Below are positions 1 through 54,082 of a stretch of DNA of 54,082 nucleotides, piece after piece. The translations under genes and the position numbers were made by a program. Below the pieces are notes generated by a model. The model saw nothing but the letters and a program-made list of their open reading frames with translations, did not search any database and was not told the origin of the DNA. The first letter of the stretch is position 1. Each line of letters opens with the position of its first letter. The stretch comes from Verrucomicrobiales bacterium (GTDB lineage: Bacteria; Verrucomicrobiota; Verrucomicrobiia; Verrucomicrobiales; V1-33). The DNA lies in assembly GCA_028293125.1 (NCBI GenBank), contig JAQGPJ010000007.1:1-54082 (forward strand), written 5' to 3'.

Positions 1-3000
1 GGCAGGGCGGCCTCGAAAGCCGTGACTTTGTCCGGCAGGGCGGCGTCAAAACCGGCGATGGCTTTTTCCAGGGAGGCGATGCGGTCATTGTGCTCCTTCT
101 GCTTCGCCGCGAGGACCGGAGCCAGATCCGCCTGGGTTTTCTCCAGAGCGGCTTTGGCTTGGGCGATGGCGGCATTGCGGGCGTCGGCTTTGGCCTTCTG
201 CTCAGGGGCGACCTCGGCGGCGCGCTGGTCGCGGGCGTGGACCAGAGCGGTGTGCTCGGCGCTGATTTCCGCAAGCATGGAGAGGGCCTCACCGGATTCC
301 TTCTCACTGACCGGACGGTTGAGCACCCTCATGAAAATCTCGTTCACCAGTTCACGGTCGTCGGAATGGTCGGCGGTCAGTTTTGTCAGGGCGTTGTCCT
401 TGCCGGAGATGGCATCACCGACCGTGGGGCCGGAGATAAGCGCCATGATGGGGCCGAGCTGGAGGTCGGAACTGCGCTCGCATTCGCAGGCGCTCTCCCG
501 CACCGGGCGGCCCAGATTGGTCAGGAAGCCGTCCTTCAGGCCGATGCCGCTGTCCGGCAGCTGTCCGGCGCGGGTCCCGGGGGCGACACCGGGGATGTTC
601 GGCGTGGTGCCGGTCACGCGGTAAATGGTGTCCAGCAGCGTCTCCGCCGGCAGGCGGCGGGCGGTGGCGTGGCTGAAGTTGGTTTTGTCATCGTCATTCC
701 AGCGGTTGGACGCCAGCGAGAGCTGATAGGTGCGGCTGCGGCAGATGAGGCGGACCACATGGCGGAAGTCGAAGCGGTGGTCCACCAACTGCTGGGTCAG
801 CCAGTCGAGCAGCTCCGGATTGGAGGGCGGATTGCCGGCGCGGATGTCGTCCAGCGGCTCAATGAGGCCGACGCCGTTGAGGTAGCCCCACAAACGGTTG
901 GCGAAGCTGCGGGCGAAGTAGGTGTTGGCCGGGCTGGTGATCCAGGCGGCCAGCTGCGCGCGGCGGGTCTCCGGGGCCGGAGTGGACACAGTGGCGGTGT
1001 AGGGGAAGGCGGGCGGAGTGACCTTGCCGGTGCGGTCATGCTTCACCTCTCCCTCCTTCCGGTCGTAAACCAGTTCAAACAGCGGCTTGGCCCCCTCCAC
1101 GGCGGAGCCGCCGATGCTGGCGTCGCCAGATGCGGGATCGCGGTCCAGACCCACCTGTGCAAACCAGGCGGACATTTGATAATACTGATCCTGCGTCCAG
1201 CGCTCGAAGGGATGGTCGTGGCACTTGTTGCAGTTGAAGCGTGTGGCCAGGAAGAGATGGGTGGTATTCTCCATCAGCTCCGTGGGTTCCCGGAGGATTT
1301 TGAAGTAGGAGGCGGCGGGATGCTCCTTGTTGGACCCGCTGGAGGTCAGAATGGTGCGGACAAACTGGTCGTAGGGCACATTGTCGGCCACCTGCTGGCG
1401 CACCCAGTCGCGGAACAGCTTCGCGCCCTCGGCGCCAAGGAACTTGCTGTTCACCTGCAGAAGGTCGCACCATTTGTTGGTCCAGTGGTCTGTGAAGTCA
1501 GGGGAGGCGATGAGGCGGTCGATCAGCTCCTCGCGCTTCCAGCGGGAGTCGCGGGTGTCGGCGGTGAAGCTGCGCACATCCTCCGGAGACGGCGGCAGGC
1601 CCGTGAGATCCAGATAAACGCGGCGGACGAACTCAAGGTCCGTGCAGAGCGGCGAGGACAGGGTTTTCATGCGCTCCAGCTTGGCGGCGACCAGTTCGTC
1701 GATCCTGTTGTTCGCCGGAGGAGCCTCCCAGACAAAGCCGCTGCGGTCCCCCATGACGGTGAGCACGGTGGAGGCATAGCTGCCCTCATAACGGGCCAGC
1801 ACGGGAGCCTCGCCCCGGCGCAGGGCGGTGAGCAAGCCGCCGGCTTTTTCGGCTTTGGCGACGTCCATGTTACCGCTGTCGATGAAGGCGTTCAGCGTCA
1901 CGTCGCGCACCGCGCCGTTGGCATAGGTGGCCAGCACGCGGAACTGCTGCCGGGATCCCTCCAACTGCACGGTGGGATTTTGCGGGGAGAGCCGGATGCC
2001 GGTGACGCGCGGGCTGTCGAAGTTCACTTTGGCCCCGGCACCGATCCAGGAGCGCAGGATGCGGTAGCTATCCTCGTCCGGCTTTGTCACTTGGCCACCC
2101 TCGTGGGGCACGCCGGCGGTGGCCTTCATCAGCATCAGGGAGTCATCCGGACTGGCGGCGTTGGTGCGGCGCCCCTTGATGTCATCCGTGAAGGAGCGCA
2201 GGTCAAAAATCGGATCATAGCCGCGCAGGCTGAGCTTGAAGCCAGCCTTTCCATCCTTGGCCCCGTGGCAGGTTCCGGCATTGCAGCCCAGCCGTGAAAG
2301 CACGGGTGTGACCTCGCTGATGTAGTCCACCGTCAGCGTCCCGGCGGTGCCGGCGGTTTTTACGGGGATGGTGGCGGTCTGCCCGCCAAGGGAAATGCGC
2401 AGGGTGCCGGAGCCGTCGTTCAGAGCCCGGACCACCCCGCGGGCGGTGACGCGGATCGGCGGCCCTGCGGCAGCCGGAGCCGTGGTAGCAGCGGAGGAAC
2501 CGGCGGATTCAGCCTGATATTCCACCAGCCGGGTCACATCCAGGGCGGCCCCACCCTTCATTTCGGCAGTGACGAGGATCTGGGCGAAGTCCGTGGACTT
2601 GGTGAAATCGATGGATGCCGGCTCGACGGTGAGTTTGACGATCTCCGCGCCGGCAGGCAACTGCTCGGGGGCGGCATCCTCAGAGGCCGGGCTGCCCGAG
2701 ATCATCGGTGCCGGAGCGGCGGGGGCGGGGGGGGCGTCGGCGAGGGCTTTGGCTGCGGCCGCGGCGGCGGCTGCCGGATCGATTTTGACCGGGACAAACT
2801 CCTTCGTGATTTTGCCGTCGCCGGCGTTGAGCAGGCGGATGAGACCGTCCTGACCGCCGGTGGCGATGGTTTGGCCGTCCGGGCTGAAGGCGGCGGCGTA
2901 GAGGCCGGTGGGGAATTCCGTGCTGGTCAGCAGGCTTGCACCCTCCGTCTGCCACGCCTCCACGGCGGCGTTTTCCTGAGGGGCACGGGCGGCGGTCTCC

Positions 3001-4268
3001 TTCTGGAAGATGGCTTTGATATGGTCCGGCAGCGCGGAGTCGTAGGCGGCGGAGTAAGTGTTCAGCCGGCCTTTGCCGTCCAGGCTGGAGGCGGCGAGAA
3101 TGCATTTCCCGTCGGGGCTGTAAGCCACCGCAAAGAGGCGGCCCTCCATGGCCGGGAAGCGGCGGATCAGGTTCGAGTTGTCCCCGATGCGGCGCTCCAC
3201 CTGGCGGAAGCACCGGTACACCTGGGGCACGCCGTCCGCGCCGCCCACTACAAACTCATCGCGGGAAGGGTGCCGGGCGAGGGCACTCAGGCCGCCCTTC
3301 AGCGCGCCGGGCGTGATGGACGTCAGATTGTCCACAAACCGCTGCGTGGCCAGTTCCGTAAGTCTGGCTGACATGTCGCGGCCGGCGGAGACCACGTTGT
3401 CGCCCTTGATGGTGAAGCAGGTGTCCAGCACCCAGTCATCGTGGCCGGCCATGAAGAGCTTTTGCTGGCCGGTTTTGGCGTCGATGGCGCGCAGGCTTTT
3501 ATCCGTCGCGCAGCCGAAGGCCACCAGGGTGCTGTCCGGGGACCACGAGGCCCCGTACACGGTGTCGAAGGTCACCGGCACGGAGAGCGTCAGTTTGGCT
3601 CCGTCCACATCCCACACCTGCACCTCGCCCATGCGGGCGGGCAGGCCTCCGGTGACCGCCAAGGACTTGCCGTCGGGGCTGAATTTCACGGAGGTGATTT
3701 TTTCGCTCAGGCCGATCAGGCGTTTGCCGCCGCCGCCCTCCACGGGGTGCAGGATGACCTCGTGAAACCCGGAGATGGCCAGCCACTTGCCGTCCGGCGA
3801 GTAATCCAGTGAAGTGATAACCGGAGGCAGCGCGTAGGCGGGGGGATGCTCGGCATCCACATGGCCGCGGGCGTTGGCCGGGGTGTCGTCGATGGCTCCC
3901 TCGCTGATCCAGCGCCGGATGAGATCAACGTCTGCCGCCGCGAGCGGATCACCGCCCTTGGGCATGTCCGCCTTGCCGTCGTGGGGGGTGATGGTTTTGA
4001 GCAGATTGGACTTCTCCGGATCATGGGGCACCACCGCCTCCCCGTCGTGCCCGCCCACCAGAAGCTTGGGGAAGTCGGTCATGATGTAATCCCCCTTGGC
4101 CTTGGCCGGCTGGTGGCAGCCGTGGCACTTGGCCTGAAGCAGCGGGCGGATGGATTTGTAAAAGCTGACCTTGGAGTCCGAAGCCAGGGCGGCGGCTCCC
4201 TCCGCTGCGGCACGGGCGGACGGAGCCAGAATGGCAAGGACGGGAAACAGGAAAAAGACAGGGCGCAT
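1..4268 (-). CDS. Giant secreted cytochrome c / WD40 / DUF1549-DUF1553 protein (3' end outside window)
   Basis: At least 1,422 codons read leftward from the ATG at 4268 and run off the left edge without a stop. The N-terminus is a signal peptide (residues 1-20), followed by a planctomycete-type cytochrome c domain with a CHGCH heme motif at 48-52. Repeats with SPDGK motifs, typical of WD40 propellers, cover about 140-475. Then come an Ala/Pro linker, an Ig-like (BIG2) domain near 540-640, a CNAGTCHG cytochrome segment near 660, and a second BIG2-like domain near 745-825. DUF1549 starts near 850 and includes CNKCHDHPFERW near 1018. DUF1553 covers about 1090-1320 and includes the RESACECERSSD signature. 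The last visible 90 residues are an Ala/Lys/Glu-rich coiled coil. This family is expanded in Planctomycetes and Verrucomicrobia. A periplasmic redox or polysaccharide-related role is inferred; no substrate can be read from the sequence. Confidence 0.93.
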   Translation of the reverse strand, partial: MRPVFFLFPVLAILAPSARAAAEGAAALASDSKVSFYKSIRPLLQAKCHGCHQPAKAKGDYIMTDFPKLLVGGHDGEAVVPHDPEKSNLLKTITPHDGKADMPKGGDPLAAADVDLIRRWISEGAIDDTPANARGHVDAEHPPAYALPPVITSLDYSPDGKWLAISGFHEVILHPVEGGGGKRLIGLSEKITSVKFSPDGKSLAVTGGLPARMGEVQVWDVDGAKLTLSVPVTFDTVYGASWSPDSTLVAFGCATDKSLRAIDAKTGQQKLFMAGHDDWVLDTCFTIKGDNVVSAGRDMSARLTELATQRFVDNLTSITPGALKGGLSALARHPSRDEFVVGGADGVPQVYRCFRQVERRIGDNSNLIRRFPAMEGRLFAVAYSPDGKCILAASSLDGKGRLNTYSAAYDSALPDHIKAIFQKETAARAPQENAAVEAWQTEGASLLTSTEFPTGLYAAAFSPDGQTIATGGQDGLIRLLNAGDGKITKEFVPVKIDPAAAAAAAAKALADAPPAPAAPAPMISGSPASEDAAPEQLPAGAEIVKLTVEPASIDFTKSTDFAQILVTAEMKGGAALDVTRLVEYQAESAGSSAATTAPAAAGPPIRVTARGVVRALNDGSGTLRISLGGQTATIPVKTAGTAGTLTVDYISEVTPVLSRLGCNAGTCHGAKDGKAGFKLSLRGYDPIFDLRSFTDDIKGRRTNAASPDDSLMLMKATAGVPHEGGQVTKPDEDSYRILRSWIGAGAKVNFDSPRVTGIRLSPQNPTVQLEGSRQQFRVLATYANGAVRDVTLNAFIDSGNMDVAKAEKAGGLLTALRRGEAPVLARYEGSYASTVLTVMGDRSGFVWEAPPANNRIDELVAAKLERMKTLSSPLCTDLEFVRRVYLDLTGLPPSPEDVRSFTADTRDSRWKREELIDRLIASPDFTDHWTNKWCDLLQVNSKFLGAEGAKLFRDWVRQQVADNVPYDQFVRTILTSSGSNKEHPAASYFKILREPTELMENTTHLFLATRFNCNKCHDHPFERWTQDQYYQMSAWFAQVGLDRDPASGDASIGGSAVEGAKPLFELVYDRKEGEVKHDRTGKVTPPAFPYTATVSTPAPETRRAQLAAWITSPANTYFARSFANRLWGYLNGVGLIEPLDDIRAGNPPSNPELLDWLTQQLVDHRFDFRHVVRLICRSRTYQLSLASNRWNDDDKTNFSHATARRLPAETLLDTIYRVTGTTPNIPGVAPGTRAGQLPDSGIGLKDGFLTNLGRPVRESACECERSSDLQLGPIMALISGPTVGDAISGKDNALTKLTADHSDDRELVNEIFMRVLNRPVSEKESGEALSMLAEISAEHTALVHARDQRAAEVAPEQKAKADARNAAIAQAKAALEKTQADLAPVLAAKQKEHNDRIASLEKAIAGFDAALPDKVTAFEAAL

Positions 4269-4640
4269 GACGGGACGGTTAAAGCGGATACGCGGACACG
4301 CCGTTCTTTCTACCAGTCCACACAAAAGCCGGTTCAGCCATGATGCCCAGCCACTGGGTCGCCGGCTGTTCTTGACCCGGAGACAGAGCCGCCACAGGGC
4401 GGAAAGAGGAGTTTTCCCGATAAGGAATGTCCTCCTGAGTCCGTCATTTGGGGACAACAAGCTGTCCCCAAAGAGTTCAGCTTTTGTTTTCCATTCTTTA
4501 CATTGAAAAATCCGATGGTTTCATTTCTCCTTAAGAGCGAAGGAGAGACGCCGTTTTTCACCCATCCGGGACTGCTGAACCTTCATACCGCCTCCACGGC
4601 CTGCCGGCTTTACGATCCTTTATCCGCCATCCAAAACCAC
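4269..4640. other. Divergent intergenic region
   Basis: This 372-base gap separates two genes that diverge from it, so promoters for both should lie here. It holds a perfect 10-bp inverted repeat (listed separately). I found no convincing pair of -35 and -10 hexamers for either gene and no small ORF with coding character. The reading frame of the following gene stays open back to 4503, but the extra residues do not look like a signal peptide. Confidence 0.6.
4447..4472. repeat. Perfect inverted repeat, possible operator
   Basis: TTTGGGGACA (4447-4456) and its exact reverse complement TGTCCCCAAA (4463-4472) are separated by 6 bases. No T-run follows on either strand and neither flanking gene ends here, so it is unlikely to be a terminator. 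Its place between two divergent starts fits a protein-binding operator. That function is inferred. Confidence 0.5.
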
Positions 4641-5504
4641 ATGAAACTGATACCACACACTTTCACCGCGCTTCTCATGGGCACTGCCCTGGCCGGAGCG
4701 GCCACCACTTCCGTGAACACCGGCTCCCTGGGAGCCGCCGCCAATGGCATCAACAGCGACGGCGTCACGCTCTCCGCCAACAGCCCTCTGGCTGCTCCCG
4801 GCGATCTGTCAGGGTCCTACGGCGGCGGCAGCACCGCGACTCCCGTCAACACCACCATTCCCTACAATGCGGCGGTCAATCCCTCCGCCGCCAGCCCGTT
4901 CACCATTGAGTTTTGGGTGAATCCCAATCAGGACACCAACAACGGATGGGCACCGGTGTTCAACCGCGTCTCCGCCTCCCCCCGGTCCGGCTGGACCTTC
5001 TTCCAGCGTGGCTCCGGCGGAGGCGGTTGGAATCTGGCCCTTTACAATGGCGACGGCTCCAGTGTTGGAAAGCAGATCACCGGCGGCGGATCCGCTTTCG
5101 CTGTGGGTGCCTGGACCCATGTGGTGGGGGTGTGGGATGGGGCGGACCTTTCGCTTTATATCAACGGCGTGAACTCCGGTTCCGCCTCCAGTGGCAACGG
5201 CTACAATGCCAGCACCAGCGGCGCGGTGCTCTCCGTGGGCAGCTATGCCAACGGAGACAACTCCTTCCTCGGCGGTCTGGTGGATGAAACCGCTTTTTAC
5301 GGTCAGGCGCTTACGGCATCCCAGATCCTGGCGCACTACAATGCCGCATCCAGCACCACCACCGGGACCTACAGCGGGCTGGTGCAGGCCGACGGCGCCT
5401 TGGTTTATTTGCAGAACCTGGCTCCCGTGCCCGAACCCGCCGCCACCTCCCTGGCGGCTCTGGGACTGCTGGCCGCCGCAAACCGCCGCCGCCGCCGTCC
5501 CTGA
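4641..5504 (+). CDS. PEP-CTERM protein with LamG/concanavalin-like domain
   Basis: 287 residues from the ATG at 4641. This start was chosen over the in-frame ATG at 4503 because a clean signal peptide (MKLIPHTFTALLMGTALAGAA) begins here. Residues about 60-235 form a LamG-type jelly roll: the phrases FTIEFWVNPN, WTHVVGVWDG and LYINGV are typical of LamG_3. The C-terminus carries a PEP-CTERM sorting signal: VPEPAA, a short hydrophobic helix, then a run of arginines. In PEP-CTERM/exosortase systems such proteins are exported, cleaved and surface-anchored or released, usually with exopolysaccharide production. No exosortase gene is in this window. A strong hairpin follows the gene. A carbohydrate-binding surface role is inferred. 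Confidence 0.9.
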   Translation: MKLIPHTFTALLMGTALAGAATTSVNTGSLGAAANGINSDGVTLSANSPLAAPGDLSGSYGGGSTATPVNTTIPYNAAVNPSAASPFTIEFWVNPNQDTNNGWAPVFNRVSASPRSGWTFFQRGSGGGGWNLALYNGDGSSVGKQITGGGSAFAVGAWTHVVGVWDGADLSLYINGVNSGSASSGNGYNASTSGAVLSVGSYANGDNSFLGGLVDETAFYGQALTASQILAHYNAASSTTTGTYSGLVQADGALVYLQNLAPVPEPAATSLAALGLLAAANRRRRRP

Positions 5505-5532
5505 GTTTATTTCCCGCTTCCTTCCAGAAAGA

Positions 5533-5555
5533 GGCCGGGGGATTTTCCCCCGGCC
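5533..5555 (+). terminator. Hairpin terminator after the PEP-CTERM gene
   Basis: A perfect 10-bp GC-rich stem (GGCCGGGGGA / TCCCCCGGCC) with a TTT loop lies 28 bases after the stop at 5504. No U-tract follows, so it is either a weak intrinsic terminator or a 3'-end stabilising hairpin. Confidence 0.6.
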
Positions 5556-5718
5556 AAATCCCGCCGGATTTTGGGCATTGCCACCCTGTTGACAGGCATT
5601 CGCCCCGCAGTGGGCGATTCTTTTCCTTGCAAGGCGGAATCGGAGGGTCCAAGGAAGATGTTCCCCACCCGGCGCGATCGCCGGTGACGGGCAATTCCGC
5701 GGCCCAACTCCCTGCTCT

Positions 5719-7593
5719 ATGTCCCCTGTTCACCCCGATATCTCCAAGCTCGTCGCCAACGGAAAACTGCCGGGGGTGCTGGCCGCCAGGCTTTCGGCGC
5801 TGGAGCCGGGAACCTATTGCTGGCATAAAAGCTGGGGCGTCGGCAAAGTTGCCGCCTGGGAATTGAGCGAGGACCGCGTGGTGGTGGATTTCGAGGAGAA
5901 AAAAGGCCACCCCATGAAGCTGGAGTTCGCCGCCAAGTCTCTTGATCCGGTGCCGGACACCCACATTCTGGCCCGCCGTCATGCGGATGCGGGCTCCCTC
6001 CAGAAACTGGCCAAGGAGGACAAACCCGGACTGGTCCGCGCTGTTTTGGAAAGCCACAAGGGCAGCATGTCGCTGGATGCCTTCGAGGCAGTGGTCAAGC
6101 CGCGCATTGTGGCCGAGGGAGCCTTTAAAGCCTGGTGGGAGGCCTGCAAAAAGGAACTCCGCAGCCGTCCCGAGTTCATCGTGCCCGCCAAGCGCAATCT
6201 CCCGCTGGAACTGCGGGGCGGGAATCTTTCCCCCGCGGATGCTCTACTTTCCGATTTCCGGAAGGCCCGGGAACTGAAGGCCAAAAGCAAGGCCTTGGAT
6301 GCCATTGCCCGCGAACTGGAGCTCTTCACGGACCTGCCCACGCTGGCAGCCATTCTCAAGGAGGCGGATGAGACCGCGACCCAGAATCTGCGGCTGCGTC
6401 CGGTGGATGCCCTTGATCTGATTCTTTCCCGCGATGAACTGCGCGATAAGGTGCGGGCGCTGCACGATGACGTCTCCCCGGCCTTGGCAAAGGCCATCGC
6501 CGAAGAGGGACCCCGCTTGGCGGAATGTGTGGGCAGTCTGGCGGTTTCCCGTCAACGCCGTGTTTTTGATGCCTTGGTGGACGCGACCGGCGATGCTGGA
6601 GTGGAAAGCCTGCTGCCGCTTATCAACCGCCTCAGCCAGCGCAGTCTCAATGAGATCGCGTCAGTGCTTAAGGAGAAAGGGTATTCGGGTCCCTTCAATA
6701 AATTTCTCCACACCGGAATTCTCCACCGTAGCCTTTCCTCCGAGGTCCTTGTCTGGCTGGCCAAGGAGCGCAAGGATCTGGCGGCGGATGTCTTCAGTCT
6801 GGAGCTGTCCAAAGCCATGCTCAGCGCTATTGAGCGCGACCATTTCGAGGAGGCCAACCGCAAGGCCAACCGGATCAACGACTTCCTGTTGGCGGACAAA
6901 AACATCATCTCCGACCTGGTGGCACTGGGAGAAGTCGCTCAGGCCCGGAATTTTGCCCGTCAGGTGATGCTGTCGCCGGGGATTGATGAAATGGGCAAGC
7001 GCTCGCTGCTGGCCCGCTTTATCCGGATCCATCCGGAACTGGAGGACATCCTCAACGAGCGCAGCGGTGACAAGCAGGAGGAGCAGGAGGAGACGCTGAT
7101 CGTTTCCTGGATCAGTCTCGGCGAGAAGCGCAAATCCTACGAGCACCTCATTCAGGTTGAGATCCCCAAGAACATTGAGGACATCTCCATCGCCCGTGAA
7201 TACGGCGACCTGCGCGAAAATTTCGAGTTCAAGTCCGCCAAGGAATACTCCCTGGTCCTGTCCCGCCGCCGCTTTGATATGGAGCGGGACCTCAACCGCG
7301 CCAAGGGCACCGACTTCGCCGACGCCTCCGACTCCATCGTCAGCGTGGGCACGGTGGTCACTTTCCAAGATACGGAATCCGGCAAAGAGGAGACCTACAG
7401 CATCCTTGGAGCGTGGGACACGAAGATCGAGGAGAACATCATTTCCTACCTCTCCGTCAGCGCCCAGGCCCTGCTGAGCAAATCCGTCGGTGAGGAGGTC
7501 GATCTTCCCAGCGAGGATTCCGCCATCACCCGCCGCGTGAGAATCACCGCTTTGAGAAAGATCGATCCGGCACCTTACTTGGAGCAGTCCTGA
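5719..7593 (+). CDS. greA: Transcription elongation factor GreA with long N-terminal extension
   Basis: 624 residues. The C-terminal 135 or so match GreA: AREYGDLRENFEF near residue 490 corresponds to the GreA coiled-coil tip AREHGDLxENAEY, and the two acidic tip residues that stimulate RNA cleavage (D41 and E44 in E. coli) are kept. The globular C-terminal domain follows (ISYLSVSAQALL). Ordinary GreA is about 160 residues; here roughly 480 extra residues precede it. Residues about 33-78 (CWHKSWGVGKV, then VVVDFEEK) resemble the CarD/TRCF RNA-polymerase-interacting fold, and the remainder is helical and repeat-like. Long GreA proteins are known in Chlamydiae, so this is probably a PVC-wide arrangement. 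Expected role: rescue of backtracked RNA polymerase. The extension's function is unknown. Confidence 0.88.
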   Translation: MSPVHPDISKLVANGKLPGVLAARLSALEPGTYCWHKSWGVGKVAAWELSEDRVVVDFEEKKGHPMKLEFAAKSLDPVPDTHILARRHADAGSLQKLAKEDKPGLVRAVLESHKGSMSLDAFEAVVKPRIVAEGAFKAWWEACKKELRSRPEFIVPAKRNLPLELRGGNLSPADALLSDFRKARELKAKSKALDAIARELELFTDLPTLAAILKEADETATQNLRLRPVDALDLILSRDELRDKVRALHDDVSPALAKAIAEEGPRLAECVGSLAVSRQRRVFDALVDATGDAGVESLLPLINRLSQRSLNEIASVLKEKGYSGPFNKFLHTGILHRSLSSEVLVWLAKERKDLAADVFSLELSKAMLSAIERDHFEEANRKANRINDFLLADKNIISDLVALGEVAQARNFARQVMLSPGIDEMGKRSLLARFIRIHPELEDILNERSGDKQEEQEETLIVSWISLGEKRKSYEHLIQVEIPKNIEDISIAREYGDLRENFEFKSAKEYSLVLSRRRFDMERDLNRAKGTDFADASDSIVSVGTVVTFQDTESGKEETYSILGAWDTKIEENIISYLSVSAQALLSKSVGEEVDLPSEDSAITRRVRITALRKIDPAPYLEQS

Positions 7594-7832
7594 GCCGGCT
7601 GCCGGCAGGCAGGGGCGATTGAGGAAATCCGCAGCGTGAGGGTGGATACCATACCGGAAAGCATTGGCTGCAATGGTTTTGTGGGCGGCTGGTGATGAAA
7701 AAGCGGTATGGGCATTCTGCTGAATGCCTTCGAACCAGCCTGAGCCAAGTGCTGCCGGATGAGGCTGCCATGAATATTTCTCACTCGTGAGATGAAAATT
7801 TCTTGCCTCACCGGAAAATTGCCGGTAAACGC

Positions 7833-7841
7833 TGGTATAAT
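7833..7841 (+). promoter_or_regulatory. Extended -10 promoter element (TGGTATAAT)
   Basis: TGGTATAAT is a perfect extended -10 (TGnTATAAT) and ends 12 bases before the ATG at 7854. No good -35 hexamer lies 16-18 bases upstream, as is common for extended -10 promoters. Transcription would start about 6-7 bases before the ATG, giving an almost leaderless mRNA. Confidence 0.55.
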
Positions 7842-7853
7842 TGTGAAACTAAT

Positions 7854-8405
7854 ATGAAAAATCACATTGCCCTTACCATCCTCGCCGGCTCCCTGATGCT
7901 CACTGCTGCTCAGGCCGGCACTCAATATGTCAGTGGTCCGTCCGCTCCTCCGCAGGCTCCGGCTAAAATTGATGTGCCCCGAGTGTGCGACTGCTTCAAG
8001 GAGAACACCGCCTTTGTAAGCATTTATGGCGCGGGCCTGCTGCCGGATGGCGGGGGTCGGTTTGATGATTCCCTTGGAGCCGGTCTCGCGCTGGATTATT
8101 TCTTCTCCACCCACGTGGGGATCGAGGTGGACGGCACTTGGGCGGCCACGAATGACGATGTGGGCATCTTCACCGGCAGCTTGGTTCTGCGCCTGCCCAT
8201 CGACAGCATCTGCCTGGCACCCTACATCTTCGGGGGTGGCGGTTTTCAGTGTTATGGGGGGGAGGACGAGGGCATTGGCCACGCCGGTGCCGGTGTCGAT
8301 TGGCGCTTCAACAACCGCATCGGCATTTTCGGCGATGGCCGGTATACTTGGGCTGATGACCAGGATTATGTGCTGGTCCGGGCCGGACTGCGCATCGCTT
8401 TCTAA
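7854..8405 (+). CDS. Small outer-membrane beta-barrel protein
   Basis: 183 residues from the ATG at 7854. This start was chosen because it opens directly on a signal peptide ending AQAGT and sits just after an extended -10 element. The mature part alternates hydrophobic and polar residues with many glycines (FVSIYGAGLLPDGG, LAPYIFGGGGFQ, RFNNRIGIFGDGRYTW) and ends in an amphipathic strand finishing RIAF, with the C-terminal Phe that outer-membrane proteins use for BAM recognition. It resembles the OmpA-like / outer-membrane-beta-barrel families. It would form a barrel of about 8 strands in the outer membrane. No ligand or enzyme motif is visible. It is monocistronic and ends with a strong terminator. 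Confidence 0.8.
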   Translation: MKNHIALTILAGSLMLTAAQAGTQYVSGPSAPPQAPAKIDVPRVCDCFKENTAFVSIYGAGLLPDGGGRFDDSLGAGLALDYFFSTHVGIEVDGTWAATNDDVGIFTGSLVLRLPIDSICLAPYIFGGGGFQCYGGEDEGIGHAGAGVDWRFNNRIGIFGDGRYTWADDQDYVLVRAGLRIAF

Positions 8406-8489
8406 CCTCATCCGGATTTCCAGTCCACCGCCTGCGGGCGGGCTGGGTGACCCGCTTTGGAGCCATAGCGAAGGCTTTCCTCAAAATTC

Positions 8490-8522
8490 AGAACCACGTC
8501 TCCGGACGTGGTTCTTCTTTTT
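8490..8522 (+). terminator. Rho-independent terminator
   Basis: A perfect 11-bp stem (AGAACCACGTC / GACGTGGTTCT, 8490-8500 and 8505-8515) with a TCCG tetraloop is followed by TCTTTTT. It ends the outer-membrane barrel gene on the plus strand. Confidence 0.9.
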
Positions 8523-8590
8523 GGTGAAAAGCCTGACCAGGCTGGAGGTTGCTGGTCCTGCCGGGCCAGCGGAGGCGGAGCGGGAAAGTG

Positions 8591-10810
8591 TCAACGGCGC
8601 GGGAAAACCGGTGTGAAGTAATAAAGGCACCGGTTCAGATTCGGCGGGTAGGAAGCCTCATCCATCACACGGCCGGCATAAATCAGCCGGGCCACATAGC
8701 CATAGTAGCGGCGTTTCCCATACTGTTTGGCCTCCAGCACATTGAATGGCGGGCGGTAATACGAGGCTTGAAACCACTCCGTCACTCCGGCTTTCCAGTC
8801 CGGCAGCACGGAAAGCCATTTGGTTTCCGGGGGATCGGAGGTGGTGATGTCGATTTCCGCACCGTTGACGGATTCAAACAGGAAAATCTGCAGCTCCACC
8901 TGTGACCGGTCAATCACGGCGGTGCCGGAGGCCGTGATGGGCAGCATCAGGGTGATTCGGTCGCCGGTGGATGAGGGCGGGACCGCCGCCGGTGGTTTGC
9001 CGGAGGGGGCTTTGTCCGCGGGTTTGGGCTGAGGCTTGGTTTTGGTTTTGCTTTTGGGCTTGTCTGAGCTTTTGGCGGAGGCCTTTTTTCCCCAGTGCTC
9101 ATCTTGCGGACTCCTTTGCCGGGAAGCTTTTTTGTCGCGGGAGGAGGAATTTTTCCCTGATCCGGCGGTGGTGGATTTCGATTTGCCGGAGGCTTTTCCA
9201 CTTGCCGTTGAAGTGGGCGGAACTGGAGTCGCTGAGCCCTGTTTTGCTTCCGGCTCTGGTTTTCCGGGTTCAGAGCTGGTGGATTCCGGAGCCGGATCCG
9301 TCTGGGAGTCCTGAGGCTGGGCAGATGCCTCAGCCGGAGGTTTTTCCGCACTGGGCTCGGGACCAGTGGACGGGGTGGACGGGGAAGGAGTTTCCTGAGC
9401 CGGCGTGGAGGGCTTTTCAGGTTCCTGCTGAGGATCCTCCTTAGGTTTTTCATCTCCGGGGATGGGTGTGGAATCCTGTGCCGGGACAAGCGCGGGCGCA
9501 GGTGAAGTATCCGCCGGTTTTTCAGGCGTTTGGTCATTGCTTTCCTTTTCCTGGCCGCTGGCCTGCTTCTTTCCAGCTTCAAAGGATGGGATGCGGTCCG
9601 GATGCGTGATCTCCGTTGTGCCTCCCGATGCGGCCAGCTCCTGCTTCACTTTGACGGGGCCGAAACGCAGCGGACGCTGGCGGTCCTCCTCCTCCCGTTC
9701 CGCCATGCCGCGCCGCAGGAAGTCGGCATAGCGGTCCACGCCGTTCACAATGGCGGCGGCCAGCTGGTTCTGATATTCCTTGGTAGCCAGTTTTTTGACC
9801 TCGTCCTTGTTGGACAGGTAACCCAGTTTGCAGGAAACCGCAGCCATCCGCAGGTCCCGCAGCTCATCCACCCGCACGCGGCGCACGCCCAGATCCACGG
9901 CGGACACCCCGCTCACGACACTGTTCTGCACTGTGGTGGCAAGGGCCAGGCTCTCGCGGTCGCTGATGTTGCCGGCAAAAAACCGTTTATCAATATTCGG
10001 GCTGTCGGCCTCGTTGGTGGCCGGAGTGCCTGCCGGGGGCAGGGTGGAGCATTCGAAACCCTTCATGGCCGCGCTGCCGGTGGCGGCCCGCAGGTTGATG
10101 TAGATCGCCTCCTCCTCCACCGCGTTTGCGGTTCCCACCCGGTCCGCAGGCAGCACCACCTTGTCCTCCGTGCGGGTCATCACGACCTTGTAACCGTTTT
10201 TCCGTAAGAGTCCGGTCAGCACTTCGGCCACCTCCAGCGTGAGGTTTTTCTCAACGAGGGAAGGGGTCTCCACGCCGGTGTCCCGTCCTCCGCCCGCCGG
10301 ATCGAGGATGACGGTGCGCAGAACCGCCGGATCGCGTCGCGCCGTGGGCTGCAGAATGGGATCCAGCAGGTTCCGCACATCGAAGACTGACATCATCGGC
10401 ATGTCCTTCGGCTTGATGATGGGGAAACTGAGGTAAAAGGTCCATCCGTTCAGCCGGATCCGTTTGTCCCCCTGGGCAAGCTCAATGCTGAGTTTCTCCC
10501 GTCGGAGCGCAAAGGCTTTGGTCCAGGCCTCCGGGGTTTTCAGATCGTAGTAAGCGGCCACCTGGGCCAGCGGGACATAGGAGCGTCCCTGATAATACAC
10601 CGGTGTCCACTCCACCTTCGGCGTCACCACCGTGGGCATTTTGGCGGCAGGTGCCGCCTGGATTTTCTGAAAGGCGGCGGCGCACAGCACGGCAGCCGCA
10701 GTCCCCAGCATCACAAGGACGGCCAGCGGGCGGCGGGAAAAGGACGGTGTTGGACAGAGGGGAGCCAAGGGAGGGACAGTAACCGCTTTCGCGGTCTTGT
10801 CCTCCGCCAA
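8591..10810 (-). CDS. Amidase_3-fold protein with degenerate active site
   Basis: 739 residues from a TTG start at 10810, 6 bases after the methyltransferase stop; no ATG precedes the membrane anchor (residues 27-48). Residues about 70-155 resemble a copper-amine-oxidase N-terminal-like domain (YYQGRSYVPLAQVA). Residues about 163-365 align with N-acetylmuramoyl-L-alanine amidases: VILDPAGGGRDTG, EKNLTLEVAEVL, VVMTRTED, LGYLSNKDE. The zinc histidine of DPGHGG is Gly (DPAGGG), the SIHAN histidine is Arg (INLRAA), and the catalytic Glu before GF/YLSN is Lys; only the Glu of EKN remains. A long Pro/Ser/Lys/Glu-rich linker (about 390-620) leads to a C-terminal beta-rich domain (about 625-739) I do not recognise. 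It is probably a non-catalytic cell-wall binding or regulatory protein in the periplasm. Confidence 0.85.
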   Translation of the reverse strand: MAEDKTAKAVTVPPLAPLCPTPSFSRRPLAVLVMLGTAAAVLCAAAFQKIQAAPAAKMPTVVTPKVEWTPVYYQGRSYVPLAQVAAYYDLKTPEAWTKAFALRREKLSIELAQGDKRIRLNGWTFYLSFPIIKPKDMPMMSVFDVRNLLDPILQPTARRDPAVLRTVILDPAGGGRDTGVETPSLVEKNLTLEVAEVLTGLLRKNGYKVVMTRTEDKVVLPADRVGTANAVEEEAIYINLRAATGSAAMKGFECSTLPPAGTPATNEADSPNIDKRFFAGNISDRESLALATTVQNSVVSGVSAVDLGVRRVRVDELRDLRMAAVSCKLGYLSNKDEVKKLATKEYQNQLAAAIVNGVDRYADFLRRGMAEREEEDRQRPLRFGPVKVKQELAASGGTTEITHPDRIPSFEAGKKQASGQEKESNDQTPEKPADTSPAPALVPAQDSTPIPGDEKPKEDPQQEPEKPSTPAQETPSPSTPSTGPEPSAEKPPAEASAQPQDSQTDPAPESTSSEPGKPEPEAKQGSATPVPPTSTASGKASGKSKSTTAGSGKNSSSRDKKASRQRSPQDEHWGKKASAKSSDKPKSKTKTKPQPKPADKAPSGKPPAAVPPSSTGDRITLMLPITASGTAVIDRSQVELQIFLFESVNGAEIDITTSDPPETKWLSVLPDWKAGVTEWFQASYYRPPFNVLEAKQYGKRRYYGYVARLIYAGRVMDEASYPPNLNRCLYYFTPVFPRR

Positions 10811-10816
10811 AAGCAG

Positions 10817-11521
10817 TCAGGAGGCAAGCGTTGGCGGCTCCGGTTTCCGCGCTACGTAAAGCGAGGCGATGCCCCCGCTGAGCGGAATGGCCCGTGCGGT
10901 GGCGAAGCCATTGGCACACAGCAGATCCGTCATGTCTTTGCCGCTGGGGAACCGCTCGATGGTTCCTGAAAGGTATTCGTAGGCCTCCCGCTGGCCGGTG
11001 AGCAGGCCGGCGAGCCTGGGGAGCACCCGGTGCAGGTAAAAGCGGTATCCCCCCCGCAGGCCGGGCAGCGAAGGCAGGGAGAAATCCAGCACCACCAGAT
11101 GCCCTCCGGGCCGCAGCACACGGGCCATTTGCCGCAGCGCCGCCGGCCAGTCGGCCATGTTCCGCAGCCCGAACGCCACGGTTATCACATCGTAGGCCCC
11201 ATCCGCAAAAGGCAGCGCCAAGGCATCCGCCACCAGCCACTCCGTTTGGGGAAGATTGCGCTTTTTGGCGATTTCCAGCATCGGCGCGCTGAAGTCCGCC
11301 CCTGTCAGTTTCACACCTGGCACCGCTTTGGAGATGGCTTCCGCCAGATCGCCGGTGCCGGTGGCCAGATCCAGCAGGGTGGCGGGTTTCAGATCCGCCA
11401 CCAGCCGGGCGGTTTTCCGCCTCCAGAGGATATCCGTGCCCAGTGAGAGCACGTGATTCGTCACAATGTAACGACGGGCGATTTTAGCGAAGGCGTCTTT
11501 GACGAATACCGGATCCTGCAT
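10817..11521 (-). CDS. menG: Demethylmenaquinone/ubiquinone methyltransferase
   Basis: 234 residues from the ATG at 11521 (MQDPVFVKDAF); the frame is open 11 codons further but this start fits the family. It has a class I SAM fold: motif I is LLDLATGTGDLA, motif II carries DALALPFADGAYD, and the UbiE signature FGLRNM is followed by MARVLRPGGHLVVLDFS. UbiE/MenG C-methylates demethylmenaquinone or the ubiquinone precursor at the membrane. Verrucomicrobia normally use menaquinone, so MenG is the likelier role. It is the first gene of a two-gene leftward unit with the amidase-like gene, 6 bases apart. Confidence 0.92.
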   Translation of the reverse strand: MQDPVFVKDAFAKIARRYIVTNHVLSLGTDILWRRKTARLVADLKPATLLDLATGTGDLAEAISKAVPGVKLTGADFSAPMLEIAKKRNLPQTEWLVADALALPFADGAYDVITVAFGLRNMADWPAALRQMARVLRPGGHLVVLDFSLPSLPGLRGGYRFYLHRVLPRLAGLLTGQREAYEYLSGTIERFPSGKDMTDLLCANGFATARAIPLSGGIASLYVARKPEPPTLAS

Positions 11522-11566
11522 GACGAAAATCCGCGCTGTCCGCGCCCGCGCCAACCGGGAAAAATT

Positions 11567-11651
11567 TGGTGCTCACGAGAGGACTCGAACCTCCACGAAG
11601 TTACTCACTAGATCCTGAATCTAGCGCGTCTACCAATTCCGCCACATGAGC
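11567..11651 (-). tRNA. tRNA-Leu (anticodon CAG)
   Basis: Read on the minus strand, the gene begins GCTCATGTGGCGGAATTGG and ends CGTGAGCACCA. The acceptor stem GCTCATG/CGTGAGC pairs with one G-T. The D-arm has the TGGTAGAC pattern of leucine tRNAs, the anticodon loop TTCAGGA reads CAG, a short class II variable arm follows, and the T-arm contains GGTTCGAGTCC. The CCA end is encoded. Without CCA it is 82 bases (11570-11651). It reads CUG codons. Confidence 0.95.
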
Positions 11652-11869
11652 ATGTGCGCCAAAACGCGAGCTGTTTCCTCGCACTCCTTTACCGGTCCGG
11701 CAACTGAAATTTTCAATTTTTGTAAAAGATGGGGCGATTTTGGCTCGATTCTTGGGAATTTCAGAAATCGCGGGCTGGAGCTTGCAAAAGAAAGTTACTG
11801 CTGATACTCCGGTGCGGCAGTCGCACCTCTCCGCTGCCGGTTGAGGGACCTGAACCCCAAAACCTTGGA

Positions 11870-12814
11870 ATGCTGGATGAACACTCCGCCGAACAACTCC
11901 GGACCGATCTCCTCACCGGTCAACCCACAGCCATCAGCCGACCTGTTCTCACAGCTGCCGGCAGAGCCGCTTGTGCAGCCCTTAACCGCCAGCGAGCGCG
12001 CGGCATCTTGGCGTTATCTCAATACACTCCACCCGGGCAATCGTTTCCGGTTGATGTTTGGACAGCCCTTTTTGCCGGACAGTCAAGAGAATGGCAAATC
12101 CCGCTGATATCTCTTGATGATTGGGGCTTTGTCCGGGAAGACGAGGGACTGTGTTGTCCGGATTCCCTGACTCCACTCACTCCTGGAGCGGAGGCTGCGC
12201 CCTATCTGCACCGGGCGTCAGGGATGGTTTACAAGCTTTTTGATCTGAGGCCGCACGGCAGCCTTGGGAAAAAAATTGTTTTGGCCCCCGGGGATAATGG
12301 AGAATATGAACTGAGGCACAGGGATGCCACCTTGCTGGACACCATGGAGAAAATTCAGGTTCTTCACAATCTGGGAGGCCACGCCACGGAAATCGTCGGA
12401 CTGGACAGCATGGCGAACTTTCTAATTGTGAAGCAGCCGTTGGCTGAGCCTCAGCCCTACAACAGCGTTGGATATCCGGAATCCGATGCCTACCGGCTCT
12501 TTGAAACAGACCGAACCACCGCCATCAACGCCATCCGTGGGGAAATCTGCCGGGGGTCCGGCCTTCGCGTGCCGTTGGTTGTGGGCTTTGTTGATGAACA
12601 AGCCTGGCTGGTGGCGGACCTTCATCACCGCAATATCATGCGGGATGCGGATGGAAACGCCACCATCATTGACGCGCTCACCGGTTCAGTGACTCCCTCG
12701 GCGTATCAGAAACTTCCCTGGCTGGCGGATGCTGTGGCACGGGCCAAGGGATGGCGGCACAATCTTCAACGCCCAAAAAGCTGGAGTGAGGATTTCGAGG
12801 AGGATGAGATTTAG
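11870..12814 (+). CDS. Kinase-like protein, possibly of the polyvalent-protein kinase type
   Basis: 314 residues from the ATG at 11870; the frame is open back to 11729 but the extra part looks non-coding. The middle and C-terminal parts have the layout of a protein-kinase-like fold: a beta-strand lysine (MVYKLFDL, K122), a hinge-like segment (FLIVKQPL), a catalytic-loop-like DLHHRNIM (D250) and a metal-binding-like TIIDAL (D268). No glycine-rich loop of the classical type is evident. This pattern resembles kinases found in phage/plasmid polyvalent proteins. The first 60 residues have no recognisable domain. It stands alone next to tRNA-Leu, convergent with the DUF6941 gene, and looks less GC-rich than its neighbours. 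Kinase fold is moderately supported; substrate unknown. Confidence 0.55.
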   Translation: MLDEHSAEQLRTDLLTGQPTAISRPVLTAAGRAACAALNRQRARGILALSQYTPPGQSFPVDVWTALFAGQSREWQIPLISLDDWGFVREDEGLCCPDSLTPLTPGAEAAPYLHRASGMVYKLFDLRPHGSLGKKIVLAPGDNGEYELRHRDATLLDTMEKIQVLHNLGGHATEIVGLDSMANFLIVKQPLAEPQPYNSVGYPESDAYRLFETDRTTAINAIRGEICRGSGLRVPLVVGFVDEQAWLVADLHHRNIMRDADGNATIIDALTGSVTPSAYQKLPWLADAVARAKGWRHNLQRPKSWSEDFEEDEI

Positions 12815-12860
12815 AAATTGAGCCGCCAAATCCACCCAGTGGCGGTGGGCGGTGCCGCGC

Positions 12861-12900
12861 AAAACAAAAAACCGGCCCGCGGAGGCTCCGGGGCCGGTTT
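12861..12900 (-). terminator. Intrinsic terminator between convergent genes
   Basis: AAACCGGCCC (12869-12878) pairs with GGGCCGGTTT (12891-12900). On the minus strand the stem is followed by TTTTTGTTTTG, so it serves chiefly the leftward DUF6941 gene. It may also stop the convergent kinase-like transcript. Confidence 0.8.
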
Positions 12901-12936
12901 ATAAGGGAAAGAATCCGGGGGATGAGGATCGGGAAA

Positions 12937-13344
12937 TCAGGCTTGGGCTTGGCCTTCGACGACGATGACGCGGAGAGGGACGGAGGCGAGCACTTCGCCG
13001 CTGACGGAGACCTCGAAGGAGTAGGTGCCGGCCTTCTCAAAGCGGAGGGGCTGGAAATTGAGGATCATGTTCCGGGTCAGGAACTCGGCACCTTCCGGCA
13101 GGGTGATGTCGATGGCGGCCTCGAGGGGCTGCATGATATCGGTGCCGTCCTCGTTGATCATGCGGATGGTCAGCTTGTGGCTGCCCTCATCCGCGGAGCG
13201 GAAGCAGATGCGCAGCGCCAAGGCGGCCTGGGGGTGGACGATGGGCACGGCGCGGGAGCCGATGGTGTCGAAAGTTCCGAGGACGCACAACTTGGAGTTG
13301 TAGTCCATGGCGGAGTCGCAAAGAGTCGCTACTTGGATTTCCAT
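12937..13344 (-). CDS. DUF6941 family protein
   Basis: 135 residues from the ATG at 13344. The frame is open to 13422, but MEIQVATLCDSA followed by KLCVLGTFDTI is the characteristic opening of DUF6941, so the inner start is preferred. The chain is beta-strand rich: ALALRICFRS, AAIDITLPEGAEF, GTYSFEVSVSG, VPLRVIVVEG. No signal peptide or catalytic motif is visible, suggesting a soluble cytoplasmic beta-sandwich. DUF6941 members have no established function. It is single, with a strong terminator after it. Confidence 0.75.
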   Translation of the reverse strand: MEIQVATLCDSAMDYNSKLCVLGTFDTIGSRAVPIVHPQAALALRICFRSADEGSHKLTIRMINEDGTDIMQPLEAAIDITLPEGAEFLTRNMILNFQPLRFEKAGTYSFEVSVSGEVLASVPLRVIVVEGQAQA

Positions 13345-13509
13345 AGGGCCGCGAAGATACCGGATGCGCCGCGAATGCAAACCTTTTTCCGTCCCGATTT
13401 GGGCAGCATTAAAGCCACTCACCTGTCAGGATGCGGGCGGGTGCTGAACAGTGGTCCGACGCCCCTTTGCCCCGCACCTTGAATTCAGAGTGCGGGCCGG
13501 CGGTTCCGT

Positions 13510-14904
13510 TCACCGTTTGATGCTGGAGACGGATTCGAGAATCACGGAAACCATCAGATAAGCCATGGTGCCCACGATGATGGCCATGAAGAAAATGATG
13601 ATCGGAGTGACCATGGCGGTGCCGCGGTCGATGGTCTTCTGCAGCTCCTTCTCATACCGCATGGCGGTGCGCTCCAAGGAGTGCTCCAGATCGCCCGTCT
13701 GCTCGCCGACCGTGATCATGTCCGTGAGCAGGGAGGGGAAAAAGCCGACTTTGCGCAGGGTGCGGGACAGGGCGCCGCCCTCCCCGATCATGGCGATGAC
13801 CCGGGTCAGCAGCGTGCGCAGATGGCGGTTCACCGTGGCGTCGCGGGTGAGCTCCAGGGCGCGCAGCAGCGGGAGGCCGTTGCCGACGAGGTTGGAGAGC
13901 GTTTCCAGAAACTGCACAAAGAACCGCTGACAGATGAGAGGACCGAAGAAGGGCAGGGTCAGCTTGACGCGGTCCCAGGATTCCCGGTACTTGGGCGAGG
14001 TGGTGATGCGCTGGAAGGCGTAGATGCCGCCGCCCACCACCAGACCGATGAGCCACCAGTAGCTCATGAAGAAGTTCCCCGCGCCCATCACCATTTTGGC
14101 GGCGGCGGGCAGGGGTTTGTTCATGCTCTTCAGCAGCTGGGTGAGCTGCGGGATGAGATAGGAGACAAACAGAATACTCACCGCCAGACCCGCGATCATC
14201 AGACAGATCGGGTAAATCATGGCCACTGTCACCTTGTTGGTCAGGGCCTGGACGGAGACCAGGTATTCCGACTGGCGGCGCAGGATCTTGGGCAGGGCTC
14301 CGGAGACCTCACCGGCGGCGGCGAGATTGCAGTAAAGCTCACCGAAACTGTTGCTGGCGACCTTCAGGGACTGCGAAAAGCTCGCGCCGTCACGGATGCG
14401 GGTGCGGAGGTTGGTGGTGACATCCTTCACTGCGGAAAGCTCGTCGCGGCTTTCCATGATCTTCAGGGCGGGCTCCAGCTGAAGGCCGGCGGCGAGCAGG
14501 TCGCTGAGTTCCTCCGTGAACATGATCACGTCGTTGCGCTTCAGCTTGATCGGTCCGGTGGGCAACGCCTTGACGCTATCGCCCTTGGCCGCTTTTGCGC
14601 CTTTTGCTTTGTCGGCCTCATCCGTTTTGGCCGGCTTGCCGCCGGATTTGGCAAGGGCGGCCGGAGCGGCGGAGGAAGCGGATTTCTCCGGCATTCCTTT
14701 GCCTCCGGCAGCGGATTTGGCCGGTGCGGCAGCCCCGGCGGAGACGGGAGCGGCGGATCCGGCGGCCTCCTTGGGCTTGAGGGAAACCGGCTGCAGACCA
14801 TTGCGGTCCAGACGGCGGAAGGCGTCGGCGCGGTCGTTGGCGGTGATCTCGCCATTCGACATGGAGCCCGTGCGCGTGAGGGCGGTGTAAGTGAAGAGGG
14901 CCAT
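13510..14904 (-). CDS. gspF: Type II secretion / type IV pilus inner-membrane platform protein GspF/PilC
   Basis: 464 residues from the ATG at 14904 (MALFTYTALTRTG), 11 bases after the ATPase gene stop. The N-terminus is the usual GspF opening, with GEITANDRADAFRRL. A low-complexity Ala/Gly/Lys insert at about 48-110 separates it from the first T2SSF domain (ELSDLLAAGLQLEPAL). Three hydrophobic segments are visible: AMIYPICLMIAGLAVSILF, WLIGLVVGGGIYAF and the C-terminal IIIFFMAIIVGTMAYLM. The second T2SSF domain has FLETLSNLVGNGLPLL. GspF/PilC is the membrane platform that couples the ATPase to pseudopilus or pilus assembly. No pilin, secretin or peptidase gene lies nearby, so T2SS and T4P cannot be told apart here. 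Confidence 0.93.
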   Translation of the reverse strand: MALFTYTALTRTGSMSNGEITANDRADAFRRLDRNGLQPVSLKPKEAAGSAAPVSAGAAAPAKSAAGGKGMPEKSASSAAPAALAKSGGKPAKTDEADKAKGAKAAKGDSVKALPTGPIKLKRNDVIMFTEELSDLLAAGLQLEPALKIMESRDELSAVKDVTTNLRTRIRDGASFSQSLKVASNSFGELYCNLAAAGEVSGALPKILRRQSEYLVSVQALTNKVTVAMIYPICLMIAGLAVSILFVSYLIPQLTQLLKSMNKPLPAAAKMVMGAGNFFMSYWWLIGLVVGGGIYAFQRITTSPKYRESWDRVKLTLPFFGPLICQRFFVQFLETLSNLVGNGLPLLRALELTRDATVNRHLRTLLTRVIAMIGEGGALSRTLRKVGFFPSLLTDMITVGEQTGDLEHSLERTAMRYEKELQKTIDRGTAMVTPIIIFFMAIIVGTMAYLMVSVILESVSSIKR

Positions 14905-14915
14905 GGGAGGGAAAA

Positions 14916-16733
14916 TCAATCGGGTTCGCCCAGCGTCATTTCATTGGCGGTCACGCTGATGACCTCCTCAACGGTGGTTTCACCCTCCAGCACCTTCCAG
15001 AAGCCGTAGTCGCGCATCGGGATGAAGCCTTCACGGATGGCCTCCTCCTTGATTTTCGACTCGGCGGCGCGGCGCACGATCAGGTCCTCGATGCTTTTCG
15101 AAACCACCACCACTTCGTAAATGGCGATCCGGCCGTAAAAGCCCGTGTGATTGCAGGAGTCACAGCCCTTGTGCTTGGGCGTGTAAACCGTGCGGTTCTC
15201 GCGGGCGGCGGAGAAGCCGGCGGCGCGCAGCTCCATAGCGGTCATGGGATGCGGCTGCTTGCATTTCTGGCACAGGCGGCGCACGAGGCGCTGGGCGAGG
15301 AAGGCCCGCACCGAGGCGGCCACCAGAAAGGGCTCCACCCCCATGTCCACCAGACGCGTGATGCCGGAGATGGCGTCATTGGTGTGCAGAGTGGAGAACA
15401 CCAGGTGGCCTGTAAGGGCGGCTCGGATGGCGATCTCCACGGTTTCAAGGTCGCGCATTTCCCCGATCATCACCGTGTCCGGGTCTGCACGCAGAATGCT
15501 GCGCAGCGCGCTGGCGAAGGTAAGGTTGATCTCCGGCTTCACGGCGATCTGGATCACGCCCTCGATCTTGTTTTCCACCGGGTCCTCGACGGTGATGATG
15601 CGGCTGTCGATGGTGTTGATCTCGCTGAGGAAGGTGTAGAGCGAGGTGGATTTGCCGGAACCGGTGGGACCGGTGATGAGCACCACGCCGTTGGGCAGTT
15701 TCAACAGGTTGTCAATGACCTTCCGGACTTCGGGCATGAAGCCCAGCTTGTCGAGATTGAATTTCTGCTGGTTGAGCAGACGCAGGGAGATGCTTTCCCC
15801 GAGGACGGTGGGCACGGTGGCCACACGGACATCGATCTGATTGCCGTCCAGCTCCAGTCCGATACGGCCGTCCTGGGGCAGGCGGCGCTCGGCGATGTCG
15901 AGACGCGACATGATTTTCAGACGGGCGATCACCATGCTCTGAAGAGCCTTGATGTTCTCCGGCACCGGCACATCCACCAGCAGACCGTCGATGCGGTAAC
16001 GGATGCGCAGGCTGTTCTCCATCGGCTCCACGTGGATATCCGTGCCCCGCTGCTGGAGGGCCTGCCGGATAATGGCGTTCACAAACTTGACCACGCTGGC
16101 CTCCTCGTCGTCCTCATCGAGAACGTTGGTCTCCTCATTGAGGTCCATGGCCCCGGTGTCATTGGGATCGCGGGCCCGCAGGATGGCGTCAAAAGTATCC
16201 GCGCCAACCCCGTAGAGCTTCTGGATGCCGTGGAGAATCCGGGTGCGGCTGGCCATGTGCCACTGGATCTGCCAAGGGATCGCCTGACTGACCGCTTGGC
16301 GGCCGTGAAAATTGAACGGATCGTAGGTGCAGAGCGCCAGCACCTGCGGCCCCTCCCCTCCCGCGGCTTCCATGGAGGCATGGGCCTCCGGGGTCAGATC
16401 CCCGTTCTCATCCACCTGCTGGAGGGCGGGATTTCCAAACCACAGCGGCAGCAGCCGGTGGCGCAGGGCGATCTGGGAGGAGCAGACCTCCTTCAGGCGG
16501 CGGGAATTGCGCGGTTTCAGTTCCGCCTCCCATGGCAGGTGCAGGCTCTGGCTCAGGGCTCCCAGAAAATCCTCCTCCACTGCCAGCCGGGCATCCAGCA
16601 AGTCCTCAATGACCTCCCGCTGGCCGCGGTTGGCCTCGCTGATGATTTTGGCCACCGCCTCCATATCCTCAGCGCCCCCGGCTTCGGCGGCGCGGATCAG
16701 CATATCGTTCATGCGTTGGGCGGGAGTGGACAT
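14916..16733 (-). CDS. gspE: Type II secretion / type IV pilus assembly ATPase GspE/PilB
   Basis: 605 residues. The N-terminal 200 or so form a divergent GspE-N/MshEN-like region. The ATPase core starts near VVKFVNAIIRQALQQRGTDIH, with Walker A GPTGSGKST near residue 360, an Asp-box ITVEDPVE, Walker B ILRADPDTVMIGEMRD and a His-box STLHTNDAI. A zinc-binding four-cysteine knuckle is intact: CQKC and, about 35 residues later, CDSC. It hydrolyses ATP on the cytoplasmic face to drive pseudopilin or pilin assembly with the GspF protein encoded just downstream. ATG at 16733. Confidence 0.95.
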   Translation of the reverse strand: MSTPAQRMNDMLIRAAEAGGAEDMEAVAKIISEANRGQREVIEDLLDARLAVEEDFLGALSQSLHLPWEAELKPRNSRRLKEVCSSQIALRHRLLPLWFGNPALQQVDENGDLTPEAHASMEAAGGEGPQVLALCTYDPFNFHGRQAVSQAIPWQIQWHMASRTRILHGIQKLYGVGADTFDAILRARDPNDTGAMDLNEETNVLDEDDEEASVVKFVNAIIRQALQQRGTDIHVEPMENSLRIRYRIDGLLVDVPVPENIKALQSMVIARLKIMSRLDIAERRLPQDGRIGLELDGNQIDVRVATVPTVLGESISLRLLNQQKFNLDKLGFMPEVRKVIDNLLKLPNGVVLITGPTGSGKSTSLYTFLSEINTIDSRIITVEDPVENKIEGVIQIAVKPEINLTFASALRSILRADPDTVMIGEMRDLETVEIAIRAALTGHLVFSTLHTNDAISGITRLVDMGVEPFLVAASVRAFLAQRLVRRLCQKCKQPHPMTAMELRAAGFSAARENRTVYTPKHKGCDSCNHTGFYGRIAIYEVVVVSKSIEDLIVRRAAESKIKEEAIREGFIPMRDYGFWKVLEGETTVEEVISVTANEMTLGEPD

Positions 16734-16966
16734 AGGCGGCGGATGGGAAAGGGGAGGAGGGACGGAAACAAAGAAGAAAGACTGTGGACATGGACCGCCG
16801 TCTGTCTGGATTGTTCAATCCGCACCTGCGGAGGGCGGGCCCAAGCCAAAAACAGCAGGGCAGGGTCTGCTTACAGCTGTGTTTTGAAAGTCCAAGTGCC
16901 GTGATGAAGCGCCACGCCGGTTTGGTTTTGGGCATTCGGAAGCTCGGCCATGCCTGCAAAGCGGCT

Positions 16967-17977
16967 TCAGTTCCCGAAAAGATTCCCTAGTCCGCCTTGG
17001 TCGGCGCGGCGCCCCCCTCCGGTCAACCGGTCCGCCAGACGGGCAAAGGGCAGACTCTGCAGCCATACCGTGCCGTGGCCCCGCAGCGTCGCGAGAAACA
17101 GGCCCTCGCCGCCGAAAACCATGCTCTTCAGATTGCCGGCGCGCTGAATGTCATACTGAATGCCCTGCGTGAATGCCACCAGACAGCCGGTGTCCACCCG
17201 CAGCATCTCGCCTTTCAACTCCTTTTTGACGATGGTTCCCCCTGCATGGATGAACGCTTTTCCGTCGCCATTGAGCCGCTGAAGGATAAAGCCCTCACCA
17301 CCAAAAAAGCCCACGCCGAGCTTCTGGGCAAAGGCAATGCCCACTTTGGTGCCGAAGGCCGCACACAGAAAGGCGTCCTTCTGGCAGAAAAGCTCTCCGT
17401 TGAATTTCGAAAGCTCCACCGGAATGATTTTGCCGGGGTAGGGACCGGCGAAAGCCACCGTCTGCCTGCCGGTGCCCTGGCGGTTGGTGAAGTGGGTCAT
17501 GAACAGACTCTCCCCGGTCAGCATCCTTTTGCCGACACTCATCAGACGGTCCATGAAGCCGGCCTTGGGGTTTGATCCGTCGCCCATCTTGGTTTCAAAC
17601 TCAATGCCCTGTTCCATGTAGTTCATGGAGCCGGCCTCGGCGACAACGGTTTCCCCTGGATCCAGTTCGATCTCCACGATCTGCATGTCGTCGCCCAAGA
17701 TTTTGTAATCGATCTCATGGGAGCGCACTCCGGTGGATGGAGGGGAGGCAGCCTGGGCACTGCCGCCCAGCGGAGGCGGCCCTCCCGACGGCATGGGAGG
17801 CGGTCCCTGCCGGACCAGGCCTGGACGCACCTGCCGCAGCGGCTTCCATTCAGGCATTCCCTCCTCCCAGACCAAGGAATCCGGGGTGAGGGATCCCAGA
17901 CTGAGCATGGATTCCAGCACATCCTCGGAGGCAGGCAGCGGCTGGCGGTTGGGACCGGCGTAGTAAAGTTGGGCCAT
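16967..17977 (-). CDS. AIM24/TIGR00266 family protein with N-terminal GYF_2 domain
   Basis: 336 residues. Residues 1-50 ([11 protein letters not shown], then [13 protein letters not shown]) match the bacterial GYF_2 domain, a small proline-rich-ligand or partner-binding module. A Pro/Gly/Ser linker (55-85) leads to the AIM24/TIGR00266 beta-roll (about 88-310), with [34 protein letters not shown] and [17 protein letters not shown]00266 proteins are widespread, cytoplasmic and of unknown biochemical role. Fusion with GYF_2 is common in bacteria. It is 233 bases upstream of the gspE start on the same strand and may be independently transcribed. Confidence 0.88.
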
Positions 17978-18115
17978 GGGAGTGGGTTGGGTTCAGATGA
18001 GCCTCCACCGGTAACATGCGCCCTCCGGGCCGCCCATAGGAAAAATGGAGGGGATTTGTAGCCGCAGGAGTTATGATTGATGGAATCCAGTCCCCGGTTA
18101 AGATGGGAATTTCCC

Positions 18116-18361
18116 ATGAATGTGGTCACCATCAGTGAGGCCAAAGCCCACCTTTCCAAGCTCATCCAGCGCGCCTTGGATGGTGGGGAGATCATCATCG
18201 CCAAACATGGCCAGCCCTTGGTGCGGCTGCAGGCTGTGCCTGAAAATCCGCCCATCCGGACTTTTGGAGACCTGAAGCACCTGGGCTTGGCGATGGGGGA
18301 CTCCTTTAACGATGAGTTGGAGGATTTTGCCGATTACGCTCCGCCTTTGGAGCCGGCCTGA
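18116..18361 (+). CDS. Phd/YefM-family antitoxin, no toxin partner seen
   Basis: 81 residues from the ATG at 18116 (MNVVTISEAKAHLSKLIQRAL), which is the canonical Phd/YefM beginning; an in-frame upstream ATG at 18077 adds only non-homologous residues. EIIIAKHGQPLVRL is the second conserved segment, and the C-terminal half (GDLKHLGLAMGDSF, DFADYAP) resembles the toxin-binding tail of VapB-type Phd proteins. Such proteins repress their own operon and neutralise a PIN, RelE or Doc toxin. The 146 bases downstream to the next gene hold no such toxin, so it is an orphan or a remnant. Confidence 0.85.
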   Translation: MNVVTISEAKAHLSKLIQRALDGGEIIIAKHGQPLVRLQAVPENPPIRTFGDLKHLGLAMGDSFNDELEDFADYAPPLEPA

Positions 18362-18507
18362 ATTTCTGCTCTGAATGATGAAGCCAAGCTGATTCCTCAT
18401 ATCTGTTTTCAGTTTTTTGAGTTCCGTCAGAGGCCGCCTGGGTTCATTGGGACGCAAATCAGGGGTAAGACGCGGCATGGGGGCTGCGTAGCTCTGGGGA
18501 TAGTGAA

Positions 18508-20925
18508 ATGAGAGTCCCTCCTTTGAAATACTGGATTACAGCCGCAGCAATCGTGACCGCGGCAGAGGCGGCGCGTGCGCAGGTCCTGGCCGCAGTTCCG
18601 GTCATCGCGGAGTCCCCGGCTTCCGCTCCCGCTCCGCACCCAGCCCCCGTGGCTCCGGAAACCTCCCTGCGCTTCACCCAGGAGGTCCTGCCGCTGATGC
18701 AGAAGTACTGCTGGGACTGCCACGGGGACGGGGCGGACAAAGGGGAGGTGAATTTTGACAAATACACCAGTCCTGAACGGGTATTGGCCGACCGGAAGAT
18801 CTGGGCGGGGGTGGCCTTTCACGTCAGCCAGTGGACCATGCCGCCGGCGAAGCGCTCCGATCAGCCGACGCCGCAGGAGCGGGATTTTCTGACCAAATAC
18901 ATCGATCAGCTGCTGAATCCCGTCGATCCCACCCGCCCCGATCCGGGCCGGGTGACCATTCGCAGGCTGAACCGCGTGGAGTACAACAACACGGTGCGGG
19001 ATCTTCTGAATGTGGATCTGCGCCCTGCGGATGATTTTCCCGAGGACGACACCGGCTATGGCTTTGACAATATCGGCGATGTGCTGTCACTGCCGCCGAT
19101 CCTCATGGAGCGGTACCTGACCGCCGCCGACCGGGTGCTGCAGGCGGTGCTGCCCCCGGGCCCGCCCCCTTCCGAAACCTTCACCGTGGACGACGACGGG
19201 CTGACCGGACAGGGATTCCCCGATAAGGAGCGGGGCCGGCTGATGGCGTTCAACGGCACCTGCGGCAGTGAGTTTGACGCTCCGGTGGCCGGGGAATATC
19301 TGCTGCGCACCAAAGTCTGGGCGGATCAGGCCGGCGCCGAGCCGGCCAAGTTGTCGCTGATCGGCGGCGGCACCGGGGAGCCGATGGATGTCACCACCAC
19401 GGATTTCAAACAGCCGCAGACGGTGGAGGCGCGGGTGAGGTTTGAAAAAGGGCCGCAGAAAATCGGCGTGAGCTTTCTCAACGATTACTTCGACGAAGCC
19501 CATGCCGGTGCGGATAACAAGGACCGGAACCTCTATGTCCTCTCCCTGGAGGTTCAGGGGCCGGTGAAAGCCGATCCTGTGCCCCTGCCGCCCGGCGGGG
19601 AGCAACTGATGAAACCCGCCGCCGGACTGGGGGAGACGGAGGATGCCGCCCGCGCGGTGCTTACGGATTTCGCCACCCGCTGCTTCCGCCGCCCGGTGCG
19701 GCCGGCGGAGATGGACCGGCTGATCCGGATTTACCACGCCGCCGGCGGACCCGAGGGACCGCATCGGAATGCGCTGCGGCTGGCGATGAAGGCGGTGATG
19801 GTGTCGCCGTATTTTATCTACCGGATTGAAAATCAGCGGGATCCTGACAATCCGGCGGCGGTGGTGGATCTTGACGATCATGCCCTGGCCTCCCGGCTTT
19901 CCTACTGGCTGTGGAGCAGCACCCCGGACCGGGAACTGCTGGATCTGGCGGCGCGGAGCGAACTGCGTCCGAACCTGACCGCCCAGGCGCGCCGGATGCT
20001 GAAGGATCCCAAAAGCCGTGCTCTGCCGGTCAATTTCGGCGGGCAGTGGCTGGAGCTCAGGACTCTGAATGCTGTGGCCCCGGACAAGGAGCGCTTCCCC
20101 GGTTTCAGCCCGGAGCTGCGGGCCGACATGCGGCGGGAGACCGAGGAGCTTTTCAACTCCATCATGCGGGAGAACCGCAGCGTGCTGGAATTCCTCTCCG
20201 CCGGCTACACTTTTCTCAATCAGCGGCTGGCCGCCTTTTACGGGATTGGCGGCGTCACCGGGGAGGAGTTCCGCCGGGTGGATCTGCCGCCGGAATCCCG
20301 GCGGCGCGGGGTCCTCACCCATGCCAGCGTGCTCACCATCACCAGCGATCCCACCCGCACCTCCCCTGTGAAGCGCGGCAAGTGGGTGCTGGAGAACATG
20401 CTCGGCATCATCCCGCCCCCGCCGCCGCCCAATGTCCCGGCGCTCGACGGAGACGCCCATGCCGAGTTGACCGGCAGCGTGCGGCAGCGTCTGGAGATGC
20501 ACCGCAGCAAACCGGGTTGCGCCTCCTGCCATGCGCTGATGGACCCCATCGGCTTCGGACTGGAGAACTTCAACGCCATCGGCCAGTGGCGGGAAAAGGA
20601 CGGGAATTTCCCCGTGGATGCCTCCGGAACGCTGACCACTGGCCAGAAATTCACCAACGCCGGGGAGTTGGCGCAGATTCTTCTGACGGACCGCCGGGAC
20701 ACCTTTCTTCACGCTCTTGTGGGAAAAATGCTGACCTATGCCCTGGGACGGGGAACAGAGCCCACCGACCGTCTGGCGGTGGACGCTGTGATCCAGCGGA
20801 TGGCCCAGGATAACAACAGTTTTGAAAGCCTGGTCCTGGGCATCTGCGAAAGCGTGCCCTTTCAGAAAAGGCGGGGTGATGCCTTCCTGAAAAACCATGC
20901 GGCGGACACTGCCGCTCCCCGGTGA
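18508..20925 (+). CDS. Secreted cytochrome c protein of the DUF1587/1595/1592/1588/1585 type
   Basis: 805 residues with a signal peptide (about 1-25) and a Pro/Ala-rich spacer. A heme motif CWDCH lies at 68-72. DUF1587 follows at about 150-215 (RRLNRVEYNNTVRDLL, TGYGFDNIGD), then a beta-rich, possibly carbohydrate-binding segment (about 235-350), DUF1595 (about 385-440, CFRRPVRPAEMDRL), DUF1592 (about 450-590, LASRLSYWLWSSTPD), DUF1588 (about 610-715, with CASCHALMDPIGFGLENF), and DUF1585 to the end. The order is that of full-length Planctomycete/Verrucomicrobial proteins. These are thought to be periplasmic c-type cytochromes; the substrate is unknown. A DUF1552 gene often follows such genes but here a Sel1-repeat gene does. 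Confidence 0.93.
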   Translation: MRVPPLKYWITAAAIVTAAEAARAQVLAAVPVIAESPASAPAPHPAPVAPETSLRFTQEVLPLMQKYCWDCHGDGADKGEVNFDKYTSPERVLADRKIWAGVAFHVSQWTMPPAKRSDQPTPQERDFLTKYIDQLLNPVDPTRPDPGRVTIRRLNRVEYNNTVRDLLNVDLRPADDFPEDDTGYGFDNIGDVLSLPPILMERYLTAADRVLQAVLPPGPPPSETFTVDDDGLTGQGFPDKERGRLMAFNGTCGSEFDAPVAGEYLLRTKVWADQAGAEPAKLSLIGGGTGEPMDVTTTDFKQPQTVEARVRFEKGPQKIGVSFLNDYFDEAHAGADNKDRNLYVLSLEVQGPVKADPVPLPPGGEQLMKPAAGLGETEDAARAVLTDFATRCFRRPVRPAEMDRLIRIYHAAGGPEGPHRNALRLAMKAVMVSPYFIYRIENQRDPDNPAAVVDLDDHALASRLSYWLWSSTPDRELLDLAARSELRPNLTAQARRMLKDPKSRALPVNFGGQWLELRTLNAVAPDKERFPGFSPELRADMRRETEELFNSIMRENRSVLEFLSAGYTFLNQRLAAFYGIGGVTGEEFRRVDLPPESRRRGVLTHASVLTITSDPTRTSPVKRGKWVLENMLGIIPPPPPPNVPALDGDAHAELTGSVRQRLEMHRSKPGCASCHALMDPIGFGLENFNAIGQWREKDGNFPVDASGTLTTGQKFTNAGELAQILLTDRRDTFLHALVGKMLTYALGRGTEPTDRLAVDAVIQRMAQDNNSFESLVLGICESVPFQKRRGDAFLKNHAADTAAPR

Positions 20926-21058
20926 TTCATGGTGCACAGCGGTGAAAGGCGGCAGCGGCCGGACCCCGGGACCGGCGGCGGAAAAAGCCGGATTTTTCCC
21001 GGCCATGCGGGGTTTTCTTTTTACGTGTATCCGCTTATGGTAACGCTCCCCGAACCGC

Positions 21059-22588
21059 ATGAAACTTTCCGTTCCCGCTCTCCTTCTGCTCCTTTGTCCG
21101 CTGGCGCCGCCGGTGCGGGCGGCGTTTCTGATCTTCCCGGACAATGCCACGCCCACGGTGGCCAGTGACAATTTCAAGCAGGGCATGGACGCCTACAAAC
21201 GCGGGGACTACGCCCGTGCCGTGAAGTTTTTCGCCGCGGAGGCCGAGCGCGGAAACAAGGACGCGCAGTTCGCCCTCGGCCGGATTTATCAGGATGGCTC
21301 GGGCGTGGTGCAGTCCCTGCCGCAGGCGGAGACCTTCTACCGCCGGGCCGCCGCCCAGGGGCATGCGGACGCCCAAGGGAATCTGGCGGCGATCCTGCTG
21401 TCCACCAGCCGGGATCAGGAGGGGCTGAGCTGGCTGAAAAAGGGAGCGGAGAACGGCTGCCTCCGGGCCATGGTCACCATGGCCAATTTTCTCGTCACCG
21501 GCACTGGAGTGCCGAAGGATACCGCCGCCGCCATAGCCCTGCTGGACAAAGCCGCCGAGGCGGGGGATGGGGAGGCCTACGAAGCCCTGAGCCTGCTGTA
21601 TGAGACCGGCACCGGAGTGCCGAAGGATCCGGCCAAAGCCTTGGAATTGCTGAATGAGTCCTCCAAGCGGAACTCGGTGAAGGCCATGCTGAAGCTGGCG
21701 GTCCGCTATCTGAACGGCACCGGCACTCCCAAGGATCCCGCCAAGGCCAAGGCTCTGCTGGAGCGGGCGTCCGATCTGGGCACCACGGAGGCGCAGCTGG
21801 CCTTGGGCAATCTGTACTCCTCGAAGGATTTTCCAGAGAAAAACGCGGTCAAGGCCATGGAATGGTATCAGAAGGCCTCCGAGGCCGGCGATGCTTTGGC
21901 CACCTTCAAGATGGGCGTGCTCTACTCCGAGGGAGCCGAGGGTCTGCCCAAGGATGATGTCAAGGCCATGGCCTGCTTCGAACGGGCCGCCAACGGCGGT
22001 CAGACCGCCGCCATGTTCAACATGGGCACTTACTATGAGAAGGGCCGGGGAGTCGCCGCCAATCCCGAGGCGGCGGTGAAGTGGCAGCTCAAGTCCGCCA
22101 TTGGCGGATTCGGGGTCGCCCAGCGCGAGATGGGCCTGCGCTACCGCGAGGGGCGCGGCGTCAACAAGGATTCCGTGGCTGCCCTGTCCTGGCTGGGACG
22201 GGCCGCCGTCTCCGGGGACGCCGCTGCCGCCGTCACGCTGGCGGATATGCTGATCACCGGTGAGGGCGGGCTGCCGCCGGATGTGAAAAACGCCCTCGCC
22301 ATTCTTACGCGGGCCTCGGAGCTGGATATCGCTCCCGCCCAGGTTCGACTGGGGGAGGTGCTGGCCTCCGGTATCTCCGGACGCCCGGAACTGGTCCGCG
22401 CCTACGCCATCGCCTTGGCGGTGGACAGCAAATACGAACCGGGAACCCGACTGCGCGCCGAGCTGGAGAAGAAGATGACCCCGGAGCAGATCAACGAGGC
22501 GAAAAAGGAGTTTGAGCGCCTGAAAAGCAAGTCCGCGGCGGAAGCCACGGCGGCCACCCAACCTGCTGCAGCGTCTGTGGGGCAGTAG
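21059..22588 (+). CDS. Secreted Sel1-like repeat protein
   Basis: 509 residues from the ATG at 21059, with a signal peptide (about 1-21). Residues about 35-470 are Sel1-like (SLR) helical hairpin repeats of about 36 residues, with the recurring pattern A-x-LG-x-x-Y-x-x-G-x-G-V-x-K/D. Examples are QFALGRIYQDGSG, YEALSLLYETGTGVPKD and MFNMGTYYEKGRGV. About 11-12 repeats are visible. The tail (475-509) is Lys/Glu/Ala-rich. SLR proteins form solenoid scaffolds for protein-protein contacts. The location should be periplasm or outer membrane. It lies 133 bases after the cytochrome gene on the same strand and could be co-transcribed. Confidence 0.9.
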   Translation: MKLSVPALLLLLCPLAPPVRAAFLIFPDNATPTVASDNFKQGMDAYKRGDYARAVKFFAAEAERGNKDAQFALGRIYQDGSGVVQSLPQAETFYRRAAAQGHADAQGNLAAILLSTSRDQEGLSWLKKGAENGCLRAMVTMANFLVTGTGVPKDTAAAIALLDKAAEAGDGEAYEALSLLYETGTGVPKDPAKALELLNESSKRNSVKAMLKLAVRYLNGTGTPKDPAKAKALLERASDLGTTEAQLALGNLYSSKDFPEKNAVKAMEWYQKASEAGDALATFKMGVLYSEGAEGLPKDDVKAMACFERAANGGQTAAMFNMGTYYEKGRGVAANPEAAVKWQLKSAIGGFGVAQREMGLRYREGRGVNKDSVAALSWLGRAAVSGDAAAAVTLADMLITGEGGLPPDVKNALAILTRASELDIAPAQVRLGEVLASGISGRPELVRAYAIALAVDSKYEPGTRLRAELEKKMTPEQINEAKKEFERLKSKSAAEATAATQPAAASVGQ

Positions 22589-22660
22589 GAAATGCCATCA
22601 GACACAGGGTGCGGGCTTTCCTGCCCGACGAGCTGAGGCTTTGGTGCCTGTGCCGACGGC

Positions 22661-23209
22661 TTATGCGGGCAACCGGGGCTGGCGCTGAAGAAGCCACACA
22701 AGTTCCGCAACGGTCCGAACCGGCCCGCACACAAGGTTCTGATCGTCGACTTCAAGGCTCCGATGCGCAACTTCCGCAATATCCGCGGCAAGATCATCCA
22801 AGTCCTCATTCACGATGCCATAGTCTTTATTAAGGCTGTCGGATGGGCGGATGGGAAGGTCCGCCCGGCCAATCTGCTCCTGAGTCATCTCATAGGCAGC
22901 CCGAACCACGACAGGGTCAAACTCCGGTCCCCGGAAGTGCCGGGCAAACTGGCAGATTGACTCACCGGAGCGTTCCCGGGTCATACGGTCAAACTTTCGA
23001 GTTTGAACAGCGCCTCCGATGTAAAGCAACAGCCCAAATGCGGTCGCTACCGTGGCAGCCGGCACCAAGTCTGATGGGTGGGAAACAAACCAGCACACAG
23101 CCCCGGAAATCAGAGGCGCCAAAACCAGCCAGCCGATCAGCGGTATCAGCTGATTCTCCTCCAAAAGGGATCTGCGGTGCCGCAGGATGTATTTGGAGGA
23201 TTGCCGCAT
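22661..23209 (-). CDS. Two-TM membrane protein with acyl-carrier-like C-terminal domain
   Basis: 182 residues. Two hydrophobic helices (about 21-41, IPLIGWLVLAPLISGAV; and about 49-68, AATVATAFGLLLYIG) anchor it in the inner membrane. The rest is soluble and faces the cytoplasm if the basic N-terminus stays inside. Residues about 100-175 have the helix pattern and spacing of acyl carrier proteins: IRPSDSLNKDYGIVNEDL aligns with the ACP segment ending LGxDSL, and VRTVAELVWLL with the last ACP helix. The position of the phosphopantetheine serine is not Ser. I cannot name a family with certainty. It is the last gene of the leftward amino-acid cluster, 28 bases after dapA. Confidence 0.65.
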   Translation of the reverse strand: MRQSSKYILRHRRSLLEENQLIPLIGWLVLAPLISGAVCWFVSHPSDLVPAATVATAFGLLLYIGGAVQTRKFDRMTRERSGESICQFARHFRGPEFDPVVVRAAYEMTQEQIGRADLPIRPSDSLNKDYGIVNEDLDDLAADIAEVAHRSLEVDDQNLVCGPVRTVAELVWLLQRQPRLPA

Positions 23210-23237
23210 GACGGGGGGGAAAAGACTGGATGTTATC

Positions 23238-24113
23238 TCAAATTCCCAGCCGTTCCAGCACGGCGCGCAGTTCCTCCTGTTTGGCCTGGGCCATGGGGAC
23301 CATGGGCAGGCGGAGGTCGCCGCCGATCAGGCCCTTCAGAGCCATGGCGGCTTTGATGGGCACCGGGTTGCTGTCCAGCTTCAGGAAGGCGCTGAGCAGC
23401 GGATAGAGCTGCCGGTGCTGCCGGCGCGCGGAGGGAAGGTCGTCCGCCAAAGCGGCATTGACCAGATCGCTCATGGCGCGGGGAATGAGATTGGAGGCCA
23501 CGCTGATCACCCCGGTGGCGCCGACGGAGATGAAGGGCAGGGTCATGGAGTCATCGCCGCTCAACACCGTGAAACCGTCCGGCAGGGCCGCCACCAGCTG
23601 GTTCACGCGCTCCACGCTGCCGCTGGCCTCCTTGATGGAGACCACATTGGGACAGGCCTCCGCCAGGCGCACGGCGGTTTCGACCGGGATTTCGATCCCG
23701 CAGCGGCCGGGCACGCTGTAGAGAATGATTTGGCACTTCGTGCTGTCGGCGACGGCTTTGAAATGCTGGAACAGGCCTTCGGGGGAGGGCTTGTTGTAGT
23801 AGGGGGCCACTTGAAGCACCGCCTCACAGCCGGCGGCTTCGGCGCTGGCGGTGAGCTCGATGGCCTCGTCGGTGCTGTTGGCGCCCGTGCCGCCGATCAC
23901 CGGGCCGCGGCCCTTGGCGCACTCCACCGCCAGGCGGATCACGGCCTTGTGCTCCTCATAGGAAAGGGTGGGGGATTCCCCCGTGGTGCCGACGGGGACG
24001 ATGCCGGTGATGCCGTTCTGAAACTGGGCGTCCACCAGACTGCGGAAAGCGTCCTCATCGATCGAGCCGTTGCGGAAAGGGGTGACGAGGGCTGTGAAAG
24101 TGCCGCGGTACAT
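23238..24113 (-). CDS. dapA: 4-hydroxy-tetrahydrodipicolinate synthase
   Basis: 291 residues, the usual DapA length. It condenses pyruvate with aspartate-semialdehyde in the lysine/diaminopimelate pathway. The Schiff-base lysine is K161 (SIKEASG), the proton-relay residues are T44 (GTTGESPTL) and Y132 (LYSVPGR), and R137 is the substrate arginine. YSVPGR replaces the more common YNVPGR. It lies 73 bases after dapF on the same strand and supplies meso-DAP for peptidoglycan and lysine. Confidence 0.97.
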   Translation of the reverse strand: MYRGTFTALVTPFRNGSIDEDAFRSLVDAQFQNGITGIVPVGTTGESPTLSYEEHKAVIRLAVECAKGRGPVIGGTGANSTDEAIELTASAEAAGCEAVLQVAPYYNKPSPEGLFQHFKAVADSTKCQIILYSVPGRCGIEIPVETAVRLAEACPNVVSIKEASGSVERVNQLVAALPDGFTVLSGDDSMTLPFISVGATGVISVASNLIPRAMSDLVNAALADDLPSARRQHRQLYPLLSAFLKLDSNPVPIKAAMALKGLIGGDLRLPMVPMAQAKQEELRAVLERLGI

Positions 24114-24186
24114 GGAAATGAAATAGGGAAAGGGACTGTATGAAAGTGTCAGGCCGGGGAGGCCGGTGGAGGCGCGCCGTGTGAAT

Positions 24187-24996
24187 TCAGAGAACGGTGC
24201 TGCCCTTGAAAACCATGTCCGCCGGACCGGTCAGGGTCACTTCGCGGAACGTGTCGCCGTCGCGGGTGAAACCCACCTGAAGGGTGTCGCCGCCCTTCAC
24301 CTTCACGGAGACAGGCGAGGGATCACCGGTCAGGAGGTGATGGATAATGGCGCTGGCCACCATGCCGGTGCCGCAGGCCAGGGTTTCGTCCTCGACCCCG
24401 CGCTCGTAGGTGCGGATGGAAATGGCCGACGGGCCTTCAGCTTTGGAGAAATTCGCATTCGTGCCCTTGGGGGCGAATGCGGTGTGGTGGCGCAGGGCTG
24501 CGCCCCACTCCCGCACCGGCACCTCTTTCAGATCCGGCACCATGACCACCGCATGGGGCACGCCGGTGTTCAGGAAATGCACTACTTGCTCCATGCCGGC
24601 CACATCGAGGGTCAGACCGCATTTCAGATCCACCGGATCGCTCATTTTCAGCTGCACCTGATCCCCGTCGAAGGCGGCACCGATGACGCCGGCGGGCGTT
24701 TCGAAAGTGACCTTCTCCAGCGGCCGACCGCTCAGGAAGCGGGCGAACCGGGCAAAGCACCGGGCACCGTTGCCGCACATTTCAGCCTCGCCGCCGTCGG
24801 CGTTGTAATAACGCATCCGGAAGTCCGCGCCCTGCTCCGCGGGCTCCACCGCCAGCAGGCCGTCCGCGCCGACTCCCCGGTGGCGGTCGCACAGCCGGGC
24901 GATAGCCGCGCCATCCAGGCGGTGGCGCATGTCCCGGTTGTCAATGACCACAAAGTCATTGCCCGCACCGTTCATTTTCCAGAATTCAATCTCCAT
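24187..24996 (-). CDS. dapF: Diaminopimelate epimerase
   Basis: 269 residues. Both catalytic cysteines are present: C74 in EMCGNGARC and C208 in LACGTGMVA. The N-terminal MNGAGNDFVVIDNR and the GVGADGLL motif are typical. DapF interconverts LL- and meso-diaminopimelate in the cytoplasm. It sits 22 bases after trpA and upstream of dapA in the leftward amino-acid cluster. A slightly short chain (E. coli has 274) but no missing element. Confidence 0.97.
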   Translation of the reverse strand: MEIEFWKMNGAGNDFVVIDNRDMRHRLDGAAIARLCDRHRGVGADGLLAVEPAEQGADFRMRYYNADGGEAEMCGNGARCFARFARFLSGRPLEKVTFETPAGVIGAAFDGDQVQLKMSDPVDLKCGLTLDVAGMEQVVHFLNTGVPHAVVMVPDLKEVPVREWGAALRHHTAFAPKGTNANFSKAEGPSAISIRTYERGVEDETLACGTGMVASAIIHHLLTGDPSPVSVKVKGGDTLQVGFTRDGDTFREVTLTGPADMVFKGSTVL

Positions 24997-25018
24997 GGCT
25001 TGTTGTGAGGAAAGGGGG

Positions 25019-25825
25019 TTAAACGGACTTCACAGCGTCAACAAGCGGTTTCACGAAAGCCGCCAGCTCCTGCTGCGCCGACGGCTTGCCGCCGTGGTTC
25101 TGGATCACCTTCACGATGGCGCTGCCCACCACCACGCCGTCGGCGGACTGGGCCACTTCCCGTGCCTGCTCCGGCGTGGAGATGCCGAAGCCCACACACA
25201 CGGGGGCTGCGGTGCCGCTGGCCTTGATCGCGGTCACTTGGCTGCCGATATTCGTCGCCAGGGTGGTCTGCGCCCCGGTGACGCCCTCGCGGGAGATGTA
25301 ATAAATAAAACCCTGTGCGGCCGCCGCCAGCTTGTGGATGCGCTCCGCCGGAGTGGTGGGCGCGATCAGGCAGATGCGCTGCAGACTGCCGCCCCCCAGC
25401 AGCTCCTTATTCAGGAGAGCCTCGTCCGGTGGCAGATCCAGCAGCAGCACGCCGTCGGCCCCCGCGGCGGAGGCGTCGGCGTGAAACTTCTCAAAGCCAT
25501 AGGCGTAAACGGGATTCAGATACGTGAACAGAACCAGCGGCACGTCCGATTTTTCCCGGATGCTGCGGATCAGCCGCATCACGCCGGCCATGGTCGCCCC
25601 GGCCTCCAGCGCCCGCTGGGACGCCATCTGATTCACAATGCCGTCCGCCAGCGGGTCGGAGAAGGGCACCCCCAGCTCGATCACGTCCGCGCCGCAGTCC
25701 GCCAGTGTCAGCACATTCGCCAGCGTCTCCTCCATGGATGGATCCCCGGCGGCGATGTAGGCTACAAAAGCCTTGCGGCCGGACTGGCGCAGGGCGGCAA
25801 AAGTTTGGTCGATTCGGGATGGCAT
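25019..25825 (-). CDS. trpA: Tryptophan synthase alpha chain
   Basis: 268 residues from the ATG at 25825 (MPSRIDQTFAAL); the frame is open to 25882 but those residues do not match the family. The catalytic acids are E50 (VIELGVPFSDP) and D61 (PLADG). Loop 6 (YISREGVTGAQ) and the phosphate-binding GFGIST are present. It cleaves indole-3-glycerol phosphate to indole and glyceraldehyde-3-phosphate and normally works with TrpB, which is not in this window. ADGIVNQMAS replaces the usual ADGPxIQxAS, a mild difference seen in some bacterial TrpA. Confidence 0.96.
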   Translation of the reverse strand: MPSRIDQTFAALRQSGRKAFVAYIAAGDPSMEETLANVLTLADCGADVIELGVPFSDPLADGIVNQMASQRALEAGATMAGVMRLIRSIREKSDVPLVLFTYLNPVYAYGFEKFHADASAAGADGVLLLDLPPDEALLNKELLGGGSLQRICLIAPTTPAERIHKLAAAAQGFIYYISREGVTGAQTTLATNIGSQVTAIKASGTAAPVCVGFGISTPEQAREVAQSADGVVVGSAIVKVIQNHGGKPSAQQELAAFVKPLVDAVKSV

Positions 25826-26154
25826 GGTGGAGTCGGCGCGGATGAAGGGCCGGAGACATACCCCGTCCCCGCCGCAGGGCAAGCGCCCACCGGGGCGCGG
25901 TCTGAAAAGCGGGGCCGGAGTGAAGGCTGCGGGCCTGGGGGAAAAGGATATGGATTCCCGTGGCCGTCAGCCTTCGGGCAGATCAAGTAAAGTTCGTAAG
26001 GAGTGGAGGGATACGGGCTGTCTGTCCTGATCCCCGCAGGGCCGGCGCGACGATGAGGCCGGCCGGCCCTGACGGGGTGATGATCCATGAACAGACAACC
26101 GGCAACGGGTTGCAGTCGCGGCGCGGGACCGGCCTGCAAAAGGCCGGACGCGGG
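25826..26154. other. Intergenic region upstream of trpA
   Basis: 329 bases between the aminotransferase stop and the trpA start, both leftward. It contains two GC-rich inverted repeats (one listed at 26037-26071; the other, CCGGCCTTTTGCAGGCCGG, is just after the aminotransferase stop on the minus strand). No leader peptide with tandem Trp codons and no T-box pattern was recognised. No coding sequence is supported here. Confidence 0.5.
26037..26071. repeat. 9-bp inverted repeat with 17-base loop
   Basis: CAGGGCCGG (26037-26045) and CCGGCCCTG (26063-26071) are exact reverse complements. There is no U-tract on either strand, so it is more likely an mRNA hairpin between the aminotransferase and trpA than a classical terminator. 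Confidence 0.45.
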
Positions 26155-27231
26155 TCACAGCTTTCTGATGGAGTCGTCGAGGGCGGCGATGAGCTCACCG
26201 ATGGTCTCGGCGGTTTCGTCGCCCATGTTGGAGAGGCGGAAAGTGGTGCCCTTGATCTTGCCGTAACCGCCGTCGATGGCCATGGCGTGGTCCTTTTTCA
26301 TAATGGAGACCAGTTTGGCGGTGTCGATCCCAAGGTTGTTTTTCACACAGGTGAGGGATTTGGAGCGGTAGCCCTCCGGGGCCAGGAATTCAAAACCCTG
26401 ACGGCGCACCCAGCCGTGGACGAGGTCGTTGAGCGCCGCGTGGCGGGCGTAGCGGGGCTCCAGCCCTTCCGCCAGGATATCCTCCAGCTTGCTTTCGAGG
26501 GCGTAAATCAGCGGGATGACCGGAGTGCTGGGAGTCATGAGATTGTCCGCGTTTTTGCGGAACTCCACAAAGTCGAAATAGTAACCGCGGTCCTTCACCG
26601 TAGCCGCCTTCGCCAAGGCCGCGTCGCTGATGGCGAAGAGCGCCATGCCGGGCGGCAGGGCCAGGGCCTTCTGCGTGCCCAGCAGCATCACATCCACGCC
26701 CAGTTCATCGAATGGGGTGGGCACGGCGCTGAAGCTGCTGACGGTGTCCACAATCAGGCTGACACCGGGGTGTTTTTTGACCACGGCGGCGATCTCCTTC
26801 AAAGGATTGAGCACACCGGTGGAGGTTTCATTGTGCACGAGAGTGACGGCGTCGAAGCCGCCGGCGGCCAGGCGCTCATCCACCATCTCCGCGGTGATGG
26901 GCTGGCCCCATTCGACCTTCAGGGCTTCGGCCTGTTTGCCGCAGGCCAGAGAGACGTCATACCATTTGTCGGAGAACGCGCCGCAGCAGCAGTTGAGCAC
27001 CTTCTGTGTGACCAGATTGCGGATGGAGCCCTCCATGACGCCCCAGGCCGAGGAGGTGGACAGGAAAACGGGCTGCGAGGTGCTGAACACCTGTTGGAGC
27101 ATCGGCATGATGCGGCCATAAAGCGCCTGGAAGTCCTTGCTGCGGTGACCCATCATCGGACGCGTGAGGGCCTGGGTGGTTTTGGGGCTGACTTCGACAG
27201 GGCCGGGAATGAAGAGCTTCGTGTGTGACAT
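26155..27231 (-). CDS. Class V aminotransferase (alanine-glyoxylate / serine-pyruvate type)
   Basis: 358 residues. The opening LFIPGPVEVSP and the PLP lysine K188 in GTQKALALPPG are typical of the AGXT/serine-pyruvate subgroup; D162 (LIVDTVSSF) would contact the PLP ring nitrogen. The arginine in FRLSNMGD near the C-terminus fits the carboxylate-binding position. The enzyme should transfer amino groups between Ala or Ser and glyoxylate or pyruvate; it could also act in serine biosynthesis or with phosphoserine-like substrates. It is 329 bases upstream of trpA and 41 bases after the TPR gene. Confidence 0.9.
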   Translation of the reverse strand: MSHTKLFIPGPVEVSPKTTQALTRPMMGHRSKDFQALYGRIMPMLQQVFSTSQPVFLSTSSAWGVMEGSIRNLVTQKVLNCCCGAFSDKWYDVSLACGKQAEALKVEWGQPITAEMVDERLAAGGFDAVTLVHNETSTGVLNPLKEIAAVVKKHPGVSLIVDTVSSFSAVPTPFDELGVDVMLLGTQKALALPPGMALFAISDAALAKAATVKDRGYYFDFVEFRKNADNLMTPSTPVIPLIYALESKLEDILAEGLEPRYARHAALNDLVHGWVRRQGFEFLAPEGYRSKSLTCVKNNLGIDTAKLVSIMKKDHAMAIDGGYGKIKGTTFRLSNMGDETAETIGELIAALDDSIRKL

Positions 27232-27272
27232 GGAGTGAATGACGGAGGGGAAACCGGGCCGGGCATCGGGGA

Positions 27273-29834
27273 TCAGCGGGAGTCCGGCCAGATTTTATAT
27301 TGCAGCAGCAGTTTGTTAACGAGGTCGGCGGCGGCGCGACCGCGGGGGCCGGGAGCTTTGGCCAGCTTTTTCATGATCTCAACGGCTTCCTCATACTTTC
27401 CGGCATTCTCCAGCAGCCGGCGCGCTTTATACCCGGCGCGGTGGAACCAAACATCCTCCGGAAGCGGGTCGGTCGGCAGCGCGGGGACCGCCGGAGGATC
27501 GCTCAGAATATCATAATAAGCCTCCAGCGCTTCGGCGGTGTGTTTCAGCGCCTCCAGGCACACCCCTTTGCGGAAAAGCGTCTGCTGCTTCCAGCCGGCG
27601 GGCAGTTTGGAATCGCTGGTCAGCTCGTCGAAGGCGGCCAGTCCGTCGCGGATTTCCACGGGCTGGCGCCCGGGGGCGGTCAGCAGCTCGGCCCGCACAC
27701 TCAGGGCCTGCCAGCGGGTGGTCTGATCCACCGGCGGCTGGGCGTTGGGAGCCAGAATTTCGTTCACCAGCTGCAGGGCGGCCTCGCCCTTGAGCAGCCG
27801 CTGGTTCAGCAGCGCCTCCTGCAGCCGCGCCTGCCATTTCAGCGGCCCGTTGTGCTGGAACACCTGCTCCCACAGGCCGACCGCCTGGTCGAAATTGGCC
27901 GGACCGAGGGCGCTGAGGGCGGCCTTGCCCGCCCAGAACACGGCGGCCTCCGCCAAGGGGCTGCGGGGATCGTCCTTCGCCAAGGCCTCGAACTGCTCGC
28001 GGGCCGCGCTGTACTGCTGCCGCAGGAAATACATCTCCGCCACCTTCATACGCAGATCCGAACGCCCGGCGGAGAGCGGCCAAGTCTCCAGAAACTTCTC
28101 CGCCTGGGCGGCCAGGGCGCCGGGGCCGGATTTGGCCTCAGCCACATAGACCCCCAGCAGGTCCGTGCGCTCCAGCCGCGCGGCATTGGTCCCCGCGGCG
28201 GCCCGGGCCTGCGCCAGCCAGCGCTCCGCCTCCGTCAAGGCAGGGGGATCCGCCCGCAGATTCAGCTCCGCCAAGGCCAGGAGGGCATCGAAATGCCGCG
28301 CATGATCCGGCAGATTGTCCACAAAGGCCTTCAGCCCGTCCATGGCCTCCTCCCGGCCTTTGGAGGCCAGGTAGAGGGCGCGCTCCAGATGGAACTCCGC
28401 CCCCGCCATGCGGAATTCCGCCAAGGGGGAAGTGTCGAGAATGGCCAGCTCCTGCGCGGGCTCGCCGCCTCCGGATTGAAGTTCGGCGACCGCGGCATTG
28501 TAGGCCGCGGCGGCGCGCAGCGCGGGATCCGGGGATTGGCGGGTGGTTTCCCGGAAATTCTGGCTGGCGCGGCGGTAGTTGCCGGCATCGTACTCCGCTT
28601 GACCGGCCACCCATCCGGCCCAAGTCAGGAGAGCCGGCCCCGGAGAAAGTGCGCGCAGCCTTTTCAACACGGACACCGCCTCCTGCCGCCGCTGCCGGGT
28701 GGCGTAAAACTGGGCTTGGCGCAGCAGGGCCTCGGCCAGCAGCGGGCTGTCCGGCAGATCCTTCGGAATGGCGGCCCAGGCACTTTCCGCCTCCTTGGTC
28801 TCGCGCGCGGCTTCGGCGCTGTTTTCCGGCAATTCACCGGCTGCTTCATGCGCCGCCGCCAAGGCGAAGCGGGCGCGGGCCTTCATCTGCGGATCGGGGG
28901 AGGCGGACAGGGTGCCCAAAAAGGCTTGGATTTCTTTGGCCGGCGGATTGTTCATCGACTCCAGCTCCCGAAAGGCCGGAGCCAGCACCTCCGGCACCGG
29001 GGCCGGGGAAAGGGACAGCAGCTGCCGCAGGGCGGGCAGTGCCTCCAGTGACCGTCCCGCTGCCCGCAGCGCCTGCACCCGGCCCAGCATGGCCGCCTGC
29101 CGCAGCCGGGCCGGCATTTTGCCGGCTCCCTCGGTGATCAGGGCAAACAGAGACTCGGCTCCGGCGGCATCACCCTGGGCCAAGGCGGTGCGTCCGCGCA
29201 GATAACGCAGTTGGGCTTCCCAGTTTGCCGGCGTGTCGATGGTGGTTTGACCTGCCAGCACTTCCGCTGCCTCCGCCGCCCTGCCGATGGAAAGCAGCAA
29301 TTCCACCGACCAGATCCGGGCCCGGATGGCCTGGTCCCCGCCGGATGGCGTGATCAGGGGTGCCAGCAGCCGCAGGGCGCGGGGCATATCTCCCAAGGCC
29401 GCCTGCATGCCGGCCTGGCAGAAAACCGTCTCCACCGAATACCGGAACTCCGGCATCCGGGCCAGGGCTTCAAAATCCTGCTCCGCCGCCCGCCATTCCC
29501 TCAGCTGTCCCAAGGCTTGGGCGTGCCAGAAAAGCGCCTCCGGCAGCAGCTTCAGCTCCGGGGATTCCGTTAGGGTCCGGGCCTCCGCCGGCTGCCCAGC
29601 CCTCACCAAGGCCTCGGCCAGCAGCAGCTGGGCGTTGGTCCTCGGCTGATCCTTCAGGGCCGGATTGGCCAGCAGACGGTTCAGCTTCACCACCGCCACC
29701 TCCGGCAGACGGTCGCGCAGGGCGCTGGCCGCCAGTTTGTATTCCGGGAACTTGGACAGACCGTTGTCCGTCGTCTGGGCTCCCGCCCACAGCGGCAGAA
29801 AGCCCAGGGTCAAAACGCAGTGGAGCACCTTCAT
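27273..29834 (-). CDS. Secreted TPR-repeat protein
   Basis: 853 residues from the ATG at 29834, chosen because a signal peptide (MKVLHCVLTLGFLPLWAGAQ) starts there; the frame is open to 29969. Almost the whole mature chain is TPR-like helical repeats with recurring A-x-x-LA and W/Y-x-x-A patterns (AQLLLAEALVRAGQPAEA, YFLRQQYSAAREQFEAL). YbgF/BamD-like segments occur at the C-terminus (LFRKGVCLEALKHTAEALEAYYDIL). No enzymatic motif is seen. It is likely periplasmic and scaffolding. It lies 41 bases upstream of the aminotransferase gene on the same strand, so the two may be co-transcribed. Confidence 0.85.
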   Translation of the reverse strand: MKVLHCVLTLGFLPLWAGAQTTDNGLSKFPEYKLAASALRDRLPEVAVVKLNRLLANPALKDQPRTNAQLLLAEALVRAGQPAEARTLTESPELKLLPEALFWHAQALGQLREWRAAEQDFEALARMPEFRYSVETVFCQAGMQAALGDMPRALRLLAPLITPSGGDQAIRARIWSVELLLSIGRAAEAAEVLAGQTTIDTPANWEAQLRYLRGRTALAQGDAAGAESLFALITEGAGKMPARLRQAAMLGRVQALRAAGRSLEALPALRQLLSLSPAPVPEVLAPAFRELESMNNPPAKEIQAFLGTLSASPDPQMKARARFALAAAHEAAGELPENSAEAARETKEAESAWAAIPKDLPDSPLLAEALLRQAQFYATRQRRQEAVSVLKRLRALSPGPALLTWAGWVAGQAEYDAGNYRRASQNFRETTRQSPDPALRAAAAYNAAVAELQSGGGEPAQELAILDTSPLAEFRMAGAEFHLERALYLASKGREEAMDGLKAFVDNLPDHARHFDALLALAELNLRADPPALTEAERWLAQARAAAGTNAARLERTDLLGVYVAEAKSGPGALAAQAEKFLETWPLSAGRSDLRMKVAEMYFLRQQYSAAREQFEALAKDDPRSPLAEAAVFWAGKAALSALGPANFDQAVGLWEQVFQHNGPLKWQARLQEALLNQRLLKGEAALQLVNEILAPNAQPPVDQTTRWQALSVRAELLTAPGRQPVEIRDGLAAFDELTSDSKLPAGWKQQTLFRKGVCLEALKHTAEALEAYYDILSDPPAVPALPTDPLPEDVWFHRAGYKARRLLENAGKYEEAVEIMKKLAKAPGPRGRAAADLVNKLLLQYKIWPDSR

Positions 29835-30007
29835 TCCGTGAGACCCCGAAGCTGTCCGCTCCAGGAGGCCAATGCAACCGTCTCCTTCCCCCTGGCCGGC
29901 ACCGTCACTGTTTTTGATATCCCGGAAGCGGGAACCGCCGCCGCCTGCTCCGCACCGGACTGGAGACACCGCGTGACGGTCCGGCCAAGCCGGGCGGCGG
30001 ATGGGCC

Positions 30008-31201
30008 CTAGCTGTCGCGCAGCGCGGAGGCGATGGGCATCCGGGCGGCGCGCAGGGCGGGGAACAGCCCGCCGAAAAGCCCGAGGATGGCCGCCATCGC
30101 GATGGCGGCCGCCAGCAGGAGCGGGGTGACGGCGAAGTTGAAGCTGACTTGGCTGAAGGTCTGGAAATTCATGGTGGAGGTCTGGTAGCCGTTGAAGGCC
30201 CAGTAGGCGGCCGCGGCTCCCACCACCCCGCCGGCCAGGGACAGGACGATGGATTCCGCCAGCACCGAGACCACCACCGGAGCGGCTGGAAAGCCCAGCG
30301 CCCGCAGGGTGGCGATCTCCCGCGTGCGGCTAGCGACGGCGCTGTACATGGTGTTCAATGCCCCGAAAAGCGCCCCCAGCCCCATCATGACCGAGATAAA
30401 AACACCGAAGACGGTGATGAACTGGCTGAGCATTTCCGACTGGCTGGAGTAGAAGTCGGGCAACGTCCGGGCAGTGGCCTTGAGTTCCGGATTTTTGCTG
30501 ATCCCGTTTTTGAAGATCCCGAAGTCCTCCGGAGAGGCCAGCCGCACATACACAGACTGAAAGGTGGGGCCCCGGTTGTAGGCGGGCTGCAGCACAGCGG
30601 CGTCGGTCCAGATCTCCGAATCCGAAATACCGCCGCCGGAGGTGAAAACGCCGACCACAGTCCAGACATTCCGTCCGACTTTGATCTCCTGGCCAATGTT
30701 CAGTCCTGCAAACTCCCGGCGGGCTCCCGCGCCCACGATGATTTCGTTTTTGCCGGATTCGAAGCGGCGGCCCTCCAGCATCCGGATGTTGCCGCGCACT
30801 TCAAAGGCGGTGCCCTCCACCCCCCGCAGAGGCACGTTGGCATCGGTGCCGGTGGTTCTTTTGGGAAGACTGATAATGACGAACAACTCCGCCGAGGCCA
30901 GCGGACCGGCGGCACCCCGGGCCACCCCGGGCGTGTCCGCGATGAGCCGTGTCTCGTCGCGGCCCAAACCACTGGTCATTTCATTCTCGGCTCCGGCCCT
31001 CAGGACAATGGCCACATCCGGAGAGCCCGCCGAGGTCATGGTTTTGCGGAACCCTTCGGCGATGGACAGCACGCCGGTGAGAACCGCCACCACGCCCGCG
31101 ATGCCCACGGCGGCGGTCAGGGCGGATCCCTTGCGTGCGGGGATGGAGCGCAGATTGAAAAGCGCCACGGTGAAAAGCTGGGAAAGCCAGTTGGAGGCCA
31201 C
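30008..31201 (-). CDS. ABC transporter permease, FtsX/MacB type (second permease)
   Basis: 397 residues from a GTG at 31201. The layout is MacB_PCD: a first TM helix (about 27-50, ALTAAVGIAGVVAVLTGVLS), a large periplasmic domain (about 55-265), then three C-terminal TM helices (FISVMMGLGALFGALNTM, IVLSLAGGVVGAAAAYWAF, LLLAAAIAMAAILGLFGGLFPA). The stretch TREIATLRALGFP is the cytoplasmic coupling motif of FtsX permeases. It is the last gene of the exporter operon, 46 bases after the other permease. The two permeases probably form a heterodimer. Confidence 0.9.
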   Translation of the reverse strand: MASNWLSQLFTVALFNLRSIPARKGSALTAAVGIAGVVAVLTGVLSIAEGFRKTMTSAGSPDVAIVLRAGAENEMTSGLGRDETRLIADTPGVARGAAGPLASAELFVIISLPKRTTGTDANVPLRGVEGTAFEVRGNIRMLEGRRFESGKNEIIVGAGARREFAGLNIGQEIKVGRNVWTVVGVFTSGGGISDSEIWTDAAVLQPAYNRGPTFQSVYVRLASPEDFGIFKNGISKNPELKATARTLPDFYSSQSEMLSQFITVFGVFISVMMGLGALFGALNTMYSAVASRTREIATLRALGFPAAPVVVSVLAESIVLSLAGGVVGAAAAYWAFNGYQTSTMNFQTFSQVSFNFAVTPLLLAAAIAMAAILGLFGGLFPALRAARMPIASALRDS

Positions 31202-31247
31202 TGCGGGAAAATTAAACGTTTAAGGTGTCCGGGACAGGCAGTGGAGC

Positions 31248-32420
31248 TCACGCGTCGCGCCGCAGCGCCTCCGCGATACGGAGCCTGAAGGCTTGGATGG
31301 CCGGTACCGCGCCGGTGACAAGGCCGAGCAGCAGAGCGAAGCCCATGCCCAGATAAATGTCCTGGGGTTTCATGTACCACACCGGCAGGAAATTCGGCAC
31401 CGGACTGCCGCCCAGACTGAACACCCACGCCATGGCCAGCCCCGTGAGGCCGCCCAGCAGGGCGACGGTGCAGCTTTCCCCGAGCACCAGCATCAGCACC
31501 AGCCCGTTGGGGAAGCCAATGGCTTTGAGCACGCCGAGTTCCGCAAACCGCTCGCGCACCGCTTGGCTCATGGTGTTGCCGGAGATGAGCAGAATGGTGA
31601 AGAACACCATGGAGAGCACGGCGCGGATAATGGAGGCGATGTCGCCGAACTGCTGGATGAAACCCTGCACCATGGCTCCTTCGGGCTCCGCCTTCACCTC
31701 CCAGGGGGAGTTGGCGAATTCGTCATCAATTCTTTTGGAGATGGCGTCCGCCTGCTGGGGATCGTCCACCCTCACGCCGAACCAGCCGACCATGCTTTTG
31801 TCCAGGCCGCCGCGCATCTCCTCGAAGTAATCATAGCGGAACAGGAAGCCGGAAAGATCGGTGTTCTTTTTGGCTCCGGTGTAGATACCCACGATATTGA
31901 ACTCCCAGCTGTTGGCCCCTGCCTCTGTCTGCCAGATCGGGGAGGTGAGCTGGATGTGGTCACCGATCCTCCATTTATACTTGTCCGCCGCGGTTTTTCC
32001 CACCACGGCTCCGGTGCGGGTGCTCATCCATGCCTCCATTTGGCTGGCAGGCAGGACGAGTTCGGGGTATATCTTCATGAAAATCTCCGGGTCCACGGGA
32101 AAGCTGGGCACCACCACATCCGAAGCGTTGTCCATGGTTTTAGTCATGCCGTTGAACCATGTCTGGTGCGCGACAAGGGACACGCCGTGAATGGTTTTGA
32201 TGCGGTTGGCATACCCCTGCGGCAGCATCTGGATAAAGGAGACCTTATGCCGCACCACCAAGCGCGCGGCGTCCGTGGCACTGACCCCGCCGGTCAGTGA
32301 CTCCTTGAGGATGCAGAGAATGCCGAACAGCAGGAAGGCCACGAAAATGGACAGCAGTGTCAGCACGGACCGCAGCTTCTTCCGCTTCATTGAGCTCCAG
32401 ATGAGGCTGAGGAATTTCAT
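31248..32420 (-). CDS. ABC transporter permease, FtsX/MacB type (first permease)
   Basis: 390 residues. One N-terminal TM helix (about 17-40), a periplasmic MacB_PCD domain (about 45-265) and three C-terminal TM helices. The coupling motif is RFAELGVLKAIGFPNGL. The start overlaps the ATPase stop by 4 bases (ATGA), indicating translational coupling. This family includes MacB, LolC/E and lipid or peptide exporters; substrates cannot be deduced. Confidence 0.9.
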   Translation of the reverse strand: MKFLSLIWSSMKRKKLRSVLTLLSIFVAFLLFGILCILKESLTGGVSATDAARLVVRHKVSFIQMLPQGYANRIKTIHGVSLVAHQTWFNGMTKTMDNASDVVVPSFPVDPEIFMKIYPELVLPASQMEAWMSTRTGAVVGKTAADKYKWRIGDHIQLTSPIWQTEAGANSWEFNIVGIYTGAKKNTDLSGFLFRYDYFEEMRGGLDKSMVGWFGVRVDDPQQADAISKRIDDEFANSPWEVKAEPEGAMVQGFIQQFGDIASIIRAVLSMVFFTILLISGNTMSQAVRERFAELGVLKAIGFPNGLVLMLVLGESCTVALLGGLTGLAMAWVFSLGGSPVPNFLPVWYMKPQDIYLGMGFALLLGLVTGAVPAIQAFRLRIAEALRRDA

Positions 32421-33112
32421 TCCGGACCCGTGGTGGAGAGCTGCCCCTTGTCCAGGTGCACCGTGCGCGAGGCCCGTGCGGAGGCGTGGGGATCGTGGGT
32501 GACCATGATGATGGTTTTGCCATTTTCCTGAAGGGACTGCAGCAGGCTCAGAACCTCATCCCCGGACTTGCGGTCCAGATCCCCTGTCGGCTCGTCGCAG
32601 AGCAGCAGGGTGGGGTCCGTGACAATGGCCCGCGCGATGCCCACACGCTGCTGCTCACCGCCGGACAGCGTGCGGGGGAAGTGATTCAGCCGGTGGGAAA
32701 GGCCCACAGCGTTCAGAGCAATTTCCGCGTGCTCCCGGCGCTCCCTGCGGTTCAGGTGGGTCAGCAGCAGAGGCAGCTCCACATTCTTCTGCGCGGTCAG
32801 CACCGGCATGAGATTGTAAAATTGAAACACAAATCCCACATGCCTCGCCCGCCAGGCGGCCAGCTGCCGGTCATCCAGCTCATCCAACCGGTCATTCTCA
32901 ATGATCACACTGCCGGAGGTGGCGCGGTCCAGCCCTCCGATGAGATTGAGCAGAGTGGATTTTCCCGAGCCGGATGGACCCATCAGGGCGAGAAACTCCC
33001 CCCGGGCGACGGTCAGGTCCAGACCGGAGAGAACGTGGATCTCTTCCGATCCCCGGTGGAAGGTCTTGGTGACATGCTCAATCCGGACCAGATCGGATGA
33101 TTCCGCACTCAT
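32417..33112 (-). CDS. ABC transporter ATP-binding protein (LolD/MacB type)
   Basis: 231 residues. Walker [14 protein letters not shown]-loop in [13 protein letters not shown], signature [15 protein letters not shown], Walker [13 protein letters not shown] and a switch histidine (VTHDP) are all intact. The [10 protein letters not shown] stretch is typical of the LolD/MacB subgroup. It powers the two FtsX-type permeases encoded next. It overlaps the adaptor gene and the first permease gene by 4 bases each. Confidence 0.95.
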
Positions 33113-34350
33113 GGCTTCTCCTCTTTGACAGTGACACCGTCCACCAGCCCCGCAGGAGGGCTGATGACGATTTTTTCCCCCGCTGACAGTCCGCTGGCGA
33201 CCGTGGTTTCGCCATTGAGAGTGCCGGACACCGTGACAGGACGGCGTTCCGCTTTTTCCTCCCTGACCACCCAGACTGCCGTGCTCCCGTTGGAATTCAT
33301 CACTGCAGCCTCCGGCACCACAATCACCGTTTTATCCTTGTTCTCCGGCGCTTTATCGGCGGGCTCATTGCTGAGAAACGCGACCTTCACACCCATCTCC
33401 GGGAGGATGCGCGGGTCCAGTTGGTCAAACCCCACCCGCACCTTCACCGTGGCCTTCTGACGGTTGGCCGTGGGAATGATGGCGATTACCTTGCTGGGGA
33501 TTTTCCAGTCCGGCCAGGCGTCCAGTGTCGCAGTCACAGGCTGGGCGGGCTGCACACGGTTGATGAAGCTTTCATTGACATCGACATCGATTTCCAGCGA
33601 CATCATGTCCACCATCGTGCAGATACCGGTACGGGTGAAGCCGCCGGCGGACATAGGAGAGATCATCTCCCCCGGCTGTGAGTTCTTGGTGGTCACCATG
33701 CCATCAAAGGGGGCCCGGATCAGCATGTCATCCAATTGCTGCTGCCACTGCTCCACCTCGCGCTCCGCCACCTGGACATCGGCGGTCTGGCGGACGATGC
33801 GGGCCTTCAAGGCGCGGACCTCCGTCTCAGCCCGGAAAATATCCGACTGGCTCGCGGCATTGCTGGCCGTCAGTCTGGCGAAGCGGTCGCGCTCCTGCTC
33901 TGCAAAAGCCAGATTGGGACCGGTCTCCTCCAAAATTTTGCGGGCGGAGTCCAGCTGCGCCTCCGCCAGCCGCATGCCGGCCTTCACATTGGAGTCGTCC
34001 AGCCTCGCCAGCACTTGGCCGGCGGTGACCTTCATGCCCTCCTCCACCAGCACCTCCATCACCTTGCCGGTGACTTTTGAGGAGACTGTGGCCTCCCGCC
34101 GCGCCGAAACATAGCCCGAGGCATTCAGCAGGGTGCGTGTGGCACTAAGGGAAACCCCGCGCGCCCCGGCTGTGCGCACAGGCACAGCTTTGGTGCGGTT
34201 CATCCACCCGTATATCCCGGCCCCCACCGCCGCCAGGATGAGGATGCGGAACCCCCACCTGCCACCGTCCCTCCCTGAGCGCGCTCCTCCTGTCCCTGAT
34301 GCTGTGCGGTCAATGCGCAGCCCGTCCAAAGCCATTTTTTGGGAACTCAT
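33109..34350 (-). CDS. HlyD/MacA-family periplasmic adaptor
   Basis: 413 residues. An N-terminal TM anchor (about 30-47, GFRILILAAVGAGIYGW) precedes a biotinyl-lipoyl half-motif (SKVTGKVMEVLVEEG), a coiled-coil hairpin of about 75 residues (LAEAQLDSARKIL to VQVAEREVEQWQQQLDD), the second lipoyl half and a beta-barrel domain. The C-terminal membrane-proximal domain ends VKEEKP. MacA-type adaptors link an inner-membrane ABC exporter to an outer-membrane channel. No TolC-like gene is nearby. It is the first gene of the four-gene exporter operon. Confidence 0.92.
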   Translation of the reverse strand: MSSQKMALDGLRIDRTASGTGGARSGRDGGRWGFRILILAAVGAGIYGWMNRTKAVPVRTAGARGVSLSATRTLLNASGYVSARREATVSSKVTGKVMEVLVEEGMKVTAGQVLARLDDSNVKAGMRLAEAQLDSARKILEETGPNLAFAEQERDRFARLTASNAASQSDIFRAETEVRALKARIVRQTADVQVAEREVEQWQQQLDDMLIRAPFDGMVTTKNSQPGEMISPMSAGGFTRTGICTMVDMMSLEIDVDVNESFINRVQPAQPVTATLDAWPDWKIPSKVIAIIPTANRQKATVKVRVGFDQLDPRILPEMGVKVAFLSNEPADKAPENKDKTVIVVPEAAVMNSNGSTAVWVVREEKAERRPVTVSGTLNGETTVASGLSAGEKIVISPPAGLVDGVTVKEEKP

Positions 34351-34515
34351 CGCCGCTTAAAGGAGCAACCCGGCCCGGTCTTGCAACCACTTTCCGGACT
34401 TATTATGCTCCTGGTTGAACAATATAGAATGATTAAAACTGCCGGCGTGGCGGGCAGCGCGCGCTTGCCATCCGGGAATTGCCACATTCAGCAGAACGGG
34501 CTGGCTGCCGGCGGC

Positions 34516-35001
34516 TTAGTTTTCCTCATCAAAAAATCCCGCGGCGTCTGTGGCCACATTGGTGTCCAGAACCTGCCAGCGCCCGTCGCTAAAGTAGAAA
34601 TAAAACTTCCAGCGCAGGGGCCGCTTCTCGCCATTCAGCACATAGGTGACTTCCCGCAGCGTGGGACCGGCGGACCGGGCTTTCAGCGGATCCGCGCTGT
34701 CGATGCGTCCCGTCAGGTCCAGCACCCGGGTGGTGGAGCCGACCAGCTTCTTCACCATGTCGGGGTTCTCTCCCGGCAGCACCGATCCCTCAAACAGCCG
34801 GTTGTAGGCCGTCTCCACCTTGTGGTCCTTCAGAGTGGCGAAGAAGAGGTCAATCCGGGTGCGGATTTCCGGCTCCAGCGATGCCGTCACAGTGCGGGAT
34901 TTGGCCGGTGCCGGAGATTCGGCGGCGGATTTGCGGCCGGAGGCCGGTTGAGCCGTGGCCAGCCCGGCGGTCAGCAGAAGAGGAATCACACAGCGCATCA
35001 T
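34516..35001 (-). CDS. Small secreted protein of unknown function
   Basis: 161 residues from the ATG at 35001 (a second ATG follows at once). The signal peptide (MMRCVIPLLLTAGLATAQ) supports this start over the longer open frame to 35172. The mature part has a Ser/Ala/Pro spacer and then an alpha-beta domain (IRTRIDLFFATLKDHKVETAYNRLF; RWKFYFYFSDGRWQVLD), whose shape resembles NTF2-like/DUF4864-type proteins. No catalytic motif. It is upstream of the exporter operon on the same strand with 165 bases between. Confidence 0.65.
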   Translation of the reverse strand: MMRCVIPLLLTAGLATAQPASGRKSAAESPAPAKSRTVTASLEPEIRTRIDLFFATLKDHKVETAYNRLFEGSVLPGENPDMVKKLVGSTTRVLDLTGRIDSADPLKARSAGPTLREVTYVLNGEKRPLRWKFYFYFSDGRWQVLDTNVATDAAGFFDEEN

Positions 35002-35198
35002 AACACCGGCACTGGAATCCCTTCCGGGACCCCGCGCAACGGAAAGCCGGGAGTCTTCCCGCCGCCGTTTTCCTTTCCCATTCCCCAAGCTGGCGGATTG
35101 TGGAACGAAGCGGGTCATGCACGGAATCCTGCCCCTTCCGTTGCAACCGCCCGTGGCCCGCGTCTCCTGCACCGCCCCCGCCGTTTGTCCCCCCTGCC

Positions 35199-35849
35199 AT
35201 GATCCTTGAAATCCCCGCCCTGACCGGTCGTTTCATCACCCTCACGCCCTTGGAGCCGGATGCCGATTCGGCGGCGCTTTTCCGGATATCCCACGCGCCG
35301 GGAGTGGCGGAAGCCCTGTGGCGCTATATGCCCGCAGGACCTTTTCCGGATGCGGCGGCTATGCGGAACTATCTGCATCAATGGCAGAGTCAGGCGGATG
35401 TCATGGCCTTCACGGTCAGAGCCTCCATTGGCGGCGAGGGGACGGAAACCGTCCCGGTCGGCAGTATCTCCGTGATGAACTACCGCCGGGAGCACCGCAC
35501 CGCGGAGCTGGGGTATATCTGGTATGCACCCGCTGTCCGCCGCACCAAAGTGAACACCGAGGCCAACTATCTGCTGCTGCGCCACTGCTTTGAAGTTCTC
35601 GGATGCCGGCGCATGGAGTGGAAATGCGATTCGCTCAACCTGCCCAGCCGCGCGGCGGCGCTGCGCCTGGGCTACCGGTTTGAAGGACTGTTCCGCCAAC
35701 ACCTGATCGTGAAGGGGCTGAACCGCGACACCACTTGGTTCTCCATGCTGGACAGCGAGTGGCCGCAGACCGGCCAGGCCATCGCCCAATGGCTCTATCA
35801 GGACAACAGCGTGCCCCTCTCCACACTGACGAAATTGGCGGGTTCCTGA
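35199..35849 (+). CDS. GNAT-family N-acetyltransferase (RimJ/RimL-like)
   Basis: 216 residues from the ATG at 35199 (MILEIPALTGRFITLTPLE), the usual opening of the family; the frame is open back to 35100. It has the RimJ/RimL-type Acetyltransf_3 layout: GSISVMNYRREHRTAELGYIW as the central strand, the acetyl-CoA-binding turn RRTKVNTEANYLLLR, and CDSLNLPSRAAALRLGYRFEG. Members acetylate ribosomal N-termini, antibiotics or small molecules. The substrate is not predictable. It diverges from the small secreted protein gene. Confidence 0.88.
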   Translation: MILEIPALTGRFITLTPLEPDADSAALFRISHAPGVAEALWRYMPAGPFPDAAAMRNYLHQWQSQADVMAFTVRASIGGEGTETVPVGSISVMNYRREHRTAELGYIWYAPAVRRTKVNTEANYLLLRHCFEVLGCRRMEWKCDSLNLPSRAAALRLGYRFEGLFRQHLIVKGLNRDTTWFSMLDSEWPQTGQAIAQWLYQDNSVPLSTLTKLAGS

Positions 35850-35933
35850 CAGAGGCGGGGAATTTCCGTAAAATCCCCGTGCCCGCCGGTTGCCGTCCCC
35901 TTCGGATGCGGGCTATCAGAGGGGACTTCGACC

Positions 35934-37292
35934 ATGGCGATTGACACCCTTTCCCAACTCCGGGCCGGCCAACTGGCCGGCGCTCTCCGGCTGGACCTCT
36001 CCGCGGACCTGACAGATTTTCCCCGGGAAATCTTCGATCTTGCCGATTCCTTGGAGGTTTTAAATCTTTCCAACAACCGCCTGACCTCGCTGCCCGACGA
36101 TCTGCCACGGCTGAAGAAACTGCGCATCGTCTTCCTTTCGCAGAATGACTTCACCCATGTCCCGCCGGTGCTCGGGGAATGCCTTGGAGTGAGCATGATC
36201 GGACTCAAGTCCAACCGTATCACCGAAGTGGACGGGCGGGCCTTTCCCAAAACGCTGCGCTGGCTGATCCTGACAGACAATCAGGTTTCCACGCTGCCGG
36301 ATGAGCTGGGCGAATGCCCCGCACTCCGAAAACTGATGCTGGCCGGCAACCGCCTGAAATCCCTGCCCGACAGCATGGCGGCCTGCCACAATCTGGAGCT
36401 GATACGGCTCGCGGCCAATGAGTTTGAGGGGCTGCCGGAATGGCTGTGGAGACTGCCGCGCCTGGCTTGGCTGGCGCTGGCCGGCAATCCCTGCGCTCCC
36501 GGACCTGGTCCGAGTGCCGGTGCTCCCCTTATCACGGAGGTGCCTTGGGAGGAATTGGCCTTGGAGGGGAAGCTGGGTGAGGGTGCGTCCGGGGTCATTC
36601 ACCGGGCTCAGTGGTCCGGATCCGGTGCCGCTGAGCCGCAGGCAGTGGCCATGAAGATTTTCAAAGGCGCGGTCACCAGCGACGGCCTCCCCTCCAGCGA
36701 GATGGCGGCGTGGATGGCGGCGGGGGAGCATCCGAATCTGATCAGCGTCCGGGGCAGGGTTGCCCGCCATCCGGACGGGGTGGACGCCTTGGTGATGCCG
36801 CTGGTGCCCTTCGGGTTCCGCAGTCTGGCGGGACCCCCCAGCCTCGAATCCTGCACACGGGATGTCTATCCTGACGGTTTCCGGCCGGAGCTGCCGGCGG
36901 TGCTGAAACTGGCCTCCGGGCTTGCCTCCGCCGCCCGGCATTTGCATGGCCGGGGCATTCTGCATGGGGATTTCTACGGCCACAACATCCTGTGGAACGG
37001 GGAGGGCGCGGGTGTGCTGGGGGATTTTGGTGCCGCCAGTCTGTATGCTCCTGACAACAGTCCCGCCACCCGTGCGCTGGAGCGTATCGAGGTGCGGGCT
37101 TTTGGTTGCCTGCTGGAGGAACTGCTGGCGCATGTCCGCCGCGGAGCAGGGCAGGACCAGACACTGGAAGCCTTGGAGAAGCTGCGGGAGGATTGCCTCT
37201 GCCTAGAGCCGGCAGCCCGGCCCTCCTTTGGGGAGATCGAGGCCCGGCTGCGGGAGCTCACTTCTCTTCCATCTGACACGGCCTCCGTCTGA
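35934..37292 (+). CDS. Leucine-rich repeat protein kinase
   Basis: 452 residues. Residues about 18-190 hold some seven LRRs of the bacterial/plant-like type (LEVLNLSNNRLTSLPDDL, LRKLMLAGNRLKSLPDSM). Residues about 205-440 form a protein kinase domain with glycine loop GEGASGVIHRA (215-225), VAMK lysine K241, helix-C glutamate E256, catalytic loop HGDFYGHN (D346; Arg of HRD is Gly) and DFG at 364-366. All catalytic residues are present, so activity is expected. It is soluble, with no signal peptide or TM. Similar LRR-kinases occur in several proteobacteria. It follows the acetyltransferase gene by 84 bases. Confidence 0.9.
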   Translation: MAIDTLSQLRAGQLAGALRLDLSADLTDFPREIFDLADSLEVLNLSNNRLTSLPDDLPRLKKLRIVFLSQNDFTHVPPVLGECLGVSMIGLKSNRITEVDGRAFPKTLRWLILTDNQVSTLPDELGECPALRKLMLAGNRLKSLPDSMAACHNLELIRLAANEFEGLPEWLWRLPRLAWLALAGNPCAPGPGPSAGAPLITEVPWEELALEGKLGEGASGVIHRAQWSGSGAAEPQAVAMKIFKGAVTSDGLPSSEMAAWMAAGEHPNLISVRGRVARHPDGVDALVMPLVPFGFRSLAGPPSLESCTRDVYPDGFRPELPAVLKLASGLASAARHLHGRGILHGDFYGHNILWNGEGAGVLGDFGAASLYAPDNSPATRALERIEVRAFGCLLEELLAHVRRGAGQDQTLEALEKLREDCLCLEPAARPSFGEIEARLRELTSLPSDTASV

Positions 37293-37462
37293 AGCTTGGC
37301 GGATCCTCTGCGGGATATGGAACTGACTTGGAACCGATGCCGCGCAACCCGTGAGGGGTGAAGATGAATTTTCAGCGCCGCCGGAATCGGGATTGCCCGG
37401 CCTCCGGCGCTGGGACAAAGGTTCACCACCTCCGCTGACAGTGGGAGGCACGCATTCCCCAC

Positions 37463-37891
37463 ATGAAAATCGCCATTGGCTCCGATCACGCCGGATTCCG
37501 CTATCAGCAGGCCATCATCCGTCATCTGCGGGAGGCGGGACACGAGGTTTTCAGCTTCGGCACCCACTCGGCGGATCCGGTGGACTATCCGAAGTTCATC
37601 CGCCCGGTCGCGCTGGCGGTGGCCGCGGGGGAATTTGAGCGCGGCGTTGTGCTGGGTGGCTCCGGCAATGGCGAAGCCATCGCTGCCAACCGGGTGAAAG
37701 GCGTGCGCTGCGGCTTGGGCTGGAACGAGGAGTCTGTCCGCCTGACCCGCCGGCACAACGACGCCAACGTGCTGTCCTTGGGGGAGCGCATGATGGACGA
37801 GGGGACGGCGCTGCGGCTGGTGGATCTCTTTCTGGCCACTCCTTTCGAGGGCGGACGCCATCTGGCCCGTATTCAGGAACTCGACGAATAA
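37463..37891 (+). CDS. rpiB: Ribose-5-phosphate isomerase B, serine-type
   Basis: 142 residues. The opening MKIAIGSDHAGF and VDYPKFIRPVA are standard RpiB/LacAB. In E. coli RpiB the catalytic base is Cys66 (ICGTG); here GGSGNGEAIAANRV has Ser at that place (S67) and a Glu at 71. That matches the actinobacterial (mycobacterial) form of the enzyme, in which a glutamate is the base. HNDANVLSLGERM is the substrate loop. It interconverts ribose-5- and ribulose-5-phosphate. It lies 28 bases before the histidine phosphatase gene. Confidence 0.93.
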   Translation: MKIAIGSDHAGFRYQQAIIRHLREAGHEVFSFGTHSADPVDYPKFIRPVALAVAAGEFERGVVLGGSGNGEAIAANRVKGVRCGLGWNEESVRLTRRHNDANVLSLGERMMDEGTALRLVDLFLATPFEGGRHLARIQELDE

Positions 37892-37919
37892 TTTTTCCCC
37901 ACCCCCAGCAGCCACCGCC

Positions 37920-38609
37920 ATGCCCCTGACCCGCATTTTCCTCATCCGCCACGGCGCCACCATCCTGAGCGCGGAGGACCGCTTCGCCGGAGCCACGGAT
38001 GTGCCGCTTTCCGACGAGGGCCGTCAGCAGGCGGCGAGGCTGGCGGAACGCCTCAGCGCCCTGCCGGTGGCGGCGGTTTACGCCTCGCCTCTCAGCCGCA
38101 CCATGGAGACCGCCGGCATCATCGCCGCCCCCCATGGCCTGGAGGTGCTGGCGCGGGACGGACTGCGGGAGATTTCCCACGGACGCTGGGAACAGCTGAC
38201 CCGCCATGAGGTGGAGATGAAGTATCCGGCGGAGGCGGCGGCCTGGGAGGAGGACCCTTTCACCTTTGCGCCCGCCGGTGGCGAAAGCGGTCTGGCGGTG
38301 ACGGCGCGGGCGCTGCCGGCGCTGCTGGACATTGTCAGGCACCACGAGGGCCAGCCGGTGGTGGTGGTCTCGCACAAGGCCACCATCCGCCTGCTGCTCA
38401 GCTCCCTGCTGGGTTTTGATCCCCGCCGCTACCGGGACAATCTGGACCAGGATCCGGCGGCGCTGAATGTGATCGATTTCAAGGACGCCGTGCGCGCCCG
38501 GCTGATTCTTTTCAACGACACCTCGCACTATTCCGAATTCGGCGCGGGCACCGGTCTGAAGAAACCGGAGCACCCGGAGCCGCGCCTGTCCAAATGGTGG
38601 ACGCACTGA
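37920..38609 (+). CDS. Histidine phosphatase family protein (phosphoglycerate-mutase-like)
   Basis: 229 residues. Catalytic LIRHGAT (phospho-histidine), the second Arg/Glu motif (SPLSRTMETA, REISHGRWE) and the C-terminal histidine in VVVSHKATIRLLL are present. Such enzymes dephosphorylate small phosphates; some members are mutases, others CobC-, PhoE- or GpmB-like phosphatases. The coupling to rpiB suggests a sugar-phosphate or nucleotide-sugar substrate, an inference. The 28-base spacing implies one transcript. Confidence 0.9.
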   Translation: MPLTRIFLIRHGATILSAEDRFAGATDVPLSDEGRQQAARLAERLSALPVAAVYASPLSRTMETAGIIAAPHGLEVLARDGLREISHGRWEQLTRHEVEMKYPAEAAAWEEDPFTFAPAGGESGLAVTARALPALLDIVRHHEGQPVVVVSHKATIRLLLSSLLGFDPRRYRDNLDQDPAALNVIDFKDAVRARLILFNDTSHYSEFGAGTGLKKPEHPEPRLSKWWTH

Positions 38610-38738
38610 TGGCGGGAATCCGGTTTGATGAACCGTTGGCCGGCCAGCCCTCCCGCAGGGTATGGTCAGCCCAGCAAAAGGGTATTTTTCCAAACCGCGG
38701 AAATGGCGCAGGGTGGTGACGTCAAACCAACACCACTT

Positions 38739-39692
38739 ATGAACCCATCCTCCATCACTGGCATCCACCACGTCACGGCCATCGCCGACGACCCCCAGGG
38801 AAACGTCGATTTTTACGCCGGCCTGCTGGGCCTGCGCCTGGTGAAGCGGACGGTGAACTTCGACGACCCCTCGGCCTATCACCTTTACTATGGTGATGCC
38901 GCGGGATCGCCGGGCAGCATCGTCACTTTCTTCTACTGGCCGGGCCACGCCGTCCGTGGGCGCATCGGTGCCGGCCAGACCACGGCGCTGGTGTTTTCCG
39001 CTCCTGTGGATTCGCTGGACTTCTGGAGGGACCGTCTGGAGCGCAATGCGGTGAGCGTGAGCCGGGTCAGCCGCTTTGGAGAGGAGGTGCTTTCCTTCAG
39101 TGATCCCGACGGCATCCCGGTGGAGATCACCGCCGTGGCGGAGGACCGCCGGCAGGGATGGACAGGCGCGGGAATTTCCGCTGCCCATGCCCTGCGCGGC
39201 CTGCACACCGCGGAGCTGACCGTGCGGTATGCCGAACTGACGGAATTCCTGCTCACCGGGGTGATGGAATTCCGCCTGGTGCGCCGTGATGGCGCCCGCG
39301 CCCGCTTTGAGGCCGGTCCCGGCGGCTCCGGACGTTATGCCGATGTCATCGCCGGCCCTGACGCCCCTGTGGGCACCGGCGGATCCGGCACCATCCACCA
39401 CATTGCATGGAGCGTGCCCGGCGATGCCGACCAGCTGGCGAAGCAGCAGGAGCTGAAATCCGCCGCCTATCAGGTGTCGCCGGTGATGGATCGTGATTAT
39501 TTCCACTCCATCTACTACCGGGAGCGCAACGGCATCCTCTTTGAGATCGCCACGGAAACCCCCGGCTTCGCCGTGGACGAGCCCGCCGCGGAACTGGGCG
39601 CCGCCCTCAAGCTCCCCGTCATGCACGAGCCCGCCCGCCGCCGGATTGAAGCCATTCTGCCTCCGCTGGCCCCCGCGCGCACCTATGCGTGA
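38739..39692 (+). CDS. VOC-family ring-cleaving dioxygenase (MhqO-like)
   Basis: 317 residues from the ATG at 38739 (MNPSSITGIHHVTAIA), the family start; the frame is open to 38625. It has two glyoxalase/VOC domains, the first at about 7-125 and the second at about 150-295. Likely metal ligands are the IHHVT histidine, the IHHIAW histidine and Glu in FEIAT. The length and PGxPGS-like AAGSPGSIVTFFYWP segment match the ring-cleaving dioxygenase group that includes MhqO of Bacillus subtilis (quinone/hydroquinone resistance). The carboxylesterase gene that follows matches the MhqD partner type. Confidence 0.85.
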   Translation: MNPSSITGIHHVTAIADDPQGNVDFYAGLLGLRLVKRTVNFDDPSAYHLYYGDAAGSPGSIVTFFYWPGHAVRGRIGAGQTTALVFSAPVDSLDFWRDRLERNAVSVSRVSRFGEEVLSFSDPDGIPVEITAVAEDRRQGWTGAGISAAHALRGLHTAELTVRYAELTEFLLTGVMEFRLVRRDGARARFEAGPGGSGRYADVIAGPDAPVGTGGSGTIHHIAWSVPGDADQLAKQQELKSAAYQVSPVMDRDYFHSIYYRERNGILFEIATETPGFAVDEPAAELGAALKLPVMHEPARRRIEAILPPLAPARTYA

Positions 39693-39705
39693 GGGGGGCC
39701 TGCCG

Positions 39706-39734
39706 AATCTCAAATCCTGGATTTCAGATCTCAA
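39706..39734. repeat. AT-rich imperfect inverted repeat
   Basis: GAATCTCAAATCC and GGATTTCAGATCTC form an imperfect hairpin around a single T, with a perfect AAATCC/GGATTT core. It sits between the dioxygenase stop and the carboxylesterase start, in DNA notably more AT-rich than its surroundings. Confidence 0.4.
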
Positions 39735-39769
39735 AACTCAAATTTCCGATCCCAACCTGCCTTACCGTT

Positions 39770-40411
39770 ATGAACCTCATCCACAGCGCCTCGGACACTT
39801 TGCGTTCCGGCTCCCCTCCCTCGTCGGCGCGCGGGGCCGTGATCCTGCTGCACGGACGGGGAGCCTCCGCCCGGGACATCGCGGGGCTGGCGGACTGGCT
39901 GCCGTCGGGCGGCATTGCCTTCGCCGCTCCGGATGCCCGGCAGGGCACTTGGTATCCCCATCGGTTTTTTGTGCCGCTGGAGGACAATGAGCCCTCGCTC
40001 TCCAGTGCCTTGGAGGTGGTCGGGCAGGTGGCGGACGGTCTTCATGCCGCCGGGCTGCCCTGGGACCGTATTGGCATCGCCGGCTTCTCCCAAGGCGGCT
40101 GTCTGGCCTTGGAATACGCGCTGCGGCATCCGCGCCGCTACGGGTTTGTGGCCGGACTCAGCGGTGCGCTGATCGGCCCCATGGACACACCCCGCCCGCC
40201 GGCGGACCTGCAGGGCACTCCAGTGCTGGTGGCCTGCGCGGAGCACGATCCCCACATCCCGCTGCCGTTTGTGAGGCACAGCATCCAAGTGCTGGAAAAA
40301 TCCGGCACGGATCTGCAAACCTGCCTGTTTCCCGGTGGGGACCACACGGTTTTCCAAGAGGAAATCGACTGGCTCAGAGCCCGGCTTTCGCGTTGGGTGG
40401 CGCCATCATGA
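39770..40411 (+). CDS. Phospholipase/carboxylesterase (alpha/beta hydrolase, MhqD-like)
   Basis: 213 residues from the ATG at 39770 (MNLIHSASDTL). The oxyanion segment VILLHGRGASARD, the nucleophile elbow GFSQGG (Ser), the acid in CAEHDPHIP (Asp) and His in PGGDHTVFQEE complete the triad. It belongs to the abhydrolase_2 group with B. subtilis MhqD. It hydrolyses short-chain esters; natural substrate unknown. It lies 77 bases after the dioxygenase gene and overlaps the thioesterase gene by 4 bases. Confidence 0.9.
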   Translation: MNLIHSASDTLRSGSPPSSARGAVILLHGRGASARDIAGLADWLPSGGIAFAAPDARQGTWYPHRFFVPLEDNEPSLSSALEVVGQVADGLHAAGLPWDRIGIAGFSQGGCLALEYALRHPRRYGFVAGLSGALIGPMDTPRPPADLQGTPVLVACAEHDPHIPLPFVRHSIQVLEKSGTDLQTCLFPGGDHTVFQEEIDWLRARLSRWVAPS

Positions 40412-40872
40412 CCCATCAGGCCTCTGACTCCCATGCTGCCCTGCTGACTGAAACCGGTGACTACCTGCACCGGCAGATCCCGCTGTCCCGCGCCATGGGG
40501 GTGAGGGTGCAGACCTATGATGGGGAAACCCTTACTCTGACGGCTCCGGCGGAGCTGAACCACAACCATCTGGGCACGGCATTCGGCGGAAGCCTCAGCG
40601 CTCTGGCCACCCTGGCGGGTTATGGCCTGCTGTGGCTGGAGCTGGGCAACCGGGACAGCCATATCGTGATCCGGCGCAGCCGTATTCATTACCTGCGCCC
40701 CGTGCACGGCGAACTGCGGGCTGTGTGCCTGCGGCCGGCTGCGGAGGTGGTCACGGCCTTCAAAGCGAAGTTCGCCCGCGTCGGCAAAGCGCGGATCACC
40801 CTTGGCGTGACGGTGGAGGCGGACGGGGGGAATGGCGTGGAGTTTGAGGGGGAATACGTGGCCCTGCGCTGA
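40408..40872 (+). CDS. Thioesterase, YiiD C-terminal type
   Basis: 154 residues from the ATG at 40408, overlapping the esterase stop by 4 bases (ATGA). The frame is open 5 codons upstream. The hot-dog-fold segment NHNHLGTAFGGSLSALATLA is the signature of the YiiD_C thioesterase domain; DSHIVIRRSRIHYLRPV is the second core strand. Usually this domain is fused to an acetyltransferase; here it stands alone. It would hydrolyse acyl-CoA or acyl-ACP. Confidence 0.88.
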   Translation: MTHQASDSHAALLTETGDYLHRQIPLSRAMGVRVQTYDGETLTLTAPAELNHNHLGTAFGGSLSALATLAGYGLLWLELGNRDSHIVIRRSRIHYLRPVHGELRAVCLRPAAEVVTAFKAKFARVGKARITLGVTVEADGGNGVEFEGEYVALR

Positions 40873-40920
40873 GGGCGTCCGTCCGGCAAGGGAGCGGGAA
40901 AGGACCCTCCGCCGCTCTGC

Positions 40921-42999
40921 CTACAGCTGCCCCGCCAGGCTGCGGATAAAGCCGGCCATGATTTCATCCGCGGGGGTGAGCGGCTTAGGATCCTTGAGTT
41001 CCCGGCTGCGGGCGAAATCCTTCGCGAAAAGATCCTTGCGCAACCGGTCCACGGTGATGGGATCATCAAAGCCGATGCTGAACTCGTTGTTCACCCGCAG
41101 GCTCAGACGGTCGAAGTTGGCGGAGCCCACGCAGGCCCAGCCATCGTAGAGGGCCGCTTTCACATGCGACATGCCAGGCAGCAGAAAGATGCGGATGCCG
41201 TGAGCCCGCAGCAGCGGCACCAAGGCCCGGTTGTTGGCGGCCATGATGCCGTTGTCGTTGTCGGCGGGCATGACGATCCGCACATCCACCCCCCGGTGGC
41301 GGGCGCGGATCAGCTCCAGGATATAGGCGTGGTCGCTGAGGTAGGCATTCTGCACCCAGACCGCGCGGCGGCTGCGGCGGATAGCCTCCAGCTGGGACCG
41401 GGCAATTGAGCTCTGCCGGGCACTGGTGTAGAGCGGCTGCACGTCAATTGCCCCCGGCGGGACCGGAATGGCTTCGGCCTCGGCGGTGATACGGGCCAGC
41501 TGCTGCCGCAGGGCGGCAATATCCCCGCCCCAGCCGGCGCGCGCCCAGGAGACAGCGAAGTCCTTTTCAATCCGCCGCGCCAGTGGACCGCGCACCTCCA
41601 CCATGAGGTCATGCCAGTCATACCGGTATTCGCGGCCGATGTTCATGCCGCCCAGCCACGCCAGTTTGTTGTCAATGATGATGATCTTGGTGTGCGAGGC
41701 CGTGAAGCCGGAAACCGAGGTCGTGCGCAGCTGGAGCGGCGAGTCCTGCCTGAGATAACGCTGAATGTCTGAAGGAGGCACAAAATCAGCGGGCATGGGA
41801 CTGTTGGGCGGGGCGGCGGCGGCGGTCAGGGAGGCGCTTTCATCCAGCATCACCCGCACCCGCACGCCATCCGCGGCGCGGCGGCGCAGCAGATCGGCGA
41901 TGCCCACCGCGTAGTCATCGGTGTCAAAAATAAACATCTGAAGGTCCACTGCGCGTTTCGCCTCCTGCACCGCCTGCACAAAATCCGGGAAGAACGCATC
42001 GCCGCCGATGCGGAACCGCAGCGTGGCTTTGGAGGGCGGGCAGTCCGCAATTCCGGTCAGGGTCCTGCGCCATTCACCGGGATCCATCTCCGGTTCATGG
42101 GACAGTGGCGGCACCGGCCCCGCAGGCAAGGACACCAGAAAACGGTGCAGCGCCGCCGAGACCATGCTGGAGGCGCTGACCGCCATGCGGGCGCTGCTGG
42201 AGAAGGGATTGCGCAGCGCCGCCAGCACATGGCTGCGCCAGATGAAGGACTTGAGCTGCCGGGCCATGTTCCTCCCGGCTTTGAGATCCCCGATGGGCAA
42301 AACCGGAGCCTCGTTGGATGGCACGGACAGAAACACCATGTTCTGTGCGGGGCGGTCCAGAAAAACGAGTTCGGGAAACCGCCCCGTCAGGAAAAGCACC
42401 GGTCCGCTGATCCCTCCCGGTATGTCAATGCGGCCGCCCCGGTCCTGAAAAACCTCTGCCCGCAGCTGGGCCTCGGTCAGGCGGCGGGTGATTCTCAGCC
42501 CGCGGGGGCGCTGGGTCAGATCGGTGAATTTGGCCTGCCCGCCCCTGCGGTGGGCGATCAGCTCATTTCCTCCACCAAGCAGCAGGGTGCCTTCACGTTC
42601 GGAAACCGGGGCCAGCCGCTCCGCCAGGGCCAGACGCAGCGATTGCCAGGCGGTGGAACCAAGCACGGGGACCGACCGTGCTCCTTTGCCCACAGCCCTG
42701 TTCAGTTTGGAGGCGTCCGGATAGAATGTCAGAGCGCGGATGGAGCCGGCTCCTGTCTCCGCCAAGGCGAAGGCGTCACGGCCCTTCAGCCGGAAGCGCA
42801 GGGCCAGCCGCTGGCCATCGCGGGAAAGCCGGGCGGTGACCGCCTTGGATTTGGTTTTACGCACCTCCGTGGAGGACACGGACGGGGAGGATGCGGTGCG
42901 GCATGCCGGCAGCAGGAATGCCGCCGTCAGCAGAACGGTCAGAATGGCGGCAGGACGGAGCAGCGCCGGCTTCAGGATGTTTTTCAGGGAAAGGCCCAC
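40921..42999 (-). CDS. Phospholipase D / cardiolipin-synthase-like lipoprotein
   Basis: 692 residues from a GTG at 42999, which gives a lipoprotein signal ending LLPAC; the frame is open to 43074 but the longer N-terminus lacks a signal. The gene overlaps the prenyltransferase stop by 16 bases. Residues about 40-300 hold an unrecognised N-terminal region. Two PLD domains follow, each with an HKD motif: SHTKIIIIDNKLAWLGG near 433 and SHVKAALYDGWACVGSANFD near 609. PLDc enzymes transfer phosphatidyl groups; cardiolipin synthesis is the best-known reaction of two-HKD bacterial enzymes. A periplasmic, lipid-anchored location is inferred from the lipobox. Start uncertain. Confidence 0.85.
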   Translation of the reverse strand: MGLSLKNILKPALLRPAAILTVLLTAAFLLPACRTASSPSVSSTEVRKTKSKAVTARLSRDGQRLALRFRLKGRDAFALAETGAGSIRALTFYPDASKLNRAVGKGARSVPVLGSTAWQSLRLALAERLAPVSEREGTLLLGGGNELIAHRRGGQAKFTDLTQRPRGLRITRRLTEAQLRAEVFQDRGGRIDIPGGISGPVLFLTGRFPELVFLDRPAQNMVFLSVPSNEAPVLPIGDLKAGRNMARQLKSFIWRSHVLAALRNPFSSSARMAVSASSMVSAALHRFLVSLPAGPVPPLSHEPEMDPGEWRRTLTGIADCPPSKATLRFRIGGDAFFPDFVQAVQEAKRAVDLQMFIFDTDDYAVGIADLLRRRAADGVRVRVMLDESASLTAAAAPPNSPMPADFVPPSDIQRYLRQDSPLQLRTTSVSGFTASHTKIIIIDNKLAWLGGMNIGREYRYDWHDLMVEVRGPLARRIEKDFAVSWARAGWGGDIAALRQQLARITAEAEAIPVPPGAIDVQPLYTSARQSSIARSQLEAIRRSRRAVWVQNAYLSDHAYILELIRARHRGVDVRIVMPADNDNGIMAANNRALVPLLRAHGIRIFLLPGMSHVKAALYDGWACVGSANFDRLSLRVNNEFSIGFDDPITVDRLRKDLFAKDFARSRELKDPKPLTPADEIMAGFIRSLAGQL

Positions 43000-43910
43000 T
43001 TGGTCAGGTTTTGTTTGGTGGTCAGCAGCGCCAGCGTCACCGCCGTCGCCGCCAGGGTCCAGATGATGATCCACGGATTGCGGAGCAGCTGTTCAGGCTC
43101 CAGCCGGGCTCCGGTCTCGCTCATGGCGTGGCGGAAATAGGCAATGATGGCAAGCGCCATGACGGGAAACACGAGCACCAGGTTCCGGAACTCCGCATGT
43201 CCGGCGATGGCCAGACCCGTGCAGAAGCAGAACAGATTGGCGTAGGTGATCATGGCCGTGATCAGGCTGTTCTCCGTGTAGGTGCCCAGACTTTTGCGGT
43301 AAAGACCACTCTTCTCCTGGCCGCCGATGAAGCGGAACTCCGCATACCGTTTGCCGGTCATCAGCAGCGCCCCGAAGCTCCACCACGCCAGCACCACCAT
43401 CAGCGGCGGCCATGGCCCCGGCCACGGCACCAGCGCGAACCACCCCAGCCACAGGCGGACGGGGTTATTGAAGGACTCAGCGATCACATCCCACCACGCC
43501 CGGTCCTTCATACGCAGCGGCGGGACATTGTACACCAGCCCGCTGGCCAGCAGCATGACCAGTGACAGAGTGTAGCCCGGATTGAAAAACGCCAGCGAAA
43601 ACCCGAAGCCGGCCACCGCCAGCACTGCCATGAGGACCCACAGCACCGGCACCCGCACCCGCCCGGCGGCCACGCCCCGGTCTTTTTTGGTGGGATGCAG
43701 ACGGTCAAAGGGAGCGTCCAGGATTTCGTTCAGAATATAGTTGGCGGAGGCAATCAGGCAGGCTGGAACCAAGGAAAGGGCCGCCATGCCCAGTGTGGCA
43801 TCCCCATGCCAGGCGCCGGGAATCAGCGCCACCGCCACTACGTGACCAAAAAGCATGAAAACATTTTTCAGCCAATGATCGGGACGGGCGGTTTTGAGAT
43901 ACTCCAGCAT
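42984..43910 (-). CDS. UbiA-family prenyltransferase (decaprenyl-phosphate phosphoribosyltransferase-like)
   Basis: 308 residues from the ATG at 43910 (MLEYLKTARPDHWLKN); the frame is open to 44030. About eight TM helices. The first Asp-rich motif NEILDAPFDRLHPTKKDR lies in the first loop, and RPDHWLKN near the N-terminus is typical of decaprenyl-phosphate phosphoribosyltransferases rather than of MenA or UbiA. Those enzymes move a phosphoribosyl group onto polyprenyl phosphate, a step toward arabinose-containing glycans in mycobacteria. The identical reaction in this organism is inferred. It follows recO by 199 bases and overlaps the PLD gene. Confidence 0.85.
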   Translation of the reverse strand: MLEYLKTARPDHWLKNVFMLFGHVVAVALIPGAWHGDATLGMAALSLVPACLIASANYILNEILDAPFDRLHPTKKDRGVAAGRVRVPVLWVLMAVLAVAGFGFSLAFFNPGYTLSLVMLLASGLVYNVPPLRMKDRAWWDVIAESFNNPVRLWLGWFALVPWPGPWPPLMVVLAWWSFGALLMTGKRYAEFRFIGGQEKSGLYRKSLGTYTENSLITAMITYANLFCFCTGLAIAGHAEFRNLVLVFPVMALAIIAYFRHAMSETGARLEPEQLLRNPWIIIWTLAATAVTLALLTTKQNLTKWAFP

Positions 43911-44109
43911 GGCGGTCGGTCGGGAAGCCGGGCGGAATGGAACAGGAGGCGGACCGGAGGGAAAGGAGAAAAAGAAGGGCGGGCGGAGGTGGAAAGACTG
44001 GTGTGGCTGGTTTGGAAACCCGCACGGCATTCTGACTCCGGGAAGGCTGTCTGGCTTCCATCGTAAAATGCGGTGCCCGCTGGCATTCCGATGAAAACCA
44101 GCCCCTCAC

Positions 44110-44667
44110 TCAAAGCTCCGGCAGGCTTTTCAGCAGGGTTTCGCGCTGATCCGGGATGCGGCTGATCATGGGCCGCAGAGCCGCGATGGGGGACACGCCG
44201 GGCTCACCATGGACTCCTAGGTCGCGGGCCAGCTCACGCTCAAAATGGAGCACCGCCTTGCGCGTGGGATCGTGGGTGGTCAGATAATCCAGCCCCCGGC
44301 CCAGAAGATTATGCAGGGATTCCAGCGGCGTGCCCGGTTCCGCGACGGACTCCAGCAGCTTCACGAAATAGGAGGCGCACAGCACCCGCGGCCAAGTGGC
44401 CTGCAGTCCGTGCCGGAAGTCCGTCACCGCCACTTCCCGCAGAATGTGCAGGTCCGATCGTTTGGCGGGCACCCACTCCAGTTCGGCGGAGTAAAAAAGG
44501 TCCAGCTTCCCGGCAAAGGGGCTGGCGGGCCGCCTTGCGCCCCGCGCCACCGTGCGGATGATGCCGTGCTCGGCGGTGCACCAGTGCACGATAAGGCTGG
44601 TCTCCGTGAGCGGAGTTTTGCGGATGAGAATGCCGTGGGCCTTTTCGATGCCGTCACCTTGGCACAA
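44110..44667 (-). CDS. recO: DNA repair protein RecO
   Basis: 185 residues from a TTG at 44667 (no ATG or GTG in a suitable position). The N-terminal OB fold has GILIRKTPLTETSLIVHWCTAEHG and VARGARRPASPFAG, the RecO signature region; the C-terminal helical part (ASYFVKLLESV, GLDYLTTHDPT) is shorter than in E. coli (242 residues), and the zinc-finger cysteines found in some RecO proteins are absent. RecO loads RecA onto SSB-coated DNA with RecR. It lies 41 bases after murJ on the same strand. Confidence 0.85.
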   Translation of the reverse strand: MCQGDGIEKAHGILIRKTPLTETSLIVHWCTAEHGIIRTVARGARRPASPFAGKLDLFYSAELEWVPAKRSDLHILREVAVTDFRHGLQATWPRVLCASYFVKLLESVAEPGTPLESLHNLLGRGLDYLTTHDPTRKAVLHFERELARDLGVHGEPGVSPIAALRPMISRIPDQRETLLKSLPEL

Positions 44668-44708
44668 ACAGCCGGGATATCCAATGCGGCTGAAACCCGC
44701 CGGTTGTT

Positions 44709-46382
44709 TCAGCCCTTCGGTTTTCCCCGCCGCGCCCGGCGTTTTTGCAGAATGCTGAAAAACTGCCCGGCCTCATCCACCTTCAGAGCCAGCGCCAGCA
44801 CGAAGTAGGCACTGCCGGCGGCGGCGATGATGAGCCCCAGGGAAACGGCCCGGCGGGGCAGGCCGGAGGTGGCCCATTCCGTCAGTCCCCAGTGCAGGCC
44901 GGCCCAGGACACAAACCCCAGGGCCACAGTGCCCGGCAGCAGCTTCAGCAGAGTGAGCAGCAGCCTGCCGGTGTCCAGACCACCGGTGATGCGCCGCATG
45001 AAGTAGTAAAGCAGCAGGAAATTCACGGCGGCAATCACGGCGGTGGAAAGCGCCAGAAACTCATGTCCCAGACGGAAATGATACACAAACGTGGAGTTCA
45101 GTCCGGCGTTCAGTAGGATGGATCCCAGAGCCACGGCCATGGGCACAAAGCGGTGGCCGATGGCGGTGAAAGCTGGCTGGATGACCTTGATGCAGGCGTA
45201 GAAGATCAGCCCCACGGCATACCAGCGCAGGGCCAGGGCCGACTCCGCTGTGTCGTAGGCGGTGAACATGCCATGTTCATAAAGCACGGAAATGATGGGT
45301 TGAGCCAGCACGAACAAACCCACCGCCGACGGCAATGTCAGAAACAGCACCAGACGGTTTCCCGAGCCCAGCACCGTGCGGAACTCGTCCGTCACCCCGT
45401 TGGTGGCCGCCCGCGACAGCACCGGCAGCGTGAGGGTGGCCACCGTCACGCCAAACACCCCAAGCGGCAGCTGCATCAGTCGGAAGGCGCAGCTCAGCCA
45501 GGAGACCGGACCGTTTTTCACGGCCAGTTCGGTGGCGAACATGGTGTTCATCAGCACGTTCACCTGCACGGCGCTTCCCGCGATCACCGCCGGCCACATC
45601 AGCTGCTGGATGCGCTTCACTCCGGGGTCTTTCCAGTCCCGGCTGAAGCGGAAGCGGTAGCCTTCCCGGAAAAGGGCGGGCAGCTGCACACCCAGCTGCG
45701 CCAAGCCGCCAAGAAGGGTGCCGATGCTGAAACCGATCATGGCCCGGGGGCCAAGGTGGGGATCCAGCAACCAGGCAAGACCGGCTCCTCCCAGGATGCT
45801 CACAATATTGAAGTAGCTGCTCGCCATGGCGGGTGCTCCATAGACTTTCCGGGAATTCAGAATGCCCATCACCAGCGCCGCCAGGGAGACCAGCAGGATA
45901 AAGGGGAACATGATGCGCGTGAGCAGGATCGTGAACTCAACCTTCCACGGCTCCCAGCTCCCGGCCATGGCCTGGACAATCCAAGGCGCGCAAAGAATGC
46001 CCAGCAGGGTGATTCCGCTCATGACCACGGTCGCCAGGCTGATGGTGCGGTGGGCCAGCTGCCAGGCCGCGCGGTCGCCCTCGGTCTTCATCTTCTGCGA
46101 GAAAACCGTGACGAACGCGGTGCTGAGAGCCCCCTCCGCAAAGAGATCACGCAGCAGATTCGGCAGCCGGAACGCCACCAGAAAGCAGTCCCGCAGCGCG
46201 CGGTCGAACATGGCCGCAAAGATCTGCTCCCGCACCAGCCCCAGGATGCGGCTGCACATGACCGCCAAGCCCACGATTCCCGTGGTTTTGGCGCTGATGG
46301 CCCTTTCTTTGCCCGGATCACCGGGAGTGGCGGGGAGCGGGCCGGTGCCGGGGGGGCGCGGCGGGGAGGCGTCGTGAAGCAT
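44709..46382 (-). CDS. murJ: Lipid II flippase MurJ (MviN)
   Basis: 557 residues with about 14 hydrophobic helices. A 30-residue Pro-rich N-terminal tail precedes the core, which opens with GLAVMCSRILGLVREQIFAAMFD, the canonical MurJ beginning; RLPNLLRDLFAEGALSTAFV and the later PVLSRAATNG are also diagnostic. MurJ flips undecaprenyl-linked peptidoglycan precursors across the inner membrane. It is the first gene of a leftward run murJ-recO-ubiA-PLD, divergent from gltX. Confidence 0.95.
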   Translation of the reverse strand: MLHDASPPRPPGTGPLPATPGDPGKERAISAKTTGIVGLAVMCSRILGLVREQIFAAMFDRALRDCFLVAFRLPNLLRDLFAEGALSTAFVTVFSQKMKTEGDRAAWQLAHRTISLATVVMSGITLLGILCAPWIVQAMAGSWEPWKVEFTILLTRIMFPFILLVSLAALVMGILNSRKVYGAPAMASSYFNIVSILGGAGLAWLLDPHLGPRAMIGFSIGTLLGGLAQLGVQLPALFREGYRFRFSRDWKDPGVKRIQQLMWPAVIAGSAVQVNVLMNTMFATELAVKNGPVSWLSCAFRLMQLPLGVFGVTVATLTLPVLSRAATNGVTDEFRTVLGSGNRLVLFLTLPSAVGLFVLAQPIISVLYEHGMFTAYDTAESALALRWYAVGLIFYACIKVIQPAFTAIGHRFVPMAVALGSILLNAGLNSTFVYHFRLGHEFLALSTAVIAAVNFLLLYYFMRRITGGLDTGRLLLTLLKLLPGTVALGFVSWAGLHWGLTEWATSGLPRRAVSLGLIIAAAGSAYFVLALALKVDEAGQFFSILQKRRARRGKPKG

Positions 46383-46606
46383 AGCGGAAAATCAGAGGGG
46401 GGGGAGAGGCGGCGCGGACCGGATGAAGGATGCATCCGCCGGAATGAAAAGCGGAAAGGCGGGTTGCCGAAAGGGGGTTCAGCAATTTTCATACTTTCCT
46501 TTTGCCCGGCGGGGGAAATTGCCGCGATAGTGCCCGCCCACCATGCCCCCGGCCTTTTAGCCGGTGGCGGCCCGGTTCTGTCCTTATTCTCCCACTCCGG
46601 CTTCCC

Positions 46607-47947
46607 ATGTCCGTCCGCGTCCGCTTCGCTCCGTCCCCCACGGGTTACCTCCATGTCGGCGGTGCCCGCACCGCGCTTTTCAACTGGCTCTTCGCCCGCC
46701 GGGAAGGAGGGGTGTTTGTGCTGCGCGTGGAGGACACGGACGCCGCCCGCAACACCGCCGCCGCCCAGGCCGCCATTGTGGACGGTCTGCGCTGGCTGGG
46801 TCTGGACTGGGATGAGGGACCGGAAAAGAGCGGGCCCCACGAGCCCTATTACCAAAGCCAGCGCGGCCATATCTACGACGCCTACTTTCAGAAGCTGGTG
46901 GATGCCGGTCACACCTATACGGAGGAGAACGGCGCGGTGCGCTTCCGCTCGCCGCGCGAGGTCATCGTGCTGCCTGACAAAATCTGCGGCGATGTGAAAA
47001 TCGACCGCACCCAGGAGCCGGACATGACCATCCGCCGCCCGGACGGCAGCTATATCTTTCACTTTGTGAACGTGGTGGACGACATCGAGATGAAAATCAC
47101 GCACGTTATCCGCGGCGAGGACCACATCTTCAACACTGGCAAGCACATCGAGCTGTTCCGCGCTTTCGGGGCCGAGCCGCCGGTGTATGCCCATATTCCA
47201 TTGATCCTGAACGAGGATGCCTCGAAGATGAGCAAGCGCGACCAGGGGGCTTCCATCCAGTACTACATGGAGAAGGAATTTCTGCCGGCGGCGGTCGCGA
47301 ACTATCTCTGTCTGCTTGGCTGGTCCCCCAAGGACAACCGGGAGATTCTGGGCATTGACGAGATCATGCCCCTTTTCCTCTGGGAGAACATGAACCACTC
47401 GAACGCCAAATTCGATCTGGAGAAATGCCGGTGGTTCAATGCCCAGTATCTGGCAAAACTGGATGCGCCGTCCTTTGACCATCTGGTGATCGCCTGGCTG
47501 CTGAAGCAAACCCCGTCGCTGCCTGGCACCGACGATCCCCGCTTGGTGTCCGCCCTGCCGCTGATCCAGCCGAAGATCAAAGGCATCCCCGAGGTGGCGG
47601 AGCACCTGATCATGCTTTTCGACGGCGGAGCGCCCGTGGCTGAGGATGCAAGGACCAAGCTCGCCGGCCAGCCGGACATCGCCAAGCGGCTCGAAACCCT
47701 GAAGACTCATCTCGAGGCGGTGCCTACCCCCGACTGGAAAGCCGATGCCATTCAGGAGGCGGTGGCCGCCGCCGCCAAAGAGCTGGCCGTCAAACCGGGG
47801 GCGCTCATGTTTCCCCTACGTGTGCTGGCCACCGGGCAGGCCCACGGCGTTGATCTGCTGCCGGCGCTGGAGTGGCTTGGCAAAGCGGAAACCCTGCAGC
47901 GGGCCGCCGCGAGAATCCCCCAGTGCCTGCCGGCTTCGGCCTCATAG
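46607..47947 (+). CDS. gltX: Glutamate-tRNA ligase, 3' end altered by IS66 relic
   Basis: 446 residues from the ATG at 46607 (MSVRVRFAPSPTGYLHVGGA), the family start. The class I signatures are HVGG (HIGH) and KMSKR, in ASKMSKRDQG; RGEDHIFNTGKH and LCLLGWSPKD are typical GluRS core segments. The anticodon-binding domain is complete to LEWLGKAETLQRAAAR, where GluRS chains normally end. The last codons (about 47912-47947, IPQCLPASAS and the TAG) overlap, on the other strand, DNA that encodes an IS66 transposase segment, so the native stop is probably lost. It charges tRNA-Glu and possibly tRNA-Gln. Confidence 0.93.
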   Translation: MSVRVRFAPSPTGYLHVGGARTALFNWLFARREGGVFVLRVEDTDAARNTAAAQAAIVDGLRWLGLDWDEGPEKSGPHEPYYQSQRGHIYDAYFQKLVDAGHTYTEENGAVRFRSPREVIVLPDKICGDVKIDRTQEPDMTIRRPDGSYIFHFVNVVDDIEMKITHVIRGEDHIFNTGKHIELFRAFGAEPPVYAHIPLILNEDASKMSKRDQGASIQYYMEKEFLPAAVANYLCLLGWSPKDNREILGIDEIMPLFLWENMNHSNAKFDLEKCRWFNAQYLAKLDAPSFDHLVIAWLLKQTPSLPGTDDPRLVSALPLIQPKIKGIPEVAEHLIMLFDGGAPVAEDARTKLAGQPDIAKRLETLKTHLEAVPTPDWKADAIQEAVAAAAKELAVKPGALMFPLRVLATGQAHGVDLLPALEWLGKAETLQRAAARIPQCLPASAS

Positions 47948-48215
47948 CTGGTTCCGCGGTCGGTTTCCAGCACTCCGGCAAAGCAGACGCTGAGCATTTC
48001 CACCGCCTCCTGATGCCGGTGCCGCCAGCGGATTCGGAACACCGCCGGCTGGAGTGTGAAAAATTCCATCAGCAAGGCTGCGGCCCCCGCCGATGCGCGA
48101 GCCGGTGTCGTCGGTGTTGACCACGGGGAGGTTCGCACCGCCTCGCGCAGCTCCCCGTACGCCGCGCAGAGCGCGGCGGCCTGGGTCAGGACGCTCTGAC
48201 TCAAAGTGATGCCGG
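47912..48215 (-). pseudogene. IS66-family transposase relic (TnpC, DDE core fragment)
   Basis: Read leftward, SQSVLTQAAALCAAYGELRE (about 48201-48142) continues after a frame change near 48124 into VVNTDDTGSRIGGG, then returns to the first frame for FFTLQPAVFRIRWRHRHQEA and CFAGVLETDRGTSYEAEAG (to about 47925). This order matches IS66 transposases, whose core reads VVHADETGWRIGG and later FAGVLVSDxYxAYE. The first catalytic Asp (in TDDTG) and the second (in ETDRG) survive. The upstream and downstream thirds of the transposase are missing, there are at least two frameshifts, and no terminal inverted repeats were found. Confidence 0.75.
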
Positions 48216-49090
48216 TGGCGGACTGGATCACCCGCCGGGACTTTGCACAGCGACAGTCCAAAATGATAATGGGGACACTGCGCAGCCTTCGGGCGCGCAA
48301 AGCCCGAGGGCGTGCCAGCCTCCTGAATGCGGAGCAAAAGCAGGCGGTGCGGCGGGCCATCGTGGGCAGGGATTTGACTTCGGCCTGTGGACAAGGGGAG
48401 TAATGCGGGCTTTGATTCCGGAGCGTCGGGGCATTGCCTGCAGTGTGGAGGCGGTGAGCGAGCTTTTGCGGGAATTGAAACTCACTCTGCAGCGCCCGCG
48501 GACCCGCGCGTGGCAGCCAAGACCCGAAAGCCGTGGAATATTGGAGAAAACACCGTTTCCCGGCACTCAAACGGAAGGCCCAGGCGGCGGGCGCGGAGCT
48601 GCTTTTCCTTGATGGGACGGGCTTTCGCGCCGATGCCCAAATGGGCCGCACATGGGGCGCAAAGGGAAAAACCCCTGTTATCCAGCGTGATGGACGGTGC
48701 CCGTCGGTCAATGTCATCGGCATGGTGAACGCACTGGGAGCCTTTTACTGGCAGGTCTTCCAAGGCTCCTTTCACGCGGGACGTTTTGTGGAGTTTCTGC
48801 ACGCGTTCATGAACGGACGCAAAAAGCCTGTGATCATTGTGCTGGACCGCCATCCGGTGCACACCGCCGCCGCCGTGCTGCGGGAGGCGGCCGGCAGCGG
48901 GGGACGGCTGCGTTTTGAATGCCTGCCCACCTATGCGCCGGAACTCAATCCAAGGAGCAGACCTGATGCCCGGCTAAAAGAACCGGCACCTGCCGCGTCC
49001 CGCTGTGAAAAGAGGAAGCCTGCCGGAACGCGCTGCGCGCGATCTGGCCGCCATGAAGGGCCGACCGCGCCTTATCCACAGCTTTTTTGA
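48206..49090 (+). pseudogene. IS630-family transposase relic with several frameshifts
   Basis: Three reading frames together give one IS630-type transposase. Segment 1 (about 48266-48390): LRSLRARKARGRASLLNAE, the N-terminal helix-turn-helix region. Segment 2 (48403-48525): SVEAVSELLRELKLTLQRP. Segment 3 (about 48526-48955): DPKAVEYWRKHRFPALKRK, FLDGTGF, VIIVLDRHPVH and LPTYAPELNP, with two catalytic Asp residues. Just after ELNP the frame shifts: the KEQT that would carry the DDE glutamate is in another frame, followed by stop codons. It cannot make an active transposase. It abuts the IS66 relic, which is on the opposite strand. Confidence 0.85.
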
Positions 49091-49476
49091 GCAGCCGGAG
49101 ACGGTTTATACTACAATGCCGCATGAATTCATGTGTCGCTCAATTCGATACCAGATTAGTTCCCGCTTTGTTAAATTATAAAATTATTTTGTTGATAATC
49201 AACGAGTTACGCGAATTTACAAGCGCTGTTCATGAAAGTCGAAATTTCTTGATGTTGAATGAGTTGTGGCTTCGATGTAAAAAAGTAGATTAGTAAATTA
49301 TTTCAGTGTTGAAAAAATCACAAACTTTGACTGGAAGGGACAATTTTTCTTGATCTTAATAATTGCACTGCCATGTTGACTGAAAATAACCCCTTCCATG
49401 TTGGGTGTGCTGGACGGAAATGTAATGTAGCCTCATGGGGGAAAGTAAATAAACGCTGGCATCAACAATCAAAAAA
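49091..49476. other. AT-rich intergenic region
   Basis: 386 bases, markedly more AT-rich than the rest of the window (for example TTAAATTATAAAATTATTTTG near 49171). A 68-codon frame at 49087-49293 has no recognisable motif and is probably not coding. Two TTGACT hexamers occur (49327 and 49376) but neither has a good -10 at 16-18 bases, so no promoter is claimed. It likely contains the promoter of the large protease gene. Confidence 0.55.
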
Positions 49477-52400
49477 ATGTTCCGCATTTCATTTCGGTTT
49501 TCTTCAGTTCGTCCGGGAGCCGGTTCCAAGTCCGGTTGGAAGACTGCCTTGATTTCACTCATTTTTTTGGCTCTGTTTGTTGGAGCAATCAAAGCGGCGG
49601 AGGTAATTCCACTAAGCATGGACGAGACTGTGCGTCAGGCTGACTCCATTCTTGTTGGAGAGGCTACAGCAAAACAGCCGCGCTGGGGGGATGCAACACG
49701 GCGCTGGATAGTTACAGATTACACATTTTCCGTAAAGGAAGTGCTCTTTAAAGGTCAAACCGGGGAAGCGTTTGATAAACCGGTGACTCTTACCTACTGG
49801 GGCGGCACTCTGGATGGAGAGACACACGCCATCAGTGACATGCGCATGCCTGTAATAGGGGAACCGGTGGTGATAATGCTCCGCAATGGCTGGCGTGAAG
49901 CCGGCTTTACGCCGGTGGTTGGATTTAACCAAGGCTTTTTCAAAATATCATCCGATAAACCGGGCGGACCGGTCGTGGTTCGAAGTGATACTGGACAGGC
50001 TTTGAAGATGACTGCGGACGGACAGGTTGTGAAATCAGGAGACCGAGCAAAAGGCAGTGCCACCGCTCCCCAGGTCAACCTCGACGGGTTTAAACAATGG
50101 CTGCACGCCAATCTTTCAGCCATCAAGGCCAAGCCTTCCGAGATACATCTTTCCACCGGTGCTGCGGATCCGCGAATTTTGAAACCATTTTCCAAAACAC
50201 CGGCCGGACCGGCAGCTGCGCCGCCAAGCGGTGCTGCGGGAGCGGCCCCCGCTGCGCCGGCGGCGGCTGGAGTGGGTACACAGAATCAACCCGGTTCGCC
50301 TTTTTCAGGCATTCCGCCGGTGGCGGGTCCCGGCAAAACGCAGGAGCGGCCTCAGAGGTTCTCCTCCTCTCATCAGGCGCATCTTCCCATCGTGGTTAAT
50401 AATTTTCCTGACAGTTTTGCCCCTTGGTCGCCTGAGGATGAGTATCAAATGTCAAAGTGGAATTACTACGGATCAAATGTTTTCCAAGTCTACACCACTC
50501 CCACCGGCACCTATGGCTGGGGGAACGGTGTTTTCGATCTGGCGGGATGGCCGAGTTCGGCAGACCTTCAGAGTGTTTACGGTTCTCCATGGGGGGACAC
50601 CACGCTGGGTGTGTGTTTTTTGCGCTATGACGGCAATGGATGGATCATTGAGGCCGATATTGCGATGAACCCGGCCTACAGTTGGACGCTGGATGATGAG
50701 TGGGTTTATGAGGGAGGCCCCGCTAAATCCTTTCATCGCACCATGACTCATGAACTGGGGCACATGCACGGGCTTGATCACCAGTTTGATTTTCTCTCGG
50801 TGATGGACTATCCTCCGGCCGAATTCAGAGCGTATGGCATTCCTTTTGCGGATGATGCCCAGGGAATCAGATGGGAGTACCCTGGAAACGCTGTCAGTCT
50901 TACGGACTTGGGGATTTATCTTTTTTATTCCAACGGATCACAGAGCTGGACAGACGCGACCATCCCTTCAAGCGTGGTTGCCGGGGGGGTGTTGACGGTT
51001 AACAATTATCATTTGGAAAACGTGGGCACGGCCACGGTGTCATCGCCTGCCGTGGAGTGGTATCTTTCACCCGTAAGAGACTTCACAACGGGCTATCACT
51101 ACTTGGGCACCAGCACTTACCCTTCTCTTGCGTCCTTTAGTTATTTCACTCCCGGCACGGTGCAAAGAACATTCACTGTTCCTGCGGGGGTCCCGCCGGG
51201 GAATTATTACTTGGCGGCGTTCATACGGAATGACGGCGGGGCAGGACAGTCTGCTTTCCCATTCAGTAATAATTACGCTTTCAGTCGTTTGCCGGTCACG
51301 GTCACGGCCGCTCCGCCCGCCAACGACAATTTTGCCAGCCGCATTACCCTTTCCGGCCCCAGCGGCACAACCAGCCGCAGCAGCACAGGCGCCACGAAGG
51401 AGCCCGGTGAACCCAACCATTTCAGCGCAGGAGGGGCATCCGTCTGGTGGCAGTGGACTGCGCCCGCAAGCGGCGCAGTGACTTTCGATACTAAGAACAG
51501 CAGTTTCGACACCTTGCTTGCTGTTTACACCGGCAGTGCCGTCAACAGCTTAACTCCGGTCATCAATGACGATGACGGGGGCGGCGGAACGGCCAGTCTC
51601 GTGACGTTTGAAGCGGTGGGGGGAACAAGCTATAAAATTGCGGTGGACGGCTACAACGGCGCGTCGGGGTCCATTCAGTTGAACTGGAGCTTGAGCAGTG
51701 GCCTCCCGGATATCCGCATCGAGCCGTTAACGCTTTCCTTTGATGCTTCCTCCGGTCCACCGCCACCACTATCCTCTGGTCTGGCCGGGCCCGCCCTTCC
51801 GCGTCTTGCAGGCATGAGCGCCAGTCCGCATCCCTTCCGGGAGACTCAGCCGGACGGCACTTCGGTCGAGTTGAGGTTGCGCGGAGGAATTGACTTCCAT
51901 TGGCTTGAGGATTCTGCAGGATATACTGTGGTGCGGGACGGAGACACTTTTGTTTATGCGGTTCTGGATAATGCGGGACAGCTGGCTCCTACAAAACTGC
52001 CTGTTGGAAAAGCAGACCCTGCTCTGGCGGGGATCACTCCGCGGACATTGCCGAACCCGCAGGTTGTGCAACAGATGCAAACAGCCCGGATGCTGAGTGG
52101 TCCAGCAGCCGCTCCGCCCACGGCTGTCGCTCCTCTGGGAACAGTTAAAAATGTGGTGATTCTGATGCGTTTCTCCAATCACACGGCGCGTGCGCTTCCC
52201 ACCTCCGCCAATTTCAATACCATCTTCAATGCTCAGGGGGGAGATCCGGTTTTGGCCCCTACCGGCAGCGTAAAGGATCTTTATGCGGAAAATTCCTATG
52301 GAGCCATGGTGCTTAATTCGACCATCTATGGTTGGGTGACGCTGCCCCATACGGAGCAGTATTACGCCAACGGCCAAAGCGGGCTTGCTGTTACCATTCA

Positions 52401-54082
52401 CGAAGCCATTACAGATGCGCTCAACCTTACAGACAGCCTGATCAATTACAGCCAATTTGACACCGACAGCAACGGCTTTGTCGATTCGATTACCTTTGTC
52501 CACTCAGGGTATGCTGCTGAATTTGGCGGCACTGACTCATCAGGCGTGAGCTACGAGGACCGCATCTGGTCTCACCGCTGGCAGATTCCTGAATGGACCT
52601 CCGCAGAGGGGGTGCGTGTTAGAGATTATCACATTAACCCTGGACTGTGGAGCACCAGCGGCTCGGCACCGGGCAGAATCGGCGTGATCAGCCATGAAAC
52701 AGGCCACTTCTTTGGCCTGCCGGATTTGTATGACACAAATGACGGCGGCTCCGGCATTGGTTCTTATTGTATGATGGCCAACAGTTGGGGATTTGACGGA
52801 ACGCAGTTACACCCTCCGCATTTCTCCGCATGGTCTAAAATTTTTCTCGGATGGGCAACGCCGACTCTATTAACAACTGCAGGCAATTACTCATTGCCCA
52901 AGGTTGAAACCACCCCCTCCATATTCAAGATCACCCATGGTTATCCAAGTGGGGAATATTTGCTGGTGGAAAACCGTCAGCCATTTGGATTTGAAAGCGC
53001 CATGCCCCAAGGGGGGCTGGCTGTCTGGCATATCGACGAAAACAAAGGTGGTAATACAGAGGAGGGGTATCCCGGGCAGGAAGGTTGGCCAGGCAACAAC
53101 CGGCACTATAAAGTGGCACTTCTCCAAGCTGACGGCTTGTTTGATTTGGAGCGTGGTGTCAACCGCGGTGACGCCGGTGATGTTTTCCATGGAGCCGGTG
53201 TATCTGAAATAAATCAGAGCACGCCGACAAACACGGATGCTTATCAAGGTGGAACAGTAGCTAATACAGGAAACCGGATTTTCGCCATTAGCGGCGCGGG
53301 TCCCACCATGACGTTCAGCTATGCCAATGACGGCTCGGTGGGGAATGGGTTTGAAGTTTTCAATGAGGGCAGCACCAGCCTGACGGTCAGCGACATCGCC
53401 CCGGATGCCAGTGCGCCCTGGATCAGTTGGAGTCCTGCTGCGCCGTTCACTGTGGCTCCGGGACAGAGCAGGTTCGTTGCAGTGACATTGGATGCTGCTC
53501 AGGCACCTGTAGGAACCAGCTCCAGAAGGCTGATGGTGACCTCAAACGATCCGGATGAGAGCCCGTATCCAAGCGGCGTGTTCGTTAACGTCACAAAAAC
53601 TCCCCCCGCGACGACGGTGACGGTGACGGCCACGGACGCGGCGGCCGGGGAGCCGGGAAGCGGCCAGGGGACGGGGACCCTCACCTTCAGCCGGACCGGT
53701 TCGACGGCGGCGGCCCTGACCGTGGGCTACACGGCCGGGGGCACGGCGTCCGCGGGGGCGGACTACGCCTCCCTGGGGGCCAGCGTGAGCTTCGCCGCCG
53801 GGGCGGCCACGGCGGTGAGGACCGTGAGCGTGCTGGACGACGCGCTGGTGGAAAGCCAGGAGACAGTGACCGTCACCCTGGCGGCGGGGAGCGGCTACAC
53901 GGTGGGCTCCCCGTCGGCGGCGTCGGTGACCATCGCCGACGACGACACGGCGGGGACCCCCTATATCACGGGCCAGACGCTGGGGACGGCGCGCAACAAC
54001 CTCACGGGCTTTGTGGGGATGAGGGTGCAGGTGGGGGCGGCCCCGCTGACGGTGGCGGCGCTGGGGCGGATGTTTGTCTCCG
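49477..54082 (+). CDS. Multidomain secreted protein with two metalloprotease domains (3' end outside window)
   Basis: At least 1,535 codons from the ATG at 49477, open to the right edge. Domain order: N-terminal signal/TM segment (about 22-43); an N-terminal domain (about 45-190, ADSILVGEATA); Ala/Pro linker (about 245-300); a matrixin-like metalloprotease with zinc motif HELGHMHGLDH at 425-435 and a Met-turn VMDYPP; CARDB-like domain (about 490-600); PPC-like domain (about 610-735, VWWQWTAPASG); an M6-type protease with its usual pro-region (PHPFRETQPDG, then HWLEDSAGYTVVRDGDTF) and HETGHFFGLPD at 1073-1083; a HYDIN/choice-of-anchor-like domain (about 1290-1370); a Calx-beta domain (about 1375-1490) with ADYASLGASVSFAAG and VTIADDD; and the start of another beta domain. 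The protein should be exported and degrade or bind extracellular material. Confidence 0.85.
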   Translation, partial: MFRISFRFSSVRPGAGSKSGWKTALISLIFLALFVGAIKAAEVIPLSMDETVRQADSILVGEATAKQPRWGDATRRWIVTDYTFSVKEVLFKGQTGEAFDKPVTLTYWGGTLDGETHAISDMRMPVIGEPVVIMLRNGWREAGFTPVVGFNQGFFKISSDKPGGPVVVRSDTGQALKMTADGQVVKSGDRAKGSATAPQVNLDGFKQWLHANLSAIKAKPSEIHLSTGAADPRILKPFSKTPAGPAAAPPSGAAGAAPAAPAAAGVGTQNQPGSPFSGIPPVAGPGKTQERPQRFSSSHQAHLPIVVNNFPDSFAPWSPEDEYQMSKWNYYGSNVFQVYTTPTGTYGWGNGVFDLAGWPSSADLQSVYGSPWGDTTLGVCFLRYDGNGWIIEADIAMNPAYSWTLDDEWVYEGGPAKSFHRTMTHELGHMHGLDHQFDFLSVMDYPPAEFRAYGIPFADDAQGIRWEYPGNAVSLTDLGIYLFYSNGSQSWTDATIPSSVVAGGVLTVNNYHLENVGTATVSSPAVEWYLSPVRDFTTGYHYLGTSTYPSLASFSYFTPGTVQRTFTVPAGVPPGNYYLAAFIRNDGGAGQSAFPFSNNYAFSRLPVTVTAAPPANDNFASRITLSGPSGTTSRSSTGATKEPGEPNHFSAGGASVWWQWTAPASGAVTFDTKNSSFDTLLAVYTGSAVNSLTPVINDDDGGGGTASLVTFEAVGGTSYKIAVDGYNGASGSIQLNWSLSSGLPDIRIEPLTLSFDASSGPPPPLSSGLAGPALPRLAGMSASPHPFRETQPDGTSVELRLRGGIDFHWLEDSAGYTVVRDGDTFVYAVLDNAGQLAPTKLPVGKADPALAGITPRTLPNPQVVQQMQTARMLSGPAAAPPTAVAPLGTVKNVVILMRFSNHTARALPTSANFNTIFNAQGGDPVLAPTGSVKDLYAENSYGAMVLNSTIYGWVTLPHTEQYYANGQSGLAVTIHEAITDALNLTDSLINYSQFDTDSNGFVDSITFVHSGYAAEFGGTDSSGVSYEDRIWSHRWQIPEWTSAEGVRVRDYHINPGLWSTSGSAPGRIGVISHETGHFFGLPDLYDTNDGGSGIGSYCMMANSWGFDGTQLHPPHFSAWSKIFLGWATPTLLTTAGNYSLPKVETTPSIFKITHGYPSGEYLLVENRQPFGFESAMPQGGLAVWHIDENKGGNTEEGYPGQEGWPGNNRHYKVALLQADGLFDLERGVNRGDAGDVFHGAGVSEINQSTPTNTDAYQGGTVANTGNRIFAISGAGPTMTFSYANDGSVGNGFEVFNEGSTSLTVSDIAPDASAPWISWSPAAPFTVAPGQSRFVAVTLDAAQAPVGTSSRRLMVTSNDPDESPYPSGVFVNVTKTPPATTVTVTATDAAAGEPGSGQGTGTLTFSRTGSTAAALTVGYTAGGTASAGADYASLGASVSFAAGAATAVRTVSVLDDALVESQETVTVTLAAGSGYTVGSPSAASVTIADDDTAGTPYITGQTLGTARNNLTGFVGMRVQVGAAPLTVAALGRMFVS

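Follow-up and report, generated by a model that had tools for sequence, protein, structure and literature searches.

A degenerate Amidase_3 protein conserved in a family of Verrucomicrobiales, with graded loss of active-site residues

Our analysis of the window, the whole stretch of 54,082 nucleotides from a Verrucomicrobiales bacterium, identified a protein of 739 residues (8591..10810, reverse strand, as are all features below) in which an Amidase_3 domain has lost most of its active site and has nevertheless been maintained in relatives. Zinc amidases of this type use two His and one Glu to hold zinc and a further Glu for catalysis; of this set, only the zinc Glu is left in the window protein. 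Orthologues with the full H-E-H-E set, the case that could have undermined the initial annotation of the protein as a conserved amidase fold devoid of catalysis, were looked for, and every sampled orthologue lacks it. Instead, the residues are lost by degrees along the orthologous group, which, as read from the sequences, is a stronger form of the earlier pseudo-amidase claim. We consider it fairly probable that the protein is an exported envelope pseudo-amidase, which binds peptidoglycan or an active amidase and controls amidase action without cutting.

The open reading frame begins with a TTG codon, and a GGAGG sequence sits just downstream of this start (window positions 10801-10810), so that it is uncertain where the protein truly begins. 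A hydrophobic signal or anchor segment with Arg-Arg just before it was read from the sequence at residues 27-48 (10667..10732), and a similar export segment is present in most orthologues, suggesting that the protein is exported and located in the envelope. It is followed by a domain (residues 64-160; 10331..10621) resembling the N1 domain of copper amine oxidases. The Pfam match to PF07833 is below the cut-off (13.8 versus 24.2 bits), and the modeled residues 76-153 match the first domain of E. coli copper amine oxidase (1oac) with a Z-score of 9.8 and an rmsd of 2.4 over 77 aligned residues. Next comes the degenerate Amidase_3 domain (residues 167-359; 9734..10312), the only domain of the protein above a Pfam cut-off; neither a LytM (Peptidase_M23) domain nor a peptidoglycan-binding domain was detected in the same scan. 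The clear alignment to Amidase_3 noticed earlier is borne out by a score of 94.4 bits (cut-off 27), covering positions 1-173 of the 174 in the PF01520 profile. An AlphaFold2 model of residues 56-739 (mean pLDDT 67.7, below 50 in the linker) is likewise amidase-like in this region, matching solved amidases with Z-scores of 27.9 (4rn7), 26.7 (E. coli AmiA) and 26.2 (AmiC). In the LytH-ActH pair, the amidase LytH is the active partner and ActH its activator. The fold of LytH (PDB 7tj4) is also similar to the model (Z-score 25.7, rmsd 1.4, 169 residues aligned). The protein ends with a Pro/Ser/Lys/Glu-rich linker (residues about 395-612; 8975..9628) and a C-terminal domain (residues 614-739; 8594..8971). 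Apart from the linker, this architecture of export segment, N1-like domain, dead amidase and C-terminal domain is kept in orthologues.

The substitutions were confirmed by alignment. At the first zinc-binding His, the motif DPGHGG has become DPAGGG (residues 170-175; 10286..10303) with Gly173 in place of the His; at the second, SIHAN has become INLRAA (residues 238-243; 10082..10099) with Arg241; and the catalytic Glu preceding the GF/YLSN motif is Lys328 (9827..9829) within CKLGYLSN. To this we can add that the third zinc ligand, Glu187 (10250..10252), is retained and is invariant in all ten orthologues aligned, and that the window protein also keeps Asp170. The column of the catalytic Glu holds Arg or Lys in most orthologues. 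Since the active-site changes recur in orthologues, they represent neither a sequencing error nor chance. The pseudo and intact clades have 33 positions of the N1-plus-amidase region in common, including E187, R213, D216, R224, N281, D284 and R311. Arg241 and Lys328 beside Glu187 may form a cationic pocket, an idea based on the catalytic columns and not on geometry.

We looked for orthologues among the proteins of 57 relatives, by alignment against 387 genomes of the order and in the contigs of named genomes. Of the 12 genomes sampled from the window's family, 11 contain one, which in one case is apparently split across two contigs; the single genome without an orthologue (G002) is 68% complete. 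In a second family (f3), orthologues occur in five genera, namely g19 and g31, and, as very diverged forms, g10, g12 and g21. A class-wide search of 384 sampled genomes at an E-value of 1e-95, a threshold that would miss diverged or decayed forms, produced no other full-length orthologue. The named records with orthologues are mostly Verrucomicrobiales MAGs. In three genera of f3, the proteins (L038, L039, L040 and L104-L106) are strongly eroded: their N- and C-terminal domains are kept, and the amidase active-site region is almost gone.

When residue states are listed in the order first His, zinc Glu, second His, catalytic Glu, the orthologues form a graded series. The deepest forms (L069, L067 and L083) have H, E, H, R, that is, the zinc triad is kept and the catalytic Glu is replaced with Arg. 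One genus (L066) has R, E, H, N, with one His lost, whereas the window's relatives have G, E, R followed by R or K, with both His lost. The diverged forms lack both His as well, and some of them still have a Glu at the catalytic column. All three losses are thus shared by the window's relatives, but not by the deepest forms, which lack the catalytic Glu only. Read plainly, these states would place the loss of the catalytic Glu before that of the histidines. In a maximum-likelihood tree, from which the active-site columns were left out, the 26 intact proteins lie on one side of a branch with a support of 100/100. Support is weak for the splits among the deepest pseudo forms, and some of their branches are long; for the exact order of loss, residue states therefore carry more weight than the tree.

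Purifying selection acts on the dead amidase domain. Its dN/dS (Nei-Gojobori) ranged from 0.016 to 0.265 over all pairs tested: the near-identical L060-L062 gave 0.016-0.074, and pairs further apart, several of which have dS near saturation, gave 0.041-0.265. Of the seven pairs in this second group, all but L064-L065 had a lower dN/dS in the amidase domain than in the C-terminal domain, which shows no amino-acid changes at all among L060-L062. The domain therefore represents a maintained pseudoenzyme.

The genome encodes seven Amidase_3 proteins including that of the window, and the other six all have the four residues H, E, H and E, as do all 26 aligned intact paralogues from across the order. 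The order has active proteins consisting of the same two domains, N1-like and Amidase_3, with about 30% identity to the window protein. These proteins, represented in this genome by L004 (G000:C113:110061-110636), retain H-E-H-E and differ from the window protein in lacking a C-terminal domain of its type. The N-terminal TRRAWLKRFLA of L004 resembles a twin-arginine export signal; such signals are known for some amidases.

The C-terminal domain is conserved in orthologues, and the same domain ends a TM-TPR protein present across the order. In this genome, the TM-TPR gene (L113:5839-10918; G000:C95) is followed by an FGE-sulfatase-domain gene with a weak kinase match and then by a gene for a secreted protein. 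The TM-TPR/FGE-sulfatase cluster occurs in conserved form throughout the order; in G017 and in this genome an intact Amidase_3 gene is close by, and in this genome it follows the cluster. We claim no fold for the C-terminal domain, as its model is poor (pLDDT 64) and the highest Z-score, 5.6, is to unrelated beta-sandwich proteins; a PHROGs search returned no match for it. The initial annotation also saw support for a regulator or tether in the long linker. This argument does not hold, because among the sampled copies the 218-residue linker is specific to this species and orthologues have only a short join in its place; we therefore rejected it as a functional feature. It contains two tandem repeats, both very short and low-scoring. 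Gene neighbourhood was likewise rejected as a functional clue. Orthologous loci share almost no neighbours past the closest pairs, neighbours differ between genera, and the quinone methyltransferase gene ubiE, rightly regarded from the outset as uninformative, adjoins the pseudo-amidase gene only here among the compared loci. With no conserved neighbourhood, the context points to no partner.

Among known systems, the best precedent is the mycobacterial CwlM (Rv3915), an Amidase_3-type protein whose zinc-coordinating His are degenerate, with His/Arg at these positions, and whose essential role is regulatory (PMC4946905). The likeness lies in the Amidase_3 fold with degenerate zinc-His positions. 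However, CwlM is cytoplasmic, phosphorylated by PknB and equipped with peptidoglycan-binding domains (PMC12723410), whereas the window protein combines an export segment with an N1-like domain and another kind of C-terminal domain, and its catalytic Glu is lost as well. Given this apparently different location and the different accessory domains, we do not file it as a CwlM family member; at most it may work like CwlM. Exported, inactive peptidoglycan hydrolases that regulate active ones are exemplified by EnvC (PMC4946905) and DipM (PMC10336132), but their fold, a degenerate LytM/M23 one, has no relation to Amidase_3. The two LytM (Peptidase_M23) proteins that we found in this genome have intact motifs, and therefore no degenerate LytM-type amidase activator was recognised in it. 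Some different type of amidase regulator could therefore be at work, although this result does not demonstrate one.

Taken together, these observations suggest a role in peptidoglycan binding or envelope regulation, for which the following scenario may be proposed. An order-wide active amidase made of an N1-like domain and Amidase_3 would have been duplicated and then fused to the C-terminal domain. Catalysis would have been lost first, by replacement of the Glu with Arg, the groove and the zinc triad being kept; in the window's lineage, Gly and Arg would then have taken the place of the two His. With the positively charged Arg241 and Lys328 near Glu187 at the former zinc place, the retained fold might bind peptidoglycan stem peptides or an active amidase paralogue, while the C-terminal domain could dock the pseudo-amidase to another envelope component. 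As a result, the place or timing of the action of real amidases would be controlled with no cutting by the pseudo-amidase itself. In the second family, some versions have lost almost the whole active-site region, and what is conserved there may therefore not be the function of the groove.

Could the dead amidase merely space the N- and C-terminal domains, leaving the function to the latter? The conservation of the C-terminal domain, its occurrence in a separate TM-TPR protein and its retention in the g10, g12 and g21 forms with an eroded amidase region all speak for such a scaffold. Yet constraint on the amidase domain is about equal to that on the C-terminal one in the window's family, and the N1-plus-amidase region has kept the 33 positions common to active enzymes, which makes this explanation rather unlikely. 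The very divergence of the g10, g12 and g21 forms might also be taken for a gene on its way out, but open frames in orthologues, near-universal presence in the family and the very low dN/dS contradict decay, and we give it hardly any credence.

It also seems very improbable that the protein is still an enzyme, with some remaining or changed hydrolase activity supported by substitute ligands at the zinc site. Glu187 and Asp170 do remain, and amidase activity was once reported for CwlM despite its non-conserved zinc ligands, according to a secondary citation (PMC4946905). On the other hand, the catalytic Glu and the two His have given way to Lys or Arg, Gly and Arg, respectively, residues that are not known to fill these roles, and the positive charges are conserved. 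The parallel with CwlM extends to the kind of loss and might suggest a cytoplasmic regulator of peptidoglycan precursor synthesis; we see very little chance of this, given the hydrophobic export segment that the window protein shares with most orthologues and the absence of any Pfam peptidoglycan-binding domain from the window protein.

In the literature searched, we found no report of a verrucomicrobial dead amidase; the known cases of dead peptidoglycan hydrolases with a regulatory function are mainly LytM proteins and CwlM. The presence of an Amidase_3 annotation does not by itself imply amidase activity. More speculatively, and we regard this as a tentative and rather doubtful idea, the protein could be a verrucomicrobial counterpart of EnvC derived from the amidase fold, a secreted pseudo-amidase controlling active paralogues, with living intermediates (loss of the Glu, of one His, of both His) recording the passage from enzyme to regulator. 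A family-wide conserved, apparently secreted Amidase_3 pseudoenzyme, with intermediates that keep the zinc triad and lack the catalytic Glu, would make the route from amidase to binder or regulator testable step by step.
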